A stretch of DNA of 64,000 bases from Halovenus rubra (GTDB taxonomy: Archaea > Halobacteriota > Halobacteria > Halobacteriales > Haloarculaceae), in NCBI RefSeq assembly GCF_026586665.1, contig NZ_JAODIY010000001.1, positions 186,001-250,000 on the forward strand. Direction: 5' to 3'. This document shows, one piece after another, positions 1-64,000 of this stretch. The translations under genes were made by a program, and so were the position numbers. The notes beneath the pieces were generated by a model that made no database searches, was not told the origin of the DNA, and worked only from the letters and a program-made list of their open reading frames with translations. Each line of letters opens with the position of its first letter. Position 1 is the stretch's first letter.

Positions 1-973
1 CGATGCCAACATACGCAAGAGCGAATTTCCCGGCCGCGACAAACGAAAACGGGGAATCGAAGTCGAAATCGTACTCCTCCTCTGTTTGGCCACGCACCAG
101 ACTCAGGTAGGCAAGCCCAACTGTGAGCACGAGCATGACGGCCACGGGGAGCCAAAGAACCCAGAGCAGCGGGACCGCAAGCACTGACGCGATAACGGCG
201 TTCCGGACAATCATCGAGCCCGAAGCAAGCAACAGCGCCGAGGAGGCGGCGTCAACAGTTTTACGCGACTGGTTTACCATCCGAGCAAGGACACCCGCAG
301 TTGCAAGCGAGTTTGCGCTCCCAGCGAGTACGCCCGTCACCTGTAGCCCGGTCGAGCCACCGAACTGACGCATCGAGATGTAGGCCCCAAACTGGATGAG
401 GAGAACAAAGATGGCAAAGACAAGCACCTCACGCAGGTTCACAACACCGTAAGGGTCAATCGGCTCCGTCGGGAGGATGGGATAGAGGATAAAAACGAGT
501 GCGACGAGTTTCATCGAATCGGATAGTTCCTCGTCAGTGAGCCGGTTGATATAGCTATGGATAACCTCTTTTTCGGCCAGCAAAACCGCAGTGATGATAC
601 CGATGGAAGTCGCCTCGAACAACAGCCCGTAGCCGACAAGCAGACCAAGCACGCCGACCAAAAAGACGGTGACAGTTGTGGTAAATCCGAGTTCGTCACC
701 CCGAAGCCGGAACCGGACGTAGGCAATAGCCAACGCGAGCGTGCCGACGAGAGTTAGATAGACAACGACCAACATCGGCAACTCTGCGCGGTCTGCAACT
801 GCGACGACTGCTGGCGCGGTCCCCGCTAGCAGTGCCATTGTTCGAACACCCGCGAACTTATCCATCCGCTCGCGTTCGAGGCCGATGAGACCCCCGATAG
901 CGATAGCGATGGTGACAGAGACCAACAGGTCAGGGACGGCAAACACGTCCTGTACAGGCGATACATCCAGCAT
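1..973 (-). CDS. MgtC/SapB-DUF4010-type membrane protein (3' end missing)
   Basis: Polytopic membrane protein whose reading frame is open from an ATG at 971-973 to the left edge, so about 324 residues are visible and the C-terminus lies outside the window. Hydrophobic segments start near residue 16, and the motif GGLIGLERER at about 27-36 followed by GVRTMALLAG at 42-51 is the signature of MgtC/SapB proteins. The long hydrophobic second half, with NSLATAGVLARM and a further run of membrane helices, matches the DUF4010 domain fused to MgtC in many archaea and bacteria. The role of this fusion is not established; magnesium homeostasis is only inferred from MgtC. No gene lies between it and the relics to its right. 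Confidence 0.8.
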   Translation of the reverse strand, partial: MLDVSPVQDVFAVPDLLVSVTIAIAIGGLIGLERERMDKFAGVRTMALLAGTAPAVVAVADRAELPMLVVVYLTLVGTLALAIAYVRFRLRGDELGFTTTVTVFLVGVLGLLVGYGLLFEATSIGIITAVLLAEKEVIHSYINRLTDEELSDSMKLVALVFILYPILPTEPIDPYGVVNLREVLVFAIFVLLIQFGAYISMRQFGGSTGLQVTGVLAGSANSLATAGVLARMVNQSRKTVDAASSALLLASGSMIVRNAVIASVLAVPLLWVLWLPVAVMLVLTVGLAYLSLVRGQTEEEYDFDFDSPFSFVAAGKFALAYVGI

Positions 974-1200
974 GAGCGGTCACGCTCGTCGGGTTGCTGG
1001 TGAGAGATTCAGCCTCGCCAAACGAATCACCAGCAAGTCTACATTGTATAACTATCCATTCGCCTATAAGTCGTGGGGCGGGACAATCTCATAGTGATTA
1101 TCGCGGTAATTTTCGTGACCCTGTCACAGGACTAGCCGTGTCATCTCGTGTGAAATTTGTCTAATGTTGCCACGGCGGTAACGACTCGCAATAATCAGTA

Positions 1201-1480
1201 TCAGAGGCTGGTGCGGGCAGGCCGTTCGTCGGCGACTCTACTGGTATCGACGTGTTCTTTGATGAGTTTTCTCTCCGTGCGGTGAAGCGTTTCGCTGATT
1301 GTCGACTTCGCACGACCAACTTCGTCGGCGAGTTCTGTTACCGAACATTGTCGTGGTGTGTCGTAGTATCTCATCTGGATTGCCTGTTCGACGAATGTCT
1401 GTTGAGGGCGACCGGTTCACGATAGAGAACTCGACTGGCTTGCTGACGATTGACCTTGCCTTTCGACTGGTCGAGACGGA
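1201..1480 (-). pseudogene. Remnant of an HTH-10 (bacterio-opsin-activator type) regulator
   Basis: Reading leftward, codons from about 1404 to the TGA at 1201-1203 encode a typical HTH-10 domain: QTFVEQAIQMRYYDTPRQ, then VTELADEVGRAKSTISETL and HRTERKLIKEH. A TGA sits in this frame just upstream. The expected preceding segment (LYREPVALNR) is found in a neighbouring frame, so a frameshift lies near 1405-1410. Full-length relatives are about 210 residues with an N-terminal sensor part, which is absent or unreadable here. These proteins are DNA-binding regulators in haloarchaea; this copy is almost certainly inactive. Confidence 0.6.
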
Positions 1481-1687
1481 CGCTACGCTGCGTACGAACA
1501 GGTAGACGGTATCTTCGAGACGATGGAGACGCGGTACGTCATCGACGAAAGAGAGGAGCGGCAACGACCGAGTTTGCACTCGATACGGCTCTCGTCGGCC
1601 CGTTACTCGATGCGACCGTCATCTCCAGACAGCGTCGAAACGAACTCACCAAAACAGTTCGACTACATCGAACGTACTGTGGCATAG
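1454..1687 (+). other. Coding-like open frame without a start, antisense to the HTH-10 relic
   Basis: A frame open for 77 codons and ending at TAG 1685-1687 has acidic composition and G/C-ending codons (for example AAYEQVDGIFETMETRYVID at about 1485-1545). No ATG or GTG lies in a convincing position at its left end and no family was recognised. It may be the tail of a degraded gene, or a shadow of the minus-strand regulator remnant. Confidence 0.25.
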
Positions 1688-1789
1688 CGGGCTTGTTTCC
1701 CGTCTGTACGAACAGCAGTCGAACCGATGTCACATCTTGTCATACCGGGCCAATTTTTATCGGACTGTCGTGACTGGCAGAATATACGT

Positions 1790-2309
1790 ATGGAGATTCG
1801 CCACATCGAGGACCGGCAAGAAGTGAGGGAACTCATTAGAGCCCAACGGGCTGGCGTGGCGCGAGGCCTACGATGGACTCCTCCCTGCTGACGTACTGGA
1901 GGCACAGCCGGTCGACCCGGATGAGGCCGAGGTCGACCGGTGGATGGCGGGTATCGAGGCGAACCGTGAGGGCGTGTTGGTCGCCGTCGTCGATGGGGCA
2001 GTCCGGGGTTTTGTCGACATCCGGTGGGGTGACGCCGAGACCAAAGCCTTCGTCAACGAGAGCGAAGCCGACCTGAAAGCCATCTACGTCGAACCGGAGT
2101 ACTGGGGAGAGGGTATCGGAACCAAACTGCTGGAACGCGGACTCGCTTTGCTTCCGGATTTGACCGAGGCAGTCCGCCTGGACGTCTTCGCCAAGAACGA
2201 AAGGGCCCGCCAGTTTTACGAATCCCATGGATTCGAGCAGACTGACAGGAGCGAACACGAAATCGCGGAGCAGTCGTTCCCTGTCGCCATCTATTCGCTC
2301 CACAGCTGA
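1790..2309 (+). pseudogene. GNAT-family N-acetyltransferase with one frameshift
   Basis: The ATG at 1790-1792 opens a frame reading MEIRHIEDRQEVRELIRAQR that stops after about 34 codons. The rest of the protein continues in another frame from about 1850 (LAWREAYDGLLPADVLEAQ) to TGA at 2307-2309. A single extra G in the GGG at 1848-1850 explains the break; removing it gives a 172-residue protein. The acetyl-CoA loop is visible as VEPEYWGEGIGTKLLERGL and the C-terminal fold as FYESHGFEQ, so the family is secure while the substrate is unknown. An AT-rich TATA-like stretch (AATTTTTAT, 1752-1760) precedes the start by about 30 bases. It could be a recent mutation or a base-calling error, since the rest of the frame is intact. 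Confidence 0.8.
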
Positions 2310-2315
2310 CAGACG

Positions 2316-2507
2316 CTACGGATTGCCAGAGAACGTCTCGGCGTGCCGAACTCCTTCGGGATGATTCTGAGGGTGAACGGACTCGTAGGGCGGGTACGGA
2401 GTATCCTCGGCATGTATTCTGAGATCATCGAAGAACTGCCTGCACTCCGGGACTTCGTCGCTGACTTCGACGCTGTACTCTAGTCGGTGTTTTTTCTCGA
2501 CCTGTCG
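2316..2507 (-). other. Open in-frame continuation beyond the stop of the small zinc-ribbon gene
   Basis: Directly after the TGA at 2508-2510 the same frame stays open for 63 codons, to TAG at 2316-2318. The encoded stretch (QVEKKHRLEYSVEVSDEV, then FFDDLRIHAEDTPYPPYE) is acidic and has G/C-ending codons, like real haloarchaeal coding sequence, but no ATG or GTG start was seen in it. It may be the tail of a longer gene cut by the TGA, or a remnant of an unrelated gene. The product is not recognised. Confidence 0.3.
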
Positions 2508-2681
2508 TCACCCACCACCGCCGGCGACACCACTGCCGATTGCAGCACCGCAGTTGTCACAGGCGACGACATAGAACCGTTTAGAGGAACGAAACAGTCC
2601 TGCCATCTTTGCGTCCATGTCGAGGAACTCGACATCCGATTCTTCGTGAATGTCGCTTTCACATTCAGGGCAATGTACCAT
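2508..2681 (-). CDS. Small zinc-ribbon protein, 57 aa
   Basis: ATG at 2679-2681 starts a 57-residue protein with two CxxC knuckles: CPEC at residues 4-7 and CDNC at 41-44, the layout of a one-zinc ribbon. Between them is an acidic segment (HEESDVEFLDMDAKM), and the tail is Gly-rich (SGVAGGGG). Haloarchaea encode many such small zinc-finger proteins; a few have been tied to biofilm and regulation phenotypes, but this one has no assigned role. It lies tail-to-tail with the frameshifted GNAT gene. AT-rich sequence just upstream (2730-2745, TATTATAAC) could be its promoter. Confidence 0.7.
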   Translation of the reverse strand: MVHCPECESDIHEESDVEFLDMDAKMAGLFRSSKRFYVVACDNCGAAIGSGVAGGGG

Positions 2682-2822
2682 GCCTGTACAACTGGCGGCG
2701 GCTTCAGTAAGTAGCTTTCTGACAGTAACATATTATAACAAAAACAACAGTTTCTATCTGAGACGTGATGCCGGTGGCGGTCATATAGTCATAGCAACGC
2801 CGTCTGGACCGGTTCGAACCCG

Positions 2823-3118
2823 CTAGCGATAGCGACCTGTAGCAAACCGGCGAAGATAAAGTTCAACGGTCGCCCGCGCGAGTGTTGTCAGCCGGTCCCG
2901 AATCTTGGCGTTACTCACCTCTCGGCTCTCATCGAAATGGCTGTCAGTTGCGTAGACGCTCCCACCGACTGTCTGTGCGCCGAAAAAAGCAAACAGCGGC
3001 CGAAGCTCCTGGTCGATGGTGAGGTAGTGATGGGGCGTTGCACTAGTCGCGATGAAGCCGACTGCTGTGTTTTCGAAGGGGCCGTGGGGCTGCCGACGAG
3101 ACCGAGCAGGCGTGTCAT
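2823..3118 (-). pseudogene. NAD(P)H-dependent FMN reductase, internally deleted
   Basis: The ATG at 3116-3118 overlaps the monooxygenase stop codon (ATGA arrangement). The N-terminus MTRLLGLVGSPTAPSKT is the flavodoxin-like FMN-binding start of SsuE/MsuE-type reductases. The sequence then jumps, in another frame, to the C-terminal region AVGFIATSATPHHYLTIDQE, followed by RPLFAFFGAQTVGGSVYATD. Roughly 80 central residues of the usual 180-190 are missing, so the gene is dead. In intact form such a reductase would supply FMNH2 to the partner oxygenase upstream. Confidence 0.7.
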
Positions 3119-3789
3119 CTTGCCACCTCTGGCCCGCCAATCTGCTCGACTGTCTCATCCTCGATTGGGTTGGATTCGAGTTCTTCGGCCTCACGGACTG
3201 CTGGAATGATTGTCTTGCCGAAGTGTGCAAGCTCCTCGTCGTAGTGCAAAAACCCGGTTAACACGATATCGATACCGATAGCATCGAGTTGCCGAATTCG
3301 CTCGATAATCTGCTCGCCAGTGCCGATGAGGCCCGTTTTGAAGCCGTCATTATACTGAACAAGGTCTTCGAAGTCGGAGTCGGCCCACATCCCATCGTCT
3401 TCAGTGGTCGACTATCCGACCTCTGTAACCTGTTCTTTGAACGCCTCGACAGCCTCCTCGGTCGCGTTCTCGATGATGCCTTCCAATTTCCCCTTTGCTT
3501 CCTGCTCGGTTTCGCGCTGGATGACGAAGGCGTTCGCGGCAAAGCGTGGTGGCTCTGTCCCGAACTCGTCGGCGTACTCCTTGACATCATCAAGAACCGT
3601 TTGAATCTTTTCGAGGCTGCCGCCGTTAATGAACAGCACGTCGGCCTGTCGGGCGGCCATCTGTCGGGCTGCCTGCGAGTTTCCGCCTTGGAAAACCTGT
3701 GGATACGGCTCTTGAACGGGTTTTGGCTTGAGTGGTGCGCCCTCGAACCATCCCGAGACGATATTCATCGAAAAACGGCCATCGCTGAC
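3115..3789 (-). pseudogene. FMNH2-dependent (SsuD/SfnG-like) monooxygenase, multiply broken
   Basis: The visible protein begins mid-domain with SDGRFSMNIVSGWFEG, then skips about 50 residues to APLKPKPVQEPYPQVFQGGN, typical of luciferase-like sulfone/alkanesulfonate monooxygenases. It runs through DVLFINGGSLEKIQ to TEVG, meets an in-frame TAG at 3412-3414, and resumes in the same frame at STTEDDGMWADSDFE to the end at 3115. The first about 100 residues of the usual about 360 are absent, cut at the neighbouring gene. N-terminal loss, internal deletion and a nonsense codon together show decay. Intact homologues release sulfite or sulfinate from organosulfur compounds. Confidence 0.75.
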
Positions 3790-3842
3790 ACAAGATGTGT
3801 CGCTATCGGTAGCCACCGAATCGCAGTACTGTGGGCAGATAG

Positions 3843-4430
3843 TCACTCCGTGTTGTCCTCGACACCGGGGGCTGCAGTCGGGTCGATTTCGTCGGGTCTT
3901 TGGCCGCTCCCGACGGTCATCTCTCCGTCGGCGAGTTCGACGTACACATCGTCAGAGAAGCCGGCAATGGCGTTCTCGTACGTGGCGGCGTCGCGTTTCT
4001 CGGGTGTTGCAGGAGCTGACGGGACTCCCGTGGCCGGCCGAAACTCGCCGAGTGCGTCGTCAATCGTGATATCGTGTGCGCTGAAAAAGTCGTCGTAGCG
4101 TCGGTAGTGTTCCTCTAGTTCGTCGCCGGGTATCTCCATCATCTCTGTCCAGCCGTGTGTAAAAAAGTCAAAATTCGCCTGAATGTGTGTAATTTCTCGG
4201 GCTTGGGCCTCGGAGTAGTCCGCCTGCAGCGCCGCGAGGTAGGTATCCATTGTCGCGTCGAAGAACGCATCGAGATGGTCTTTACGCTCGTCTTGGCGCG
4301 ACTTGGCGGCTTTTTCGAGGAAAATCTTCGTGTGCAGACGGACCAGACCGTAGTTTGCAACTGCGCTAATTCCCGGCATGGTCAGTGCTTTGCGTGCCGC
4401 CCAGTGGCGCGGATTCTGGCGGATTTTCAT
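3843..4430 (-). CDS. Conserved haloarchaeal protein, probably DUF6149
   Basis: A 195-residue soluble protein beginning MKIRQNPRHWAARKALTMPG. The core HLDAFFDATMDTYLAALQAD and the block REITHIQANFDFFTHGWTEM are mostly helical and rich in His and acidic residues. I recognise it as a widespread haloarchaeal protein of unknown function (the DUF6149 name is from memory). The tail (after about 150) is acidic and low in complexity. It lies downstream of the helicase gene on the same strand with a 73-base gap, and its 3' end borders the truncated monooxygenase, where a deletion joint is likely. Confidence 0.75.
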   Translation of the reverse strand: MKIRQNPRHWAARKALTMPGISAVANYGLVRLHTKIFLEKAAKSRQDERKDHLDAFFDATMDTYLAALQADYSEAQAREITHIQANFDFFTHGWTEMMEIPGDELEEHYRRYDDFFSAHDITIDDALGEFRPATGVPSAPATPEKRDAATYENAIAGFSDDVYVELADGEMTVGSGQRPDEIDPTAAPGVEDNTE

Positions 4431-4503
4431 CTCGCCGGGGCCTTTGACTGTACGGACTTGAGCGCCACGGTTACAGAATCGATGTGCACGCTATCTCAGT
4501 CGA

Positions 4504-6831
4504 TTATATTCGGGAGAGTAACTCTCTCAGCAGTTTCCGTGCTTGTGTCTTGTCCAGTGGGTCGTTCCCGTTCCCACAGTGGGGTGACTGGACGCAAGCT
4601 GGACAGCCAGTTTCGCAGGGACACTCTGTGAGCAACTCCTCCGTTTCGCCCATCAGCGCCTCGATGCGGTCATAGCCTGTTCGCGTGAGACCGACACCGC
4701 CGGGGTAACCGTCGTAGATGAAGATGGTGCTCTGGTCGGTATGGGGATGATATGGAGTCGAGAGCCCACCGATATCGCGCCGGTCACAGACCAACTGGAG
4801 TGGAAAAAGCGAAATCATGGCATGCTCGGCAGCATGAATCGCGCCGGCAAAACTCCCATCGGTTGCTCGTATCGTCTGCTCTACGTCTGTCGGGACCGTA
4901 AAGTATAGCGCTCGCGTCGAAAGCGTCGTTTCTGGAAGCGACAGGGAATCCTGCCCAAGCGTTTCGCCGCTGCGCCGGTCACGACGTTCGAACCCTGTAA
5001 TCTGCTTGCGCATCGTCACATCTGCGAACCTGATGGACACGTCGTCCCGCGTCGAGAGCGTCGTTTCCTCGCGGTCGTCTTCGACGGTTATTGACTTCTC
5101 GTGTAGTACCTGCGTGTAGTAATCTACACGGGTCGGCCGCAGCTCCGCTCGGTCCCGTTTCAGGTCGAGTCGCTCTACCTCGTAGGTTGTCCCCTGGTGG
5201 TGGTAAACTGCGCCGGTATGGGCGTCTCGGAGTGTGTCACCAAACGAGAGCGAGCCGATGCGCTCGTCGCGGCTAGCGTCGATAAGCGTTATCTCACGCT
5301 CGTCAATTGTCCGGAGACTCATCTCGTGTTGGGGACTCCCGTCGCCTGCTTTCGTCCAGCGTATCCCGTCGTCAGTCTGCTGGCGGTCAAGCAACCCCTC
5401 GTCAGTGAGCGTGGCGACGTGCTCGGGGAACGACTCGCCGAAGTGGTCTTCATCGGCAGGGCAGAGCCATGACTCGGTGGCGGCTGCCCTGACGTGTTTG
5501 GGAAGCAACTGGTCGTTGTCAGGGTTAGCGACTGCACGTTCGGGAGTTCCCTCGAAAAACTCTCCAGGATGACGCATAACGTACTGGTCGAGCTGGTCCT
5601 CGCCGGCGACCAACACAACCAGACTTGGCTCCTCGCCCCGTCCCGCTCGCCCCGCTTGCTGATAGGTCGCCATCCGCGTTCCGGGGTACCCATCGAGGAT
5701 GACTGCGTCCAGCCCGCCGATATCGACGCCGAGCTCCAGTGCGTTCGTACTCCAGACCCCACGTATCTCGCCGCTGTGGAGCCCTTCTTCGATTTCCTCT
5801 CGTCGGTCCTGTGGGAGTGCGGCCTGATAGGCGGCGATGCTGTCGGCGAGTGTGTGTTCTCCGCGTTCGCGGAGGGCTTTTTTACTGTCCGTCGCGTACC
5901 GCTCGGCAGCCTGACGCGCACGGGTAAACACCGCTGTCTGGGACCCCCGACTCACCAGGTCGACAAACAGCCGCTTGGTCTCTGTGTGACTGGACCGACG
6001 GTTACCGTGGCCGGTCGTCCCACCCGACTCACTGTACTCTGGTGGATTCCAGAACAGCCAATGTGTTGGCCCGGTCGCGCTCGTGTCGTCATCGATTAGC
6101 CTGAATGACGCGGGTGGCTGACCGGTGACAGTCGCGGCGTGTTCGATGGGATTTTCGATAGTTGCCGAGCAACAGACGTACTGTGGGTCAGTATCGAACT
6201 CTCGGCAAAGGCGCGCAAGGCGGCGAAACACCAGTCCGACGTGGCTACCGAAAACGCCGCGATACTCGTGGACCTCATCCAGCACGACCGTCGAGAGGTT
6301 CTCGAACAACCAGTCCCAGAGCCGCCGAGCATGCGGGAGGAGGCCGTAATGAAGCATGTCTGGCGTCATAAGCACGAGCGTTGGCCGACGGTCTCTGACT
6401 GCCTGTTTTTCTTGACGGGAGAGACGGCCGGTGTACTGGTCGACAGTGACCGCCGTCCCAAAGCCCAGTGAACGGGCCAACGCCGACAGTGTCTCCTCTT
6501 GATCGTTGATAAGCGCCACCTGCGGCGCGATATACAGCGTTGTCGCCCCTGCTGACAGTGCACGCTCAAAAGCCGGGACGGTGTACGCGAGGCTCTTCCC
6601 GCTAGCTGTCGGCGTTGCGAGAACGACGTTTTTGCCTGTCCGGATGGCGTCGATGGCATCGGCTTGGTGCTGGTACAGGTCGGTGATGCCGTGGTCGTCG
6701 AGTGCGCGCTCGACTCTGGAGGCGATATCGACTGCCCGAGTATTGGCCTCGCGGCCGGAGACGACACGGTGCGTTTCAACCTGTCCGCTCTCACCGGACT
6801 GCTCTGTCAGCCACGAGATAGTCTCGTCCAC
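4504..6831 (-). CDS. DEAD/DEAH helicase of the Hrq1/MrfA type with DUF1998 zinc region
   Basis: A 775-residue superfamily 2 helicase. Seen motifs: Q-like region YQHQADAI (53-60), Walker A ATPTASGKS (72-80), DEVH box (185-188), SAT (222-224), motif V TNALELGVDIGG (about 355-366) and motif VI QQAGRAGRG (about 385). The C-terminus carries the cysteine cluster CPCETGCPACVQSPHC (737-752), the zinc site of the DUF1998/MrfA domain. Hrq1/MrfA helicases are 3'-5' DNA helicases involved in repair of mitomycin-type damage and crosslinks; the same job is inferred here. It is divergent from the threonine-synthase-like gene, with 155 bases between them. Confidence 0.9.
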   Translation of the reverse strand: MDETISWLTEQSGESGQVETHRVVSGREANTRAVDIASRVERALDDHGITDLYQHQADAIDAIRTGKNVVLATPTASGKSLAYTVPAFERALSAGATTLYIAPQVALINDQEETLSALARSLGFGTAVTVDQYTGRLSRQEKQAVRDRRPTLVLMTPDMLHYGLLPHARRLWDWLFENLSTVVLDEVHEYRGVFGSHVGLVFRRLARLCREFDTDPQYVCCSATIENPIEHAATVTGQPPASFRLIDDDTSATGPTHWLFWNPPEYSESGGTTGHGNRRSSHTETKRLFVDLVSRGSQTAVFTRARQAAERYATDSKKALRERGEHTLADSIAAYQAALPQDRREEIEEGLHSGEIRGVWSTNALELGVDIGGLDAVILDGYPGTRMATYQQAGRAGRGEEPSLVVLVAGEDQLDQYVMRHPGEFFEGTPERAVANPDNDQLLPKHVRAAATESWLCPADEDHFGESFPEHVATLTDEGLLDRQQTDDGIRWTKAGDGSPQHEMSLRTIDEREITLIDASRDERIGSLSFGDTLRDAHTGAVYHHQGTTYEVERLDLKRDRAELRPTRVDYYTQVLHEKSITVEDDREETTLSTRDDVSIRFADVTMRKQITGFERRDRRSGETLGQDSLSLPETTLSTRALYFTVPTDVEQTIRATDGSFAGAIHAAEHAMISLFPLQLVCDRRDIGGLSTPYHPHTDQSTIFIYDGYPGGVGLTRTGYDRIEALMGETEELLTECPCETGCPACVQSPHCGNGNDPLDKTQARKLLRELLSRI

Positions 6832-6986
6832 GTTAGGGCGTTGCGGCTGGACTCTCCAGAACGTTTCCCTTCTGAGAGTATTACAACCGCTTTCTTTGCT
6901 GTCAGCCCCCTGCCAAAACAGAGCCTGCGCCCCGACAACGGAGAACGAGGGACAGGTCTTAGTCGCCCGGGTCCTGAAGCGGCGAT

Positions 6987-8159
6987 ATGGAGACGACAGA
7001 GGGATTTACCGGACTTCGTTGCCTATCCTGTGACAATCTCGCCGACGGCACCGAGAATCATTGTCCAGAGTGTGGCGGCATACTCGACCCCAGCTACGAG
7101 ACGGATGCACTCGAACATGCTCACGATAACCTTGACAGCGACTCGGGCTCGGGGCTTCCCGACGCTATCCTCCCGTTTGCGAGTGAAGACCTCATCACGC
7201 TCGGTGAGGGTGGTGTCACTCTTGTCGAGTGCCCGTCGCTTGCCAACAAGTTAGATGTCGGCCGTGTTGTGGTTGCCGACGAGGGGCACAATCCGACGGG
7301 CGGTGTGGTCGACCGTGAGTTTGCTGTCGCGGTGACGGCGGCGCGTATGTCGGAGGCCGAGACGGTCGCGCTTCCGACAACAGGGAACGGGGGGCAGGCC
7401 GCTGCCGCCTATGCCGCTCGCGCGGGCCTTGACGTTGAGTGTTTCGTTCCCTCCCGGTGTGTCTTTGCGAACAAGGCCATGATAAACGTCCACGGCGGCG
7501 AGATGTCGGTTATCGGTGGACGGTATCCCGACGCAGTCGAGGCCTTCACGGACGCAAACGAGGACGAAGACTGGTACTCGCTGGCTCCATTCGGGACACC
7601 CTACCGCCACGAAGGAGCAAAGACACTTGCCTATGACCTCTATACAGCACTTGCCGGTGTCCCCGATGCTGTCGTCCACCCGACCGCTCACGGGCTGGGA
7701 CTATTCGGCCTCGCCAAAGGGTTCGGTGAACTCACCTCGACGGGTACTATCGACGGCGAACCCGAACTTTACGCGGCACAACCCGAGGGCTGTGCACCGC
7801 TGGTTACTGCCGTTGAGGAGGGTGACGATACCCCTGGGCCTGTCGAGTATCCCGACACAATCTGTGGTGCGCTTGAGGTGCCAGACCCTGCCGGGGGGCA
7901 ACTCGCACTGGAGGGTATCGAGACGACTGCGGGCGGCGCAGTTGCGGTTGAGGATGATGCGATTCTGGACGGTTCCGCTTCGCTCGCAGCCACGGGAGTA
8001 CCACTGAGTGCGACCGGTGGCACTGCGGTGGCCGGGACAGAGCAGTTGGCTGACGATGGAGTCTTTGACACCGATGATGTTGTCGTCCTTGTCAACCCGA
8101 CCACGGCAAATCGTGAGGCCGACATCCTCCGGAGTCACTTGATGAAACAAGGTATCTGA
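6987..8159 (+). CDS. Threonine-synthase-like fold protein lacking the PLP lysine
   Basis: A 390-residue type II PLP-fold protein. An N-terminal zinc knuckle (C12, C15, C26, C29), as in archaeal threonine synthases, is followed by HNPTGGVVDREF at 101-112, the substrate/PLP motif usually read NPTGSFKDR. The Schiff-base lysine is replaced by Val108. The phosphate loop TTGNGGQAAAAYAARAG (131-147) is close to normal, whereas the second half has HPTAHGLGLFGLAKGF where the family has a Gly-rich PVGGG loop. Without the lysine it should not catalyse standard PLP chemistry, so a non-catalytic or altered role is inferred. A GCS2-like ligase follows after 70 bases. Confidence 0.85.
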   Translation: METTEGFTGLRCLSCDNLADGTENHCPECGGILDPSYETDALEHAHDNLDSDSGSGLPDAILPFASEDLITLGEGGVTLVECPSLANKLDVGRVVVADEGHNPTGGVVDREFAVAVTAARMSEAETVALPTTGNGGQAAAAYAARAGLDVECFVPSRCVFANKAMINVHGGEMSVIGGRYPDAVEAFTDANEDEDWYSLAPFGTPYRHEGAKTLAYDLYTALAGVPDAVVHPTAHGLGLFGLAKGFGELTSTGTIDGEPELYAAQPEGCAPLVTAVEEGDDTPGPVEYPDTICGALEVPDPAGGQLALEGIETTAGGAVAVEDDAILDGSASLAATGVPLSATGGTAVAGTEQLADDGVFDTDDVVVLVNPTTANREADILRSHLMKQGI

Positions 8160-8229
8160 GCGCCCGGGCAACAGACCAAGCAGTCATACCGTCGTCACAT
8201 TCAAGTCAGCGGCTGCCGAGATACAGTCC

Positions 8230-9792
8230 ATGACACGCACCGACCTCGTGTCGCAGGTGCGGGACGTGCTGTTAGTTGATCCGGAACCGTTTCGTGAACA
8301 GGTACGTGCTGATGCTGAGGCAATTATGTCGGCAATCGAAGAGGGGGTATTCGACAATCCGCAGGCGATTATCGGACTCGAATACGAGTTTTATGCTGTC
8401 TCGCGCGGGCCAGATCCGAACGTTGCGGGTGGGTCTGATGAGCCACTTGGCTCACTCCAGCGGGTCCCACGTCGACTGCTCAACTTTATCCGGTTCGAGA
8501 AAGAACTTGGCCTCCACAACGCCGAGCTCTCGACAAGTCCACTGCCGCTGAACAGCGATGGGTTGCGAGCACAAGAGGCGACTGTCGCCGCCCAGCTCAG
8601 GACCGCAAACCAGTGTGTCCGTCGTGAGGGACTGGTGTTGGTCAGTGACGGCATCTGGACGATACCGACACAGGGGGAGACGGCCTGTGACTATCTCACA
8701 GATAGCGCCGAAATTGATGGGGTTCACATTGCGTCGAACCTGTCGAAATCGGCACGATATCACGCGATGGCGAATGCGGACTGCGAAGTAACTCCGGCCC
8801 TCGAACTCGATGCACCACATGTTTCGCTGTCAGCCCAGACGACTATGCCAGAGAGTCTCATCACGTCGATTCAGCCCCACTATCAGGTTCCGCGGGCACA
8901 GACGTTGCCCGAGCGGTTCAGGTACGCGTTGCGGGTTGCTGGCCCCTTGCTCGCCTTGGGTGTCAACTCGCCGCTGTTCCCACCTGACCTCTACGACGAC
9001 GTTCCGCCAGCCGACATTCTCGCTGACGCGCGGATGAGCAACCGAATCGGTACCTTCGAGTCGGTGTTGAACTCTCGTTCTGGCTCCGGAAAAGTCCGAT
9101 TTCCGCGTGACATTGCATCTGTTCAGGAAGCTGTCGACCGCATCGTCGATGACGACCTATTGATTCCGATGCCGGTCGATCCGGACCAAGAGTACGGCGC
9201 GTTCCAGGCAAAACACGGGACCTACTGGCGCTGGGTGCGTCCCGTGTTTGGTGGCGCGTCCGGTTCACGAGCAAACGCTCGCATCGAGTTCAGACCCATC
9301 GCGGCACAGCCGACGGTACGGGATACGATTGCCTTCCAGGCGGCATTTGCTGGGCTAATGGAGGGGTTGCCACAGGCAAATCATCCTGTCTCCGAGCTTG
9401 ATTGGCAGGTCGCCCACGACAATTTCTACGACGCCGCTGCCGACGGTCTCGATGCCACTCTTCGATGGATTACCGGTTCTGGAACTGAGACGACCGAGAC
9501 GAACGAAATCTTTGCGGACATCTTCGAGTACGCCGCTGAGGGGCTCCGAAGCTGTGGCCTCTCGGAAGAAACTATCGGGCGATACATTGGTCCGCTTCGT
9601 CGACGCGTCCGCCACGACCTATCGCCTGCTGGCTGGAAGCTTCAACAGGTCCAGCAGGCTCTCGACGACGGTGCTTCCTTCGAGGAAGCCGTCTCTGCTA
9701 TGCAACGGCAGTATATCCGCCGCCAGTCCGAGACGCTGTTAGAGAGTGACTTTGGCGCGTGGATCGAAGACTACAGCTACCGCGTTCGGTGA
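8230..9792 (+). CDS. GCS2-family glutamate-cysteine ligase-like carboxylate-amine ligase
   Basis: A 520-residue protein of the glutamine-synthetase-like ligase fold. The GLEYEFY motif (49-55) supplies metal-binding glutamates, and ARIEFRPIAAQPTVRD (about 350-365) is the second conserved block of glutamate-cysteine ligase family members. It is longer than haloarchaeal GshA proteins (about 360 aa) because of N- and C-terminal extensions; the C-terminus (about 420-520) is helical and charged. Haloarchaea make gamma-glutamylcysteine with a GCS2 enzyme, but this one may act on a different amino acid or amine. Its spacing suggests co-transcription with the upstream threonine-synthase-like gene. Confidence 0.8.
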   Translation: MTRTDLVSQVRDVLLVDPEPFREQVRADAEAIMSAIEEGVFDNPQAIIGLEYEFYAVSRGPDPNVAGGSDEPLGSLQRVPRRLLNFIRFEKELGLHNAELSTSPLPLNSDGLRAQEATVAAQLRTANQCVRREGLVLVSDGIWTIPTQGETACDYLTDSAEIDGVHIASNLSKSARYHAMANADCEVTPALELDAPHVSLSAQTTMPESLITSIQPHYQVPRAQTLPERFRYALRVAGPLLALGVNSPLFPPDLYDDVPPADILADARMSNRIGTFESVLNSRSGSGKVRFPRDIASVQEAVDRIVDDDLLIPMPVDPDQEYGAFQAKHGTYWRWVRPVFGGASGSRANARIEFRPIAAQPTVRDTIAFQAAFAGLMEGLPQANHPVSELDWQVAHDNFYDAAADGLDATLRWITGSGTETTETNEIFADIFEYAAEGLRSCGLSEETIGRYIGPLRRRVRHDLSPAGWKLQQVQQALDDGASFEEAVSAMQRQYIRRQSETLLESDFGAWIEDYSYRVR

Positions 9793-9936
9793 GCCCACGC
9801 CACTCCTGATTAGTGCGGACGGCTGTAGCGCCGTACAAGCCCGCCGTTTTGCCACTCTCTGTAAGATGTCTGGTAACGCATCTCTATGCGTGCCCAATCC
9901 AAAGCCTTTGTATCTCCCCACTACTGAAGCTCCTGT

Positions 9937-11100
9937 ATGACGGAGCAGGTCGTCGTACTCGGGTCCGGGTACGCGGGCGCTGGCGCAGTACGGAGTCTTG
10001 AAGACCAACTGGACGGCGAGGCGGATATCGTCTGGGTTTCTGATACTGATCATCACCTTGTTCTCCATGAATCACATCGCTGTATCAGCGATCCCGACGT
10101 TGCCGAGAAAATCACAATTCCGATCGACGATATCAAGTCGCCCCGAACAGAGTATCTCCAGGGGACTGTCGATGGCATCGACGTCGACGACCGGACTGTT
10201 CACCTCGAAGACGGTCCAGACCAAGAGTACGATTATCTCCTCGTCGGTATTGGGTCTCGAACAGCCTTTTTCGGCATCGACGGCCTGCAAGAAAACTCAC
10301 ATACGCTCAAAAGTCTCGATGACGCCCTCGGCATTCACGAGGATATCAAGGAGGCTGCCTACGAAGCCACACGGTCCGACCCCGCCCACATCGTCATCGG
10401 TGGTGCCGGACTCTCTGGCATTCAAAGTGCCGGTGAGGTTGCCAAGTTCCGTGACGAACACAGCGTTCCAATCGAAATATCGCTTGTGGAGGGTCTCGAC
10501 GAGATCTTCCCCGGAAACGACGACAGCGTCCAACAAGCGCTCCGGAGTCGGCTAGAAGACCGCAATGTGAACATCTTGACGGGTGACTTCATCAGTGAAG
10601 TTGACGAGGAACGCGCGTACCTCGGTGAGGATGAGGAACTCGACTACGACGTGCTTCTCTGGACTGGCGGTATCACCGGACGTGATGCAGTTACCGATGT
10701 TGAGTTAGAGAAAGACGACCGGAACAAGCGTGTCAACGCCGGACAGACGTTCCAAACCTCAAACGACCGCGTCTTCGCAATCGGTGACGCCGCCCTTATC
10801 GAGCAAAACGACGACCCGGCACCGCCGACCGCACAGGCTGCCTGGCAGGCTGCTGAGGTCGCAGGCGAAAACATTGCCCGTGAGATTCGTGGCCAGTCAC
10901 TCAAACAGTGGACCTACGACGACAAGGGAACAGTCATCTCGGTTGGCGAAGACGCTGTTGCCCATGACGTTTCGATACTGCCATTTGTCGACACCTTCGG
11001 TGGATTCCCGGCCCGCACGCTCAAGAAAGGCATTGCCGCTCGCTGGATTGCCTCGGTTACGAGCGTCGGGACGGCGGCAAAAGCCTGGCCCGATATGTAA
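9937..11100 (+). CDS. NDH-2-like FAD-dependent pyridine nucleotide oxidoreductase
   Basis: A 387-residue two-dinucleotide-fold flavoprotein. FAD binding is shown by VVLGSGYAGAGAVRSL (6-21) and NDRVFAIGDAA (about 278-288), NAD(P)H binding by IVIGGAGLSGIQSAGE (about 151-166). The order and length match type II NADH dehydrogenases and sulfide:quinone-reductase relatives. No SQR redox cysteines were seen, so quinone-linked NADH oxidation is the better inference. The C-terminus (RTLKKGIAARWIASVTS) is amphipathic and may touch the membrane. A 144-base gap separates it from the GCS2-like gene, so it probably has its own promoter. Confidence 0.85.
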   Translation: MTEQVVVLGSGYAGAGAVRSLEDQLDGEADIVWVSDTDHHLVLHESHRCISDPDVAEKITIPIDDIKSPRTEYLQGTVDGIDVDDRTVHLEDGPDQEYDYLLVGIGSRTAFFGIDGLQENSHTLKSLDDALGIHEDIKEAAYEATRSDPAHIVIGGAGLSGIQSAGEVAKFRDEHSVPIEISLVEGLDEIFPGNDDSVQQALRSRLEDRNVNILTGDFISEVDEERAYLGEDEELDYDVLLWTGGITGRDAVTDVELEKDDRNKRVNAGQTFQTSNDRVFAIGDAALIEQNDDPAPPTAQAAWQAAEVAGENIAREIRGQSLKQWTYDDKGTVISVGEDAVAHDVSILPFVDTFGGFPARTLKKGIAARWIASVTSVGTAAKAWPDM

Positions 11101-11256
11101 GATCTGTCGTCACGCCCTGTACATCTATCTACCCGTTGTACACCGTCGGAAGTTTCTTGTGTCGATTATACTGCCAGTGAGACGAAACATCTCGTGTCGA
11201 ATGGCATCGTTGTGGAAACATTCGCAACGACACTGACCCTCTCGCTTGGGTGGGCG

Positions 11257-12117
11257 CTACGAGCCAAGCAGCGCGTGCCAACTGCTTGCGCCCTGGTCTT
11301 TGACCTCTTCGTCCATCCCGGCAAGTATCGAGACGGCCTTGCTCGCCGTTTTAGCGGCTTTGCTTTCTCCCGTAACCTGGAACTCGCCGGTCGTTCGGTC
11401 AGCGTAGACCGTACAAACCGCACCGGCCCGGAGGCCGTAGATATTGGCAAGTGTGAGAATCGCGCTTGCCTCCATCTCGAAATTGAGCACGCCAGCCTCC
11501 CGGAGTTCGTTGATTTTGTCGTCGGCGTCGCGGGCGAGAAAACCCTCGAAGCCCTCTCGGCTCTGCCCGGCATAGAAACTATCGGTACTCGCGGTCAGAC
11601 CAACGTGGTAGGTATACCCCAACTCCTCGGCAGCTGCCGCCAGTGCCGCCACGACAGCGTAGTCAGCGACAGCGGGGTACTCCTCACGGACGTACTCCGT
11701 ACTTGTCCCTTCCTGTCTGACAGCCCCACTCGTAATAATCAAGTCACCTACGTCGGTCTCCTCTTGAATCGCACCACAGGAACCAACCCGAATGAGAGTC
11801 TCTGCGCCGACACGCGCAAGTTCCTCGACAGCAATTGCACTGGAAGGCGCACCGATACCCGTCGACGTAACTGAGATGGGTGTCTCGTCATGGGTACCGG
11901 TTGCCGTCCGGTACTCCCGATGGTTGGCAACCACGTCGTGGCCGTCCCAGCAGTCCGTAATCTTCGCCACTCGCTCAGGATTGCCCGGCAGGAGGACCGC
12001 ATCAGCAACATCGCCTGCCGAGACTTCGAGGTGGTACTGTTCGTCTGTTTTGGGGTCCTCGCTACCGTGACCCGTGCCTGTCTCTTCGTCCGTGCGTTCG
12101 TCAGTACTGTCTGTCAT
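11257..12117 (-). CDS. udp: Uridine phosphorylase
   Basis: A 286-residue nucleoside phosphorylase I family enzyme converting uridine plus phosphate to uracil and ribose-1-phosphate. After an acidic, low-complexity N-terminus (1-25) come VLLPGNPERVAKI (phosphate-binding loop), STGIGAPSSAIAVEEL, RVGSCGAIQ and the substrate motif NFEMEASAILTLA. The ATG (12115-12117) overlaps the cytidine deaminase stop, so the two form a translationally coupled operon in the order cdd-udp. With upp at 61 kb it gives a full cytidine/uridine to UMP salvage route. Confidence 0.93.
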   Translation of the reverse strand: MTDSTDERTDEETGTGHGSEDPKTDEQYHLEVSAGDVADAVLLPGNPERVAKITDCWDGHDVVANHREYRTATGTHDETPISVTSTGIGAPSSAIAVEELARVGAETLIRVGSCGAIQEETDVGDLIITSGAVRQEGTSTEYVREEYPAVADYAVVAALAAAAEELGYTYHVGLTASTDSFYAGQSREGFEGFLARDADDKINELREAGVLNFEMEASAILTLANIYGLRAGAVCTVYADRTTGEFQVTGESKAAKTASKAVSILAGMDEEVKDQGASSWHALLGS

Positions 12118-12524
12118 AGTGAATCCTCCGCATCATCGAGTGTCTGCGTCGAAATCGTATCGGGAAGCATCGTCCCGAGCGTTTCGGTCTGGACGCCGTC
12201 TTCAGTGTCACAGTGAATCCTAAACGCTTCGCCACAGAACTCCGACAGTGTCTGTCGGCACATCCCACAGGGGGCCACGCCGTCGCGGGCAGCCGAGGAG
12301 ACAGCGAGTGCCTCGAACGTTTGGTGTCCTTCGCGTACTGCAGTGCCAACAGCCACTTCTTCGGCATGCAGGCTGTTTGAGTAGTTCGCGTTTTCGATAT
12401 TACAGCCCGTGTACACCGTTCCATCGGCGGTTAGCAGGGCTGCTCCGACCTGGTACTCGGAGTAGGGTGCATAGGCGGTCTCGATTGCCGCCCGCGCCTC
12501 GTCGATGAGGTCGTCGGCGTCCAT
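12114..12524 (-). CDS. cdd: Cytidine deaminase
   Basis: A 136-residue homotetrameric-type cytidine deaminase that turns (deoxy)cytidine into (deoxy)uridine. The zinc and catalytic motifs are visible as HAEEVAV (53-59, with Glu55 the proton shuttle) and PCGMCRQ (85-91, zinc ligands C86 and C89). The start at 12522-12524 gives the standard family N-terminus; the open frame continues upstream but only with non-homologous sequence. Its stop overlaps the udp start (ATGA). The divergent SDR gene begins 84 bases away. Confidence 0.93.
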   Translation of the reverse strand: MDADDLIDEARAAIETAYAPYSEYQVGAALLTADGTVYTGCNIENANYSNSLHAEEVAVGTAVREGHQTFEALAVSSAARDGVAPCGMCRQTLSEFCGEAFRIHCDTEDGVQTETLGTMLPDTISTQTLDDAEDSL

Positions 12525-12608
12525 ATCTCGGCTGTAGACTGGCGGCGGCAAATAGCCACCGACAATGAGACTGCCCAGTATTATATCCGTGGCCGTCAAA
12601 GTCTGCCT

Positions 12609-13475
12609 ATGAGTCTCGATAGACCCGATTTGACAGGAAGCACGGCGTTTATCACTGGAACGACACGAGGTATCGGCAAGCAGATTGCGCTTGACTTGGC
12701 TGGGCAGGGCTGCAATATCGTTTCGACAGGCAAGACGAGCGAAGAAGATGATGGCTACAGCGAAGACAAAGACGTCAAGGGGACTATCGAGCAGACTGCA
12801 CGCGAGGCCGAAGAACGCGGGGTCGACGCCTTGCCGATTCAGGTCGATGTCCGAGATGAGGACGCCGTCGAGGCCGCCGCCCAGAAAGCTATTGACCACT
12901 TTGGCGAGATAGATATCGTCATCAACAACGCGAGCGCAATTCAGCTTCAGACTGTCGAGGAACTCCCACCCAACCGGTTCGACCTGATGACTGATGTCAA
13001 CGTTCGGGGAACGTACCTCACCTCCCGTGCATTCATCGACCACCTGAAAGATGTCGAAGACGCGTGGATTCTGACGAACGCACCGCCAGTAAGCATCGAC
13101 CGCAAGCCCGGTAGCGCGCCGTACACATGGTCTAAGCTGGGAATGTCTTTTGTCACACTCTCGTTGGCCGACGAGCTTTCCGGGTACGATATCGGCTGTA
13201 ACTCTTTTTGGCCAGTCACGGCAATCGACACCCGGGCAACTCGTTACTTCGGTCTCGGAACTGAAGACGACTGGCGTTCGCCTGACATCGTCTCCGATAC
13301 TGTGCTGGAAATCCTCCGCCGTGACCCCGCAGAGTTCACCGGCAACGCCCTCTACGACGAGGAACTCCTTCGCGAGGCAGGTCTCGATGACTTTTCGCAG
13401 TACAACTTGACCGAAGGCGACCCCGCACCGATGTCCGCACAGATGGCTGACCCCGAGTACAGCCGCTCGGACTAG
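12609..13475 (+). CDS. Short-chain dehydrogenase (HSDL2-like)
   Basis: A 288-residue classical-fold SDR. The cofactor loop is TGTTRGIG (17-24), NNAS marks the end of strand 4, and the active site reads YTWSK with an upstream Ser/Asn region. The insert between strand 2 and helix 3 (EEDDGYSEDKDVKGTIEQT) and the C-terminal part are as in the HSDL2/YMR226-like subgroup. It probably reduces or oxidises a hydroxy/keto lipid-like substrate with NADP(H); the substrate is not known. It is divergent from cdd and stands alone. Confidence 0.85.
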   Translation: MSLDRPDLTGSTAFITGTTRGIGKQIALDLAGQGCNIVSTGKTSEEDDGYSEDKDVKGTIEQTAREAEERGVDALPIQVDVRDEDAVEAAAQKAIDHFGEIDIVINNASAIQLQTVEELPPNRFDLMTDVNVRGTYLTSRAFIDHLKDVEDAWILTNAPPVSIDRKPGSAPYTWSKLGMSFVTLSLADELSGYDIGCNSFWPVTAIDTRATRYFGLGTEDDWRSPDIVSDTVLEILRRDPAEFTGNALYDEELLREAGLDDFSQYNLTEGDPAPMSAQMADPEYSRSD

Positions 13476-13588
13476 GATTGTCTACACCGTCTTGCCTGAG
13501 TAGCGATTGTCTGCAGTCGTCATCGAGCAGCCAACGCTCGATATCGGGACCTCGTTTCTCAAGATGGAGTCGCCTGATTGCTTGATTC

Positions 13589-14158
13589 TTACCCGATATC
13601 TTGGACAAGAAAAAATAGCGCGACAAGGACGCCACCAAAAACGACGACTGCACCGCCGGCAACGAGTGGTGCGCCGATAGCGGCTGCGGCAAGGGCGGCG
13701 ATAAGCACTGCGCCAAAGCCAAGACCAAGCACAAGCCGTGCGGGATTCTCGATGCCCGGTTCGTTTTCCTCGTGGCGTGGTTGTGGTTTTGCAAGCGATT
13801 CGTCAACTTGGACGGTTTCTTCCTTGGGGTCGGGCTTGCTGAGCTTGATGTCTATCCAGCGTGTTTCGGCTCCGTACGCCGAGGCAACCTTGAGCTTCCC
13901 GAGTTTTGCTTCCTGTTCGAGCGTTCGCTCGTCGACGGTGACGCGCACCTGCCGCTCTGACTCGGCTTCGACGTAGTGGTTGCCCGCGTCGAGAGTTGCC
14001 ATCTTCGAGAGTGGATCGTCGAGATGGAGATGGACGTGCAGCGCCTCGCTGTGGTTGACCAGCCGGATATCGAACGAGTCGGTGGTCTCGAACGATGCTG
14101 GCACCTCCAGCGTGTGGAGTCCTTCCCGGCTGATGTGCACGGCCAACTCGTCTATCAC
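13589..14158 (-). CDS. Conserved haloarchaeal membrane-anchored protein
   Basis: A 189-residue protein of unknown function. Residues 1-110 form a beta-rich soluble domain (LAVHISREGLHTLEVPASFE, DIRLVNHSEALHVHLHLD) resembling an Ig-like or archaellum-associated fold only in general character. A charged linker is followed by two adjacent transmembrane helices (about 142-187, GLGFGAVLIAALAAAAIG and AGGAVVVFGGVLVALFFLV). The domain is therefore tethered by its C-terminus. I recognise it as widely conserved among haloarchaea but cannot name it. Confidence 0.7.
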   Translation of the reverse strand: MIDELAVHISREGLHTLEVPASFETTDSFDIRLVNHSEALHVHLHLDDPLSKMATLDAGNHYVEAESERQVRVTVDERTLEQEAKLGKLKVASAYGAETRWIDIKLSKPDPKEETVQVDESLAKPQPRHEENEPGIENPARLVLGLGFGAVLIAALAAAAIGAPLVAGGAVVVFGGVLVALFFLVQDIG

Positions 14159-14220
14159 AGTTGAATGTGTGATGGGCTGATAGAAAAACCTTCAGGCCGC
14201 TAAGGTGTTTTTGACTGCGT

Positions 14221-14415
14221 TCAGGCCGGAGCCTCTTCGCGCATGTCTGGGGGTAGCATGTTCGGGATGCCGTCTTCGATAGGATACACTTCGCCACACT
14301 CTGTACACGTCAGCGTCCCAGTGAGGATTTCCTCGTCGTCGCGCTCGTCTACGTCCAGTTCGAGTTCGTGTTTGTCCAGCGGACAACACAGGATGTCCAT
14401 CAGGTCTTCGTCCAT
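14221..14415 (-). CDS. Trm112-like zinc protein
   Basis: A 64-residue protein starting MDEDLMDILCCPLDKHELEL; a second ATG 12 bases upstream is possible. The paired knuckles CCPLDKHE and CTECGEVYPIEDGIPNMLP are the hallmark of the Trm112/UPF0434 family. Archaeal Trm112 is a general activator of methyltransferases acting on tRNA, rRNA and release factor, stabilising them by strand addition. The same role is inferred. It lies between the membrane-anchored protein and azf; the two neighbours give no further hint. Confidence 0.85.
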   Translation of the reverse strand: MDEDLMDILCCPLDKHELELDVDERDDEEILTGTLTCTECGEVYPIEDGIPNMLPPDMREEAPA

Positions 14416-14621
14416 ACCTGTCAGCATGGCCGGGCGGGCAAAAGCGTTTGTGCTTGTCGCTGGCCGAACGGACTGCTCGCGGTTGCGTGTCCGTTCTTGT
14501 TCTCAAGCGAGTTTTTGTCGGCCGCTCGCTCTCTTGAGGGATGCCAGTGAAACTGGTTTGAACGACTGCTCCCGGGGGAAACCGTATGCTACTTATCGCC
14601 CGTCGTGTTTGTTCAAACTGA

Positions 14622-15392
14622 ATGGACGACCCGGTGTTACTCACGGGCGCGGGCGGTCACGTCGGGCAAACGGTCTACGAGCGACTCAAAGATGACTACG
14701 ACTGGCGGCTCCTGTATCATACACAGCCGTCACCTGAACCGGACCACCCCTACTTCACTGGCGAAGTACAGGACACGGACACGGTTCGACCAGCAATCGA
14801 AGATGTGGGAGCGGTCATCCACCTCGCCGGCGACCCTCGGCGTGACGCCCCGTGGCGAAGCGTTATCTCGAACAACATCGACGGCACTCACACCATCTAC
14901 GAACTCGCCGTCGAGGCGGGCGTCGAGAAAGTTGTCTTCGCTTCCTCGAATCACGCTGTCGGCGCGTTTGAAACCGATGAGCGTACCCCCGAGATGTACC
15001 GCGCCGACGACGATTTCCGCCTTGACGGCACGGAACGCCCCCGTCCGGGCAACAAGTACGGAATCAGCAAGGCGACAGGCGAGACTATCGGCCGGTACTA
15101 CCACGACGAGTACGGCATCGCTGTCTGTAATATCCGCATCGGCAACCTGAACGAAGACCACCCACCTATCGACTACGAGCGTGGGCAGGCAATGTGGCTC
15201 TCGACCGAAGACTGTGCCCATATCCATGACTGCGCCCTCCAGGCCGACTACGGGTATGAAACGGTTTACGGTATCTCCGACAACGACCGCAAGTACTACT
15301 CGCTTGAACGCGCCAAAGAGGTGCTTGGCTACGAGCCACGTGACAACTCTGCACACTTCGACGGGGATGAACGAGTCGTTAAGCCCGATTGA
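14622..15392 (+). CDS. azf: NAD-dependent glucose-6-phosphate dehydrogenase (Azf type)
   Basis: A 256-residue extended SDR, the expected length. It shows the Rossmann loop GAGGHVG (9-15), the HLAGD motif (67-71), ASSNHAVGAFE (107-117) and the catalytic YGISK (146-150). The stretch PRPGNKYGISKATGETIGRY and the C-terminal GISDNDRKYYSLERAKEVLG closely resemble the Haloferax volcanii enzyme, which oxidises glucose-6-phosphate with NAD+ in the haloarchaeal oxidative pentose phosphate pathway and is related to uronate dehydrogenases. A partial copy of this gene's 3' end occurs 1.8 kb downstream. Confidence 0.9.
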   Translation: MDDPVLLTGAGGHVGQTVYERLKDDYDWRLLYHTQPSPEPDHPYFTGEVQDTDTVRPAIEDVGAVIHLAGDPRRDAPWRSVISNNIDGTHTIYELAVEAGVEKVVFASSNHAVGAFETDERTPEMYRADDDFRLDGTERPRPGNKYGISKATGETIGRYYHDEYGIAVCNIRIGNLNEDHPPIDYERGQAMWLSTEDCAHIHDCALQADYGYETVYGISDNDRKYYSLERAKEVLGYEPRDNSAHFDGDERVVKPD

Positions 15393-15909
15393 GGGCATGA
15401 GAGTTTTGTGATGCAATCCCCGCCTTCGACCCCGCATTATTGTTGTCTTATACGGGATGTAACTGGGTCCCTGCTGTCGGCTAATTCGTTTTAGTATCGT
15501 CTCTGTGGCCTCTTCATCCATCCCCTGTTTGGGACTGTTTCTGTTGATAGAGCGTTTTATGCGTGGCTTTCGACCACTACCAAATCATACGAGAGATGGC
15601 TTTCGGCACCTTCCTCATTCAAGTCCTCGTGGCCGTTGACCACCTGAAACCTTCACCTCACCTCTCCGTACCCGCTCGCATGACCTTCGGCACGACGAGG
15701 CACGTCCTACCCGAAGACGGAATTTCCGAACTGACAGAGTTCCAATCAGGACGGTAGTTCCACACGTCTGCTGTTGGACAGTAGGAGTGACCAATTCAGG
15801 TGTGTCTCTACCGAATCGGTTAACCAACACATCTGCCAGTATAAGAACCAACGTTGGTTAATAGCCAACTGTTTATCTTTCTCTGTCGAAATCGAAAAAT
15901 AAACGCAAT
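15393..15909 (+). other. Intergenic stretch after azf, no supported gene
   Basis: About 520 bases without a convincing gene. A 64-codon frame at 15563-15757 (ending ISELTEFQSGR) is open but has no recognisable relatives and unusual composition, and could be a remnant of a mobile element. The last part (15830-15905) is AT-rich and contains TTGGTTAAT repeats at 15792-15865, likely a promoter-free spacer downstream of the lipoprotein gene. Confidence 0.4.
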
Positions 15910-16458
15910 TTACAGTGACGTGTCGGCCTCGACGATTTCGTAGTCGGTAATTTCGGCGGCTTCTTCACCGAAACCCCCCGGATACGCAACCTCGAACGCC
16001 CACGTTTTACCTGCTGACCAATTGTTGATGTTATCCAAAAACGTCTCTGCCAGCGTGTCACCCTTGTAGAACTCTACCACAACTTGGGCATATGAGAGTT
16101 CGTCATCGCTGACGTTCTTGGCTTTGCCTTCAATCACCACAGACTCGCTCATTTCGCCTTCATACTTGCGTACTAGCTCATGCGACAAAACTTCAATCTT
16201 GTCTGAGGAAACATCACTGTCACCTCCACTGTCGGAAGTACTGGTTTCACTACTGCCATCCCCACTGTCGGAAGTACTGGTTCCACTACTGCCATCCCCA
16301 CTGTCGGAAGTACTGGTTCCACTACTGTCATCCCCACTGTCGGAAGGACTGGTTTTTTCCTCGACGTCGCTGCCGTCGTCTCCGCTACACCCTGCAAGGG
16401 CAAGACTACTGGCAGTCGTTCCGAGGACCGCAAGGAGTCGTCGTCGGTTTAGTTCCAT
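15910..16458 (-). CDS. Twin-arginine lipoprotein with FxLYD-like domain and Ser/Asp/Gly repeats
   Basis: A 182-residue secreted lipoprotein. The signal NRRRLLAVLGTTASSLALAG ends in a lipobox Cys at residue 23. A spacer of tandem 12-residue repeats (SDSGDGSSGTST and variants, about 38-82) is followed by a beta-rich domain (about 88-180: SESVVIEGKAKNVSDDELSY, AQVVVEFYKGDTLAETF), the pattern of FxLYD domains. The repeats probably form a flexible acidic stalk between membrane anchor and domain at the cell surface. It lies in an accessory patch flanked by gene remnants, and its AT content is higher than its neighbours'. Confidence 0.75.
   Translation of the reverse strand: MELNRRRLLAVLGTTASSLALAGCSGDDGSDVEEKTSPSDSGDDSSGTSTSDSGDGSSGTSTSDSGDGSSETSTSDSGGDSDVSSDKIEVLSHELVRKYEGEMSESVVIEGKAKNVSDDELSYAQVVVEFYKGDTLAETFLDNINNWSAGKTWAFEVAYPGGFGEEAAEITDYEIVEADTSL
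16226..16352 (-). repeat. 36-bp tandem repeats inside the lipoprotein gene
   Basis: Three nearly perfect 36-bp units (starting 16226, 16262 and 16298) and half of a fourth (16334) encode the acidic 12-residue repeats of the lipoprotein stalk. The unit length is a multiple of three, so copy number can change by slippage without breaking the frame. Confidence 0.9.
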
Positions 16459-16567
16459 TACGTTTTGACAACAAAGTGGTACCTACTTATATCGTTCTCA
16501 TTGTCACACTACGTGATCCATATCACGATCTATGATTGTCATACCCTAACAAGGCTATATTACGGAA

Positions 16568-16885
16568 ATGCGACTTTCAACGGAATGGACGATCCTTGCG
16601 GACGAGCGTATCCTAGAATATTTACAAGAAAACAAGAGCAACACACCGACGAAAATGAAGAACCACGAGAATTCCCATTTCTTGCGGTCGTATCTGTCCA
16701 AGCGGTGCAAGGTGCTGTTGAATTACGGGGAATCGAGGAGAAAGCCCCGTGCTTTAGTGCGGGGATGATGTCAAGGGCTGATTGGAGACTACGGAAATGC
16801 AGTGTTCGTTCTCACTGACGAAGGAAACACGTTCCTCTCTGGTGAATTAAATCTCAATGAACCCGAACCCAACGACGAAGCGTAA
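16568..16885 (+). pseudogene. PhiH1-repressor-like winged-helix regulator interrupted by an insert
   Basis: The N-terminal half reads STEWTILADERILEYLQENK followed by LRSYLSKRCKVLLNYG, a haloarchaeal PhiH1-type winged helix. The C-terminal half continues in the same frame at 16778 as LIGDYGNAVFVLTDEGNTFL to TAA at 16883-16885. Between them sit 48 extra bases (about 16730-16777) that include an in-frame TGA at 16766-16768. Removing those bases restores NYG-LIGDYG, exactly the usual recognition-helix/wing junction, and a protein of about 89 residues. The gene is therefore disrupted by a small insertion, with little other decay. Confidence 0.75.
16730..16777 (+). mobile_element. 48-bp insert resembling the right end of an IS200/IS605 element
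   Basis: The insert carries the hairpin CCCCGTGC-TTTA-GTGCGGGG (16745-16764; 8 pairs with two G-T wobbles) followed by ATGATGTCAA. Subterminal hairpins with this kind of right-hand flank are typical of haloarchaeal IS200/IS605 (IS1341-type) elements and their palindrome-associated miniature derivatives. No tnpA or tnpB is present. The identification rests on remembered resemblance and on the clean interruption of the winged-helix gene. Confidence 0.55.
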
Positions 16886-16941
16886 TACTGGTTAGTGATT
16901 CGTTCCTTACTTCGCCATGAACGGTAGTCTTAAGCCTCCTC

Positions 16942-17151
16942 TCAATTTTCGGGAACGTTGGTATAACCGAGTTTTTCATAGAGCGCTCTAACGGCTGTTT
17001 CGAGGCTTTGGACAGCTTCAAGACCTTCTAATGCGTTCTTCTCGAAAAACGAGCGTGGCCCCGGCTTCTCGAATTCAGCCAGCCAGCACACAGTGTTTCG
17101 TCCACCAATCTGCTTGCTCTCTAATCGGCTCTTGTCGGCCAACGACCGCAA
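16942..17151 (-). other. Unrecognised gene fragment
   Basis: A 69-codon frame ending at TAA 16942-16944. The part from NTVCWLAEFEKPGPRSFFEK to LEAVQSLETAVRALYEKLGY looks like the helical C-terminus of a real protein, but the upstream end overlaps the azf remnant on the other strand and there is no promoter-like sequence. It is probably the truncated tail of a lost gene. No family is recognised. Confidence 0.3.
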
Positions 17152-17218
17152 GTACTACTCACTCGAACGCGCCAAAGAGGTGCTTGGCTATGAGCCACAG
17201 GACAACAGCGCGAAGTAA
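17141..17218 (+). pseudogene. 3'-terminal fragment of a second azf copy
   Basis: Twenty-five codons reading NDRKYYSLERAKEVLGYEPQ and ending DNSAK-stop at 17216-17218 repeat the C-terminus of azf (15286-15345) almost base for base, with silent or conservative changes. Nothing of the rest of azf is found upstream. The different final residues (the intact gene continues with a longer tail) suggest this came from a related strain's gene or from an older duplicate rather than from a recent copy. Confidence 0.8.
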
Positions 17219-17331
17219 GATGTCGCGGAGAAAACGACATAACGGCATCGCTTGGCTAAGCGTTATCGCCTCGTTTCTACCCAGACAATTGTACTATAAT
17301 GGTTATCCCAGACAGTGCCTTTCATCAGATA

Positions 17332-18171
17332 ATGAGTAGTCTTGTTAATGGTATTGCCGCCGCAGTTATTACCTGCTTTGGGATTGGACTACCGGCGTCG
17401 ATCTATTTTTACAAAGGGTACCGTCTTCGACAGTGGTACCAGCGCATCGATACGTCGACGCGTGAAACACCCGACACCGTCCGTCCCGGTGAGACGGCGT
17501 TGGTTCGTGCTCCCATCGCTACTGGTCGTGACACGAACGCTCCCATCTCGGGTGACGACACGGCACTTGCAGCCTGGGATATCCGTGAGTGGAGCAACAA
17601 CTCTAGCGGATGGATACACAAGATGCGAGGTGTCAGGCTTGAGGATGCCCGACTGCAGGGCGACACAATCGCGGTCACGCTCCCAACCGTTCACACGAAT
17701 GAGAACGCAGATTCGGTCGCACACTCGTTAGGACTTGATGACACGACTGGTCAGGGCATCTCGACTGAGGACGTGCTTATCGAAACCGGTGGATTCGACA
17801 CTGATATCGAATACAACCCACGTGATTCACTGCCAGAGCACCTCGTTGAATTTGAGAACCACATCGGCCTCGACCCTGCAGAAAAACACTCAGTTATCGA
17901 CATCCGCCGCCACGACGGGGCACGAAACTACCGTGAGACCGCTATCGACGCCGGCGAGACAGTCACGGTTTTCGGTCGGGTCACTGCGGCCGACACTCCA
18001 GGAGGCCCGCCGTCACTTGTTCCACCTGAAGACGGGCATCTGTTGGTCACGGGGCTTTCTCCCGAGAAACTCGCTCGTCGGTATCAGTGGGGGTACAGAA
18101 AGGCCATCTACGGGGTCGGAAGTGTTACCCTGCTCATGAGTACGTTAGTTGGGTACGCAGTCTATCTGTAA
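17332..18171 (+). CDS. Membrane protein with GIDE-like domain
   Basis: A 279-residue protein with one membrane helix at each end (about 5-25, VNGIAAAVITCFGIGLPASI, and 258-279, GVGSVTLLMSTLVGYAVYL). The central domain holds PGETALVRAPIA, ISGDDTALAAWDIREW and ETVTVFGRVTAAD, then LLVTGLSPEKLARRYQWGYR; this order resembles the GIDE/MULAN-type domain of bacterial and archaeal membrane proteins. The function in archaea is unknown. The ATG at 17332 is preferred over that at 17299 because an ACTATAATGG promoter element lies about 32-40 bases before it and would overlap the earlier start. Confidence 0.65.
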   Translation: MSSLVNGIAAAVITCFGIGLPASIYFYKGYRLRQWYQRIDTSTRETPDTVRPGETALVRAPIATGRDTNAPISGDDTALAAWDIREWSNNSSGWIHKMRGVRLEDARLQGDTIAVTLPTVHTNENADSVAHSLGLDDTTGQGISTEDVLIETGGFDTDIEYNPRDSLPEHLVEFENHIGLDPAEKHSVIDIRRHDGARNYRETAIDAGETVTVFGRVTAADTPGGPPSLVPPEDGHLLVTGLSPEKLARRYQWGYRKAIYGVGSVTLLMSTLVGYAVYL

Positions 18172-18319
18172 TCTATCTGTCTCTTTTCTCGCTTGCACCG
18201 AGTTCCTGAGGCCGGAGGCGTCGCTCGAAACTGCTGGGGGACCGCTGGACCATCGGGAGCAAGCAGACTTGTCTGGCTTTTGCACACCGCTGTGGGACAC
18301 GACGCGACGTTCTGGCGTC

Positions 18320-19282
18320 TTAGATCTGGTCCAGTCCGGCGTCGTCGCGCAGGATGTTGATGTATTTCCGGAAGCCGGCTTCGAGGTCGTACTCGGGGTC
18401 GTAGCCGAGGTCTTCCTTGGCCTTGGTCATGTCGAGGTTCTGGGTCCAGGGCAGTTCACCCTCGTCAGAGACCTCGATATCGGCGTCGGGCATAATCTCT
18501 TCGACGGTTTCGGCGGCTTCCCGGACGGTTGCCAGGACACCACGGACGTTGTACACCCGCTGAGTGAGGTCTGATTCTGGCGTGAACGCGCCCTTGCGGA
18601 ACGACTGGGCGATGTCTTCGACGTGTTGCCAGTCGATGGCCTGGTCACCGTACTCGACGCTGTAGGATTCGCCCAGCGCAGGCTTTTCGATAACGTTTGC
18701 GAGGAATGCTGAGCCGCCAGTCTCACGGTATGGGCCGTATGCGACTGTCGGACGAAGAGCGACATGGTCGAGATCGTAGTCTTCCGCATAGATTCGAGCC
18801 TGGTGCTCGTTGTACTCCTTGGTTGCGCCGTAGAGTGTATCGGGGTAGACGAGCTCTTCTTCGTCTATCCATTCGGCATCATAGTTGTGCGGAGGCGCGT
18901 AAGCAGCTGCCGAGGAAGCCCAGGCGACACGCTCGACTTGGTCATCAAGCGTGCGTGCAGCCTCGAAGATGTTATTCGTCCCCATGATGTTGACATCAGC
19001 GGCCATCCGCGGGTTGTCGCGGGCAGTCGTCGTCAACAGTGCAGCGAGGTGGACGATGTGAGTCGTCCCCGTTTCTTTGACTGCCCGAATCACGTCTGTC
19101 GGGTCAGCGATATCACCGCGGCGGACCTCCGTCTCTTCGGCGACGCCGAGCTGTTCGAGAATTCCGGTATCGGTCGAAATATCGTACGCAACTACGTCGT
19201 GACCCTGGTCTATCAGGTCCGCGACGACGTACGAGCCGATGAAGCCAGTGCCACCAGTAACGAGGACAGTACTGTCGCTCAT
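18320..19282 (-). CDS. NAD-dependent epimerase/dehydratase
   Basis: A 320-residue extended SDR. The cofactor loop is TGGTGFIGS (9-17), with HLAALLTTTARDNP, ASSAAAYAP and the active-site YGATKEYNE. The C-terminal half carries WQHVEDIAQSF and LATVREAAETVEEIM. Relatives act on nucleotide sugars (UDP-glucose 4-epimerase or dTDP-glucose dehydratase type) and make precursors of glycans. The substrate cannot be assigned, and no sugar-pathway genes are adjacent. ATG at 19280-19282 gives the standard start MSDSTVLVTGG. Confidence 0.88.
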   Translation of the reverse strand: MSDSTVLVTGGTGFIGSYVVADLIDQGHDVVAYDISTDTGILEQLGVAEETEVRRGDIADPTDVIRAVKETGTTHIVHLAALLTTTARDNPRMAADVNIMGTNNIFEAARTLDDQVERVAWASSAAAYAPPHNYDAEWIDEEELVYPDTLYGATKEYNEHQARIYAEDYDLDHVALRPTVAYGPYRETGGSAFLANVIEKPALGESYSVEYGDQAIDWQHVEDIAQSFRKGAFTPESDLTQRVYNVRGVLATVREAAETVEEIMPDADIEVSDEGELPWTQNLDMTKAKEDLGYDPEYDLEAGFRKYINILRDDAGLDQI

Positions 19283-19359
19283 ATGTACACGTCCACAGGC
19301 ATCCGTGGTTAGTGCATCGATATCTCGCCGGTGAGCAACGATGGTGTCTCTACACGCAA

Positions 19360-20289
19360 TCAGTGCTCGGTGACGGCCAGCGACCGTACACCCCAGGCTC
19401 CCTGGTCGTCCTCAGCGACGGGAACAGTGCCGAGTTGCTCCCACTCCCCGCCACGACCGTGGAGAATTGCCCCGTCGTTGGTCCCTGCCAGCACGTCCGC
19501 GCCGCTGGTCGCAAACGAGATGACGAACGACTCGGGTTCGCCGGGGTAGGCGGCACGGTCGAGTTCCCCGTCGCGCTCGACGAACAGCGCCGCCTCGGGC
19601 GGCGTCCACAGCGGTCTAGTCTGGTTGCCTGCGGTATAGAGCCGGTCCCGGTAGCAGGACTCTCGGACGTACTCGTAGGGGCCGAGGTCGCGTTCGGTCC
19701 ACGTCACGCCGCCGTCGGTCGTCTCGAAGACCCCACCGCGTTCGTCTGGACCGCCGACCCCACAGCTGACGACCCACCGCTCGGGGGAAATTGGGAGCAC
19801 GTCGTGTACGTCGTCGGGCACGGCGTCGAACTGCTTCCACGACTCGCCGCCGTCGGTGCTGGCGAGGAATCCCCCGACCTCGACGCCGACGAGCAGTATC
19901 TCGCGGCCTTCGAGCGAGGCGATGGTGCGAACCCACGCTTCGTCTCGGTGGGGGTTCGTCGGCCAGTCCGCGTCGGCGGCGAACGACCCAAACGACTCCT
20001 GGCGCTCCCACGTCTCGCCCCCATCATCGGAGCGGTACAACTCGGCTGGCCGGCCGCCAGCGTAGATAGCACTGCCGGTGCAGTCGACGGCGTGAACGTC
20101 CGCCAGACCGAGGTTCGTCCAGCTGTCGCCGCCGTCAGTCATCCGGACCACTCCTGCATCCGTCGCTGCGAGCACCCCATCGCCGTCGCTCTGGAGCTGT
20201 CTGACCGGGGCGTTGAACACTTGCTCGGCCCGGTCAAAGGGCTGTCTGGGCACGCGATAAACACCGTCGGGCGTTCCTGCGAACAACAT
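19360..20289 (-). CDS. Asp-box (BNR) beta-propeller protein
   Basis: A 309-residue protein made of sialidase-type repeats. Asp-box signatures recur as MTDGGDSW, SDDGGETW, STDGGESW and TTDGGVTW, each closing a propeller blade. There is no signal peptide, so the propeller is probably cytoplasmic. Relatives are annotated as glycosyl hydrolase or photosystem-stability-factor-like proteins, but no catalytic residues of sialidases can be claimed. The ATG at 20287-20289 is used because upstream in-frame sequence has no homologous character. GC content is higher than in the surrounding genes. Confidence 0.75.
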   Translation of the reverse strand: MLFAGTPDGVYRVPRQPFDRAEQVFNAPVRQLQSDGDGVLAATDAGVVRMTDGGDSWTNLGLADVHAVDCTGSAIYAGGRPAELYRSDDGGETWERQESFGSFAADADWPTNPHRDEAWVRTIASLEGREILLVGVEVGGFLASTDGGESWKQFDAVPDDVHDVLPISPERWVVSCGVGGPDERGGVFETTDGGVTWTERDLGPYEYVRESCYRDRLYTAGNQTRPLWTPPEAALFVERDGELDRAAYPGEPESFVISFATSGADVLAGTNDGAILHGRGGEWEQLGTVPVAEDDQGAWGVRSLAVTEH

Positions 20290-20378
20290 AGCCGACACGT
20301 TCGACCGACGGTCTGAAGATAGTTCGGTCAGCGTCCTCCAACGCGTGGTTTTTGAGAGTGCACGCCCAGTGTCCCTGT

Positions 20379-20630
20379 ATGAACATCGAACTATCCGATA
20401 TCGAGACCGAAATCGAGCGCGAGATTTCCGAGGCGGAGGCGACGGTGACACAGCCACGTGGTCCCCAAGACGACGACCACCTCGCCGCGACGGTTGTCTC
20501 ACCAGCTTTTGAGGGCGAGTCTCTGGTCGACCAACACGAGCTGGTCTACGATGCGCTCGATGAGTATATGACGACCGAGATTCACGCACTCGAACTGAAG
20601 ACGTACACGCCAGAGCAGTACGACGGCTGA
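20379..20630 (+). CDS. BolA family protein
   Basis: An 83-residue protein of the BolA fold: MNIELSDIETEIEREISEAE, then HLAATVVSPAFEGESLVDQH, then EYMTTEIHALELKTYTPEQY. The conserved FxGxxxxxxH segment is visible as FEGESLVDQH, where the His ligates a shared iron-sulfur cluster in BolA-glutaredoxin pairs. A CGYS glutaredoxin lies 2 kb away on the same strand, so a partnership in cluster trafficking is inferred. The start at 20379 is chosen over an upstream in-frame ATG because it gives the usual family length. Confidence 0.85.
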   Translation: MNIELSDIETEIEREISEAEATVTQPRGPQDDDHLAATVVSPAFEGESLVDQHELVYDALDEYMTTEIHALELKTYTPEQYDG

Positions 20631-20827
20631 TACGTTCTCTCTTTTCTGCCACTAGCGTTGCGGATCTCAGCCTCAGATGTCTCTGTCGGCTTATAAAGAG
20701 TCGCAAGCGCGCTGGCGAGTGCAACGGAACCAACTTCTGTTGTTCCAGTAGTACAAGACTAAGCACGGACGCTCGGACCCACTGTGACCGGAGTAGTTCA
20801 CTGCCCATTTCCTCTTTTGATACGATA

Positions 20828-20837
20828 ACTTATAAGT
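20828..20837 (+). promoter_or_regulatory. TATA-box promoter of the TM2 gene
   Basis: The palindromic ACTTATAAGT lies 24-33 bases before the ATG at 20861, the position expected for a leaderless archaeal transcript. An AT-rich stretch (GATACGATA) precedes it where the BRE would be. Confidence 0.5.
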
Positions 20838-20860
20838 GATAAACAATAGATAGCTACACT

Positions 20861-21205
20861 ATGGAATTAGCAACAGATGGCGGGAGAAAACCAGGTGCAA
20901 ACGAACAGTTCTGTTCTAGTTGCGGTGAAATAATTAAAACGAAGGCAGAGATCTGCCCAGAGTGTGGCGTCGCTCAGTCGGGCGGAATGGATGGTGGGAG
21001 CTCTAAAGACCGGACGACAGCAGGAATTCTTGCCATCTTGCTCGGTGGACTCGGTGTCCACAAGTTCTATCTTAATGAAACAGGACTCGGCGTGCTTTAC
21101 CTCTGTTTCTCTTGGACATTTATTCCTGCAATTATCGGACTTATCGAAGGAATACTCTATCTCATGAAAACTGACCAAGAGTTCGAAGCGAAGTACGTTA
21201 ATTAA
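20861..21205 (+). CDS. Zinc-ribbon plus TM2-domain membrane protein
   Basis: A 114-residue protein. The N-terminal zinc ribbon has CSSCG (18-22) and CPECG (32-36). The rest is a TM2 domain: a first helix GILAILLGGLGVHKFYL with its characteristic Gly-Gly-Leu-Gly and His-Lys-Phe-Tyr, and a second helix near VLYLCFSWTFIPAIIGLIEG. TM2 proteins are small membrane proteins of uncertain role. It heads a group of three genes (TM2, double zinc ribbon, DUF2085) on the same strand, all pairing Cys-rich and membrane parts. AT-richer than neighbours. Confidence 0.85.
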   Translation: MELATDGGRKPGANEQFCSSCGEIIKTKAEICPECGVAQSGGMDGGSSKDRTTAGILAILLGGLGVHKFYLNETGLGVLYLCFSWTFIPAIIGLIEGILYLMKTDQEFEAKYVN

Positions 21206-21273
21206 CCGTATGTAATAAGTCGAAACAGTCAGATAATTCCCTCTTGACTGCTAACCTAACAGCCGCTGGAACA

Positions 21274-22047
21274 ATGCCTTCCAAACCTACTCCTGGGCCA
21301 AAGGAGCAATTCTGTACCTCCTGTGGCGCTGTAATTAAAGAACAGGCGACACTCTGTCCGGACTGTGGTGCGGACAACGATGGGGGCCCTAGTGGCCCAA
21401 GTGATTTTCACTACTGTGAATCCTGTGGTCTACATATTCAGTCTGATCCCGAACTATGCCCAGACTGTGGTGTCCGACAGCACTCTGGTAAGAATTGGTC
21501 TGACGGAGAAAGCGTTCTACTCTGGGTGTTCGGTGGCTTCGCGATATTAGCGGCGCTCAGTCAGATCGCTAGCCCAGGCGCTGATATCGCTTCAAGTATT
21601 CTGACCGGTCTTGTGTTCCTTGCGATTGGGATTCTTGCGCTTCCACCGGTACACCAACGGATTGAGAGAGCTGACGATCGACACTCACTTACCACGTTTG
21701 GCAATGTAAAATCAGTCAAAAAATATCCCGTATCGCGGTACGACGGAGCGTGTGCGATCTGTGATGGGTCTGTTGAGGAGGGAACTAGACGTGAGTATGC
21801 CGAGGAATTCGCTGTATTTGGCCTCGTGCTCTCGACAGCGGACAGTGGTTCAAACGTCTACTGTCAGAGTTGTGCGCTACTAGAGGATAACGCGGAGAGC
21901 GCTCGTATCGATTCAGACGAGGCCCTCAGAAACCCTTTTGAGAAAGCAAACACGCCGGAAACGACCGACACAACAGAGTCTGGAGAGGCTGACCCAACTT
22001 TTGAGAATCAGTCTAACTCTCGCTCTATCGAACGTACCGAAGAATGA
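21274..22047 (+). CDS. Double zinc-ribbon membrane protein
   Basis: A 257-residue protein. Two zinc ribbons open it: CTSCGAVIKEQATLCPDCG and CESCGLHIQSDPELCPDCG. A membrane hairpin follows at about 92-135 (VLLWVFGGFAILAALSQIA, ILTGLVFLAIGILALPPV). A second Cys-rich domain then appears (CAICDGSVEEGTRREYAEEF, later YCQSCALLE), a module seen in other haloarchaeal proteins, and the tail is acidic and disordered. The ATG at 21274 is preferred to a TTG 30 bases upstream. The stop overlaps the start of the next gene (ATGA), indicating coupled translation. Function unknown. Confidence 0.75.
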   Translation: MPSKPTPGPKEQFCTSCGAVIKEQATLCPDCGADNDGGPSGPSDFHYCESCGLHIQSDPELCPDCGVRQHSGKNWSDGESVLLWVFGGFAILAALSQIASPGADIASSILTGLVFLAIGILALPPVHQRIERADDRHSLTTFGNVKSVKKYPVSRYDGACAICDGSVEEGTRREYAEEFAVFGLVLSTADSGSNVYCQSCALLEDNAESARIDSDEALRNPFEKANTPETTDTTESGEADPTFENQSNSRSIERTEE

Positions 22048-22511
22048 CTGACCCACACGGTGGGCAACCGTCAACGCTATCAGAGATACAATCGGCGCTT
22101 GACGAAACTTGTCAGTATTTGCTCTCACATCACGAACCGAGTGACTACCACCGGTGCTATACGCTACAGATACGGGGACACTCGGTTCACCTCTGTGCGC
22201 GCTGTTTAGGCCTCTACCCTGGCATTGCTGTCGGAGTTGGTTGCTTTCTCACCAACTTATTCTCTCCAATACACTTTTTTCTCGTCGCTTTACTTCCACT
22301 CCCAGCACTGATTGATTGGAGTGTGACCCACCTTCTGGCACCCGAGGGATCGAACACGGTACGGACCATCACTGGTGGACTCCTTGGTATCGGTTACGGG
22401 ATTGGGCTTGGGTACGTTCTCGTTGAGCGAGCGCCTACTGTCGTCGTGATTGGTCTCTTTTATGCGGTAGCAGCTGGTGTAGTACTCTGGCGGTACTACG
22501 GTGAGCCATAA
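22044..22511 (+). CDS. DUF2085 membrane protein
   Basis: A 155-residue protein with the DUF2085 signature HRCYTLQIRGHSVHLCARCLG (about 36-56), a His/Cys-rich metal-site-like motif at the membrane interface. Three or four transmembrane helices follow (YPGIAVGVGCFLTNLF, FFLVALLPLPALIDW, GLLGIGYGIGLGYVLV, VVVIGLFYAVAAGVVLW). Its ATG overlaps the stop of the double-zinc-ribbon gene, so the two are translationally coupled. The biochemical role of DUF2085 proteins is unknown; metal or redox sensing is only a guess from the conserved ligands. Confidence 0.85.
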   Translation: MTDPHGGQPSTLSEIQSALDETCQYLLSHHEPSDYHRCYTLQIRGHSVHLCARCLGLYPGIAVGVGCFLTNLFSPIHFFLVALLPLPALIDWSVTHLLAPEGSNTVRTITGGLLGIGYGIGLGYVLVERAPTVVVIGLFYAVAAGVVLWRYYGEP

Positions 22512-22582
22512 CCTGGAGTGAGGTAGCAACAAGCCAACTCGTGTCCAGAAGTCATTTGATGTTCCATCCCTAATACGGGATG

Positions 22583-22924
22583 ATGACTTTCAATCCAAAC
22601 CAGAGCCTTCCACAAGAGGAGGTTGACGAGATTGTCGACACAGCTATCGAAGACAACGACGTCGTGCTGTTCATCAAAGGGACAAAACATATGCCACAGT
22701 GTGGCTACTCCGACCGTGCGCTGGGACTTGTCGGCCAGCACCGCGAGGAGTTCGAAGCGGTCGATGTACTGGACTCCTTGGAGGAGTTCCGGACAGCGCT
22801 GGAACGCCACAGCGGCTGGGAGACAACCCCTCAGACGTTCGTTGACGGCGAGTTTATTGGCGGTAGCGACATCCTGGCCGAACTGGACGAGCGCGGCGAA
22901 CTCGGCCAAAAGCTGTCGGTCTAA
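22583..22924 (+). CDS. Monothiol glutaredoxin (CGYS type)
   Basis: A 113-residue protein of the Grx4/GrxD group: VVLFIKGTKHMPQCGYSDRA holds the single active Cys in a CGYS site, followed by the GSH-binding TPQTFVDGEFIGGSDIL. Such proteins carry and hand over 2Fe-2S clusters with BolA partners; a BolA gene lies 2 kb upstream on the same strand. Haloarchaea have gamma-glutamylcysteine in place of glutathione, so that thiol is the likely co-ligand. Of two adjacent ATGs the second (22583) is used. Its stop overlaps the threonine deaminase stop on the other strand. Confidence 0.9.
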   Translation: MTFNPNQSLPQEEVDEIVDTAIEDNDVVLFIKGTKHMPQCGYSDRALGLVGQHREEFEAVDVLDSLEEFRTALERHSGWETTPQTFVDGEFIGGSDILAELDERGELGQKLSV

Positions 22925-24171
22925 TTCTCAGGGAGCAAACTCGTTCCAGTATTGGACCCACCTTCCAGTACTTCAATCTCGTAGCCGGCGGCTTCCAGTG
23001 CGTCGACAACTTCACTCACGTGTTCGGGGCCTCGCATCTCGAGGTCCATCTCAATTTCAGTCGCTGACATCGAGATATCTCGGGAGGTGCGGTCGTGCTG
23101 GATTGCGTAGATGTTAGCTTCGTTCCCGGAAACGATGTCCAACAGCCCGTCGAGTGCGCCCGGTCGGTCTGGCAAGACAGTCCGGATACGGAGGTACCGC
23201 CCAGTCTCGACGAGCCCACGCATGATGACTGTGGTGAGCATGTTCATGTCGATATTGCCACCACACAGCACCGGAACGATTGTTTCGTCGGTGTCGTAGT
23301 CGAACTTATCAGCCAACAGCGCGGCCAGCGACACTGCGCCAGCACCTTCGGTAAGCGTTTTACTCCGTTCGAGTAGTGTCGTGACAGCGACGGCAATTTC
23401 TGCGTCTGAGACGGTCACAACCTCATCGACCCGTTCCTCAATGACGTCGAACGTTTTGTCACCGGTTGTCCGGGTGGCGATGCCGTCGGCGACGGTTTCG
23501 ACGCTGTCCAATTCAATGCGTTCGCCTTTATCGAGCGACGGTGCAACGCTCGACGCCCCTTCTGCCTGCACGCCGATAACCCGAGCATCTGGCACTTTCC
23601 CCTTAATAGCTGTTGCCACTCCAGAGATGAGGCCGCCACCACCAATCGGTACGACAACAGTCTCGACTTCTGGTAACTCATCGGCAATTTCGACCCCGAT
23701 GGTCCCCTGACCTGCCATCACCTCCCAGTCGTTGAACGCCGGCAGGTAGTATCGGCCCTCATCTTGTTCGATTTTCCGTGCATGCTCGGCAGCAGCATCG
23801 TAGTCGACTCCGTGCAAAATAACCTCAGCCCCGTACTCTTCTGTTGCCTGTATCTTCGAAATCGGTGCAGCTTCAGGCATCACAACTGTCGAATCAACTC
23901 CCATCCGCGTCGCGGCGAGTGCGACACCCTGTGCGTGGTTGCCAGCACTCGCCGTGACGACACCCGAATTTCGGTCTTCTTCGGGGAGCGTCGCGATTCG
24001 GTTGGTGGCTCCCCGTATCTTGAACGACCCGGTCCGCTGTAGCATCTCTTGTTTCAGGTGAATGTCTGCCCCGGTCATATCCGAAAATGTATTTGAGTAC
24101 ACGAGTGGCGTCTGCCGAGATGTTTCTGCGACGTGCTCCTGTGCTGCAAGTACGTCATCTAATGCGAGCAT
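22921..24171 (-). CDS. ilvA: Threonine ammonia-lyase (threonine deaminase) with ACT domain
   Basis: A 416-residue PLP enzyme converting threonine to 2-oxobutanoate and ammonia, the entry step of isoleucine synthesis in one pathway. The PLP lysine is Lys51 in GSFKIRGATNR, followed by SAGNHAQG (75-82) and the phosphate-binding Gly loop VPIGGGGLISG. The C-terminal regulatory part (about 330-410: IRTVLPDRPGALDGLLDIVS) is an ACT-like domain of the type found in the shorter, catabolic or allosteric deaminases. It converges on the glutaredoxin gene with a 3-base overlap of stops. Confidence 0.9.
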   Translation of the reverse strand: MLALDDVLAAQEHVAETSRQTPLVYSNTFSDMTGADIHLKQEMLQRTGSFKIRGATNRIATLPEEDRNSGVVTASAGNHAQGVALAATRMGVDSTVVMPEAAPISKIQATEEYGAEVILHGVDYDAAAEHARKIEQDEGRYYLPAFNDWEVMAGQGTIGVEIADELPEVETVVVPIGGGGLISGVATAIKGKVPDARVIGVQAEGASSVAPSLDKGERIELDSVETVADGIATRTTGDKTFDVIEERVDEVVTVSDAEIAVAVTTLLERSKTLTEGAGAVSLAALLADKFDYDTDETIVPVLCGGNIDMNMLTTVIMRGLVETGRYLRIRTVLPDRPGALDGLLDIVSGNEANIYAIQHDRTSRDISMSATEIEMDLEMRGPEHVSEVVDALEAAGYEIEVLEGGSNTGTSLLPEN

Positions 24172-25314
24172 ACCCGCGCTTGTATCGGGGCCATGTTAGT
24201 GGTATCGGGACCGGAAAGAAGACGGAACGTGTGACATGCAGTCGCGACTGCAACTGTAGGGTGTCTCTGGGTATACTTAAAACTATCTGGCGAAATACGG
24301 AACAAAACCGCAACACAAGAGTCTAATATGCCGCTTGTCAGACGAACCGATGACAGCCGTCTGGTTTAAAAATTGGATGGTCTGGATTTTGGATCTCGCC
24401 CGCGCACGCTGGGCACTATTTACTGAGACTGCCCTGTGTGGCTGAGTCTGGCTCCCCCTGTTCTCTATAGCTGTATGTGGTTTATTTTATTGGTACATTC
24501 AGTCGGCGGAGGCCAGATATCGGCGCGAACGGTGTACTGTCGGTTTTCTCCCAGACAGCGTGTCTTCTCTCTGTGATTGTCTCTCTCGCTGAGGAAGAGG
24601 GCTTAGCGCCACCATTCAATTCGTCGTCGCGTGCACTGAGTATGCATTCACAGCAGACGAGAATTGCCCGAGTTGTAATGAGATTGTGTGCTAGAACTGT
24701 GAGTCAGAGACGAACGCGGGTATCATGCGGCGAAGAATATCTGTATGCGGTACGCCCATCGGTGCCAACAGTCGTTTTGGCGGACGGGCAACAGTCAACT
24801 TGCCCTGGAGTCTCAAACAGTGACGCCGGGTGGTGATTTATCAAGAATCAAGGCGGATACCTCGGGGCTTAACCCCGAGGCAGTTGACTACCAACCTAGA
24901 GGGGTTCGACGTTGAACTCATCGACAAGCCCGATCCTCAACGAGCGAACGCATCAAGATGAGTGACGTAGGATGGGTAGTGGATGCATAGATTTTTGACT
25001 CCCATCTACAGAGAACAGCTGACCGTTGCTTGTACACCTCCAATAGTCGCGGCGGTTATTCTCGGTATCGCTACGAACACCGTGTTCAATACGCCAGATA
25101 TCGGTAGGCTCGGCGTCGCTGCCCAGCCAGTGTCCCTGAATTACTACTGTTGTCTGTAGGACCGGTACCAACTCCATTAAATGGCATACTGCTATACAGA
25201 ATACTTCGTGTGGGTGGCTACTGTCTGTTGGCTGAGCGTCTAGCCCATCTGTCGGGCTGGAACCATCGGATTGAAGCGCCTGCCCATGAAACTCAGCAAC
25301 ATATCCCGATTCGA
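24172..25314 (+). other. 1.1-kb gene-poor region
   Basis: No intact gene was found. At 24628-24690 a plus-strand frame reads EYAFTADENCPSCNEIVC then stops, so part of a decayed zinc-ribbon gene may lie here. A transposon-end-like hairpin occurs at 24860-24880. A minus-strand frame at 24953-25150 (GHWLGSDAEPTDIWRIEHGV, then ENNRRDYWRC) looks mildly coding but has no start outside the HEAT-repeat gene that overlaps it. AT content is higher than in flanking genes, as expected of an accessory site. Confidence 0.5.
24860..24887 (+). mobile_element. Hairpin resembling an IS200/IS605 right end
   Basis: CCTCGGGG-CTTAA-CCCCGAGG is a perfect 8-bp hairpin at 24860-24880, followed by CAGTTGA. Hairpins of this sequence and flank commonly mark the 3' end of IS1341-type (tnpB) elements in haloarchaea. 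No transposase or TnpB remnant is recognisable to the left, so only the end, or a miniature derivative, is left. Resemblance is from memory. Confidence 0.5.
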
Positions 25315-26328
25315 ATGGGAGACTCAGATCAGCCCTCAGCATCAGACCAACTGAGAGACCTCCTGCAGGAACGCAACCACGATGCGACAGTGGCATGTCT
25401 CGAAAAGTTTGCTGTAACTGAGTCTGTGGATTGCAAGTCTGTGCTACAAACGGCTCAGTGTGTAGCTGGGGAGAAGCCGGCTGTGTTCGACGGACTCGGT
25501 GACGCATTTGCGATGTTTCTCGTTGATGATGACCGGGCAGTCAAGCTGACGACTGCGAAGTTGTTCGTCACGCTAGCACAATCAGAACCCGGGGCTGTCA
25601 TACCTGCTGTCGACTCGCTTGCTGGACGGCTGGCCGACGACGAGGAGTTCTACTATGTTCGGGCACGGTGTGCTGAAGCTCTGGGATATCTCGCGCTGGA
25701 AGCACCTGCCGAAGTTGGTGACCCAGAGATACTAGCAGATCTTCGAATCGGGCTATCGTTCGACAAGCCAGAGGTCAAAGAGAAGTTAGCAAAGGCTCTT
25801 TCATACGTAGCGCTGGGTAATCCGAGTCGACTCCGACATCAGGTCGCGTCGCTGGCTGACCATCTCGACGACGAGCAAGAACTCGTCAGGTATCACCTCT
25901 GTACGGCAGTTGTCGTCGTCGGATATAAGCATCCTGAGAAACTGTCCGACGCAACGAGTGTCCTTCGAGAGCGGATAGACGATGATAATCCCTACGTTAG
26001 AGGTCGCGCAGCGGAGGGTCTCGCCTTGCTCGTCCGTAATGAGGGTACCGACTCGATACCGGACTCTGATGTGGTCGAAACAACTGGAGAGGACCCTCCG
26101 TCGTTTCTGACCACCCGTCTGGCAACTCTCCGAGACTGCACAGGACCCACTGAAGAGTCGGTCCCACCCATAGAACGTATTGGTGCTCTCGAATCTATCC
26201 GGGAGGAAACTGACGACATCGCTGAGAAGATAACGTCGCCCGACGGGTCCGAATGTCTCCATTGCGGTCTCGACTTGCCCGAAGATGGACCGCCGATATG
26301 TCCGCGCTGTGGGACGCCACTTCAGTGA
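25315..26328 (+). CDS. HEAT-repeat protein with C-terminal zinc ribbon
   Basis: A 337-residue helical-repeat protein starting at the ATG 25315-25317 (an upstream in-frame extension has no protein-like character). HEAT-like pairs of helices repeat at about 30-230, with phrases such as YYVRARCAEALGYLALEAP, VKEKLAKALSYVALGNPSRL and PYVRGRAAEGLALLVRNE. The C-terminus has a zinc ribbon, CLHCG and CPRCG (about 315-333). It is probably a cytoplasmic scaffold for protein contacts. Function unknown; the neighbouring iron-uptake operon is separately promoted. Confidence 0.75.
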   Translation: MGDSDQPSASDQLRDLLQERNHDATVACLEKFAVTESVDCKSVLQTAQCVAGEKPAVFDGLGDAFAMFLVDDDRAVKLTTAKLFVTLAQSEPGAVIPAVDSLAGRLADDEEFYYVRARCAEALGYLALEAPAEVGDPEILADLRIGLSFDKPEVKEKLAKALSYVALGNPSRLRHQVASLADHLDDEQELVRYHLCTAVVVVGYKHPEKLSDATSVLRERIDDDNPYVRGRAAEGLALLVRNEGTDSIPDSDVVETTGEDPPSFLTTRLATLRDCTGPTEESVPPIERIGALESIREETDDIAEKITSPDGSECLHCGLDLPEDGPPICPRCGTPLQ

Positions 26329-26360
26329 ATTGGGTCGGTCTAACTTCCGGAATGCTTTTG

Positions 26361-26379
26361 TATAATTAGGCCGGCCTAA
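26361..26379 (+). promoter_or_regulatory. TATA box overlapped by a DtxR-like palindromic operator
   Basis: TATAATT (26361-26367) runs into the perfect 14-bp palindrome TTAGGCCGGCCTAA (26366-26379), which ends 5 bases before the ATG at 26385. TTAGG-N-CCTAA dyads are the core of DtxR/IdeR-family iron-regulator sites, and haloarchaea carry several such regulators. Binding would block the promoter of the uptake operon when iron is plentiful. The regulator itself is not in the window. Confidence 0.6.
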
Positions 26380-26384
26380 AAAAT

Positions 26385-27668
26385 ATGCCAGACAACAAAA
26401 CAGAGCACGAGAGACCGACGCGGCGGGATTATTTGATATACGGCGGCGGGGTTGTCAGTTCGACGTTGCTCGCGGGTTGTACCAGTGATTCGGATTCGTC
26501 GACGGGGACGAGCGACGGTACCGACTCGACACCCACGGACACGCCGACAGCAACACCGACTGCGACGCCTGCTGGCACGGAAGAAACCGAGACAAAAACT
26601 GCGACGCCGGAAGACAAGGGCTACTCGGCGACTATATCACCGGTCGGCACCGTCGACTTCGAGAGCGTTCCTGAATCGGTGTTTACGGTGTTCTCACAGT
26701 ACACCGATATGGCCGTCGCGCTCGGACACGGCGATGCAGTCAACGCGATGTATGTCCCCAAGATGGCCGGGACAACAATGAACCACTACTATCATCACCT
26801 CACCGGCGTCGACTTCGAGTGGGAAGGGCTATATGACCCGCTCAACGCAGGCATCCCCAAAGAAAAACTGTACTCACTCGACAGCGACATTCATCTTGTG
26901 GACCCAGCCTGGGTATCGACACAGAACAACTGGAGTGAAGACGATGCTGCCGAGATTGCAGAGCAGGTTGCCCCGTGGTTCGGCAATTTCTACAGCGGAA
27001 CTCACGACTCTCCACCGGAGGGGTATGACGACTACGAGTTTTACAACCTCTGGGAGCTGTTCGACCGCGTCTCACAGGTATTTGATAAGCGGGACCGCTA
27101 CAATGCGCTTGCGCAGGTACATACTGACCTCGTCGAGACCATCCAAAATGACCTGCCACCTGTTGAGGACCGGCCGACCGCTGTCCGTGTCTCTATCGCT
27201 GCTGACGGCGAGTCGTTCTACACCTACCACCTCAACAAGCCCGGTTACTGGCTGGCTGACACGCGGCCACTGGGTGCCGTTGATGCGTTTGAAGCGCAAA
27301 ACTGGGACGGACTCTGGGGAGAAGTCGACTTCGAACTCATGGCCGAGACCGACCCAGACGTTATACTTCACCTGTGGGGAATCACGCCTGCTCGTAGTAT
27401 GGACGAGATGCGGTCGACGCTTCAAGACCATCCTGTCGGACGCACGCTCAGCGCCGTCAAAAACGACCGAGTGTATGCACAGGGAATGCGCTATCAGGGA
27501 CCAATCATGAATCTCTTCCAGATGGAGATGACAGCCAAACAGCTGTACCCTGACCGTTTTGGCGAGTGGCCCATGTACTCTGACGGCGAGCGCTATCCCG
27601 ATATTCCCGCAGACGAACAGCTATTCAACCGCCAGCGAGTCGCGGATATCATCAACGGAGAGAACTAG
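26385..27668 (+). CDS. Iron-siderophore-type ABC substrate-binding lipoprotein
   Basis: A 427-residue Tat-exported lipoprotein. The signal has Arg13-Arg14 (TRRDYLIYGGGV) and a lipobox LLAGC with Cys32, followed by a Thr/Pro-rich linker (about 40-80). The binding domain shows VESVFTVFSQYTDMAVALG-like class III features and the motif MAETDPDVILHLWGI near 320-334, typical of FepB/BtuF-like proteins that hand ferric siderophores or cobalamin to an ABC importer. The permease and ATPase are not nearby. An iron-regulator-like operator sits at the promoter, and a flavoprotein gene follows with no gap. Confidence 0.8.
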   Translation: MPDNKTEHERPTRRDYLIYGGGVVSSTLLAGCTSDSDSSTGTSDGTDSTPTDTPTATPTATPAGTEETETKTATPEDKGYSATISPVGTVDFESVPESVFTVFSQYTDMAVALGHGDAVNAMYVPKMAGTTMNHYYHHLTGVDFEWEGLYDPLNAGIPKEKLYSLDSDIHLVDPAWVSTQNNWSEDDAAEIAEQVAPWFGNFYSGTHDSPPEGYDDYEFYNLWELFDRVSQVFDKRDRYNALAQVHTDLVETIQNDLPPVEDRPTAVRVSIAADGESFYTYHLNKPGYWLADTRPLGAVDAFEAQNWDGLWGEVDFELMAETDPDVILHLWGITPARSMDEMRSTLQDHPVGRTLSAVKNDRVYAQGMRYQGPIMNLFQMEMTAKQLYPDRFGEWPMYSDGERYPDIPADEQLFNRQRVADIINGEN

Positions 27669-28556
27669 ATGAGCCCCAAAACGCACGATGTTGTGGTTGT
27701 TGGTGGCGGACCGGCAGGCTGTTCAGCCGGTGTGTTTACCGCTCGGTACGGACTACAAACGCTCATCTATGACCGCGGCCGGTCGTCAATACAACGGTGT
27801 GCACATCTCGAGAACTACCTCGGTTTCCCTGCTGGCATCGATATCGAGACGTTCTATGACTTGATTCACGACCACGCCAATGAATCTGGCTGTGAGATAC
27901 GCTCAGATATGGTCACCTCGATCAAGCGGGCTGAAAACGATGATGGATTTATTGTTGAGCCACAGGAAGGTGACAACGTCATTGCCAAGCGTGTTATCGC
28001 TGCGACCCGATACAGCGGCGAGTATCTCCGCCCGCTTGGCGGTGCCGAAATGTTCGAGACACACGAACACGGTGGCGAAGAACACGAGCACTTTGACCAC
28101 GATTATCCCGACGACGATGGCCGGACACCGATCGAAAATCTCTACGTTGCTACTCCTTCGGACGACGACGTACAGGCAATTGTTGCTGCCGGCCATGGCG
28201 GACAGGTCGCCCGCCGACTCATTCATGACGTACGCTTGGCAACCGGGTTTCCCGAGGAGTTCACGGAGCACCACGACTGGGTCCGCCGACAGGCAGAACT
28301 TGATGAGGAATGGGAAGACCGTGACCGATGGCGCGAGTTCTTTGACGAACGCGTCCCCGAAGACCATGACTTCGACCCCGATACATTGACAGAGATACGG
28401 GAGGCAGAGATTGACCGCCGTCTGGGAACGTACGTCGAGACAGAGGCCATCGAACGACGGAAAGAACAAGCACAAAAACGACTTCTGGATCATATCGACG
28501 ACGAACTCATTCGTGAGCACGCCGAGAAACTCGATGCACCGGAAGCAATCGAGTAA
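27669..28556 (+). CDS. Thioredoxin-reductase-like FAD protein lacking the NAD(P)H domain, His-rich loop
   Basis: A 295-residue flavoprotein whose ATG directly follows the stop of the substrate-binding gene, so they are co-transcribed. VVVGGGPAGCSAGVFTAR (9-26) and NLYVATPSDDD with AGHGGQVARRLIHD (about 158-187) are the two halves of a TrxR-type FAD domain. The NAD(P)H domain with its CxxC that normally separates them is missing; in its place is a short loop with HEHGGEEHEHFDHDY (132-146). A charged helical extension of about 100 residues follows. It is probably an iron-linked redox protein such as a ferric-siderophore reductase, fed electrons by a partner; this is inference. Confidence 0.7.
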   Translation: MSPKTHDVVVVGGGPAGCSAGVFTARYGLQTLIYDRGRSSIQRCAHLENYLGFPAGIDIETFYDLIHDHANESGCEIRSDMVTSIKRAENDDGFIVEPQEGDNVIAKRVIAATRYSGEYLRPLGGAEMFETHEHGGEEHEHFDHDYPDDDGRTPIENLYVATPSDDDVQAIVAAGHGGQVARRLIHDVRLATGFPEEFTEHHDWVRRQAELDEEWEDRDRWREFFDERVPEDHDFDPDTLTEIREAEIDRRLGTYVETEAIERRKEQAQKRLLDHIDDELIREHAEKLDAPEAIE

Positions 28557-28849
28557 CCTCTGTCTGGGTATAATACCAAATTCCCGCGACAACGAGTCGT
28601 CTGATAAGCGCTGACAGCGCGACCTTTTGTCTGTCACTTTTCGGTACTACGTCTGGCAAACTGCGTTCTCGTCTCATTTTAGCCCCCTTTTCTACTCAGC
28701 CGTATCCGACGACTGTAACAGCAAGCTACTGTGTTTAGTTGTTATTTTTTCAATTAACGATTAATTCGGACCCTCCTCGTGTTAAAAACCGTCTCCCTAA
28801 TAGTTCGTGGACCGCCACGCTCATAGCTATCGACGCTAGCAGTTCGACT

Positions 28850-29314
28850 ATGATTCGAATTGTCTGGGGACTGGGCACTGCCGGCACTGAAAAAGCGTCG
28901 TTCGACGAGGCGCTGGCAGCAGCGAATGTACACCAGTACAACCTCCGCGAACTCTCTTCAGTTATCCCCGCGTCAGTTTCTATTGACACCAGCGGAACTG
29001 CTCCGGACCTTGGGCCGACTGGCAACGCCCTCGATGCGGTGTTGGCAAGAAAAACAAGTCCACCCGACACCCGTGCGGCCGCTGGCCTCGCGTGGGCGCG
29101 CAGCGACGATGGTCCGGGTATCTTTTATGAGGCCGCGGGGACTGACACCGAATCTGTCCGCGAACGACTCGTCCACGGTGTCGAACACGGCTGCGAACTT
29201 CGGGACATGAACCCGGACATCGAGACGAAGGTGGTCACTGCCGAACCCGCGGCCGAACAGTATTCGACTGCTGTCGTCCTCGCCGTCTACGGCGAGAGCG
29301 AACCGCTCCTGTAA
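28850..29314 (+). CDS. Pyruvoyl-dependent arginine decarboxylase
   Basis: A 154-residue proenzyme that self-cleaves between Ser36 and Ser37 in ELSSVIPASV, giving a beta chain and an alpha chain with the pyruvoyl group. It converts arginine to agmatine. The conserved start IRIVWGLGTAGTEKASFDEA and the later AARSDDGPG-like region fit the PvlArgDC family. In haloarchaea agmatine is needed for polyamine-type modification of initiation factor aIF5A. The ATG at 28850 is supported by an open AT-rich stretch upstream; the longer open frame has no homologous character. Confidence 0.88.
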   Translation: MIRIVWGLGTAGTEKASFDEALAAANVHQYNLRELSSVIPASVSIDTSGTAPDLGPTGNALDAVLARKTSPPDTRAAAGLAWARSDDGPGIFYEAAGTDTESVRERLVHGVEHGCELRDMNPDIETKVVTAEPAAEQYSTAVVLAVYGESEPLL

Positions 29315-29348
29315 CTATCACTGACACTGGAACGACTGACACCGAAAC

Positions 29349-29520
29349 GGCCGACACGTATGCAGACGTCATCGTCACCGGCGTCGGCGGCATGGACAAC
29401 GCGGCAACCTACCACCTTGCCAATCGGGGGCTGGACGTAATCGGACTGGAGCGCTACGTATCCCCCACAGCCAGGGCTCCTCTCACGGACTCACGCGCAT
29501 CATCTCCCTCCCCCACCTCA
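29349..29520 (+). pseudogene. 5' remnant of a sarcosine/N-methyltryptophan-oxidase-type gene
   Basis: Codons from about 29370 read ADVIVTGVGGMDNAATYHLA then NRGLDVIGLERY, the FAD-binding start of SolA/SoxA-type oxidases. After a frameshift near 29462 the next conserved block follows as HSQGSSHGLTRIISLPHLN and then homology stops at the gamma-glutamylcyclotransferase-like gene on the other strand. About 55 of roughly 380 residues remain, with no start codon in frame. The gene was truncated, probably by a deletion joined to the neighbour. Confidence 0.75.
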
Positions 29521-29552
29521 ACCTCTTCGTGTTCTCCGATTCGAGTGACGCG

Positions 29553-29933
29553 CTACTCGGCCCGAACGAGCACCTCATTCTCGTCGAGATGGGCCCGAAC
29601 CCGCTCTTCGAACGAGCCGTCGCCGGGCCACTCGGCTGGAGCGTCCAGCGCCTCGGGGTCGCCGACGTACGTCTCGACGAACCCCCCGGTTTCCAGTGGA
29701 ACCGACAGCCGGACGTAGAGGTCACGGTCAACCCCTTCGTAGCGGTCCAGCGCGGCTACCTCGTCGGTTTCGAGAATCCGTCCGGTCACCGACTCGCCCG
29801 GGGCCAGTGTCGGGTACTCGCCGTCGACTCGTTCGAGGCCCGACAGGGTCGCTGACTCACGGTACTCGAAGCTGTCGAGGACGGTCGCGGCGGTTTCGCG
29901 ATCGGTGAGTGTGCCGTAGACAAAACACTCCAT
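29553..29933 (-). CDS. Gamma-glutamylcyclotransferase/AIG2-like protein
   Basis: A 126-residue protein starting MECFVYGTLTDRETAATVLD, with the characteristic YGTL loop that binds the gamma-glutamyl group, and later EVAALDRYEGVDRDLYVRLS, the YEG region. GGCT-like enzymes split gamma-glutamyl amines or amides to 5-oxoproline. Since haloarchaea use gamma-glutamylcysteine, a thiol-turnover role is possible. The acidic Glu expected as the catalytic base lies around residue 60-65 (LAPGESVTGRILE). A truncated oxidase abuts its 3' end. Confidence 0.8.
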   Translation of the reverse strand: MECFVYGTLTDRETAATVLDSFEYRESATLSGLERVDGEYPTLAPGESVTGRILETDEVAALDRYEGVDRDLYVRLSVPLETGGFVETYVGDPEALDAPAEWPGDGSFEERVRAHLDENEVLVRAE

Positions 29934-29954
29934 ACTGAGGTAGCCAGTGGTTGA

Positions 29955-31106
29955 TTAGCGCTCGTCGATGGGCACGTACTGGCGGTCTTCGGTACCGATA
30001 TATCGGCCCCGTGGGCGAATGAGGCGGTTATCCTCGCTGTATTCGAGCACATGAGCCACCCAGCCCCCTGCACGGGACATGGCAAAAATAGAGGTGTACA
30101 TGTCCACAGGGATACCGAGCTTGTAGTAGACTGAACCGGAGTAGTAGTCGACATTTGGGGCGATGTCCTTGTCGGGGAGGCCCATCTCATCAACGAGGTA
30201 GCCTTCGATTGTCGAGGTGTAGTTGAGCCAGCGCTCGTCGTCGGTGACTTCGGTGAGGTCTTCGAGCTTTGTGCGGAGAATCTTTGCGCGAGGGTCTGTC
30301 ACATTGTAGACGCGGTGGCCCCAGCCGGGGATGCGCCCGCCGGCATCGATAGTGTCTTTGACCCACTGGAGTGAGTCTTTCTCGCTGTCGTCGATTTCTA
30401 GAAGTGTGTTCATCACGTCTTGGTTCGCGCCACCGTGTAGCGGGCCCGAGAGCGCGCCAATCCCTCCCGTGACGGCGCTGTAGAGGTCAGCCTGCGTTGA
30501 GGAGACGACCATCGATGTAAACGTCGAGGCGTTCAATCCGTGGTCTGCATGCAAGATGAGCGCCATATCGAACGTCTCCTCGGCAGTTTCGCTTGGCTCC
30601 TCGCCGGTCAGCATATAAAGGAAGTTACCGGCATGAGAGAGGTCTTTACGCGGCTCAAGAGGCTCCTCGTCGCGACGCAGTCGGTCATAGGCCGCGAGTA
30701 TCGTCGGAATCTTGGCGACGATGCGTCGTCCCATCCGTCGTGTGGCATCACGATCTGTTGGGTCCGCATCGGATTCAGGTTCTGCAGCCGAGAGCAGTGA
30801 GACACCTGTCCGGAGCGCAGCCATCGGATGCTCATCGGAGTCGGCGAGAGCAGCGAGCGTATCGAGTACGTTATCGCCGATATGTCGCTCGCTTTGCATG
30901 GTGTCGGCGAACGATTCGAGCTCTTCAGAAGTCGGTAAATCGCCGTTCCAGAGGAGATAGAGTACTTCCTCGTAACTCGCCTTGTGCGCAAGGTCCTCGA
31001 TATCGTACCCTCGATAAATCAGCCGGCCAGCGTCACCATCAATCTCGCTAAGTGCTGACTCGGCCACAAGCACGCCTTCAAGCCCTTTCTTGAGTGCGTC
31101 AGTCAT
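29955..31106 (-). CDS. Citrate synthase
   Basis: A 383-residue TCA-cycle enzyme joining oxaloacetate and acetyl-CoA. Conserved segments are FIDGDAGRLIYRGYDIEDL-like (27-45), ILHADHGLNASTFTS (substrate His), GPLHGGANQDVM and GGRIPGWGHRVYNVTDPRA (catalytic His). The second ATG (31104-31106), MTDALKKGLEGVLVAES, is chosen since this is how haloarchaeal citrate synthases begin; the first adds six residues. Its length is standard for the archaeal type. The divergent neighbour begins 106 bases away. Confidence 0.95.
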   Translation of the reverse strand: MTDALKKGLEGVLVAESALSEIDGDAGRLIYRGYDIEDLAHKASYEEVLYLLWNGDLPTSEELESFADTMQSERHIGDNVLDTLAALADSDEHPMAALRTGVSLLSAAEPESDADPTDRDATRRMGRRIVAKIPTILAAYDRLRRDEEPLEPRKDLSHAGNFLYMLTGEEPSETAEETFDMALILHADHGLNASTFTSMVVSSTQADLYSAVTGGIGALSGPLHGGANQDVMNTLLEIDDSEKDSLQWVKDTIDAGGRIPGWGHRVYNVTDPRAKILRTKLEDLTEVTDDERWLNYTSTIEGYLVDEMGLPDKDIAPNVDYYSGSVYYKLGIPVDMYTSIFAMSRAGGWVAHVLEYSEDNRLIRPRGRYIGTEDRQYVPIDER

Positions 31107-31211
31107 ACCAGTGGTTGTAACCAATCACGCGTCATAAATCATTATCATTAGAGTCGAGAACGACTGTACAAGACCGAACTGCTAAAGAGCATGCACCAGA
31201 GATTACAGATA

Positions 31212-32168
31212 ATGACACGTCTGGGTACGGCACGCGCCGCCCCCGGTGAGATGGATATCGGCGAACTCGATATTGGTGACGACCGTGATGGCTCTCGCGT
31301 CACGCTCCCTGTCGCCGTTCTCAACGGTGCCGGCACCGGCAAAACGCTGTATATACAGGCAGCGAGCGATGGTGACGAACTCAACGGAGTGGGTGTTCTC
31401 CAACGCGTTGTCCCGCAACTTGACCCGACAGAGATTTCTGGAACGATTCTCATTGTCGGTGTCGCCAACTACTATGCTTTCCAGCGAGGCGAACACCGAA
31501 ACCCCATCGACGATACGAAACTCAACCGCACATATCCCGGCGACAAGAACGGAACGTCGACCGAGCGAATTGCTGCAAACACTTTCGACGCGGCGAGCCG
31601 CGCCGACCTTATTTTGGACTTACACCAGGGCTCGACATCCCAGATGATAAACGAGGTTCGCGTCAGATGTGGTCGCCGTCACCGACTTCACGACGAGTGT
31701 CTCCAGCTTGCAAAGGTCTTTGGCTGCGGTCACATTCTTGACCAGAAGGGACCGGACGGCCAGCTTGCACGTGTGGGCCCAGACGAGGGAATCCCCACGG
31801 TTGACCCCGAGCTTGGTGGCGCTGTCGGCTTCGACGATGAGAGTATCCGGCGCGGGGTCCAAGGCGTTTTCAACGTTCTCCAGTACTACAATTTCTTGGA
31901 GGGAACTGTCGACCAACAGCTTCAGACTCGCGCCGCCGGGTTTGAGCAGTACGGCTCTCCCGTGGGAGGTATCATCGACTTCGATGTCGAACTCGGAGAG
32001 CAAGTTTCTCCCAACACGACCCTGTTCCGCGTGACCGACGTGTTTGGAACTGTCAAAACCGAGATTACGTCGGATTCGAGCGGTATCGTCTGGCGCAAGC
32101 GTCGTCGCCCACCCGTTGCTTCTGGCGAGTATGTCTGTTCTGTTGGGACTGATATCGATACGTACTAG
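31212..32168 (+). CDS. Succinylglutamate desuccinylase/aspartoacylase family protein
   Basis: A 318-residue zinc-carboxypeptidase-like protein. The family motif HGxE appears as SDGDELNG (52-59), so the first zinc ligand is Asp53 rather than His; Glu56 is kept. The third ligand is His138 in ILDLHQGS, and the substrate-binding NRTYPGD segment is at 105-111. The C-terminal about 70 residues (EQVSPNTTLFRVTDVFGTVK) form a biotinyl/lipoyl-like barrel. Relatives remove acyl groups from amino acids; substrate unknown. The Asp substitution could weaken or retune metal binding. The second ATG (31212) is chosen over 31191. Confidence 0.8.
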   Translation: MTRLGTARAAPGEMDIGELDIGDDRDGSRVTLPVAVLNGAGTGKTLYIQAASDGDELNGVGVLQRVVPQLDPTEISGTILIVGVANYYAFQRGEHRNPIDDTKLNRTYPGDKNGTSTERIAANTFDAASRADLILDLHQGSTSQMINEVRVRCGRRHRLHDECLQLAKVFGCGHILDQKGPDGQLARVGPDEGIPTVDPELGGAVGFDDESIRRGVQGVFNVLQYYNFLEGTVDQQLQTRAAGFEQYGSPVGGIIDFDVELGEQVSPNTTLFRVTDVFGTVKTEITSDSSGIVWRKRRRPPVASGEYVCSVGTDIDTY

Positions 32169-32216
32169 GGCTTCGATCAATCCCAGATTTATATTCCTAT
32201 AGCCCTTACTAATTCT

Positions 32217-32789
32217 ATGGCCGAGTCGTCATCTTTTGTTTCAAGCGGCTCCCGGCGGACCCTCGTTGCTGTTGTTGTCTGCCTGTTTTTTGTCGTTGGG
32301 GGAGTTGGTGTTGTTGTCGCTGTGGACGACGTTCCAGGGAGTGACCGGTTACCGACATGGTCTGAGGTATCCCCATCTCTGGAAATCGACGAACCGGTGA
32401 CTGAGCAGTTCATCCACGAAGGGATCAACGACGCTCGTCAGGACCGTAACTTGAGGGCGTTATCACTCGATGAGGAACTCACTGCAGTTGCCCGAAATCA
32501 CAGCGAGGACATGGCCAGCCGTGGCTTTTTCAACCATACGACGCCCAACGGAATCGGTCCTGAAACGCGAGTCCGCCGCGCTGGAGCAGAGTGCACGGCA
32601 GTCAGCGAGAACATCGTCGAACTCCAACGCAACAACCACGAGGAGCCACTCGCTGAGAACGCCGTCGAGGCGTGGCTGAACTCGCCGGGTCATCTCATGA
32701 ACATTGTCGCAGAGAACTGGACACGAACTGGCATTGGTGTCTACACGACCGACGACAACGTCTACGTTACCCAACTGTTCTGTTCGTAA
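32217..32789 (+). CDS. Membrane-anchored CAP (SCP/PR-1) domain protein
   Basis: A 190-residue protein with an N-terminal transmembrane segment (about 16-36, VAVVVCLFFVVGGVGVVVAV) and an extracellular CAP domain. The conserved parts are HEGINDARQDRNLRALSLDE, AVARNHSEDMASRGFFNHTT, VSENIVEL and EAWLNSPGHLMNI (PGHxxNI is the family hallmark). Two Cys (about 119 and 189) could pair. Prokaryotic CAP proteins are secreted, with unclear functions. It follows the desuccinylase-like gene by 48 bases and may share its transcript. Confidence 0.88.
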   Translation: MAESSSFVSSGSRRTLVAVVVCLFFVVGGVGVVVAVDDVPGSDRLPTWSEVSPSLEIDEPVTEQFIHEGINDARQDRNLRALSLDEELTAVARNHSEDMASRGFFNHTTPNGIGPETRVRRAGAECTAVSENIVELQRNNHEEPLAENAVEAWLNSPGHLMNIVAENWTRTGIGVYTTDDNVYVTQLFCS

Positions 32790-32860
32790 GCCGTCGGTTT
32801 CTCCGCGTGTCCGTGTTCTAAAGGCACGACGACTTAAGCGTAGGAACCGTACTATATAAC

Positions 32861-33046
32861 ATGGAGCCGTGGCGACTAATGGCCTGGACAACTGGACTGT
32901 TGCTCATCTGGGCAACACTCGTATCGCTGGTTGGGTACGACCTCACGCCGGTGTCGTTGCTGTTTGCAGCAGTATTCGGGATGCTTGGGTTCTACCTAAG
33001 CGATAAGCTCGTACAACGTTGGGATCCCGATGAAGAAGAAAGCTGA
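32861..33046 (+). CDS. Small two-helix membrane protein
   Basis: A 61-residue protein, MEPWRLMAWTTGLLLIWATL..., with two transmembrane helices (about 5-24 and 28-48) joined by YDLTPV and an acidic tail (RWDPDEEES). A TATATAAC element (32851-32858) lies immediately upstream. The family is not named; such short membrane proteins are common in haloarchaea. Confidence 0.6.
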   Translation: MEPWRLMAWTTGLLLIWATLVSLVGYDLTPVSLLFAAVFGMLGFYLSDKLVQRWDPDEEES

Positions 33047-33066
33047 CTGATTGGTTCGAGTCTGCG

Positions 33067-33330
33067 TTATTCGATTGTTCCGTTGACGTATTTTGCTTTG
33101 TTGAAGCTGTACGTAGCGTAGCTAATGTACAGCGTGAACACAGTTGTCACGCCAATGCCAACCATCCAGCCGGGGGTGACTGTTCCGGAGCCGACCGTCT
33201 CGTGGACCGTTCCCACCGCGATCGTCGTGACAGTGCCCGCGATGAATGAGAGTGGCACGGACACGGCCGCCGCGATGCCTGCGACGATGACGGTAAAGAG
33301 AATTGGTTTTTTACTATCGTCGATCATCAA
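33067..33330 (-). CDS. Small membrane protein
   Basis: An 87-residue protein with an N-terminal helix pair (KPILFTVIVAGIAAAVSVPL, about 8-42) and a third helix (WMVGIGVTTVFTLYISYATY, about 55-74). The tail is polar. It converges on the two-helix protein gene. No family recognised; AT content and size suit an accessory gene. Of the paired starts MM the first is used. Confidence 0.55.
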   Translation of the reverse strand: MMIDDSKKPILFTVIVAGIAAAVSVPLSFIAGTVTTIAVGTVHETVGSGTVTPGWMVGIGVTTVFTLYISYATYSFNKAKYVNGTIE

Positions 33331-33445
33331 TTTAACCTCTGTCTCACTGGTTTATAGAACTGTCGAAGCTTCTGACCAGTTAATAAAACGCGTCAGAGCC
33401 ATGATCGTCCTGCCAGGTGAACGCGAATAGTCGCTGTGATGGCAC

Positions 33446-33776
33446 TCATCTGAGTGCTCGTCCACCATTGCTCTGTCCTGTCTTTGGGTCCCACATTGTA
33501 CCATCAGCGAGCAGTCTTCTCTCAGCTACTTCGAACTCGTACCCCGGGTTCTCGAAGGCATGTCGGCTTTCTTTGCCTGCCGTAATACGGATAGTTTGCC
33601 GCCGACGCAGTCAGTCACGACGCCACCCAACTCAGGGACCCGGGAGTCTGGGTACCCATAATGTCTTCACCGGGGTCAGCTCCTAGGAAAACGGTTGTGG
33701 GTCCGAACGCCTCGCCGACTTCGAGGTCGTCGATGCTCGGAATCGCGTCTTTACCGAGGACGTTCTTGACGTTCAT
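33446..33776 (-). pseudogene. Relic of a DUF3179-type protein
   Basis: Reading left from an ATG at 33774-33776: MNVKNVLGKDAIPSIDDLEV, then a stop after about 53 codons. The IPSIDD phrase is how DUF3179 proteins begin. Further on, in other frames, ESRHAFENPGYEFEVAERRL and LLADGTMWDPKTGQSNGG resemble the family's C-terminal end, stopping at 33446-33448. Most of the central domain (over 200 residues) is missing. A TTTTATA promoter element still lies about 25 bases upstream (33798-33804). The assignment is moderate since it rests on short conserved phrases. Confidence 0.45.
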
Positions 33777-33871
33777 CGCGTCGGGTTCGCCTGTGGAGTA
33801 TAAAAGTGTGACCTGCGCGTGTGTTGGTTGGGAGAGACCACAGCGCTTGGCTTGCTTGTGAGTTCGCAGAC

Positions 33872-34270
33872 TCAGTGCAGTTTGAGCTCGACACGGCGAC
33901 CGTCGGGGTCACGGACGTAGGCCGCCCAGGCTCGGCCGTAGGCTCCATATCGTTTGTACGGTTCTCCGTCCTCGACTTCGATACCCTCCGCGCGAAGGTC
34001 GTCAAGCAGGCCCTCCAGTTCGCCCAGCGAGTCCACATCATCGGAGCGAACGAGGAGACAGATGTGTTCCCCGCCGACGTCGATTTCCTCGTCGGTCGGG
34101 ACGAGGTGGATGTGGCGGCCGCCGGCGACGACGGCAACGAAGGGGACCTCACCCGTCTCGTAGCGGTCGCGGTCCCGTACTGGTAGCCCAAGCAAGTCGT
34201 GATAGAACGAAAGCGCGTGGTCAAGGTCCGTTACCCGAATCGCCACATGGTCGAGGTCGACGACGTCCAT
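33872..34270 (-). CDS. VOC-family (glyoxalase/dioxygenase fold) protein
   Basis: A 132-residue single-domain VOC protein. The two beta-alpha-beta-beta-beta modules are visible as LDHVAIRVTDLDHALSFYHD and GEHICLLVRSDDVDSLGELEG. Possible metal ligands are His8, His61 or so in GGRHIHLV, and Glu in RRVELKLH at the end. The family includes glyoxalase I and extradiol dioxygenases; the substrate is unknown. The start at 34268-34270 removes three extra residues of the longest frame. Confidence 0.8.
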   Translation of the reverse strand: MDVVDLDHVAIRVTDLDHALSFYHDLLGLPVRDRDRYETGEVPFVAVVAGGRHIHLVPTDEEIDVGGEHICLLVRSDDVDSLGELEGLLDDLRAEGIEVEDGEPYKRYGAYGRAWAAYVRDPDGRRVELKLH

Positions 34271-34495
34271 ACGAAACAATGCACTGTAACAAACTTAACC
34301 GTTCAGCCGTGCGTGGGTGGTGGCAACAACGATTGGTGCCAAGGCGGCGGGTGAGGGAGTTCTATGGCGGATACCGGGGGCGTTATCAAAACTGCTCCAA
34401 AAGCCGGGCCACTACTCAGCCTCTTTCCTGATTGCGGGACGACTCCCTTGACAAATGATAATACTTAACACGCATGGATTTGATACAATCTCTAA

Positions 34496-34618
34496 ATGGG
34501 TAACGTAGGCCCCCCACTCCACGACTGCTCGAACTGTGGGCGAACGTTCAACGCGCGGATTAACAGCCACTGTCCAGCGTGTAAAGGAGAGATTCGACGC
34601 AAAGAAGGAACCAGCTAG
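34496..34618 (+). CDS. Tiny zinc-ribbon protein, 40 aa
   Basis: MGNVGPPLHDCSNCGRTFNA continues to CPACKGEIRRKEGTS and stops at 34616-34618. CSNCG (11-15) and CPACK (28-32) form a complete knuckle pair in only 40 residues. AT-rich sequence with ATAATACTTAAC (34458-34469) lies 27-38 bases ahead and could be its leaderless promoter. The stop overlaps the S9 peptidase stop on the other strand. Function unknown. Confidence 0.65.
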   Translation: MGNVGPPLHDCSNCGRTFNARINSHCPACKGEIRRKEGTS

Positions 34619-36681
34619 GCTGCGTTCTCGTCGGGTTCTTCCTCGTCTTCCGTTTCCCCAGCGGAGAGTCCTTCTTCGTCGTCACGGTCGAGCGCCCGCG
34701 GGACGTCGTGATACTCGGAATAGCCGTCGAACCACCGGACGATGCGCTCGATGCGGTCGACAATGTGCTTTGGTTGGCCGCTCCGAGACAGCTCGTGACC
34801 TTCCTCGGGATACCGAACAAAGCGTGTGTCGACGCCGTGCTTTCGGAGGATACGGTAGAACAACTCCGCCGAACAGGCTGGAGTCCGGTAGTCGTCGTCG
34901 CTGTGGAGGACGAGCGTCGGCGTCTCGACTTTGTGGGCGTGGCCGGTCGGCGAGTGCTCCCAGAGGAACTCGGGTTCTTCGGATGGCGTGGTGTCGAAGT
35001 CACCCTCGACGAGTGTGTATGCGCCGTCGGTCGAGCCGTAGAAACTCGTCAGGTCATAGACGCCCCGCTGGGAGACTGCGCTCTCGAAGAAGTCAGTCTG
35101 TCCGACCATCCAGGCGGTCATGTACCCGCCGAAACTGCCGCCAGTCAGGAATGCCTGATTCTCGTCGACATACTCCCGTTCGATGACTTCTTCGACGCCA
35201 GTCATTACGTCGCTCATCGTCACGTCGCCCCAGTCGCGCTCGATGGCCGACATGAAATCCTCGCCGTAGCCCGCCGAACCCCGGGGATTTGACCAGAAGA
35301 CAACGTAGCCACGCGCGGCAAGCGTCTGGAACTCGTGCCACATCGTCCCGCTCGTTGTCCACATCGCATGAGGACCGCCGTGGACTTCGACGGCGAGGGG
35401 ATACTGCTTTTCAGGGTCAAAATCTGGTGGCGTGAGCAGCCAGCCCTGTACTTCTGTTCCCTCATTTTCATAGCAGAGTTCTTCGGGTCGAGAGACTGCC
35501 CGGTCGTCAAGTAGCTTGGCGTTGAGCCGCGTGAGGCGATGCTCCTCTGCACCGCCACGCGTTGAGACAAAAAGGTCACCGGGGTGGTCCCACTCACTGC
35601 GAACAAAGGCAATCAGGTCGTCGCCGACGTGAGCACTATCGAGGCTACTCCAATCTTCGCGTAGGACCCGCCTCGCATCGGTTTCGTCGTACGCAACAGT
35701 CCACAACGCCCCCGAACCCTCGTCTGGCGTCGTAAAGAACAACTGCTCCTCGTTGGGGCCCCACTGTGGAGTGGCCGCATAGCCGAGTGTGCGGTCGAGG
35801 TCTGCTGTCGGATGGTGGATATCACCGCTATCTGCGTCGAGTACCTTTGCTTCGGTCTGTTTTAGGCTGGTCTGTTCAGGGTCCGAGAACAGGTATGCGA
35901 TCAGTCCGTCGCTTGTCGCCGAAAGGACTGTGCCCCACCCGGTTGTGGTGTGGAGAACCGCTGTCTCATCGGTGCTGAGGTCATGGCTGATAATCTCGTA
36001 TTCAAGAGAATCGTCAGGGTCAGGCTCTCCGACGCTTCTGGTGTAGTAGAGCGTTGTCTCGTCTTGCCATGTCGGCCCGTCATAATCCCAGTTGCCGTCG
36101 GTGAGGCGCTTTATCTCGTCGTCTTCGTCGGGACGGTCACCGCCGAGGTCGACGGTGTAGACATGACTGCGTTTCCCATCGACGTACTGCTCCATCGACC
36201 GGTAGACCGTTCGATCGATAACTCGTGGGTCGGGGCTATCAGGCTGGAAACCCTCGGGAACATCGATATCGTGGTCCTCCTTGCGGTCTTCTTTACGAAC
36301 ACTCTGGACGAACGCGATTGTCGACCCGTCGGGTGCCCATTCGATGCTGCGGACACCGCCTGCGACGTTTGTTACCTGCCGGGCTTCACCGCCGGCTGTC
36401 GGGAGGACCCACAGCTGTGGACGGTCATCGTCTGCGCCCCGCGTCGAAACAAAGGCGAGTCTATCGCCGCTTGGACTCCACCGGGGCTGGCTGTCGACAC
36501 CTTCCTCAACAGTGAACCGACGGAGGGCGTCACCGCCTGTCGAGACGACGTAGATTGTCGCGGCGTAGGATTCGTCGTCGGGGACCTTCCGGACGAACGC
36601 GACAGATTCGCCGTCGGGAGATACCCGCGGCTCTTCGACCTGCACGATGTCATGGAAATCGACTGCTTCGATTCGTTCCAT
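34615..36681 (-). CDS. Prolyl-oligopeptidase family (S9) serine peptidase
   Basis: A 688-residue cytoplasmic peptidase: a seven-bladed propeller (about 10-400, beginning FHDIVQVEEPRVSPDGESVA) and an alpha/beta-hydrolase domain. The catalytic Ser516 lies in GGSFGGYMT, Asp near 596 in LHSDDDYRTP and His near 629 in EEGHELSRSG. It fits acylaminoacyl-peptidase-like S9C enzymes, which trim peptides or release acylated amino acids. The ATG at 36679-36681 is chosen because the longer frame has no homologous N-terminus. The C-terminal tail is highly acidic. Confidence 0.92.
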   Translation of the reverse strand: MERIEAVDFHDIVQVEEPRVSPDGESVAFVRKVPDDESYAATIYVVSTGGDALRRFTVEEGVDSQPRWSPSGDRLAFVSTRGADDDRPQLWVLPTAGGEARQVTNVAGGVRSIEWAPDGSTIAFVQSVRKEDRKEDHDIDVPEGFQPDSPDPRVIDRTVYRSMEQYVDGKRSHVYTVDLGGDRPDEDDEIKRLTDGNWDYDGPTWQDETTLYYTRSVGEPDPDDSLEYEIISHDLSTDETAVLHTTTGWGTVLSATSDGLIAYLFSDPEQTSLKQTEAKVLDADSGDIHHPTADLDRTLGYAATPQWGPNEEQLFFTTPDEGSGALWTVAYDETDARRVLREDWSSLDSAHVGDDLIAFVRSEWDHPGDLFVSTRGGAEEHRLTRLNAKLLDDRAVSRPEELCYENEGTEVQGWLLTPPDFDPEKQYPLAVEVHGGPHAMWTTSGTMWHEFQTLAARGYVVFWSNPRGSAGYGEDFMSAIERDWGDVTMSDVMTGVEEVIEREYVDENQAFLTGGSFGGYMTAWMVGQTDFFESAVSQRGVYDLTSFYGSTDGAYTLVEGDFDTTPSEEPEFLWEHSPTGHAHKVETPTLVLHSDDDYRTPACSAELFYRILRKHGVDTRFVRYPEEGHELSRSGQPKHIVDRIERIVRWFDGYSEYHDVPRALDRDDEEGLSAGETEDEEEPDENAA

Positions 36682-36815
36682 GCAATCGGTGTGGTTTCCT
36701 GTTGCATGGGGGTTTCGGTTGCGGCGGTGTCGGCCTGTTCCCGGAGGGCTAGACGATTTCTGCTCGGGCAACTTGCCACGACATATTTGTGGCCTCGACA
36801 AGATCCTACAACTAT

Positions 36816-37328
36816 ATGCTCCGCCAGCAACGTGATGGTACTCCTGTGGGGAGCAGCCAGCGTTCACTTGAGCGACGGACACTGCTCGCGGTTGGGGCCA
36901 CGACGCTTCTCACTTCGATTACAGGCTGTACCCGCATCAGCGAATTTGTCGCTGACTACGTTGTCGGCGATGTCAATCTGTTTAATCTCTCGGAGGACCG
37001 ACTGACCGGGTCGCTCGAATTTATTGGTCCCAACGGCGAGGAACTCCTTGCCGAGTCGCTTGACCTCGACCCCGACGCTGATGTGGAGAAACGCAAGCCG
37101 ACGGTCATATATGAGGACGTGTTAAACAGCACTGGCCCCCATCGAATCAACCTCGAAACCGATGGCCCAAGCGACCGTGCGAACATCTCGGTCTCTGACA
37201 TCCTGCGTGTTACCGACCCCGGAGAAGAGAAGGTGGTTGTCTTTTTCGGTAACAAAGTCGGTAACGAGTTCTTGACGCTATCGCTTATCGAGGACTTTGC
37301 GGAACTCGAAGACGACTTAGAGAGCTAA
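36816..37328 (+). CDS. Twin-arginine lipoprotein of unknown function
   Basis: A 170-residue Tat lipoprotein, with RRTLLAVGATTLLTSITGC providing the twin arginines and a lipobox Cys. The mature part is beta-rich (VVGDVNLFNLSEDRLTGSLE, NLETDGPSDRANISVSDILR) and acidic. Similar haloarchaeal lipoproteins are common but unnamed. The start at 36816-36818 follows AACTATATG, with ATATTTGTGG further upstream as a possible promoter. It is divergent from the S9 peptidase. Confidence 0.7.
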   Translation: MLRQQRDGTPVGSSQRSLERRTLLAVGATTLLTSITGCTRISEFVADYVVGDVNLFNLSEDRLTGSLEFIGPNGEELLAESLDLDPDADVEKRKPTVIYEDVLNSTGPHRINLETDGPSDRANISVSDILRVTDPGEEKVVVFFGNKVGNEFLTLSLIEDFAELEDDLES

Positions 37329-37334
37329 CGCAAC

Positions 37335-37805
37335 TTAGAGTTCGCTGAGACTGGTATGAGTCACTTGGTCAGTCTCGTCTTTCTCGAATAGCCAGACGAA
37401 CACAGGGACATAACAGAGCCAGGCAAGCACGTATCCGATGCCTATGAGCATACTACGCGTGTCTACTGTGGCGATACACCCGTCGACGAGGCCGATAAGC
37501 AAGACGATACCGACAAGAACAGCGACTGATGGAGTATCGAGCCAGTCGTAGACAACACCGACGAGTGAGCCGGCGATGTAGCCGACCGCATACCGCCAAA
37601 GCGCTGCGCTGCCGACGTATAGATAAAAATAGGCCGATATTGAGGGGCCGGGGTCGATACCAGTTAGCTGGACGACCGACTCTAGTCGCCCAACAAACGA
37701 ATCTTGCACGCTGAACAGACTAACGACGACGAGTAATGCCGTCAGCAGTCCAACGACGCGTCCAGCTTTCACGCCAGCGTGTGCTGGGTCGTGCTGTTCG
37801 ACCAT
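37335..37805 (-). CDS. Integral membrane protein
   Basis: A 156-residue protein with about four transmembrane helices: GLLTALLVVVSLFSVQ, ISAYFYLYVGSAALWRYAV, VAVLVGIVLLIGLVDG and MLIGIGYVLAWLCYVPVFVW. The start MVEQHDPAHAGVK at 37803-37805 is used since upstream codons overlap the YbjQ-like gene. The pair is probably one transcript (14-base gap). No family assigned. Confidence 0.6.
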   Translation of the reverse strand: MVEQHDPAHAGVKAGRVVGLLTALLVVVSLFSVQDSFVGRLESVVQLTGIDPGPSISAYFYLYVGSAALWRYAVGYIAGSLVGVVYDWLDTPSVAVLVGIVLLIGLVDGCIATVDTRSMLIGIGYVLAWLCYVPVFVWLFEKDETDQVTHTSLSEL

Positions 37806-37818
37806 CGAGGGTGTCGAC

Positions 37819-38133
37819 TTACGCCAGGCGGACCGCAGTTCCGTAGGCAAGTACCTCTGAGCCGCCGTTCGATATTTCCGAGCTTTCGAGCCGGACGTTG
37901 ACAATCGCGTCGGCGTTCATCGACTTGGCATCCTCGACCATTCGACTGAGTGCCTCTTCACGGGCTTTCGTCAGCAGCTCCGAGTAGGCCTTGAGCTCCC
38001 CTCCGGTGAGGTTTCGGATGCTTTGCGTAATGTCTCGGCCCACGTTACGCGCTTCAACCGTGTTGCCACGCGCGATACCGAGTGACTCTTCAATCTCTTC
38101 GCCTGGCACAGTGTCTGTGTTTACAACTTCCAT
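37819..38133 (-). CDS. YbjQ/UPF0145-type (heavy-metal-binding-like) protein
   Basis: A 104-residue protein with the complete family pattern: VVNTDTVPGEEIEESLGIAR, then ARNVGRDITQSIRNLTGGEL, KAYSELLTKAREEALSRMVE and ADAIVNVRLESSEI. The fold is a small pentamer-forming alpha/beta protein annotated as putative heavy-metal binding, but its real role is unknown. It leads a likely two-gene unit with the membrane protein downstream. Confidence 0.88.
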   Translation of the reverse strand: MEVVNTDTVPGEEIEESLGIARGNTVEARNVGRDITQSIRNLTGGELKAYSELLTKAREEALSRMVEDAKSMNADAIVNVRLESSEISNGGSEVLAYGTAVRLA

Positions 38134-38228
38134 ACGCAGCTATACGCTACAGACTATTACAAAAGTGATGGGATTGTTTCACTGCTGGCAACGATTAAGC
38201 TTTGGTTGCCGAGGCGATACGGTGTCGT

Positions 38229-38993
38229 GTGCAGATTGTCGGATACGAGTCAGCTCCTGTCGGCGACTCTACTGTCGCTACACTCCTGATCGCTCGTGAC
38301 GGTGCTATCGAGTCGGTTTCGTTAGAGCCCGGGACTGACATTGCCTATCAACTCGGAGAGCGACACTGTGCCGGAGTGGTCGAAGATGGCGTTCACGAAC
38401 CCTGCACAGCCGAGCGTGCACCCTACTGTGACCGCCATACCTCCCGCTGGGCGTGTGCGAGATGTACCGGCGACTGCAACATGCCACTGCCCACCTGTCA
38501 CGAGGAACACGCCGTCTACCTCGCTGCGTTCGCGCCGGCGACGTTCAAGGTTGGCGTCACCCGGTCGTGGCGGGTAGAAACCCGCCTGCGCGAACAGGGG
38601 GCAGACCGGGCAGCCCACATTCGTACTGTCGAGGATGGGAACGTTGCCCGGCAAATCGAGGCCGATATCGCTACTGATATCTCCGACCGCGTGCGGGTCC
38701 AGACAAAAATTGAGGGGATACACCACACGGTCGATGACAGCGCGTGGACGGCCCTTCTTTCTCGGTTCGACCCAATTGAGACGTTCTCGTTTGCGTATCG
38801 TCTTGGGCTTTCAGAACGGCCTGTCGCCGAAACAATTGCCACCGGAACCGTTCGCGGAACACAGGGGCGCGTTCTCGTCTTGTCCCATGAGGGCACTACA
38901 TACGCCGTTAACCTCCGGAACCTAGTTGGTTACGAACTCACCGAGGGAACAACTAGGCGTGCGCTCCAGTCGAGTTTCGCTGCTTTCCAGTGA
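38229..38993 (+). CDS. DUF2797 protein
   Basis: A 254-residue protein that begins at GTG 38229-38231 (MQIVGYESAPVGDSTVAT); an in-frame TTG lies 27 bases upstream. Zinc-ligand-like Cys and His are spread in AGVVEDGVHEPCTAERAPYC, CARCTGDC and CHEEHAVYLAAFAP, followed by FKVGVTRSWRVETRLREQGA, a GIY-YIG-like beta-hairpin segment that gives DUF2797 its resemblance to nuclease-type folds. The function is not known. It is divergent from the YbjQ-like gene. Confidence 0.8.
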   Translation: MQIVGYESAPVGDSTVATLLIARDGAIESVSLEPGTDIAYQLGERHCAGVVEDGVHEPCTAERAPYCDRHTSRWACARCTGDCNMPLPTCHEEHAVYLAAFAPATFKVGVTRSWRVETRLREQGADRAAHIRTVEDGNVARQIEADIATDISDRVRVQTKIEGIHHTVDDSAWTALLSRFDPIETFSFAYRLGLSERPVAETIATGTVRGTQGRVLVLSHEGTTYAVNLRNLVGYELTEGTTRRALQSSFAAFQ

Positions 38994-39064
38994 GTGTCCT
39001 CGATGACTGCTCCGCAAACAGGAGAGTCTAAGTGTATCCGGTAGAACCACTTCACAATCCCCAG

Positions 39065-40306
39065 ATGAGTCTGAACGCGAACGACAGGGCTATTGCCGGG
39101 TTCACCATGACCGGCCACGCGCTTGTCCACTGGTTCGAAACCTCGATTCCGATTTTCCTTGTGGTATGGCTCGCCGAATTCGATGTTTCGGTCGGTCTGT
39201 TTGGCCTGATTGTTGCGCTTGGCTACGCACCGTTTGGCATCGGTGCACTCCCCGGTGGCGTGCTTGCCGACCGGTACGGGACGAAACGGCTCATCGTCTT
39301 CTGTCTCGCCGGGATGGCCGGTTCGTTTCTTGTGCTCGCGTTGGCTTCTTCTATCTATGCAATCGCTCTCGGACTCATCCTCTGGGGTATCGCCGCCAGT
39401 GTCTATCACCCCGCTGGCCTTTCGCTAATCTCTACTGGCGTCGAGGAACGAGGAACGGTGTTTGCCTACCACGGCATCGCCGGTAATATTGGCATCGCGC
39501 TTGGTCCTTTCGTCGCCGCGACGCTGTTGATATTCTATCAGTGGGAATACGTCGCTGTGGCACTCTCTGTTCCGGGCATTTTTGCTGCTTTGTACGGACT
39601 GTCCGCCGATTTTGACCCTGTTGCTGGTGCCGATGAAATTGACGACGAAACCGACGAGCAACCCGCCTCGCTGTCCGACTTGTTGTCCAGCTCGCGTGCA
39701 TTATTTGCCAGTGCGTTCGCGGTGGTCTTCGTTATCGTCTCGTTCGAGGGGCTATTTTACCGTGGCGTGTTGACCTACCTACCAGAGATTCTACAGGATA
39801 TCGATGCACTGGCCAACTTCGACCCCGGCCTCGGGCTTGAAGGCATCAACCCTGGTGACTATATCTACGTTGGCCTTCTCGTCATTGGGATGGCGGGCCA
39901 ATATGTCGGCGGGAAGGCGACTGACCGCGTGACTCCTGCACGCGGAATTATTGGCATTTTTGTCGTGTTGGCTACCCTCGCTGCGTTGTTTGTCCCGGTA
40001 TCGAAGCGTGGAGTCGCGCCGCTGGTCGTGCTCTGTGGCGTCATCGGCTTCTTTTTGTTCGCTATCCAGCCTTTCTATCAGGAGGCCGTCGCCGTCTACA
40101 CGCCACCTGAAGGCCGTGGCCTCTCCTATGGGTACACGTATCTCGGCGAGTTTGGATTTGGCTCTGCTTCTATCGCTATCGGCGGCTTTTTACTTGGCTC
40201 GTTTGACATTGTCGTCTTTTTCGGAACGCTGTCAGCGGTCGCGCTGATTGGGGCTGGCCTCGCAACCGTCCTTCTGATTCAGTACCGAGGTAGTCCGTCG
40301 AGGTAG
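39065..40306 (+). CDS. Major facilitator superfamily transporter
   Basis: A 413-residue transporter with twelve predicted helices. The MFS loop 2-3 motif is visible as GGVLADRYGTKRLI. Helix 1 contains HALVHWFETSIPIFLVVW, and the long central loop (about 190-215, ADEIDDETDEQPAS) is acidic and cytoplasmic. It resembles the fosmidomycin-resistance (Fsr)-like group, but no substrate can be given. The second ATG (39065) gives the more usual short N-terminus. A small membrane protein gene follows after 53 bases. Confidence 0.85.
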   Translation: MSLNANDRAIAGFTMTGHALVHWFETSIPIFLVVWLAEFDVSVGLFGLIVALGYAPFGIGALPGGVLADRYGTKRLIVFCLAGMAGSFLVLALASSIYAIALGLILWGIAASVYHPAGLSLISTGVEERGTVFAYHGIAGNIGIALGPFVAATLLIFYQWEYVAVALSVPGIFAALYGLSADFDPVAGADEIDDETDEQPASLSDLLSSSRALFASAFAVVFVIVSFEGLFYRGVLTYLPEILQDIDALANFDPGLGLEGINPGDYIYVGLLVIGMAGQYVGGKATDRVTPARGIIGIFVVLATLAALFVPVSKRGVAPLVVLCGVIGFFLFAIQPFYQEAVAVYTPPEGRGLSYGYTYLGEFGFGSASIAIGGFLLGSFDIVVFFGTLSAVALIGAGLATVLLIQYRGSPSR

Positions 40307-40359
40307 GTCGACAAAAACAAATTCCACAGGATTTTTTCATCGGTCGTTGAACTGTCGGT

Positions 40360-40599
40360 ATGGCTGGATTCTCGATTTCGCTGTCTCTCCCAGTTGCACT
40401 CCTTTTGGCCGCAACCGGGAGCGTCCTTATCTACCGGGATGCGACCGAACGTAGCATGCAGACCGCAGATATGTGGGCTGTCGGCTTCTTTGTCGCGTTC
40501 TTTGTCTTGCCAATAATCGGCGGGGTCATCGTACTGCTCTATTATCTGCAGAAACGCGACCCGAACTATCCACAGCCCGAGGCAGTACCAAGCACGTAG
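40360..40599 (+). CDS. Small two-helix membrane protein
   Basis: A 79-residue protein with helices at about 5-24 (SISLSLPVALLLAATGSVLI) and 42-65 (GFFVAFFVLPIIGGVIVLLY), followed by a Pro-rich polar tail (KRDPNYPQPEAVPST). Similar proteins occur throughout haloarchaea without a named function. It follows the MFS gene closely and converges on the acyl-CoA dehydrogenase gene. Confidence 0.65.
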   Translation: MAGFSISLSLPVALLLAATGSVLIYRDATERSMQTADMWAVGFFVAFFVLPIIGGVIVLLYYLQKRDPNYPQPEAVPST

Positions 40600-40611
40600 T
40601 CACGACGCCCC

Positions 40612-41736
40612 TCACTCAGTCAAGTGCCGGGCGATTATATCTTTCTGGATTTCGGAGGTCCCCTCGTAGATGGTTGTAATCTTGGCATCGCGGTAGTACC
40701 GCTCGACATCGAAGTCCTTGGTAAAGCCGTAGCCGCCGTGAATCTGCACAGCGTCATCAGCAACGTCGACGGCTGTTTCACTGGCGAAATACTTCGCCAT
40801 CGAGGCGGCCTGTGGCGCGATGTCGTCCTCGTTTTGTCGGGCGGCGTCATGCGTGAGCAGGCGGGCCGCCTGCACATCGGTCTGCATGTCTGCGAGTTTG
40901 TGGGCAATTGCCTGATGTTCGCTGATTTGTGTGCCAAACTGCTCGCGTTCGTGGGCGTACTCGATAGAGTCGTCAAGTGCCGCCTGTGCGAGGCCGACTG
41001 CTTGGCTGGCAATAGCGATGCGACCACCGGTAAGAATCGAGAACGCCGCCTTTAGCCCTTGTCCCACCTCGGTCAAGCGGTAGGATTTAGAAATCCGAGC
41101 GTCGTCGAAAATAAGCGTCGTCGTGTCGCTGGCCCGCAGGCCGAGCTTATCCTCTTTTTTGCCCACCGTGACGCCCTCAGTGTCCATCGGGACGAGGAAC
41201 TGGGTCACTGTCTCGGGGTCGTCGCGGTCCGTTTTGGCAAAGAGAATACAGACACCTGCACGTGTCCCGTTCGTAATCCACTGTTTCTTGCCATCGATGA
41301 CGTACTCGTCGCCCTCGGGGCGGGCTTCTGTGGTCATCGCAGCTGGATTCGAGCCGGCGTGTGGCTCCGACAGTGCGAACGCGCCGACCGGTCGCCCCTC
41401 ATTCATCTCCGGCAGCCACTCTTCTTTGTGCTGCTCCGAGCCAAACTCGGTGATACACGAGGTCGCCAGCGCGTGGACTGAGAGTGCTGTCGCCAGCGAG
41501 AGGTGGCCACGGGCGATTTCCTCGTTGATGATGCTGTATGTCACCTCGTCGGCATCGAAGCCACCGTACTCTTCGGGGACGGTCAGCCCGGCAAAGCCAA
41601 GCTTGGCAAGTTCGTCCCAGACGTCCTCGGGAAACTCTTGGTTTTCGTCGGCTTCGTCGACGACATCGGCCACTTCGTCCTCGACAAACTCACGTATCGT
41701 CTCCTGTATCAGCTCCTGTTCGGCTGTCAGTTCCAT
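40612..41736 (-). CDS. Acyl-CoA dehydrogenase
   Basis: A 374-residue FAD enzyme of fatty-acid or branched-chain acyl-CoA oxidation. Seen are ALSEPHAGSNPAAMTTEA (FAD/substrate region), KKQWITNGTRAGV, REQFGTQISEHQAIAHKLAD, QIHGGYGFTKDFDVERYYRD and the catalytic Glu in IYEGTSEIQK near the C-terminus. This placement of Glu is that of medium/short-chain dehydrogenases. It would pass electrons to an electron-transfer flavoprotein, not encoded here. No beta-oxidation partner adjoins. Confidence 0.93.
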   Translation of the reverse strand: MELTAEQELIQETIREFVEDEVADVVDEADENQEFPEDVWDELAKLGFAGLTVPEEYGGFDADEVTYSIINEEIARGHLSLATALSVHALATSCITEFGSEQHKEEWLPEMNEGRPVGAFALSEPHAGSNPAAMTTEARPEGDEYVIDGKKQWITNGTRAGVCILFAKTDRDDPETVTQFLVPMDTEGVTVGKKEDKLGLRASDTTTLIFDDARISKSYRLTEVGQGLKAAFSILTGGRIAIASQAVGLAQAALDDSIEYAHEREQFGTQISEHQAIAHKLADMQTDVQAARLLTHDAARQNEDDIAPQAASMAKYFASETAVDVADDAVQIHGGYGFTKDFDVERYYRDAKITTIYEGTSEIQKDIIARHLTE

Positions 41737-41786
41737 ACCCGCAGTTAGGAGTCCCTTGTAGTAAACGCTGGTACTTCTCGACTGCC

Positions 41787-42110
41787 TTACTCTCCGGTGA
41801 GCCCGAATACCTGCTGCAACTCGGCCTCTATTTCGTCGAGATACCGGTCCAGTGTCGCCTCTAGCTTTTTGTCGTCGACAACGACTCCCTGGAGACGCGA
41901 TTCTGGCTCGTCGGGTAGCTCGATGCGAAACTCGCCATCTCCCTCGTAGAACGGCTCGCTTTCGGAGAGGATTCCCTGGTCGATGGCGTGAATCAGCTCG
42001 GAGTCGTAGGCATCGTTCATCGTCTCGAACGCCTGCTTGTAGGCGCGCTGTAGCTCAGCGAAGTAGTTCGCGTACTTGTCCTCGAATTTGTCCGGGTCGA
42101 AGTCGGTCAT
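41787..42110 (-). CDS. Conserved haloarchaeal protein (DUF5783-like)
   Basis: A 107-residue acidic protein: MTDFDPDKFEDKYANYFAEL, then QRAYKQAFETMNDAYDSELI, and a C-terminal helix EATLDRYLDEIEAELQQVFG. I recognise it as a family widespread in haloarchaea (DUF5783 from memory), function unknown. The first helix pair resembles a coiled dimer. An ATG nine bases upstream gives three extra residues (MGP). It stands 50 bases upstream of the acyl-CoA dehydrogenase. Confidence 0.75.
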   Translation of the reverse strand: MTDFDPDKFEDKYANYFAELQRAYKQAFETMNDAYDSELIHAIDQGILSESEPFYEGDGEFRIELPDEPESRLQGVVVDDKKLEATLDRYLDEIEAELQQVFGLTGE

Positions 42111-42171
42111 CGGGCCCAAATAGCTGTCCGACGCTCAAATTCTTGCCGTTTGGTCTCTGGGAGAATCACAG

Positions 42172-42402
42172 TCACGGGTTTTGACTATGCTTTTGTGGGA
42201 GATAGATTGTGATGTAGCTCACGAAAATAACACCAAAGACGCCGCCGACGATCAAGTAATACATTGGGTCGATGTTCACAAGCGCATCGGCAATCTCTTT
42301 GATAGCACCCGCGCCGCTGGTGGTCGTGCCATAAAACTCGATATACAGCACGATGCTGACCAGCACGACGAGCACCATATCGAAGACGTCCCGCGGCCTC
42401 AT
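42172..42402 (-). CDS. Small membrane protein
   Basis: A 76-residue protein with helices MVLVVLVSIVLYIEFYG (about 9-25) and YYLIVGGVFGVIFVSYITIY (about 47-67), joined by a helical loop (GAGAIKEIADALVNIDPM). The start MRPRDVFDM at 42400-42402 is used; an upstream ATG (42429) adds nine residues. No family assigned. Confidence 0.6.
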   Translation of the reverse strand: MRPRDVFDMVLVVLVSIVLYIEFYGTTTSGAGAIKEIADALVNIDPMYYLIVGGVFGVIFVSYITIYLPQKHSQNP

Positions 42403-42559
42403 TGGTAGTACTCTCTCGCCAATGCGCATTAGCTTTGCCGCCTCGCGCTTGCCGTGTGTTTTTCCGAACAACCTATCTGGTCTGTCGAACCTGAACGGAC
42501 AGTCCGGCAGGCTCTGGCGTCGTGATGACTGCCAACACGACGAGCGTGTCAAATCCTTA

Positions 42560-42685
42560 TCACACGAATTCGGGGACGCTGACCACCCAGTTGAGTACAC
42601 CGAGTCCCAGCAGTGTTCCCTCGACACCGATCAAGAGATCGCCGACGACCTCTGCAGTCAACGCCGGTGTCTCCTGTGGGGTCAT
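42560..42685 (-). CDS. Possible 41-aa membrane peptide
   Basis: ATG at 42683-42685 gives MTPQETPALTAEVVGDLLIG followed by VEGTLLGLGVLNWVVSVPEF and stops at 42560-42562. The second half could span the membrane once. Codon choice is haloarchaeal-like, but there is no homology support and no clear promoter, so it may be chance. Confidence 0.35.
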   Translation of the reverse strand: MTPQETPALTAEVVGDLLIGVEGTLLGLGVLNWVVSVPEFV

Positions 42686-42793
42686 CCCACTGCTGAGATA
42701 CGGGGTACTAAAGTGCTCTATCACCGACTCAAACCGTTCTTTTCGACACAGCGCTGATCTCTCGATATGTGACCGACCGCACGCAGCGCGGTA

Positions 42794-44212
42794 TCAGTTG
42801 AGCTGCTCGGCGATGACCGCGTCTGCTTCTTCGAGAAATGCTTCTTCCTGTCCGGCAGGGACGGTCGCACCGGCGGCGATATCGTGCCCACCACCGTCGC
42901 CGCCGACTGCCCGCGACGCCGTTTTCATCACTGTCGACAAGTCAAGCCCGCGGCCGACAAGCCGACCAGTCCCGCGTGCGGAGACTTTCATTTCCTCATC
43001 GTTTTTTTGCGCGAAGGCAATAATCGGGCGGTCAGGGTCAACGCCATCAGTTCCGAGTGCCATCCCAGCGACGATACCAACAATCGTCTCGCGTATCTCT
43101 CCGCCAGCGTCGAAGTACTGGAGGTGTTCGGTCTGCTCGACACCCTGCTTGCTGACTTTATCGAGGCCCTCCGAGAGGTTGCGGCGGTGGTTTTCTAGCA
43201 ACTTGCGCGCTTGGTCGAGTGCTTCGTCTCTGTCGCCGAGACAGACTGCGAGTCCTACGTCGGCTCGCTCGTATCTGGCCGTCGCGTTCAGTAGCGTTGA
43301 GAACTCGCTTGCATCTCGCAACTCGGAGCCTTTTGACTCGTCTAACAGGCGGTAAGTGGTTCCGACAAGACGCTGGGCCTTCGCCGAAGGGACGCCACGC
43401 TCAAGCGCCCGTTGGAGTAATGCGCTGGTGACGGTCTGTTTCTCGTCGGCACTCAGATCGACCCACCGCCGCCACCCCCCGTCTGTCTGCAGGTCAACAT
43501 CGAGTTCCTGAAGGAATGCCACCGCACCCTGTTCATCGTTCGAAATTCCCGGAATCCGAACGTCGTTTCCGTATTCGAGAAGTTTTGGTAGCGGTCGCGT
43601 TTGAGTGCCATACAGCGTGAGGTCGGTTGCCTCCTCAACGACGCCCGCCTCGGCTCCGTCCGCGACGATGGCCTCGTTTGCACCGACGAGTTCCCCATCG
43701 ACGGTCTGCATGTCCCCGACCGCACCGACGATGGCCAGTGCCGCGAGGTCGCGGTTGTCCGGGCTGTCCTCGCCCGTCTCGGCAAGTGCTCGCGCGAGGA
43801 CGTAACTCGCCCCGGCTCCCGAAAGTTCCGAGGCCCCGTCGATACCCTCAAGCAGCGGGTTGAGGTGGAACTCCGTCGTCGCATCGGCAGGCTGGTGGTG
43901 GTCGGCGATAACCGGCTGGAAATCGCCAGCATGTTCGTGGTCGGTGATGTCGTCCAGTTGGCCGCTTCCGAAGTCTGTAAAGAGGACCGTGTCGTACTCG
44001 CGGGCCGCAATCGACGCGATTTCTTCCTCGTCGAGCTGTTTCTTGAAGACGACTTCGTGGGGGAGTGCCGCGCGTTCGAGTGCCGTCGAAGCGATGGCAG
44101 CGCTGGTCAGTCCATCGGCGTCGATATGGGAGGCGAGCAGGACTGACTCGGCGTCGTGAAGTCGGCGGGCACAGGCTGTGGCGCGCTCGTCGAGGTCCGG
44201 TACTGGTCCCAT
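42794..44212 (-). CDS. DHH-family phosphoesterase (archaeal RecJ-like)
   Basis: A 472-residue protein with N-terminal DHH and C-terminal DHHA1 domains. Metal-binding motifs are SHIDADGLTSAAI (DAD), FTDFGSGQ, VIADHHQPAD and GAVGDMQT; the DHHA1 signature is GGDGGGHDIAAGATV near 430-445. Archaeal members of this group act as single-strand exonucleases or as replisome-linked GAN/Cdc45-like proteins. Motif retention argues for an active enzyme. The second of two ATGs is used. Confidence 0.85.
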   Translation of the reverse strand: MGPVPDLDERATACARRLHDAESVLLASHIDADGLTSAAIASTALERAALPHEVVFKKQLDEEEIASIAAREYDTVLFTDFGSGQLDDITDHEHAGDFQPVIADHHQPADATTEFHLNPLLEGIDGASELSGAGASYVLARALAETGEDSPDNRDLAALAIVGAVGDMQTVDGELVGANEAIVADGAEAGVVEEATDLTLYGTQTRPLPKLLEYGNDVRIPGISNDEQGAVAFLQELDVDLQTDGGWRRWVDLSADEKQTVTSALLQRALERGVPSAKAQRLVGTTYRLLDESKGSELRDASEFSTLLNATARYERADVGLAVCLGDRDEALDQARKLLENHRRNLSEGLDKVSKQGVEQTEHLQYFDAGGEIRETIVGIVAGMALGTDGVDPDRPIIAFAQKNDEEMKVSARGTGRLVGRGLDLSTVMKTASRAVGGDGGGHDIAAGATVPAGQEEAFLEEADAVIAEQLN

Positions 44213-44435
44213 CACGACCGAGTTGGTGCGGCTTCGGGCTTAAGCTTGCGGTCGCAGGCGCGTGTAGCAGAGAATCTGACCGGCCAGGCGTGAGAACGGC
44301 AAGAACGGCCGCCCCTGGTGGAGAAACTCTCCCAGAGACGTTCACAGAAAGGCACGCTCTGTGCCTCGTCGAGAAGCGGTCAGTACAGTGGATGTAGCCA
44401 GCAGAACAGTCGTGTATACCGGTACCCTGGGAGAC

Positions 44436-44837
44436 CTAGATTTGAATTGACTGCTGGAGCATTCGGTATTTCCGACGGTAGACGAGCAGATACATACCCG
44501 GGAGAAAGACAATCAGCATTACTCGTATCTGTGAGAATGGGCCAGGCGGTGTCAGAATGGCGGCTAAGAGAAATGCACCGAAACTAGCACTGGCCCACGT
44601 TGCAAGAACTCGGTCGAGCCTCGTTGTCGTCTCACGTTTTTTAAGACCTGCATTTCGATACCGTTTGTAGAGATAGTATGGCAGTCCAACTGGTGTAAAG
44701 ACCGATACCAATGCCCATGTATAGGGCTGTTTACTCCCGCGAGCGCGAGCGTCCCGGATGACCCACAAACCGAGTGAGAGCACCATCAATACATAATAAA
44801 GTATCATCTCCGTGCGTATGGCTTTAATTTCTCCGAT
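44436..44837 (-). CDS. Membrane protein
   Basis: A 133-residue protein with helices at about 10-25 (ILYYVLMVLSLGLWVI), 38-58 (PYTWALVSVFTPVGLPYYLY), 85-100 (SFGAFLLAAILTPPG) and 105-120 (MLIVFLPGMYLLVY). The loop between helices 2 and 3 is basic. An upstream ATG at 44870 would add 11 residues. AT content is higher than average. No family recognised. Confidence 0.55.
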   Translation of the reverse strand: MGEIKAIRTEMILYYVLMVLSLGLWVIRDARARGSKQPYTWALVSVFTPVGLPYYLYKRYRNAGLKKRETTTRLDRVLATWASASFGAFLLAAILTPPGPFSQIRVMLIVFLPGMYLLVYRRKYRMLQQSIQI

Positions 44838-44940
44838 CATAACTGGTCTTAGCTGTGATGATAGCTCCACCGTGTATAGAATTACCGACCAGAGATCAAT
44901 TCACTAATTGATATGAGTTGTGCACCTTGCGTAATAGTAT

Positions 44941-44963
44941 AAATATCGGCCTATATGATATTT
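44941..44963. repeat. Inverted repeat AAATATC-N9-GATATTT
   Basis: A 7-bp perfect dyad in the 284-base space between the divergent membrane protein and acetyltransferase genes. It could be an operator, but it lies over 100 bases from either start. The remaining part of this spacer holds no gene; a TATA element (TTTTATACC, 45092-45100) precedes the acetyltransferase. Confidence 0.3.
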
Positions 44964-45121
44964 CACTCAGCAGTCAATACACAGTGCAAGTGAGCAATTG
45001 GCTTGTCCCAACTGACACACTCATCTCGGACGTTGTGTGATAGACTCACTTGTATCGATACTGTGATAAGTTCTGACACACCCGAGCAACATCTTTTATA
45101 CCGGGGCGTGTAGCCGGTCGT

Positions 45122-45661
45122 ATGCCAGGACCAGTGTTCCTTGACGGCGACAGCATCGAGTTACGAACAATAGAGGAGGAGGACCTCGATTTCCTGCAGG
45201 AGGGCGTCAACGACCCCACCGTTTGGCGGGCGATAGGCCGGGCGGACCCGGTCAACGGCCCACAGCAACGAGATTTCTTCGAAAGCGTCGTCTGTGAGGG
45301 CGACGGCGTCAACTTCATCGTGGCCGCCGACGGCGAGCCGACCGGTACGGTCGGACTTGGTCCCAAGCAGGCCGAGACTCATAGTGCAGAACTGGGGTAC
45401 TGGATGCATCCCGGCCACCGCGAGCAGGGCTACTGTGGCGAGGCAGTCGCACTCCTGACGGATTACGGCTTCCAGCAGCGCGGCTATCACCGTATCTGTG
45501 CGCGTGTCTTTGAGTTCAACGACGCCTCGCAGGCCCTACTCGAATCGCTCGGATTTGAGCGCGAGGGCATCAACCGCGAAGCGGTGTTCGTCGACGGCGA
45601 GTACCAAGACACTCTCTGGTATAGCCTGCTCGCCCACGAGTGGGACTCGACCCGGTGGTAG
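45122..45661 (+). CDS. GNAT-family N-acetyltransferase (RimJ/RimL-like)
   Basis: A 179-residue acetyltransferase: DGDSIELRTIEEEDLDFLQE at the start, the substrate/CoA segments LGYWMHPGHREQGYCGEAVA (the CoA loop) and ARVFEFNDASQALLESLGFE, and the final REAVFVDGEYQDTLWYSLL. This is the RimJ/RimL arrangement that acetylates protein N-termini or other amines; target unknown. The TATA element CTTTTATACC ends about 22 bases before the ATG, indicating a leaderless transcript. Confidence 0.88.
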   Translation: MPGPVFLDGDSIELRTIEEEDLDFLQEGVNDPTVWRAIGRADPVNGPQQRDFFESVVCEGDGVNFIVAADGEPTGTVGLGPKQAETHSAELGYWMHPGHREQGYCGEAVALLTDYGFQQRGYHRICARVFEFNDASQALLESLGFEREGINREAVFVDGEYQDTLWYSLLAHEWDSTRW

Positions 45662-45662
45662 C

Positions 45663-45824
45663 TCAGAGGACGAACAAGAACACCACGAGCCCAAGAACGA
45701 GGAGGACACTCCCGTAGACGATGAGACTAACGATGAACGATGCGATTTTGAACGGGAGGAGTACCAGCTTGACCGGGAGGGTGACTAGCTTCCAGAGCGT
45801 TTTAAGCAAACTTCCAAGCATCAT
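45663..45824 (-). CDS. Small basic/hydrophobic membrane protein, 53 aa
   Basis: MMLGSLLKTLWKLVTLPVKL begins a 53-residue protein that ends with a long hydrophobic stretch (SFIVSLIVYGSVLLVLGLVV) and stops at 45663-45665. The amphipathic Lys-spaced first half (K8, K12, K19, K26) suggests an in-plane helix before a single membrane span. A GTTTTATATG element on this strand (45842-45851) lies 18-27 bases upstream, consistent with a leaderless promoter. It is too short for most gene callers. Function unknown. Confidence 0.6.
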   Translation of the reverse strand: MMLGSLLKTLWKLVTLPVKLVLLPFKIASFIVSLIVYGSVLLVLGLVVFLFVL

Positions 45825-45867
45825 CTGCGGTTCGACTGCTCAGCATATAAAACATCAGTTAGAACAG

Positions 45868-46113
45868 CTACTCGTGCTGTCGCGACAGGCACGTCTCACT
45901 ACAGAAAATGAACTCGTTGATTGTTCCACTCCCATCTCGAACAGTGAGACACTTATGACGGCATTTCAGCTCAATACTCTTGCCGCAGGCTTCACAGGTG
46001 GGTCGGGTGCTCGAGTCCAGAAGGATACGGGTTGATACCTGTCCGCTGTCGGCGTGTAGTTCGCTTGCGGCGCGGTCAGTTCGTCGGTTCGCGGCTGGGT
46101 TGTGTGCAGACAT
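45868..46113 (-). CDS. Small zinc-finger protein
   Basis: An 81-residue protein, polar at first, then CEACGKSIELKCRHKCLTVR and a C-terminal IFCSETCLSRQHE. Paired CxxC and CxxxC (about 40-43 and 71-75) with extra Cys between them form a treble-clef-like zinc site, often seen in haloarchaeal small proteins. Function unknown. It sits upstream of the 53-residue membrane protein gene in the same orientation. Confidence 0.6.
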   Translation of the reverse strand: MSAHNPAANRRTDRAASELHADSGQVSTRILLDSSTRPTCEACGKSIELKCRHKCLTVRDGSGTINEFIFCSETCLSRQHE

Positions 46114-46654
46114 CTGTGGTGGTCGATAGAGACAGTTAGGGAGCAGTGCAAACGAGTTGCCGGGGTATCGGTAAATGTTACCCTGGTACCCGGCTACCGT
46201 GCGCCTTGGGAACGTCGTCCCGGTGAGGGCGCGATTACTGTGTGAAACGTGTAAAACGTTTCGAGAGTGTGAAAAAGCGAATAATTGTCGCTGCAGTAGC
46301 TGACGCGGAGTCGGTCTGCGTGCTGCGCGCGGCGGCCAGACGGTGGCCCAGCAGTGTCATATTACCACAGCATCGGTAGAGAAACATAAGGTTTGTGCTA
46401 CACAACCGGTGTAAGCCCCCTATCTGGGGTCTGCAGCGTCATATCGTCGACACCACGACGAACGCGAAAACTTTCAACAGTGCTCCGGTTCCAACCCCAA
46501 GAGAACCGCCGTACGGAACTGACATATCTTGTCGTCTCCCACCGATTGCACTGTCGCCTGCGAACAGTGCCGTGATAGCTACCAATCCAAGCGGGCGTTG
46601 TACGACTTTTCGGGTGCATTACACGAACGGAGATGCTGTCCCAAACTTGCCGCG
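46114..46654 (+). other. 540-base region without a supported gene
   Basis: Contains a perfect inverted repeat GAAACGT-GTAAA-ACGTTTC (46244-46262) and, at 46559-46640 on the plus strand, a zinc-finger-like phrase CEQCRDSYQSKRALYDFSGA followed by LHERRCCP. The latter lies in a frame that opens only with a TTG (46529) and runs into the cupin gene's antisense, so it is more likely a decayed C2H2-type finger than an active gene. Nothing else was recognised. Confidence 0.4.
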
Positions 46655-47149
46655 TCACGGAACCGTCCCGTCCATCGACCCGCGGTACCACCGTCCCGTC
46701 TCCTTTTGGCAGTTAGTGCAGTAGGCGACGACTGATTCTCCGTCTTCACCGCCTTCCAGCTGGCTGTCCGTTCGCTCACCGCAATCTGAGCAGTGTCGTA
46801 ACGTGACCTGCTCGCCGTATTCAAGAGGCGCACCGAGCGCAAGCGCACGCACTAGCTCGCCGCTACGATTCCAGCCGCGCTGGAACTCCTCTCGGTCGAA
46901 CCGAATAACCTCGCCCGCGGCAACCTCAACGGAGCCGCCTTCGGTCTCGAACGTTGCCGTCCCAGCGAGCACGTAAAACGTCTCTTCTTGTACCTCATGG
47001 TTGTGATAGGCAAAGGCAAAGCTATCGCCGGGTTCGAGTTCGTAGTAGTTGAGAGCAAGGTCAGTCAATCCCAGTGGCGCGGTGAGACTCCGCATCACTG
47101 CCGCCGGCTGGATGCTGTTTTCGACGTCGTCGACACAGACTTTCTCCAT
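46655..47149 (-). CDS. Cupin-domain protein with C-terminal zinc ribbon
   Basis: A 164-residue protein. The cupin fold has HNHEVQEETFYVLAGTATFE (metal-binding HxH and Glu at about 49-57) and GEVIRFDREEFQRGWNRSGE, where the second motif His is replaced. A zinc ribbon follows: CSDCG (about 119-123) and CTNCQ (about 144-148). Cupin-ribbon fusions are common in haloarchaea; function unknown. It follows the ileS repeat array in the same orientation after a terminator-like hairpin. Confidence 0.8.
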   Translation of the reverse strand: MEKVCVDDVENSIQPAAVMRSLTAPLGLTDLALNYYELEPGDSFAFAYHNHEVQEETFYVLAGTATFETEGGSVEVAAGEVIRFDREEFQRGWNRSGELVRALALGAPLEYGEQVTLRHCSDCGERTDSQLEGGEDGESVVAYCTNCQKETGRWYRGSMDGTVP

Positions 47150-47173
47150 ACCCTCCGTACTCGGCAGACGAGT

Positions 47174-47219
47174 AAAAAACGAGGCGGGTGTGTATATCGG
47201 CTCAGACAGTCGCCTCGCT
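47174..47219 (-). terminator. Terminator-like hairpin after the ileS repeat array
   Basis: On the minus strand CGAGGCG pairs with CGCCTCG across a 23-base loop, followed directly by TTTTTT (47174-47179 on plus). This lies downstream of the last repeat copy and probably is the original end of the ileS transcription unit. Confidence 0.5.
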
Positions 47220-47235
47220 GAGCGTGGCTATTGAG

Positions 47236-47460
47236 TTACGTCGTTACTTCACTTACCGGCTTGATTGCGATTTCCATTTCGACGCCTTCGACGGTCCAGG
47301 ACTCGCGGTGACCGTCTTCGAGGGCTCCAAAGTCGGCGGCTCTGACTTCCTGTCCAATCAGGGCCTCGTGTTCGCGGACGAGGCCAGCGACGCGGTCGTC
47401 TTTCACGTCGAGGTCGACCTCGATTTCTTCCTCGATATCGAGTTCGAGGTTCTTGCGCAT
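47236..47460 (-). pseudogene. Copy 3 of the ileS 3' end (75 codons)
   Basis: Encodes MRKNLELDIEEEIEVDLDVK to a final IKPVSEVTT-stop. It differs from the true C-terminus in a few positions (EALIGQ for EDLIGQ, SEVTT for SEATA). It is followed by unique sequence and a terminator-like hairpin, so it may descend from the original gene end. Its ATG is preceded by GGTGG eight bases upstream, so translation as a free 74-residue fragment is possible but unproven. Confidence 0.85.
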
Positions 47461-47594
47461 CTCGCTGCCACCTTTTTCTTCGTCGTGTTCCCTCGCTCGC
47501 TGCGGGAACCGCTCCTCGAAAAACGTGGGTGAAAAATGCTGCTCGCGGGCACAGCCCGCTCGCAGTGAACCACGCCGAAGGCGTGGATATCGAC

Positions 47595-47819
47595 CTAAGC
47601 CGTCGCTTCGCTCACCGGTTTGATTGCGATTTCCATTTCGACGCCTTCGACGGTCCAGGACTCGCGGTGACCGTCTTCGAGGGCTCCAAAGTCGGCGGCT
47701 CTGACTTCCTGCCCAATCAGGTCCTCGTGTTCGCGGACGAGGCCAGCGACGCGGTCGTCTTTCACGTCGAGGTCGACCTCGATTTCTTCCTCGATATCGA
47801 GTTCGAGGTTCTTGCGCAT
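47595..47819 (-). pseudogene. Copy 2 of the ileS 3' end (75 codons)
   Basis: Encodes the same 74 residues as the true ileS C-terminus, MRKNLELDIEEEIEVDLDVK to IKPVSEATA-stop, without a single amino-acid difference. It is flanked on both sides by the 134-bp spacer. Near-identity with copy 1 points to recent duplication or ongoing gene conversion. Confidence 0.9.
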
Positions 47820-47953
47820 CTCGCTGCCACCTTTTTCTTCGTCGTGTTCCCTCGCTCGCTGCGGGAACCGCTCCTCGAAAAACGTGGGTGAAAAATGCTG
47901 CTCGCGGGCACAGCCCGCTCGCAGTGAACCACGCCGAAGGCGTGGATATCGAC

Positions 47954-50900
47954 CTAAGCCGTCGCTTCGCTCACCGGTTTGATTGCGATTTCCATTTCGA
48001 CGCCTTCGACGGTCCAGGACTCGCGGTGACCGTCTTCGAGGGCTCCAAAGTCGGCGGCTCTGACTTCCTGCCCAATCAGGTCCTCGTGTTCGCGGACGAG
48101 GCCAGCGACGCGGTCGTCTTTCACGTCGAGGTCGACCTCGATTTCTTCCTCGATATCGAGTTCGAGGTTCTTGCGCATCTCCTGGACGCGGCGGATAACT
48201 TCACGGGCGTAGCCCTCACTTTCGATGTCCTCGGTGAGGTCGGTATCGACGTAGACGACGCCGGTCGAATCCAGTGCCTCGAACTCGGTCGCGGAGACGC
48301 CGTCCGGCGTCTCGGTGACGACTTCGACCATTTCGTCGGTCAGCTCTACGTCCATGCCTGTCTCGTCCTCAACGGCAGTTTCCAATGCATCAATCGTCGG
48401 GTCGTCGACGCGTGCCCCGTTGAGTGCGTTCATCACGGGACCGGCATCTCCACCGAAGGCCGGCCCAAGTTCAGACATATCTGCAGTCGCGGAGTAGCGA
48501 ATCTCGCCCCACTCGTCGTCGGGACCGAGTACACGGACGTTCCGTGTATTGAGCCGCTCGGACACGAGGTCAGCCTGTGCCTCGACCGCCTCGGCCAGCG
48601 TCTCGCTGCCCGTGTCGACGACGACTTCCGGAACGGGCCAGCGCAATTTCCGCTCGGCCTGCTGGCGGGCGTTCGAGCCAGCCTCCTCGACAGCCCGCAC
48701 GACAGTAATCTCATCTTCGAGCTGTGGGTCCTGAAGCGCTGTGTCGGGCTCGGGCCAGTCGGCCATATGAACTGTCGGATGCCCAGTGTCGCCAGTGAGC
48801 GCGCCGTAAAGCTCTTCGGCAACGAGTGGCGCAAACGGTGCCATCAGCGTAACAGTCTCTTCGAGCACACGGTAGAGCGTTGCGTAGGCTGCTCGCTTGG
48901 AGGGTGAGTCAGCTTCGTCCCACATCCGCTCACGGACTACCTGAACGTAAAAGCGGGAGACATCTTCGACGATGAACTCAAGCAACTCTTCGACCGCATG
49001 GTCGTTTGCGAACCCTTCAAGCTCCTCCGTAACCGTCTCGACGGTCGTAGCGAGCCGTGATAGAATCCACTCGTCGGCGAGTTCAAGGTCGTCTTCGACC
49101 GCATCGATGCTCGTCGTTGCAGGGTCGAAGCCGTCGGCCTGCATGTACGGCAACGGGAAGCGGACGACGTTCCAGAGGATGTTCAGTTGGCGTTGCATCT
49201 TCTGCGTTCCCTCCCAGGAGAACTGCATATCCTCGCCACGAGGGTTGACCGACAGAAGGAACAGTCGCAGCGGGTCAACACCGTGTTTGTCGATAACGTT
49301 ATGCGGGTCGATGCGGATATCCTTGGATTTCGACATCGCGCGGCCATCCGGCATCAGCGCGTGGCCGTGCATTAGCAAGTTGTTGTACGGCACTTGGTCG
49401 ACTGACACTGTCCCCATCCCAAGCTGTGACCAGAACCAGCCACGGGTTTGGTCGTGAGCCTCGATGACGAGGTCTGCCGGCCAGAGGTCGTCGTGTTCGG
49501 TCTCGTCGCTTGGGTAGCCAAGCGTTCCCCACGAGGCGACCGAGGAGTCCAGCCAGACGTCAAACACGTCGGGGACGCGCTTGTAGATGATGCCATCTTC
49601 GGTGATAGTCAGGTCGTCGACGGTCCCTTTATGAAGGTCGACGGTTTTTGGGTCAATCTCTTGGTCGACGCGCTCGGCGAGTTCCTCACGGTCGCCAACA
49701 ACGATAGCGTCGTCCATGCTGCCACTCCAGTCTATCGACTTGCCGTCACTGGTTTCTGTCGGCAGCCAGATGGGAATCGGGATACCCCAGTAGCGCTGGC
49801 GTGAGACGTTCCAGTCGGGAGCTTCTTCGACGAAATCCCGGAAGCGGTTCTCCCGTGCCCACTGGGGGTTCCAGTCGCTCTCTTCGATGTTTGCCAGCAG
49901 GTCCTCTTTGACGTCCGTGACGGTGATGAACCACTGGTCGGTAACCATCTGAACGATACCGGTGTCACACCGCCAGCAGTGGCCGTAGCTGTGTTGGGTC
50001 TCGTCAGCCTGAAGCATCAGCCCCTTTGCTTCGAGGTCGGCGATAATACCATCATTTGCGTCACGGACAAACTCACCCTCGTACGCCCCGGCGGCCTCGG
50101 TGTAGACGCCATTGCTCTCTATGGGACAGAATATATTGAGGCCAGCTTCCTCACCGCGGGCGAAGTCTTCCTCACCGTGGCCGGGCGCGGAGTGGACCAG
50201 CCCTGTCCGGTCGGCTTCAACGTAGTCAGCGGTATAGACCTGGCACGCACCCTCGGAGTCAGGGTGGTCAGGTACTTCCGTTGCAAGTGGGTGGTCGTAC
50301 TCCCAGCCGACCATCTCGCTGCCCGTGATTTCCTCGATAATTTCGAACTCCTCGTAGCCGCCTTGTTCGACGACCTCCTCGACGCAGGCCTCGGCAACCC
50401 AGAGGTCTTCTTCGGTGCCATCAGCGGCGGTGACACGGACCTGTTGATATGCCAAGTCGCCGTCGACAGCGACGAACGTGTTTGCCGGTATCGTCCACGG
50501 CGTGGTGGTCCAGATAACGAGGTAACTGTCGCGGTCGCCTCCGGATTGGAGTGGGAACTTGACGTAAATCGAGGGGTCGTGCACGTCTTCGTACTCAACC
50601 TCGTTTTTTGCGATAGCTGTCTCACATCGGGGGCACTGCGTAATTGAGCGCTGGCCTTGCTCAACGAGGTTACGGTCGTTAGCCTGCGAAAAGCCCCACC
50701 ACGCGGCTTCCATGTACTCCGGTTCGACCGTCCGATACGGGTCGTCCCAGTCCATCCAGACACCCATCGACTTGAAATCTGCCGTCAGCTGCTGGAGGCT
50801 GTCCTCGGCGAACTCGCGGCAGTCGTCGACGAAGTTGTCGACACCGTAGTTCTCGATGTCTTTTTTATTCTCGAAGTCGAGTTCTTCCTCAACTTTCGTC

Positions 50901-51205
50901 TCGATTGGCAGACCGTGCATGTCATAGCCCGGCCGGTCGTAGACATCGTGGCCGCACATCCGCTTGTAGCGGACATAACAGTCTTTGAGGCTCTTATTCA
51001 GGGCGTGCCCCATGTGTGCCGAGCCAGAGGTGTACGGCGGTCCGTCAAGGAAGTAGTACGATTCCTCGTCGGCCCGGTGTTCTTTGGTCCGTTCGTAGGC
51101 ATTGACGGCTTCCCAGTGGTCGAAGACACGGTCCTCTACCGCATCGGGGTCGTACTGGTCGCCGACCTGGCCGAACCGGCTGTTGTCCGTTGCGTCATCG
51201 CTCAT
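47954..51205 (-). CDS. ileS: Isoleucine--tRNA ligase
   Basis: A 1083-residue class I synthetase charging tRNA-Ile, full length for the archaeal/eukaryotic type. The HIGH motif is HMGH (64-67, in YTSGSAHMGHALNKSLKD) and KMSKS is AMSKS (about 623-627, in GRAMSKSKDIRIDP). The CP1 editing domain lies between (about 190-420) with TTTPWTIPANTF. The anticodon-binding domain includes RFYVQVVRERMWDEADSPSK, and the C-terminal 75 codons, starting at MRKNLELDIEEEIEVD, are the part repeated downstream. No zinc-ribbon tail is present. It is followed by the repeat array rather than by another gene. Confidence 0.97.
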   Translation of the reverse strand: MSDDATDNSRFGQVGDQYDPDAVEDRVFDHWEAVNAYERTKEHRADEESYYFLDGPPYTSGSAHMGHALNKSLKDCYVRYKRMCGHDVYDRPGYDMHGLPIETKVEEELDFENKKDIENYGVDNFVDDCREFAEDSLQQLTADFKSMGVWMDWDDPYRTVEPEYMEAAWWGFSQANDRNLVEQGQRSITQCPRCETAIAKNEVEYEDVHDPSIYVKFPLQSGGDRDSYLVIWTTTPWTIPANTFVAVDGDLAYQQVRVTAADGTEEDLWVAEACVEEVVEQGGYEEFEIIEEITGSEMVGWEYDHPLATEVPDHPDSEGACQVYTADYVEADRTGLVHSAPGHGEEDFARGEEAGLNIFCPIESNGVYTEAAGAYEGEFVRDANDGIIADLEAKGLMLQADETQHSYGHCWRCDTGIVQMVTDQWFITVTDVKEDLLANIEESDWNPQWARENRFRDFVEEAPDWNVSRQRYWGIPIPIWLPTETSDGKSIDWSGSMDDAIVVGDREELAERVDQEIDPKTVDLHKGTVDDLTITEDGIIYKRVPDVFDVWLDSSVASWGTLGYPSDETEHDDLWPADLVIEAHDQTRGWFWSQLGMGTVSVDQVPYNNLLMHGHALMPDGRAMSKSKDIRIDPHNVIDKHGVDPLRLFLLSVNPRGEDMQFSWEGTQKMQRQLNILWNVVRFPLPYMQADGFDPATTSIDAVEDDLELADEWILSRLATTVETVTEELEGFANDHAVEELLEFIVEDVSRFYVQVVRERMWDEADSPSKRAAYATLYRVLEETVTLMAPFAPLVAEELYGALTGDTGHPTVHMADWPEPDTALQDPQLEDEITVVRAVEEAGSNARQQAERKLRWPVPEVVVDTGSETLAEAVEAQADLVSERLNTRNVRVLGPDDEWGEIRYSATADMSELGPAFGGDAGPVMNALNGARVDDPTIDALETAVEDETGMDVELTDEMVEVVTETPDGVSATEFEALDSTGVVYVDTDLTEDIESEGYAREVIRRVQEMRKNLELDIEEEIEVDLDVKDDRVAGLVREHEDLIGQEVRAADFGALEDGHRESWTVEGVEMEIAIKPVSEATA

Positions 51206-51259
51206 ATCTGTTTCAACTGTTCGCCGGGATTAAATGAGAATCGATTGTGGTACCGGTGG

Positions 51260-53344
51260 TCACGGTTCGGTTAGCGCGTAGATGGTCCCGTCATCACTTC
51301 CGACGAACACGGTGTTCGAGACGACAGCCGGTGAAGAGACGACTGGGCCGTCCGTTTCGAACCGCCACCGTTCGGTCCCGTCGGCGACATCCAGCGCGTA
51401 GATACCATTCTGGCCACCTGTGTAGACCGTATCTGAGACGACCGCCGGTGAAGAGATAATCTGACGGTCTACCGTAACAGACCAACGCTGCTCGGCGGTG
51501 TTGCTGTCGATAGCGTAGACTTTTCCCCCGAGTGTACAGATATAGACGGTGCCTCCTTTGTAGTCGGTAACCGCGGGTGAGGCAGTGATGCCGTCGTCCG
51601 TTTCGAACCGCCAGCGCTCGCTCCCATCGGCCGTATTGATGGCGACGAGATCGCCGTCGCTTTTCCCAACGTAAACAGTCTCATTGGCGACGGCTGGCGA
51701 AGAGTTGGTGAAATCCTCCATTTCGAAGAGCCATCGCTTGCTCCCGTCGCTCGTATCAAGTGCAATCACTCCGTGAGTTCGCCCATCCCAAGAGACGTTC
51801 TCATCAGGCATGTTGTCGACGCCACTCACGTACAGTGTTTCACCGTTTAGGGCCCCTGTGAGACTCGTTATTGCTGCCTCTTCGCTTGTCCATTGCCTGT
51901 CTCCTCCGAGTTCGAAGGCAGTAATCCCCTTAGCCCCGGGAACGTACAGCGTATTACCACCAAGTACCGGCGTTCTGTACTGGCTCTGAGATATTTCTCG
52001 CCGCCAGCGTTCGGAGCCGCCTTGCAGGGTGCGTGCGACGACTGCACCTGGCTGACCCTCTCTTTTCTCAATGAGATACACGAGGTTGTCCTCGATAGTG
52101 GCACTGATAAAGCCCATCTCGGCTATTTCCTCGCGCCAGCGCTCACTTCCAGTGGCCGTATCGAGTGCGTAGGCTGTGCCAATAGAACTAGTAATGATAG
52201 CTGTCTGTTTCCCGACGACAGGGGAGGCGCGAACCTCCGCGGTAGCATCAACCGACCACGCCTCGGTGATGCCTTCTGTTGGCCCCACGGCATCCGGGGC
52301 GTAGCCGGTGTTTGCCCTATCGTACCGGAAGGTTGGAAACGTCTCGGCTTCTGACCCGAGCAGACGCCGGGTGGCAAACCACGCGCCGCCTGTTGTTGTG
52401 GCGACACTGACGCCGAGCGCACCAAGAACGGTGCGGCGACTGACGCCGCCGTTGTCGCTACTCTGGCTTGTCTCCCAGTCGTCGTGCTCCGGTGTGTCGA
52501 CAGCACCGAGACCCGTGTTTGTCTCACCGCGCTCTGCAGATCGATGTTCGGGTTCGGGTTTGGGGTCGGGGTCGGGTGCTGGCTGGCTTTCGAACATCAA
52601 CGCTCGCTTGAACGCATAGGGGCTGTCGTATCGCTCTCCTGGGATTGATTCAAGCGCGGTATCGATGACGGCCTCGAATGCTGCCGGTAGTTCACTGTTA
52701 TTCGGTGACCGAGACTGCTCATCGCGGTGTGTCTCCTCTCCATCATCGGCTGGCGGTGTGGCAGTCACGGCATACGATGCAAGCGCGCCAAGCTGGAAGA
52801 CTATATCCCGACCCGCAGACGCCTCCTCTTCGCCAGTGGCTGGTGGAACATAGGGTGACTGGTCGGGTAATTCGGCTCGCAGGGGCCAATCGAGTCGGGA
52901 ACCTGAGATCTGTGTCTCCCCTGAGTTACCGGCGAGGATGCGAATATTAGTCGGTTCGACCGGTATCCTCCCCTCAGTGGCTGTCACTTTGCGGAGTGCC
53001 TCGGCGATTGGTGCGATTACTGTCCGAGCATCTTCCGGCGAGAGCGGTGCAACGTCAGGCAACGGGGCTCCTGTTGTATCGACTGCCAGCCATGGTCGCG
53101 GTGTCTCTCCGCTAGCATGGACAGTGGTAAGAGCATGGTGTGTGCTGTGTGCCGACCACGCCTCGAAGCGGTCAGTCACCATAGCGCGTGTGTCGGGCAA
53201 CGCGTCAGGGGCGGGGGTAACGATGCGGACTCGACTCCCGTCAAGGCGTGCACCATAGACGTGATATGTCGAACCTATGTGGAGGGATTCAGCAGCTTCG
53301 ACGCCGGGCGCGTCGTGAGCAAAACGGGCGGCATAGTCGGACAT
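51260..53344 (-). CDS. Pseudokinase fused to a PQQ-type beta-propeller
   Basis: A 694-residue protein in three parts. Residues 20-250 follow a protein-kinase order: GSTYHVYGARLDGSRVRIVT (lost Gly loop), PVEPTNIRIL (131ff, where kinases have the HRDxKPxNIL catalytic loop; Asp and Lys gone), SGSRLDWPL in place of DFG, then GRDIVFQLGALASYAVTATP and SIPGERYDSPYAFKRAL, clear C-lobe features. A Pro/Glu linker leads to a Tat-like or membrane segment (303-327, SRRTVLGALGVSVATTTGGA). Residues 340-694 carry PQQ/BamB-type blades such as YALDTATGSERWR and VAINTADGSERWRFET. It probably spans the membrane with the propeller outside. Confidence 0.8.
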   Translation of the reverse strand: MSDYAARFAHDAPGVEAAESLHIGSTYHVYGARLDGSRVRIVTPAPDALPDTRAMVTDRFEAWSAHSTHHALTTVHASGETPRPWLAVDTTGAPLPDVAPLSPEDARTVIAPIAEALRKVTATEGRIPVEPTNIRILAGNSGETQISGSRLDWPLRAELPDQSPYVPPATGEEEASAGRDIVFQLGALASYAVTATPPADDGEETHRDEQSRSPNNSELPAAFEAVIDTALESIPGERYDSPYAFKRALMFESQPAPDPDPKPEPEHRSAERGETNTGLGAVDTPEHDDWETSQSSDNGGVSRRTVLGALGVSVATTTGGAWFATRRLLGSEAETFPTFRYDRANTGYAPDAVGPTEGITEAWSVDATAEVRASPVVGKQTAIITSSIGTAYALDTATGSERWREEIAEMGFISATIEDNLVYLIEKREGQPGAVVARTLQGGSERWRREISQSQYRTPVLGGNTLYVPGAKGITAFELGGDRQWTSEEAAITSLTGALNGETLYVSGVDNMPDENVSWDGRTHGVIALDTSDGSKRWLFEMEDFTNSSPAVANETVYVGKSDGDLVAINTADGSERWRFETDDGITASPAVTDYKGGTVYICTLGGKVYAIDSNTAEQRWSVTVDRQIISSPAVVSDTVYTGGQNGIYALDVADGTERWRFETDGPVVSSPAVVSNTVFVGSDDGTIYALTEP

Positions 53345-53452
53345 CTATCGATAGTTAGAGGGGTATACATTTCAGCGTATCGCGTGGTGTCGATGTACGA
53401 ATCCTGCAAACAAGCACAATCCCTTTGCCACCACCCTCCCAATGGTCGGGCA

Positions 53453-54376
53453 ATGGCGGAGTGTGATATTTGCGGCCAAGAAGAGAGTATGCCGTATCAC
53501 TGTCGCCACTGTGATGGGACATACTGTGGGGAGCATCGGCTCCCCGAGAACCACAACTGTCCCGGGCTCCAACAGTGGGAACAAGAAGGAGCCGTCTTCG
53601 ACAGTGGCTTCGACGATACGGTACTCGACGACGAGCAAGACGATGAGGGATTGGCAGGGTCACTTGGTATCGACACTGGTCCCGGCGGCCCGTTGGCGTA
53701 CTTCCGGGGAAACATGACCTACCTCATGCTCCTGTTGATGGCTGTGACGTATCTGAGCCAACTTGTGGTGCTCTTCACCTTTGGTAATAGTCTTCACGAT
53801 ACACTCTTTGTGTTCTCACCAGAGCACCCGCTGTATGTGTGGACGTGGGTTACGTCTATTTTCGCCCACTCGCCGGCTAGCTTTGTCCACATCCTGTTCA
53901 ACGGTATCGTCATCTACTTCTTTGGCCGACTGGTCGAGCAGTACATCGGCTCTAAAGAGTTTGCAGCCCTTTTCCTTGCCAGTGGAATCCTCGCAGGAGC
54001 TGGGCAGGTACTCTATCAAATTATTATCGGAAGCGGTGGTCCCGGCGTCGTCGGCGCAAGTGGCGCAGCGCTTGCTCTTATGGGTGTGTTGACGGTACTG
54101 AAACCCGACCTAACGGTCTATCTCTACTTCATCATCCCGCTGCAAATCTGGATACTAACAGGGGGAACCATCGCCATTAGCGTCTTGCTCGTTCTCACCG
54201 GCGGTTCTGGCGCTGGCGGTATCGCTCACGTCGCCCACCTTGGGGGCGTTCTCATTGGGCTCGCTTACGGGTACCACGTCAAAGACCGCGTCCGGTTACC
54301 CGGGCAGTACCGATTCGGCGGCGGCCCCGGTGGGCCAGGTGGTTCCCGGCCGCCGGGTCCTGGCCGGCGACCGTAA
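53453..54376 (+). CDS. Rhomboid intramembrane protease with AN1-type zinc finger
   Basis: A 307-residue protein. An AN1-like finger (C4, C7, C17, C20, C25, H28, H34, C36) is followed by an acidic linker (50-80) and six-helix rhomboid core. The catalytic Ser203 is in GASGAALALMG and the His in HVAHLGG (262); HILFNGIVIYFFGRLVEQ contains the conserved HxxxN. The Gly/Pro-rich C-terminus (GGGPGGPGGSRPPGPGRRP) is typical of haloarchaeal rhomboids. It cleaves membrane proteins within the bilayer. The start 53453 is used because the long upstream frame overlaps the divergent gene. Endonuclease V follows after 2 bases. Confidence 0.9.
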   Translation: MAECDICGQEESMPYHCRHCDGTYCGEHRLPENHNCPGLQQWEQEGAVFDSGFDDTVLDDEQDDEGLAGSLGIDTGPGGPLAYFRGNMTYLMLLLMAVTYLSQLVVLFTFGNSLHDTLFVFSPEHPLYVWTWVTSIFAHSPASFVHILFNGIVIYFFGRLVEQYIGSKEFAALFLASGILAGAGQVLYQIIIGSGGPGVVGASGAALALMGVLTVLKPDLTVYLYFIIPLQIWILTGGTIAISVLLVLTGGSGAGGIAHVAHLGGVLIGLAYGYHVKDRVRLPGQYRFGGGPGGPGGSRPPGPGRRP

Positions 54377-54378
54377 CC

Positions 54379-55122
54379 GTGTGGCCCGTTCGCCCCGAGT
54401 TCGTTCCCGACCCGGCGCTCAGCCGCGACGAGATGGAGACACTCCAGCACGATATCGCAGCAGCCGCCAACTTCTCTGACGACAGCGAGGATGACAGTCA
54501 GCGACCGACACCCGAGGAGGCTCCTATTGTTGCGGGCGTTGACCAGGCATTCGACGACGAAACAGCAACGAGTGCTCTCGTCATCATGCAGAGTGGTGAG
54601 GTCATCGAGCGCGTCCATGCCACGGAGCCCACAGAAATCCCGTACATTCCGGGCCTGCTAAGTTTCCGGGAAGGTGGTGCAATTCTCTCGGCGTTCAAAG
54701 AACTCGAGACCGAGCCAGACGTCGTACTCGTCGACGGCAGCGGCCGGATTCACTTCCGTGAGGCTGGGCTGGCAACGCATATTGGTGTTACACTCGATAT
54801 CCCAACTGTTGGCGTTGCAAAAAGTCTGCTCTGTGGGCAGCCCCGAAGGTCACTGTCGGAGCCGTTACCTGAAGGGACACGCGTCGCAATCGAGGCTGAC
54901 GGCGACGTGACTGCCCCCGAGGGCACAGTCATCGGTCATGCAGTCCAGACACGCCAGTATAACTCCGATTCCCGCTATATCAACCCACTGTACGTCAGTC
55001 CTGGGCACCAAGTGAGTGCCGAGACCGCCGCCGATATCGTCGAGAGCCAGAGCTCCGAGTACAAGCTACCGGAGCCGACACGGCTGGCCGACAGCTACGC
55101 TGGTGAGCTGACGAGGCGTTGA
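54379..55122 (+). CDS. nfi: Endonuclease V
   Basis: A 247-residue repair enzyme that nicks DNA or RNA next to deaminated bases (inosine). The family's first catalytic Asp is in AGVDQAFDD, PYIPGLLSFREG is the wedge motif, VLVDGSGRIHFREAGLATHI has the second Asp, and VGVAKSLLCG closes the core. It starts at a GTG (54379-54381) two bases after the rhomboid stop, so the two are co-transcribed. The N-terminus WPVRPEFVPDPALSRDEMET matches the haloarchaeal form. Confidence 0.92.
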   Translation: MWPVRPEFVPDPALSRDEMETLQHDIAAAANFSDDSEDDSQRPTPEEAPIVAGVDQAFDDETATSALVIMQSGEVIERVHATEPTEIPYIPGLLSFREGGAILSAFKELETEPDVVLVDGSGRIHFREAGLATHIGVTLDIPTVGVAKSLLCGQPRRSLSEPLPEGTRVAIEADGDVTAPEGTVIGHAVQTRQYNSDSRYINPLYVSPGHQVSAETAADIVESQSSEYKLPEPTRLADSYAGELTRR

Positions 55123-55171
55123 CGACTGAAGACCGTGGACAGTTAACTGTGGGCCGCCCGATAACACGGGT

Positions 55172-55993
55172 ATGACAGACGAGACGGTACTCATCACGGG
55201 CTGTTCTTCGGGTATCGGCCGGGCAACAGCTGAACTGTTTCTTGACGACGGCTGGACGGTGTACGCGACCAGCCGGAACGCAGACGACATCACCGACCTC
55301 GCCGACGACGGTGCACGAACTGACGCGCTTGACGTAACCAGCAACGACGATGTCGCCCGTGTTATCGACCGTATCGACGACGAAATAGGGAGCCTCGACT
55401 GTCTGGTCAACAACGCGGGCTACGGTCTCTACGGCCCGCTCGAAGACATCCCCGCCACGGAACTTCACGACCAGTTCGACGTAAACGTCTATGGGCCACA
55501 CCGACTCATACGGGCTGCTTTGCCGCTGTTACGAGTGGCTGAAGGGACTGTCTGTAACGTTTCAAGTGTTCAAGGCCGACTGTCGGTGCCGGGCGGAGGG
55601 GCCTACTCCGGCTCAAAATTTGCTCTGGAGGCGATGAGTGACGCACTTCGTGCGGAAGTCGAGCCTTTCAACGTGGATGTCGTCCTCATTGAACCGGGTC
55701 CTGTCGAGACAAACTTTCAGGAGCGCGCCGGCTCGGAAGCTGACGACCTCATTCCCGGCAACGAGTACGACTGGGTGTATGAATCAATCGAGGACTCGAC
55801 GACGGTTTCGGGCTCACTCCCAATCACGTCCACACCTGAGGAAGTGGCGACGACCATCCACGACGCGGCTTCGGTGTCAGCCCCGGAGACGCGCTACCCT
55901 GTCGGACGGTTTGCCCGACTGGTCGTGAACACGCGACTCCTCCCAGACCGCGTGCGTGACGCGGTCTTTGGGCTTGTCCGGCGTTTCGCCTGA
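55172..55993 (+). CDS. Short-chain dehydrogenase/reductase
   Basis: A 273-residue classical SDR. TGCSSGIG (9-16) binds NAD(P), NNAGYG is at about 88-93, Ser of NVSSVQGRLSVPG and the YSGSK motif are the active site. The C-terminal portion (GPVETNFQERAG) shapes the substrate pocket. The group resembles retinol/17-beta-hydroxysteroid-type dehydrogenases that act on lipophilic alcohols or ketones. It follows endonuclease V on the same strand after 49 bases. Confidence 0.9.
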   Translation: MTDETVLITGCSSGIGRATAELFLDDGWTVYATSRNADDITDLADDGARTDALDVTSNDDVARVIDRIDDEIGSLDCLVNNAGYGLYGPLEDIPATELHDQFDVNVYGPHRLIRAALPLLRVAEGTVCNVSSVQGRLSVPGGGAYSGSKFALEAMSDALRAEVEPFNVDVVLIEPGPVETNFQERAGSEADDLIPGNEYDWVYESIEDSTTVSGSLPITSTPEEVATTIHDAASVSAPETRYPVGRFARLVVNTRLLPDRVRDAVFGLVRRFA

Positions 55994-56111
55994 ATAACAG
56001 CTCATTCTTGACTGTACTCACATGCCAAGTAAGTCGACACTCACCTGTGCTGGGTGCTGATTCCTCTTTTTTTTTACGAGGAAATGGCTAAAAGAGGGAC
56101 AGCTACCAGTC

Positions 56112-56495
56112 TCAGTGTTGTTCCTCAGACGAGGATAGCTCCTGTTTGTCGGCAGTTCCTTCTTTGTCGACCTGCCGGTCCGAGTCAAGCAGTGTGTCGA
56201 GCTTTTCCTCAAACGCTTCGTCGCTGAGTTCTCCAGCAGCGTAGCGCGCCTTGAGTGTCTCGTGTGGGTCTCTCTGTTCGGGTTTGTCACGGAGCCGCCG
56301 CCATCTTCGAACAATCCATCCACCGAAAAATCCAAAAACAAGGAGTATGACGCCGAAGGGAACAACCCAGTGGACCACATCAAAGACTGCGAGTGCGCCG
56401 TATAACAGAATCATATCAGCGCCGAACGCGATGAACAAGCCAAACATTTCCTGCGTAATGATCGACTCGTTCTCATACGATTCTGTCTCAGACAT
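56112..56495 (-). CDS. SHOCT-domain membrane protein
   Basis: A 127-residue protein with two membrane helices (about 17-38, MFGLFIAFGADMILLYGALA, and 43-62, VVPFGVILLVFGFFGGWIV) and a SHOCT motif after a basic stretch: LKARYAAGELSDEAFEEKLD. SHOCT is a short helical oligomerisation motif. The acidic, disordered tail follows. Start at 56493-56495. A second SHOCT protein lies 0.6 kb away on the opposite strand. Confidence 0.75.
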   Translation of the reverse strand: MSETESYENESIITQEMFGLFIAFGADMILLYGALAVFDVVHWVVPFGVILLVFGFFGGWIVRRWRRLRDKPEQRDPHETLKARYAAGELSDEAFEEKLDTLLDSDRQVDKEGTADKQELSSSEEQH

Positions 56496-56547
56496 GGTTA
56501 GCCGTTCGGTTATCAACTACAAAAATATAACCAAGATTATACACAAA

Positions 56548-56934
56548 TCACGGACGTTCCAGTCGATAGCGAGTTGTCGGCTCTCCCTCGAACCGTGGTC
56601 CCGGGCCAACCTCTTCGAAGCCGGCCTCGGAGACAGCATTTAGAAGCTCTGTCTCGTTATCAAGCGTGAACAGTTCGATATCCATGCCTTCGGTCCGGGC
56701 AAACCGAATTGGTTCGTCGAGCAAATCAGCAAATACTGCTTGTGTCCCCTCAATCTGGGTCACGTACACTGTCTGCTCGCGAGCGTCGAAGCTAACAAAA
56801 CCAGTTACGTCTTCGCCGTCCTCGGCGACGCGAACCGTCCGGTCGTGGACAAGGTTGCGCATGACATCCTGTGGCGCGTCGGTTAACGACGCCATCCGTT
56901 CGGCGTCGGCCTCAACTGCGTCCCGAAGTTCCAT
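56548..56934 (-). CDS. GNAT-like acetyltransferase, short form
   Basis: A 128-residue protein with a GNAT-like start (MELRDAVEADAERMASLTDA) and beta-strand 3-4 region VTGFVSFDAREQTVYVTQIE. The usual acetyl-CoA loop (R/QxxGxG/A) is missing and the C-terminal half (FTLDNETELLNAVSEAGFEE, then VGPGPRFEGEP) has only the GF motif. Activity is therefore uncertain. The start at 56932-56934 is chosen over two upstream in-frame ATGs as it fits the family. Confidence 0.65.
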   Translation of the reverse strand: MELRDAVEADAERMASLTDAPQDVMRNLVHDRTVRVAEDGEDVTGFVSFDAREQTVYVTQIEGTQAVFADLLDEPIRFARTEGMDIELFTLDNETELLNAVSEAGFEEVGPGPRFEGEPTTRYRLERP

Positions 56935-57059
56935 ACGTTCCATTCTGCCGCGATTCAATTAAATCCTCGTGTGAAGGGAGTCATGGCCAGTCAGACCGAC
57001 CGACAAATGTCAGGAAATACTGGCATACATTTTTTGCTCGTGCGGTTAGAATACCAGAT

Positions 57060-57482
57060 ATGAACCTCGGTAAGCTTCTGCTCTGGGTGGTCCTTGGTGT
57101 CGTGGCCCTGGCAGTCGTCAACGTTGTCGTCGCGGCGGTGTTTGCGGCCATTGGCTTTCTCTGGTCGCTCATCACAACCGGTGTGACACTTGCTGTCGTT
57201 GCTGGTCTCCTGTATGGTGTCTACCGGTTATACGACCTCGTTAGCGGGGGAGATAAGGGGCAAAGCGCGAACAGTGGAGGGTACGACATCAGTAGCTCGC
57301 GCAACTCGTCGTTATCAACAAGCACGGAGTACGGTGGTTCGGCCAGTGGGGTTGACGACCTGCAACAGCAGTACGCCAACGGTGACATTTCGGAAGCCGA
57401 ACTCGAACAGCGCCTCGAACAGCAGATGGCCGACGACGACCTCGACAATATCGACCGAGAACTCCAGCGCGAGCGTCGTTAA
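57060..57482 (+). CDS. SHOCT-domain membrane protein
   Basis: A 140-residue protein. The N-terminus MNLGKLLLWVVLGVVALAVV and the following stretch to about 55 form two membrane helices, then a Ser/Gly-rich linker (GQSANSGGYDISSSRNSSLS) leads to SHOCT: LQQQYANGDISEAELEQRLE. Highly charged tail. The long hydrophobic start could also be an uncleaved signal anchor. It converges on the NMD3 gene with a 15-base gap. Function unknown. Confidence 0.75.
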   Translation: MNLGKLLLWVVLGVVALAVVNVVVAAVFAAIGFLWSLITTGVTLAVVAGLLYGVYRLYDLVSGGDKGQSANSGGYDISSSRNSSLSTSTEYGGSASGVDDLQQQYANGDISEAELEQRLEQQMADDDLDNIDRELQRERR

Positions 57483-57497
57483 TCTCTTGTGACCGAC

Positions 57498-58595
57498 TTA
57501 CTCGCCGTCAGGTAACACGAACAGTCCCTTCTGCGTGTCGATGACAGTAACGGTGTTGGCGTCGGTATCGAGGTAATCAGGTCGGGCAACTGTCTTGGTC
57601 TCGTAGGTGCTTGGGTGAAGCACCTGCACAGCGTGTTCGTCGGTGACTGCAACTAATGTCGTCTCTTCGCCGTCAGTGGCTAGGCCGAGGCGGTCGGCGT
57701 CGGGCGCGTTGCCATCCTCATAAGACGCCTCGTAGTGGTCGCCGGTCGTCAGCCGCGTTCCCTTGAGGTTCCCTCGGACGCTCTCGACGAGGACCGGCCC
57801 ATCATTGTCGGGGTCGATGATTTCGCCGGGTTTGAACGGTGGGAGGTGGACTGCGTAGGTGACCCGGTAGACCTCGTTGCCGTCACTGTCTTCGGTCACG
57901 AGTGTCTCATAGTCGCTGTAAGTGCCGCCAAACTCACGGACGATACGGCGGGCGACCTGTTCGCCAAGCCGGTTTGTCGAGAGTTGGATGTTGAGGCCGC
58001 CGGTCACTTCCGTTACCTGAGTGACGAAGGCCTCGCGGTCACCTTTTGATTCGAGTTCGTCGACCAGTTCGTGTGCAATCTCGCCGGCACGGTCGCACTC
58101 TTCGTCGCTTGGGTCGCGCTTGTTTGCCCGGACCTGCACGATGCTGGCGTAGGAGCCACCGGCGATACGGCCACAGCGCTCACAGGTTTCTCGCCCCATC
58201 TTCACCGGGACGACAACCTCTTCGCTGATTGGCGTTCCCCGGAGGACGCCAGAGAACTGACAGTGCATTCGGATTGTGGTGGTGTCAACCTGCTCGGGGG
58301 CAACCTGCCAGGAGACACTCGTTGCGTCGACGTGAACTGATAACGCTTCACTTACCGATTCAATGGCGATATCGGTGTAGTCTTCGGCCCCAACATCAAC
58401 CCAGCGATTACCCCGATAGACAGCACCACACTGTGAACAGACACGCACCTCCACGCGGTTAGGTGCGTCAACGAGGTCGTACTCGTCAATATAACACGAG
58501 TCACAGAGCGCACTGTCGACGCCCTCGCGGCTGATTTCTTCCTCACGTTCGATAGTATCGCCACACCGCGGGCAGAATTTACCGGAGCCGCTCAT
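57498..58595 (-). CDS. Archaeal NMD3-family protein
   Basis: A 365-residue protein. The N-terminal zinc modules are FCPRCGDTIEREEEIS, CDSCY and CSQCGAVYRG, followed by a long alpha/beta portion with CERCGRIAGGSYASIVQVRA and the OB-like middle part LATDGEETTLVAVTDEHAVQ. In eukaryotes NMD3 accompanies the 60S ribosomal subunit out of the nucleus; the archaeal homologues presumably bind the large subunit during assembly. The start at 58593-58595 (MSGSGKFCPRCG) is clear. Confidence 0.9.
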   Translation of the reverse strand: MSGSGKFCPRCGDTIEREEEISREGVDSALCDSCYIDEYDLVDAPNRVEVRVCSQCGAVYRGNRWVDVGAEDYTDIAIESVSEALSVHVDATSVSWQVAPEQVDTTTIRMHCQFSGVLRGTPISEEVVVPVKMGRETCERCGRIAGGSYASIVQVRANKRDPSDEECDRAGEIAHELVDELESKGDREAFVTQVTEVTGGLNIQLSTNRLGEQVARRIVREFGGTYSDYETLVTEDSDGNEVYRVTYAVHLPPFKPGEIIDPDNDGPVLVESVRGNLKGTRLTTGDHYEASYEDGNAPDADRLGLATDGEETTLVAVTDEHAVQVLHPSTYETKTVARPDYLDTDANTVTVIDTQKGLFVLPDGE

Positions 58596-58748
58596 TGCTC
58601 GACGGTACGCCGCTGCCGTTTGTAAGTGCCGCGTTTCGGGGGCGACGCTCCCGATGAGACACAGGGCAGTCGTCAGACAACTCCGGCTGGCCACTTCTGT
58701 GAACGGAATCACAATAATTAATCAGCCAAGCGATAAACGGCGCTATCC

Positions 58749-59471
58749 ATGCAGCCGACTGATAGCCCCACCATAGAAGATGCGTACTCTAAACTGGCAC
58801 AAACGTACCAGTCCCAAGAAGAGAGTCCGTACTGCACGGACCTAGAATTTCCTGCGATGACCGACCTCCTCCCGAACATAGAAGCGAAACGAGTCCTCGA
58901 TGCTGGCTGTGGACATGGGCGGTACGCAGAGTGGTTGGCTGAAAAGGGTGGAGATGTCGTTGCTGTTGACAACAACACCGAGATGCTCGAACAGGCGAGA
59001 CAGCGACTCACCGACGACGTAGACATTCGTCGGGGCGATATCACAGAACCCCTTGAGTTCGCTGACGACGGTTCATTCGACGGTGTCGTCAGCGGTCTCC
59101 CACTCCATTACGTCGAAGATTGGCATGAGGCCTTTACTGAGTTCGCGCGTCTTCTCCGACCCGGTGGATTTCTCGTGTTTTCGGCACAACATCCAGTCGA
59201 TGAATACATCGCATTCGACGCCGAGAACTACTTTGAAACCGAACAAGAACAGATGACGTGGTCGGCTGGCAGCGATGAGGTCGACGTTCCCTTCTATCGC
59301 CGCCCGTTTTCTGAGGTTATCAACCCGCTCATCGAAACTGGCTTTCAGATTGACGAACTGGTCGAACCGAGGCCCACAGAGGGATTCAAAGAGAAAAAGC
59401 CAGAATCCTACGAAAAACGACTGAAATACCCGACGTTTCTGTGTATTCGAGCGTCGAAATCCACAGCATGA
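58749..59471 (+). CDS. Class I SAM-dependent methyltransferase
   Basis: A 240-residue enzyme of the Methyltransf_11/25 type. Motif I is RVLDAGCGHGRYAEWL (48-63), motif II VVAVDNNTEMLEQARQRL and motif III around GSFDGVVSGLPLHYVEDW. Later LLRPGGFLVFSAQHPVDEYI fits motif post-III. The substrate is unknown. It is divergent from NMD3 (153 bases). Confidence 0.9.
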   Translation: MQPTDSPTIEDAYSKLAQTYQSQEESPYCTDLEFPAMTDLLPNIEAKRVLDAGCGHGRYAEWLAEKGGDVVAVDNNTEMLEQARQRLTDDVDIRRGDITEPLEFADDGSFDGVVSGLPLHYVEDWHEAFTEFARLLRPGGFLVFSAQHPVDEYIAFDAENYFETEQEQMTWSAGSDEVDVPFYRRPFSEVINPLIETGFQIDELVEPRPTEGFKEKKPESYEKRLKYPTFLCIRASKSTA

Positions 59472-59552
59472 CCGGGAGACTGAAGAATCGCTAACGAACT
59501 CCAGCCTTCGATTTTGCTAACATCTTTACTATCGGCGTTCGAGACTTCACCA

Positions 59553-60056
59553 ATGTTCGACGAGATTATGAACAAGTTCGCAGATTCGCCGAGCCAGCAA
59601 CAGGTCATCAGACTGTTGCTTGAGCGGGGGTTCTCAGTCAACGACGATGGGCGCGTTGTGTCTGGGGGGATCGAGATTCCAAACACGGGTATCGCTCGCG
59701 AGGTTGGTGTCGACCGACGAGTGGTCGATACGACGACCGATGCTATCCTCGCTGACGACGAGTTGCGCCCAATCTTTCAGAACATCTCTGCTATCCCGAG
59801 CCTGATGGACCTCGCTCCGGTGCTTGACCTGACCGTCCTTACGGTCACCGTCAGGGATGCTGAGGAGTCAGGCATTGTTGCCGCAGTCACAAACAAGATT
59901 GGCGACCACAATATTACCATCCGACAGGTCATCAGCGAGGACCCCGAGTTCACCGATCTGCCACAGCTATACGTCATTATTGACGACGAACTCCCAGGCA
60001 AGCTTATCAATGAAATCCGTGAACTGGCCTTTGTTCGCCGTATCGAACTTGCGTGA
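59553..60056 (+). CDS. ACT-domain regulator of amino acid metabolism
   Basis: A 167-residue protein: an N-terminal HTH-like domain (10-70, SPSQQQVIRLLLERGFSVND, ARELVGVDRRVVDTT-like region) and a C-terminal ACT domain (about 90-167, TVLTVTVRDAEESGIVAAVT, then QLYVIIDDELPGKLINEIRE). The order matches the archaeal family described as amino-acid metabolism regulators with ACT domain. It probably senses an amino acid. The ATG at 59553 is preferred to 59514. Confidence 0.85.
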   Translation: MFDEIMNKFADSPSQQQVIRLLLERGFSVNDDGRVVSGGIEIPNTGIAREVGVDRRVVDTTTDAILADDELRPIFQNISAIPSLMDLAPVLDLTVLTVTVRDAEESGIVAAVTNKIGDHNITIRQVISEDPEFTDLPQLYVIIDDELPGKLINEIRELAFVRRIELA

Positions 60057-60156
60057 GTGGGTGGGCCCTTGGATTTTATTGACCGCGATCTCTCTCACTA
60101 TACTGCATGGCAGGTGTGACGAAAGGGCCAAACCGATTCCCTCCCAATCTCTCGTT

Positions 60157-60768
60157 GTGAGCGAGGTTTATCGGACCGTGGCGGGGCGTGGCCAAGACAG
60201 GTTCGAGGTACGTGGGTCGGACTTTATTGGCCACGTCGACACTGCCGCCACCATTGCGGAAGCCGAGCGGTTTATCGATAGCGTGAGCACGGAGTACAAC
60301 GACGCAACCCACAACATCCCGACTTACCGTGTCCGGGCCGAACCGCTCCGAGAGTACTCTGACGATGACGGCGAACCCGGCGGTAGTGCCGGCAAACCCG
60401 CACTCAATGTTCTCCAGCAGGAAGCCGTCGAAAACGTTGTCGCTGTCGTCACCCGCTACTACGGCGGAACAAACCTCGGCGTCGGTGGACTGGCCCGCTC
60501 GTACTCCCGTGCAGTCAAGGATGCTCTTGATGAGGCCGACATCGTCGAACAGCGCCCCCACGAGCGATTTACCATCGCAGTCGAATACGATGACTCCGGT
60601 ACTGTTCGCGGGATTCTCGAATCAACCGGCGTCGAGTTTGAGGCTGACTATGCCGAGACAGTCACGTTTGCTGTCTCCGTTCCGATAACTGAGGGTGCAG
60701 ACCTGCGAGACCGTATCAGGAGTGCAACGAGCGGTCGAGCATCACTCCATACTGAGACCAATCAGTGA
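60157..60768 (+). CDS. YigZ/IMPACT (UPF0029) family protein
   Basis: A 203-residue protein with the N-terminal UPF0029 domain: SDFIGHVDTAATIAEAERFI, SDDDGEPGGSAGKPALNVLQ and VVTRYYGGTNLGVGGLARSY, all highly conserved family blocks. A ferredoxin-like C-terminal domain follows (about 135-200, RFTIAVEYDDSGTVRGILES). Bacterial YigZ and eukaryotic IMPACT are linked to translation control, with unknown biochemical detail. The start is the GTG at 60157-60159, giving VSEVYRTVAGRG; the long upstream frame has no homology. Confidence 0.85.
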   Translation: MSEVYRTVAGRGQDRFEVRGSDFIGHVDTAATIAEAERFIDSVSTEYNDATHNIPTYRVRAEPLREYSDDDGEPGGSAGKPALNVLQQEAVENVVAVVTRYYGGTNLGVGGLARSYSRAVKDALDEADIVEQRPHERFTIAVEYDDSGTVRGILESTGVEFEADYAETVTFAVSVPITEGADLRDRIRSATSGRASLHTETNQ

Positions 60769-60903
60769 CTGCTGGGTGCGTACGCTCTAGTTGTACTCTT
60801 GTGGGCGTCGACAGTACCTCGTTTCAAGTGGAGATATTTGGTTGACGTATGACGTTATATCCACCTATGAACCTATTGGATTTAACAAGACGGCACTTGT
60901 TTG

Positions 60904-60924
60904 TGTGAATGTCACATATTCACA
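60904..60924. repeat. Inverted repeat TGTGAAT-N7-ATTCACA
   Basis: A perfect 7-bp dyad in the 270-base convergent spacer between YigZ-like and upp. Only a 3'-end region lies on each side, so an operator role is unlikely; it may be part of a terminator or a small RNA. The spacer has no gene. Confidence 0.3.
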
Positions 60925-60962
60925 TTGGTGTGGGTTTCCACATGAAATAGACGGGTGCAACA

Positions 60963-61010
60963 CCTGTCGAACAGGCTGTCCGTTTTAGGCTAGTCGGTCC
61001 CAGAGACCGA
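60963..61010. terminator. Two hairpins between convergent genes
   Basis: CCTGT-CGA-ACAGG (60963-60976) followed by CCGTTTTAGG and TCGGTC-CCAGA-GACCGA (60994-61010) lie in the convergent spacer. They are placed to end the yigZ-like and upp transcripts, although archaeal terminators depend chiefly on T-runs. Confidence 0.4.
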
Positions 61011-61040
61011 ATCGTGCCTATCCTACTAGTCAGACCTTGT

Positions 61041-61715
61041 TTAGGTCGTGCGGAATGCTCGGTCACCGGCATCGCCGAGGCCGGGAACGATGAAGCCGTC
61101 TTCGTCGAGTTCGTCGTCGACGCTTACAGTTACGAGCTCTACGTCGGGGAACTGGTCGGTCACACGCTCTAACCCCGGCGGAGCGCTGACTGCCGAGAGG
61201 ACAACGCAGGTTTCCGGCGGCTCACCTGACAGTATCTCATCGAGAACAGTCACCATCGTGCTGCCGGTGGCGAGCATCGGGTCAGCGATGATGACTGTGT
61301 CATCCTGCGTTATCTCGGGTAGTTTGACGTACTGGACCGAGATAGGAAACTCGCCTTCATCGCCCATTCCGGCCTCCTCGTCGCGACTGGCAGAGATGAC
61401 GCCTTGCCGTGCGGTCGGGAACGCCTTCAGTAACCCCTCGACGAGGGGGGTCGCTGCACGGAGAACGTTGACGATAACAACATCCTCCATGCCGCTCACA
61501 CGGGTTGTGGCCGTCTCAGCCAATGGTGTTTCGACTGTTCCGGTTGCAGTTGGGAATCGACTGTCGATGAGTTCATAGCCACAGAGACGGCCCAGTTTGA
61601 CCAGCCCCTTCCTGAAACCGACTTGGCTTGTTTCGACGTTTCGGAGGTCGCTGAGGACGTGTTGTGCGAGTGCGTGGGTAACAACCGACGCATGCTCGTG
61701 CTCTTCGAGTGTCAT
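61041..61715 (-). CDS. upp: Uracil phosphoribosyltransferase
   Basis: A 224-residue enzyme converting uracil and PRPP to UMP. The PRPP loop is [40 protein letters not shown] is the phosphate-binding region, and the C-terminus [15 protein letters not shown] is the uracil-binding loop typical of UPRT. With udp and cdd at 11.3-12.5 kb it completes pyrimidine nucleoside salvage. ATG at 61713-61715. Confidence 0.95.
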
Positions 61716-61915
61716 ACTCGGTCGTTTTGGTGGTCAGTACTTAGAACTAGCGAGAAACGGCCCCAAAACCCGACACTGCAGCCGAAGCTAGCAATCGGTC
61801 TGCTTGTTACCAGGCAAACCCCCCTGATAAACACTCGATTTCCCGACATGCTCTCTGTCCAGCGACAAAGCTTACCATCATCGACCACATACGCCGAAAA
61901 TAGTACACCATTCGT

Positions 61916-62614
61916 ATGGAAAAGATGGAAGAAAGCGTCTCCGGATTCAAGGTCAGTGGCAGTTGGGTCGATGTTGTTGAACACGGCGAGCGTATTGCTC
62001 GAGCACTCGAGGAACTCTCTGATGAGTTCGATATCGACGAGCACGCACTCGATGAGTTTGACCAGTGGCGGCCCAAAAGCCACGAACGCCTTGATGAAGA
62101 CGTAAGCAAAAAGACTGCTGAACAGGCACACGTTGAGCAGGGTAAAGGCGAAAAGAAAGGCAAACAACCCGAAGAGGACCTCCAGACTGCCGGCGAAAAG
62201 CTCGCAGAGTCCTATGAAAACCTCGATGAACCGGACGAGGCTGTCAACAAATGGGGTGAAAGTATCGATTATGTGGCACGCGCAGCAGACTCGGCAAGTC
62301 GCAAGGCAATCCGCAAGGTCGAAGATACAGTCTACGAGAACGTGATGACTCAGATGTCGCCGTACTACTTCGACAACGACCTCATCTCCGCGAACATCCA
62401 GCGTACTCGAAGCGGTGACGAACAGGAGTACGTCTTCGAGGTAAATGTCAATGAAGACGATATAAAAATTCGCGTCTCGAACAAACTCGCGGATTACGAA
62501 CAGGTTGTCGAGCGCTGGCACGTCAACATCGAAAAAGAAACTGCATCAATCGAGGCGGCAGAAGGCGTCGAACCACCTGAGCAGGATGACGACCTTGACG
62601 CCAAGACGAACTAA
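61916..62614 (+). CDS. Conserved haloarchaeal protein (DUF5828-like)
   Basis: A 232-residue acidic, mostly helical protein. Conserved phrases are FKVSGSWVDVVEHGERIARA, DQWRPKSHERLDEDVSKKTA, DLQTAGEKLAESYENLDEPD and YVARAADSASRKAIRKVEDT, then VMTQMSPYYFDNDLISANIQ. I recognise it as a widely conserved haloarchaeal family (DUF5828 from memory), function unknown. The C-terminal domain is beta-rich (YVFEVNVNEDDIKIRVSNKL). An ATG three codons later is an alternative start. Confidence 0.8.
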   Translation: MEKMEESVSGFKVSGSWVDVVEHGERIARALEELSDEFDIDEHALDEFDQWRPKSHERLDEDVSKKTAEQAHVEQGKGEKKGKQPEEDLQTAGEKLAESYENLDEPDEAVNKWGESIDYVARAADSASRKAIRKVEDTVYENVMTQMSPYYFDNDLISANIQRTRSGDEQEYVFEVNVNEDDIKIRVSNKLADYEQVVERWHVNIEKETASIEAAEGVEPPEQDDDLDAKTN

Positions 62615-62635
62615 CTTTACCGCCAACCGGCCCTC

Positions 62636-63322
62636 TCAGTCCGAGTCGATTCCAAGGCGGTTGACAATTCGGCGACGAACGCCACCGGCAGCCTGCCGTA
62701 GGCTGACGTGCCAAGGGGTCCGCTTCCCCTCGATATCGGTCTGTCCGGCACGGATAGCGTCGAGAATACCGGAGACAGTTGGTTCTTCTGCATCAACCCA
62801 TGTGACAGATTGCCCGACCATTTCACAGACATGGGCGTCGCTCCCGGCAGTCATCGGGAGAGAGTGTTTCCGCGCGAACCGGCGGGCCTGTCGGTTCGAG
62901 TAGCCGGTCAACAGGCGGGAGTTATATACTTCGATAGCGTCGGCAGTAGAGAGCTCATCGCCGGTTATATTCGCCAGCACGCCGTTCCGTGACTCCTGAT
63001 AGGGATGGGGAACAACTGCGAGACCGCCGTGGTCACGAATGTAGTCTAGCGTATCTTGAAAAGGCATTCCCTCGGGAACAAGCTCGTCGAGCCCGAGCGA
63101 GAGAACATGGCCGTCGGCCGTCGAGACTTCCATTCCCGGGATACAGATGAGGTCGTACTCCGGGGCGAGTTCGGCGGCTTCACGGCTCGCCCATATTTCA
63201 TCGTGGTCGGTGACAGCAATCGCATCCAGTCCGACAGCTTGGGCTTGTTCAAGAAGCAACTCGACGGCGTCTCGGCCGTCGTAGGAGGCTTCGGAATGAG
63301 TGTGAAGTTCGACCGCGAGCAC
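62636..63322 (-). CDS. PHP-domain metal-dependent phosphoesterase
   Basis: A 228-residue PHP protein. Metal ligands appear as LHTHSEASYDGRD (7-9), AVTDHDEIWASREA, GMEVSTADGHVLSL, VPHPYQESRNGV and AGSDAHVCEMVG near 160-170, the full set of PHP motifs. Such enzymes hydrolyse nucleoside or histidinol phosphates, or act as RNase AM-type exonucleases; substrate unknown. The C-terminal tail is basic (RRRIVNRLG). It is convergent with the DUF5828-like gene. Confidence 0.88.
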   Translation of the reverse strand: MLAVELHTHSEASYDGRDAVELLLEQAQAVGLDAIAVTDHDEIWASREAAELAPEYDLICIPGMEVSTADGHVLSLGLDELVPEGMPFQDTLDYIRDHGGLAVVPHPYQESRNGVLANITGDELSTADAIEVYNSRLLTGYSNRQARRFARKHSLPMTAGSDAHVCEMVGQSVTWVDAEEPTVSGILDAIRAGQTDIEGKRTPWHVSLRQAAGGVRRRIVNRLGIDSD

Positions 63323-63449
63323 ATTTCGAGAACATCACTGGACCGTGAAAAACCTGCCGTGGTGAGTTTCTCATAGCGAAGATCTTGAGGCTGTTCTTGG
63401 CGCGAACATGTCACAAACGCTTATACTACCCCGGCAACGGAGATAGAGT

Positions 63450-64000
63450 ATGTCTCGAACAGAGCTTCGGCCGCTTTCGGCCGACCGGCAGGTCGACTTC
63501 CAGCGGGTCGTCGACTACGCGTTTGACGCCGCAGCCGGGCCGCCGTCCTATGATGGTCCCGAGTCGACGCCTGACCTGTTGGGAACGCAGCTTGGCCTCT
63601 TCGCTGACGGCACGCTTCGGACCGTCTGCACTCACTACGAGCTTACTGTCAGTCACCGCGGAGAGTGGGTCCCGATGGCCGGGCTGGCAGGGCTTGCGAC
63701 GCTGCCCGAACACCGGCGAGAAGGGTACGTCCGTGACCTTCTCTCGGCGAGTCTGGAGCGCTGGCGCAACGAGTTTGCCTTTGTGGCACTGTGGCCGTTT
63801 GATTACGGCTACTACGAGCAGTTCGGCTGGGCGATGGGCTGTACACTGATGGAGTACACCTGCCCGCCGGAAACACTCGCATTCGCACGCGACAGCCCGG
63901 GTCAGCTTGAGCGGCTTACTCCCGACGACTGGAAACGACTCCAGCACGTCGTCGAGACCTATGGGATGGAATACGACTTCACGGTACAGCGCGATGAGTC
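63450..64000 (+). CDS. Eis-like GNAT N-acetyltransferase (3' end missing)
   Basis: Frame open from ATG 63450-63452 to the right edge, about 183 residues visible. MSRTELRPLSADRQVDFQRV is followed by the acetyl-CoA loop region LAGLATLPEHRREGYVRDLL and FDYGYYEQFGWAMGC, in the pattern of Eis-family enzymes (usual length about 390-420). These acetylate amines; the real substrate in archaea is unknown. A TTATACTA promoter element (63420-63427) lies 23-30 bases upstream. The C-terminal half is outside the window. Confidence 0.8.
   Translation, partial: MSRTELRPLSADRQVDFQRVVDYAFDAAAGPPSYDGPESTPDLLGTQLGLFADGTLRTVCTHYELTVSHRGEWVPMAGLAGLATLPEHRREGYVRDLLSASLERWRNEFAFVALWPFDYGYYEQFGWAMGCTLMEYTCPPETLAFARDSPGQLERLTPDDWKRLQHVVETYGMEYDFTVQRDE

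What the first reader, a model, noticed from the sequence alone, without database searches (positions are those of the whole stretch)
47236..48178. Tandem triplication of the ileS 3' end with a hairpin-bearing spacer
The last 225 bases of ileS occur three times at an exact 359-bp period. The two 134-bp spacers look identical and carry two GC hairpins, one followed by a T-run. The spacer is not part of ileS, so each unit is a composite (spacer plus gene end), as if a terminator-like or mobile sequence had captured and amplified the gene end. Copy 2 has no amino-acid change, while copy 3 has drifted. Each copy keeps an ATG (MRKN...) with GGTGG eight bases upstream, so free 74-residue C-terminal fragments might be made. 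An essential synthetase gene with spare 3' ends is also a setting for repair by gene conversion.
Basis: partly seen in the sequence, partly recalled or inferred. Interest (0 to 1): 0.75.

Follow-up and report, generated by a model that had tools for sequence, protein, structure and literature searches.

The report
Mobile terminator element duplicating gene tails
Behind the isoleucyl-tRNA synthetase gene of this salt-loving archaeon sits a short hairpin element that is scattered through most haloarchaeal genomes next to gene ends, and in more than a third of the copies examined it is flanked by duplicated copies of the end of its neighbouring gene, a pattern for which I found no description.

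Summary
Observation confirmed: the last 225 bp of ileS occur three times at a 359-bp period with two identical 134-bp spacers. The organism belongs to the genus of Halovenus. The spacer is not ordinary intergenic DNA: it is a copy of an unlisted three-hairpin element ("E", about 80-170 bp) found in 109 of 146 related genomes, on haloarchaeal plasmids, in no sampled genome outside the haloarchaeal order and in no Rfam family.

E lies just behind genes in a fixed orientation and carries T5-C tracts on both strands (terminator-like). In 43 of 113 loci it is flanked by direct repeats of the neighbouring gene's 3' end, 22-227 bp, versus 4 of 222 control positions. In an independent set, tails are duplicated at 3 of 7 gene ends with E and 1 of 319 without.

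The two tails often differ like two working alleles: mismatches by codon position are 25/19/103, and stop codons often differ. So [tail+E] units probably spread by recombination at gene ends, then amplify by unequal exchange. How a new E-tail junction forms is not shown.

The parts
47954..51205 (-). ileS, isoleucyl-tRNA synthetase, 1083 aa, intact
   Evidence: ORF; Pfam tRNA-synt_1 2e-114, Anticodon_1, DUF5915
47954..48178 (-). tail X1: last 225 bp of ileS, stop TAG
47820..47953 (-). E copy 1 (134 bp) directly behind the ileS stop codon
   Evidence: identical to second copy; nhmmer core 47827-47895, E=4e-22
47929..47945 (-). hairpin hp3 of E copy 1
   Evidence: fold
47898..47924 (-). hairpin hp2 of E copy 1, followed in gene sense by TTTTTC
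   Evidence: fold
47827..47887 (-). hairpin hp1 of E copy 1, with T5 tracts in both outer arms; ends in GGTGG in gene sense
   Evidence: fold; covariation of this helix across genomes
47595..47819 (-). tail X2, identical to X1; starts at GAGATG right behind E
   Evidence: 0 of 225 mismatches
47461..47594 (-). E copy 2, identical to copy 1
   Evidence: nhmmer core 47468-47536
47236..47460 (-). tail X3: 10 mismatches to X1/X2, 8 in the last 27 nt, stop TAA; followed by native sequence without E
46655..47149 (-). downstream neighbour, cupin-domain protein (context only)
   Evidence: Pfam Cupin_2 1.2e-11

Best explanation
The spacer is a copy of a dispersed haloarchaeal element E: a three-hairpin, bidirectional terminator-like sequence that lies behind genes in a fixed orientation (hp3 towards the gene, GGTGG end away from it). 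Shown: E is dispersed, its hairpins are kept by compensating changes, and it is strongly and repeatedly associated with duplication of the 3' end of the gene it follows. Inferred mechanism: the unit that spreads is [gene tail + E]. Once E is flanked by two copies of a conserved gene's tail, that stretch has homology on both sides of E and can enter the same gene of another strain or species by ordinary homologous recombination. The recipient gene keeps a complete 3' end plus E, and its own old tail with its own stop codon is left downstream as a relic. In the window the relic is X3; a later unequal exchange between X3 and the ileS tail doubled the X-E unit, giving identical X1-E-X2-E and a diverged X3. 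E most likely serves as a transcription terminator for ileS. How a new E-to-gene junction first forms is not shown.
For: E in 109/146 related genomes; near-identical E copies with unrelated flanks within one genome (G030 three copies 98.8-99.4% over 166-176 bp). Tail repeats at 43/113 E loci versus 4/222 controls, and at 3/7 gene ends with E versus 1/319 without. Repeat is the end of a gene on the hp3 side in 42/43 loci, often ending at the stop codon. The two tails differ mostly synonymously (25/19/103 by codon position) and often have different stop codons or last residues, as two working alleles would. This genome has no other E, so E did not come from elsewhere in it. Arrays grow from a relic tail: in G054 spt5/nusG the junction equals that of a short relic in two sister species. 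Same ileS junction in three genera. TTTTTC tracts fit the Haloferax terminator motif (PMC7237163).
Against: No donor allele could be identified. Several tail pairs are 100% identical (L141, L190, L204), and purM pairs decay without codon bias, as local duplication would give. hemE in G064 and ileS in L039 show gene-E-tail-E, a plain tandem duplication. Repeat loci are not all independent (same genes in related genomes). Terminator function was not tested.
Confidence: 0.45

Rival explanations
1. Local tandem duplication: E sat behind the gene for a long time; hairpin-induced slippage or microhomology recombination between E's GGTGG end and a site upstream in the gene duplicates [tail+E] in place, and the outermost E is later truncated or lost, leaving gene-E-tail.
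For: gene-E-tail-E with both E present in G064 hemE, L039 ileS, and argF L176/L177; outer E partly deleted in G054 proS and G020 hemE; X1-E-X2-E in the window is itself a perfect duplication.
Against: In about half of the cases the homology of the outer tail stops within a few bp of the stop codon with no trace of E behind it; differing natural stop codons and mostly synonymous differences; the two E copies in L039 differ in all hairpins although the tails are 94% identical.
Confidence: 0.33
2. E is a transposon-like element that inserts with a long, variable target duplication of 22-227 bp (staggered breaks filled in, or break repair with E as filler).
For: E-free single-tail alleles in sister species at gatA (G066) and purM (G066, G041) against E plus 48-bp and 156-bp repeats in G054; near-identical E copies at unrelated loci.
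Against: Fixed orientation relative to the gene and end of homology at the stop codon are not expected of random insertion; the 'empty' alleles could be deletions between tails, since G041 purM keeps a hairpin remnant and the gatA allele keeps a partial tail repeat; dispersed copies in G030, G041 and G117 have no such repeats.
Confidence: 0.15
3. The extra tails are selected: either small C-terminal proteins are made from them or they are templates for repairing ileS by gene conversion.
For: Downstream tails usually keep frame and stop codon; X1 and X3 are nearly identical over the first 198 bp, as conversion would give.
Against: GGTGG before the ATG is the end of E, not a dedicated ribosome site; tails elsewhere are 22-227 bp and come from many unrelated genes, often without a start codon; close relatives lack the array.
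Confidence: 0.04
4. Assembly artefact of short reads.
For: The perfect 359-bp unit is longer than a short read.
Against: The third tail differs at 10 sites; equivalent arrays exist in single-contig genomes.
Confidence: 0.03

Closest known systems
REP / CGTC-tagged palindromic repeats (Di Nocera et al. 2013, PMC3733652; RepRanger survey, PMC12306157)
   Same: Short, non-coding, palindromic, intergenic, many copies; a CGTC lies next to the foot of hp1.
   Different: E is 80-170 bp with three hairpins and T tracts, and is tied to gene-tail repeats; neither paper's text mentions haloarchaeal names.
MITEs (non-autonomous DNA transposons)
   Same: Short, non-coding, dispersed, near-identical copies within a genome.
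   Different: No short fixed-length target duplication; repeats are 22-227 bp gene ends or absent. Terminal inverted repeats not established; no partner transposase found.
Archaeal T-tract terminators (Haloferax volcanii, PMC7237163)
   Same: T stretch ending in TC behind the gene, with hairpins.
   Different: Those are gene-specific signals; E is one dispersed element with T5-C on both strands.
Integrative elements that insert into gene 3' ends (tyrosine-integrase islands; from general knowledge)
   Same: Gene end rebuilt at one side, displaced copy of the end at the other side.
   Different: No integrase and no fixed attachment core; E is about 0.1 kb and the repeat length varies even within one gene.

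Membership tests
REP elements | single 20-40 bp palindrome | tested here: not met
   three hairpins over 80-170 bp
REP elements | GTAG or CGTC tag at one end of the stem | tested here: inconclusive
   TCGTCGGGT precedes the inner hp1 stem in most copies, but inside a larger stem
REP elements | associated RAYT (Y1) transposase | not tested
   no search made
MITE | dispersed near-identical non-coding copies with unrelated flanks | tested here: met
   G030, G041, G117
MITE | terminal inverted repeats | tested here: inconclusive
   AGCATCC at the left end; GGTGGNNGNG at the right end, GGTGGATGC in some copies
MITE | short fixed-length target site duplication | tested here: not met
   spanning repeats are 22-227 bp or absent
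Haloarchaeal T-tract terminator | T stretch with TC behind the gene | tested here: met
   TTTTTC in consensus on both strands; motif from PMC7237163
Haloarchaeal T-tract terminator | RNA 3' ends at the site | not testable with these tools
   needs RNA 3'-end data
Rfam RNA family | match to a covariance model | tested here: not met
   no E match in 8 loci up to E=1
Tyrosine-integrase island | element carries an integrase | tested here: not met
   in the window E is 134 bp and has no room for one

The most novel reading that the evidence does not exclude
E is a new class of mobile DNA: a hairpin terminator that travels as a small [gene tail + E] DNA unit, for example a circle closed between E's GGTGG end and a variable point inside the gene, and enters the same housekeeping gene of other species by homologous recombination, so that every insertion rebuilds the gene it lands in and leaves the old gene end behind.
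Probability: 0.2. Interest if true: 0.88.

Novelty: new variant of a known kind. Interest (0 to 1): 0.68.

Why it matters
A dispersed element that faces the end of its neighbouring gene, and that carries or provokes copies of that gene's 3' end, would explain recurrent tail duplications behind haloarchaeal housekeeping genes. If the recombination reading holds, it is a way for a non-coding element to spread between species while leaving essential genes intact, and it leaves readable scars of transfer (old tail, old stop codon) in the genome. Alleles with and without E in strain collections make this directly testable.

Tried and rejected
Rfam: no family. Phage records: none. Plasmid records: E present, intergenic; the 943-bp ileS array itself absent. 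I first read the E-free sister alleles of gatA and purM as true empty sites; hemE then showed that truncated alleles can arise by deletion, so I withdrew that as proof. Placing the tails of G023 and of the window by nearest relative found no donor. E elsewhere in this genome: nothing above noise. Literature searches for haloarchaeal repeats with gene-tail duplication found nothing; the library holds open-licence papers only.

Full report
What is in the window. ileS runs on the minus strand at 47954-51205. Reading in its direction, the gene ends with tail X1 and stop TAG, followed by a 134-bp spacer, tail X2, the same spacer, tail X3, and then sequence leading to a cupin gene at 46655-47149. 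X1 and X2 are identical, as are the two spacers; X3 has 10 mismatches, 8 of them in its last 27 nt, and uses TAA.

The spacer is a dispersed element, here called E. A search of 146 related genomes found it in 109, often in several copies and sometimes in tandem with periods other than 359. In this genome it occurs only at ileS. It is also on ten haloarchaeal plasmid records with no annotated gene under the match (contexts), in no phage record and in no Rfam family. In a sample of 295 genomes of the phylum, all 36 genomes with a match belong to the haloarchaeal order. Some genomes hold families of near-identical copies with unrelated flanks: three in G030 at 98.8-99.4% over 166-176 bp, others in G041 and G117. 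The copy at hemE of G020 is 95% identical to one at another locus of G075.

Anatomy of E. In gene sense it reads AGCATCC-hp3-GGTTCACC-hp2-CCTTTTTCGCCCACGTTTTTCGAGGAG-hp1-CGACGAAGAAAAAGGTGG-NNGNG. The window copy folds into three hairpins as DNA and as RNA. Stems vary in sequence but stay paired: for hp1, 97% of cells are paired, and the covariation score is 0.136 against 0.035 in shuffles and at most 0.056 in slid controls. hp2 has perfect arms averaging 6.1 nt against 2.6 in shuffles, in some 60 different sequences. Loops of the type CGNAG are concentrated on the gene-sense strand, 337 against 33, while flanking DNA is balanced, 230 against 243. From general knowledge, C-GNA-G loops are unusually stable in single-stranded DNA; whether that is the reason here is open. 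T5-C tracts on both strands match the Haloferax terminator motif (PMC7237163), so I read E as a bidirectional terminator. That is inference.

E and gene tails. I fetched 80 further loci. Direct repeats spanning E, one copy ending at E's GGTGG end, occur at 43 of 113 loci against 4 of 222 positions shifted by 900 bp, all four marginal (Fisher p about 5e-19). The repeats are 22-227 bp. In 42 of 43 loci an ORF on the hp3 side ends in or next to the repeat, in about half of them within some ten bp of its edge. Host genes recur in different genera: ileS, and, by my reading of the protein tails, argF, spt5/nusG, gatB, purM, a DHH gene, HMG-CoA synthase, pheT, proS, gatA, hemE and others. A less selected check used 326 gene ends in 56 haloarchaeal ileS neighbourhoods: tails are duplicated downstream at 3 of 7 ends with E and at 1 of 319 without. 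That set is centred on ileS, so it says little about other genes; 9 of 62 distinct ileS loci carry E or its left end.

What the two tails tell. In gapless comparisons mismatches fall 25, 19 and 103 on codon positions 1, 2 and 3, more synonymous than expected if one copy were simply decaying (p about 6e-7 against a 50% share; the 50% is my rough estimate). Downstream tails usually keep the frame and a stop, and the stop or last residues often differ in a natural way: LN* and LES* in gatB, ADDK* and VSDAEEDGAAEAEE* in a DHH gene, TGA and TAA, TAG and TGA. This fits two alleles of a working gene brought together by recombination. Against it, several pairs are identical, purM pairs look like neutral decay, and no donor could be named.

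Array dynamics. In genus g21, spt5/nusG of G054 has three E copies whose junction equals that of a short relic tail in G041 and G066; proS of G054 carries a fresh 192-bp duplication with much of the outer E deleted. In genus g4, hemE is gene-E-tail-E in G064, gene-E in G052, gene-E-tail-partial E in G020 and a remnant in G075. In H-GB1-1, ileS-E-tail-E has the same junction (GAGATGCGCAAG) as the window and G023, although the tails are only 65-75% identical between these genera, and its two E copies differ in every hairpin while the tails are 94% identical. E-free alleles at gatA and purM in sister species look like empty sites but could be deletions between the tails, so insertion with target duplication is not proven. 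In the window's own genus the two closest relatives have no E behind ileS, one has a full E, and others have remnants.

Reading for the window. The simplest history is: an ileS-tail plus E segment arrived by recombination (no other E exists in this genome, and X3 ends in a different but sensible allele), leaving ileS-E-X3; unequal exchange between X3 and the ileS tail then doubled the 359-bp unit. Shown: dispersal of E, its placement behind genes, its association with tail duplication, and the identities within the array. Inferred: arrival by recombination, the unequal exchange in this strain, and terminator function. Local tandem duplication followed by loss of the outer E is the strongest rival and may be the true origin in part of the loci.

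Novelty. E resembles REP elements and MITEs in being a short dispersed palindromic sequence, but defining features tested here are not met (size for REP; short fixed target duplication for MITE). The coupling to duplicated gene ends was not found in the literature searched, which covers open-licence papers only.

Noticed in passing
L039, about 6698-7241: Two E copies behind one ileS differ in the sequence of all three hairpins although the tails beside them are 94% identical: E hairpins turn over faster than the tails, by an unknown process.
   Followed up: partly
L048, L050, L076, L142: A second recurrent ileS junction (ATG..GAGATCGC) with tails of about 40 bp in three Natrinema species and in G067.
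   Followed up: partly
G054:C2:819106-819964: Six E-like hits at a spacing of about 154 bp, a longer array than the one in the window; host gene not identified.
   Followed up: no
all E loci: CGNAG loops lie almost only on the gene-sense strand of E (337 against 33).
   Followed up: partly
G041 and G030 E families (L015, L140, L145, L147, L158, L167, L168): Near-identical dispersed copies carry extra conserved flanks (TCAGTACAG on the left in G041, CTGTACTGA on the right in G030 and G117), which may be terminal inverted repeats of a longer form of E.
   Followed up: no
window 16226-16354: 36-bp tandem repeat, 3.6 copies, coding for GDGSSGTSTSDS repeats in a 182-aa predicted lipoprotein (15910-16458, minus strand).
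   Followed up: partly
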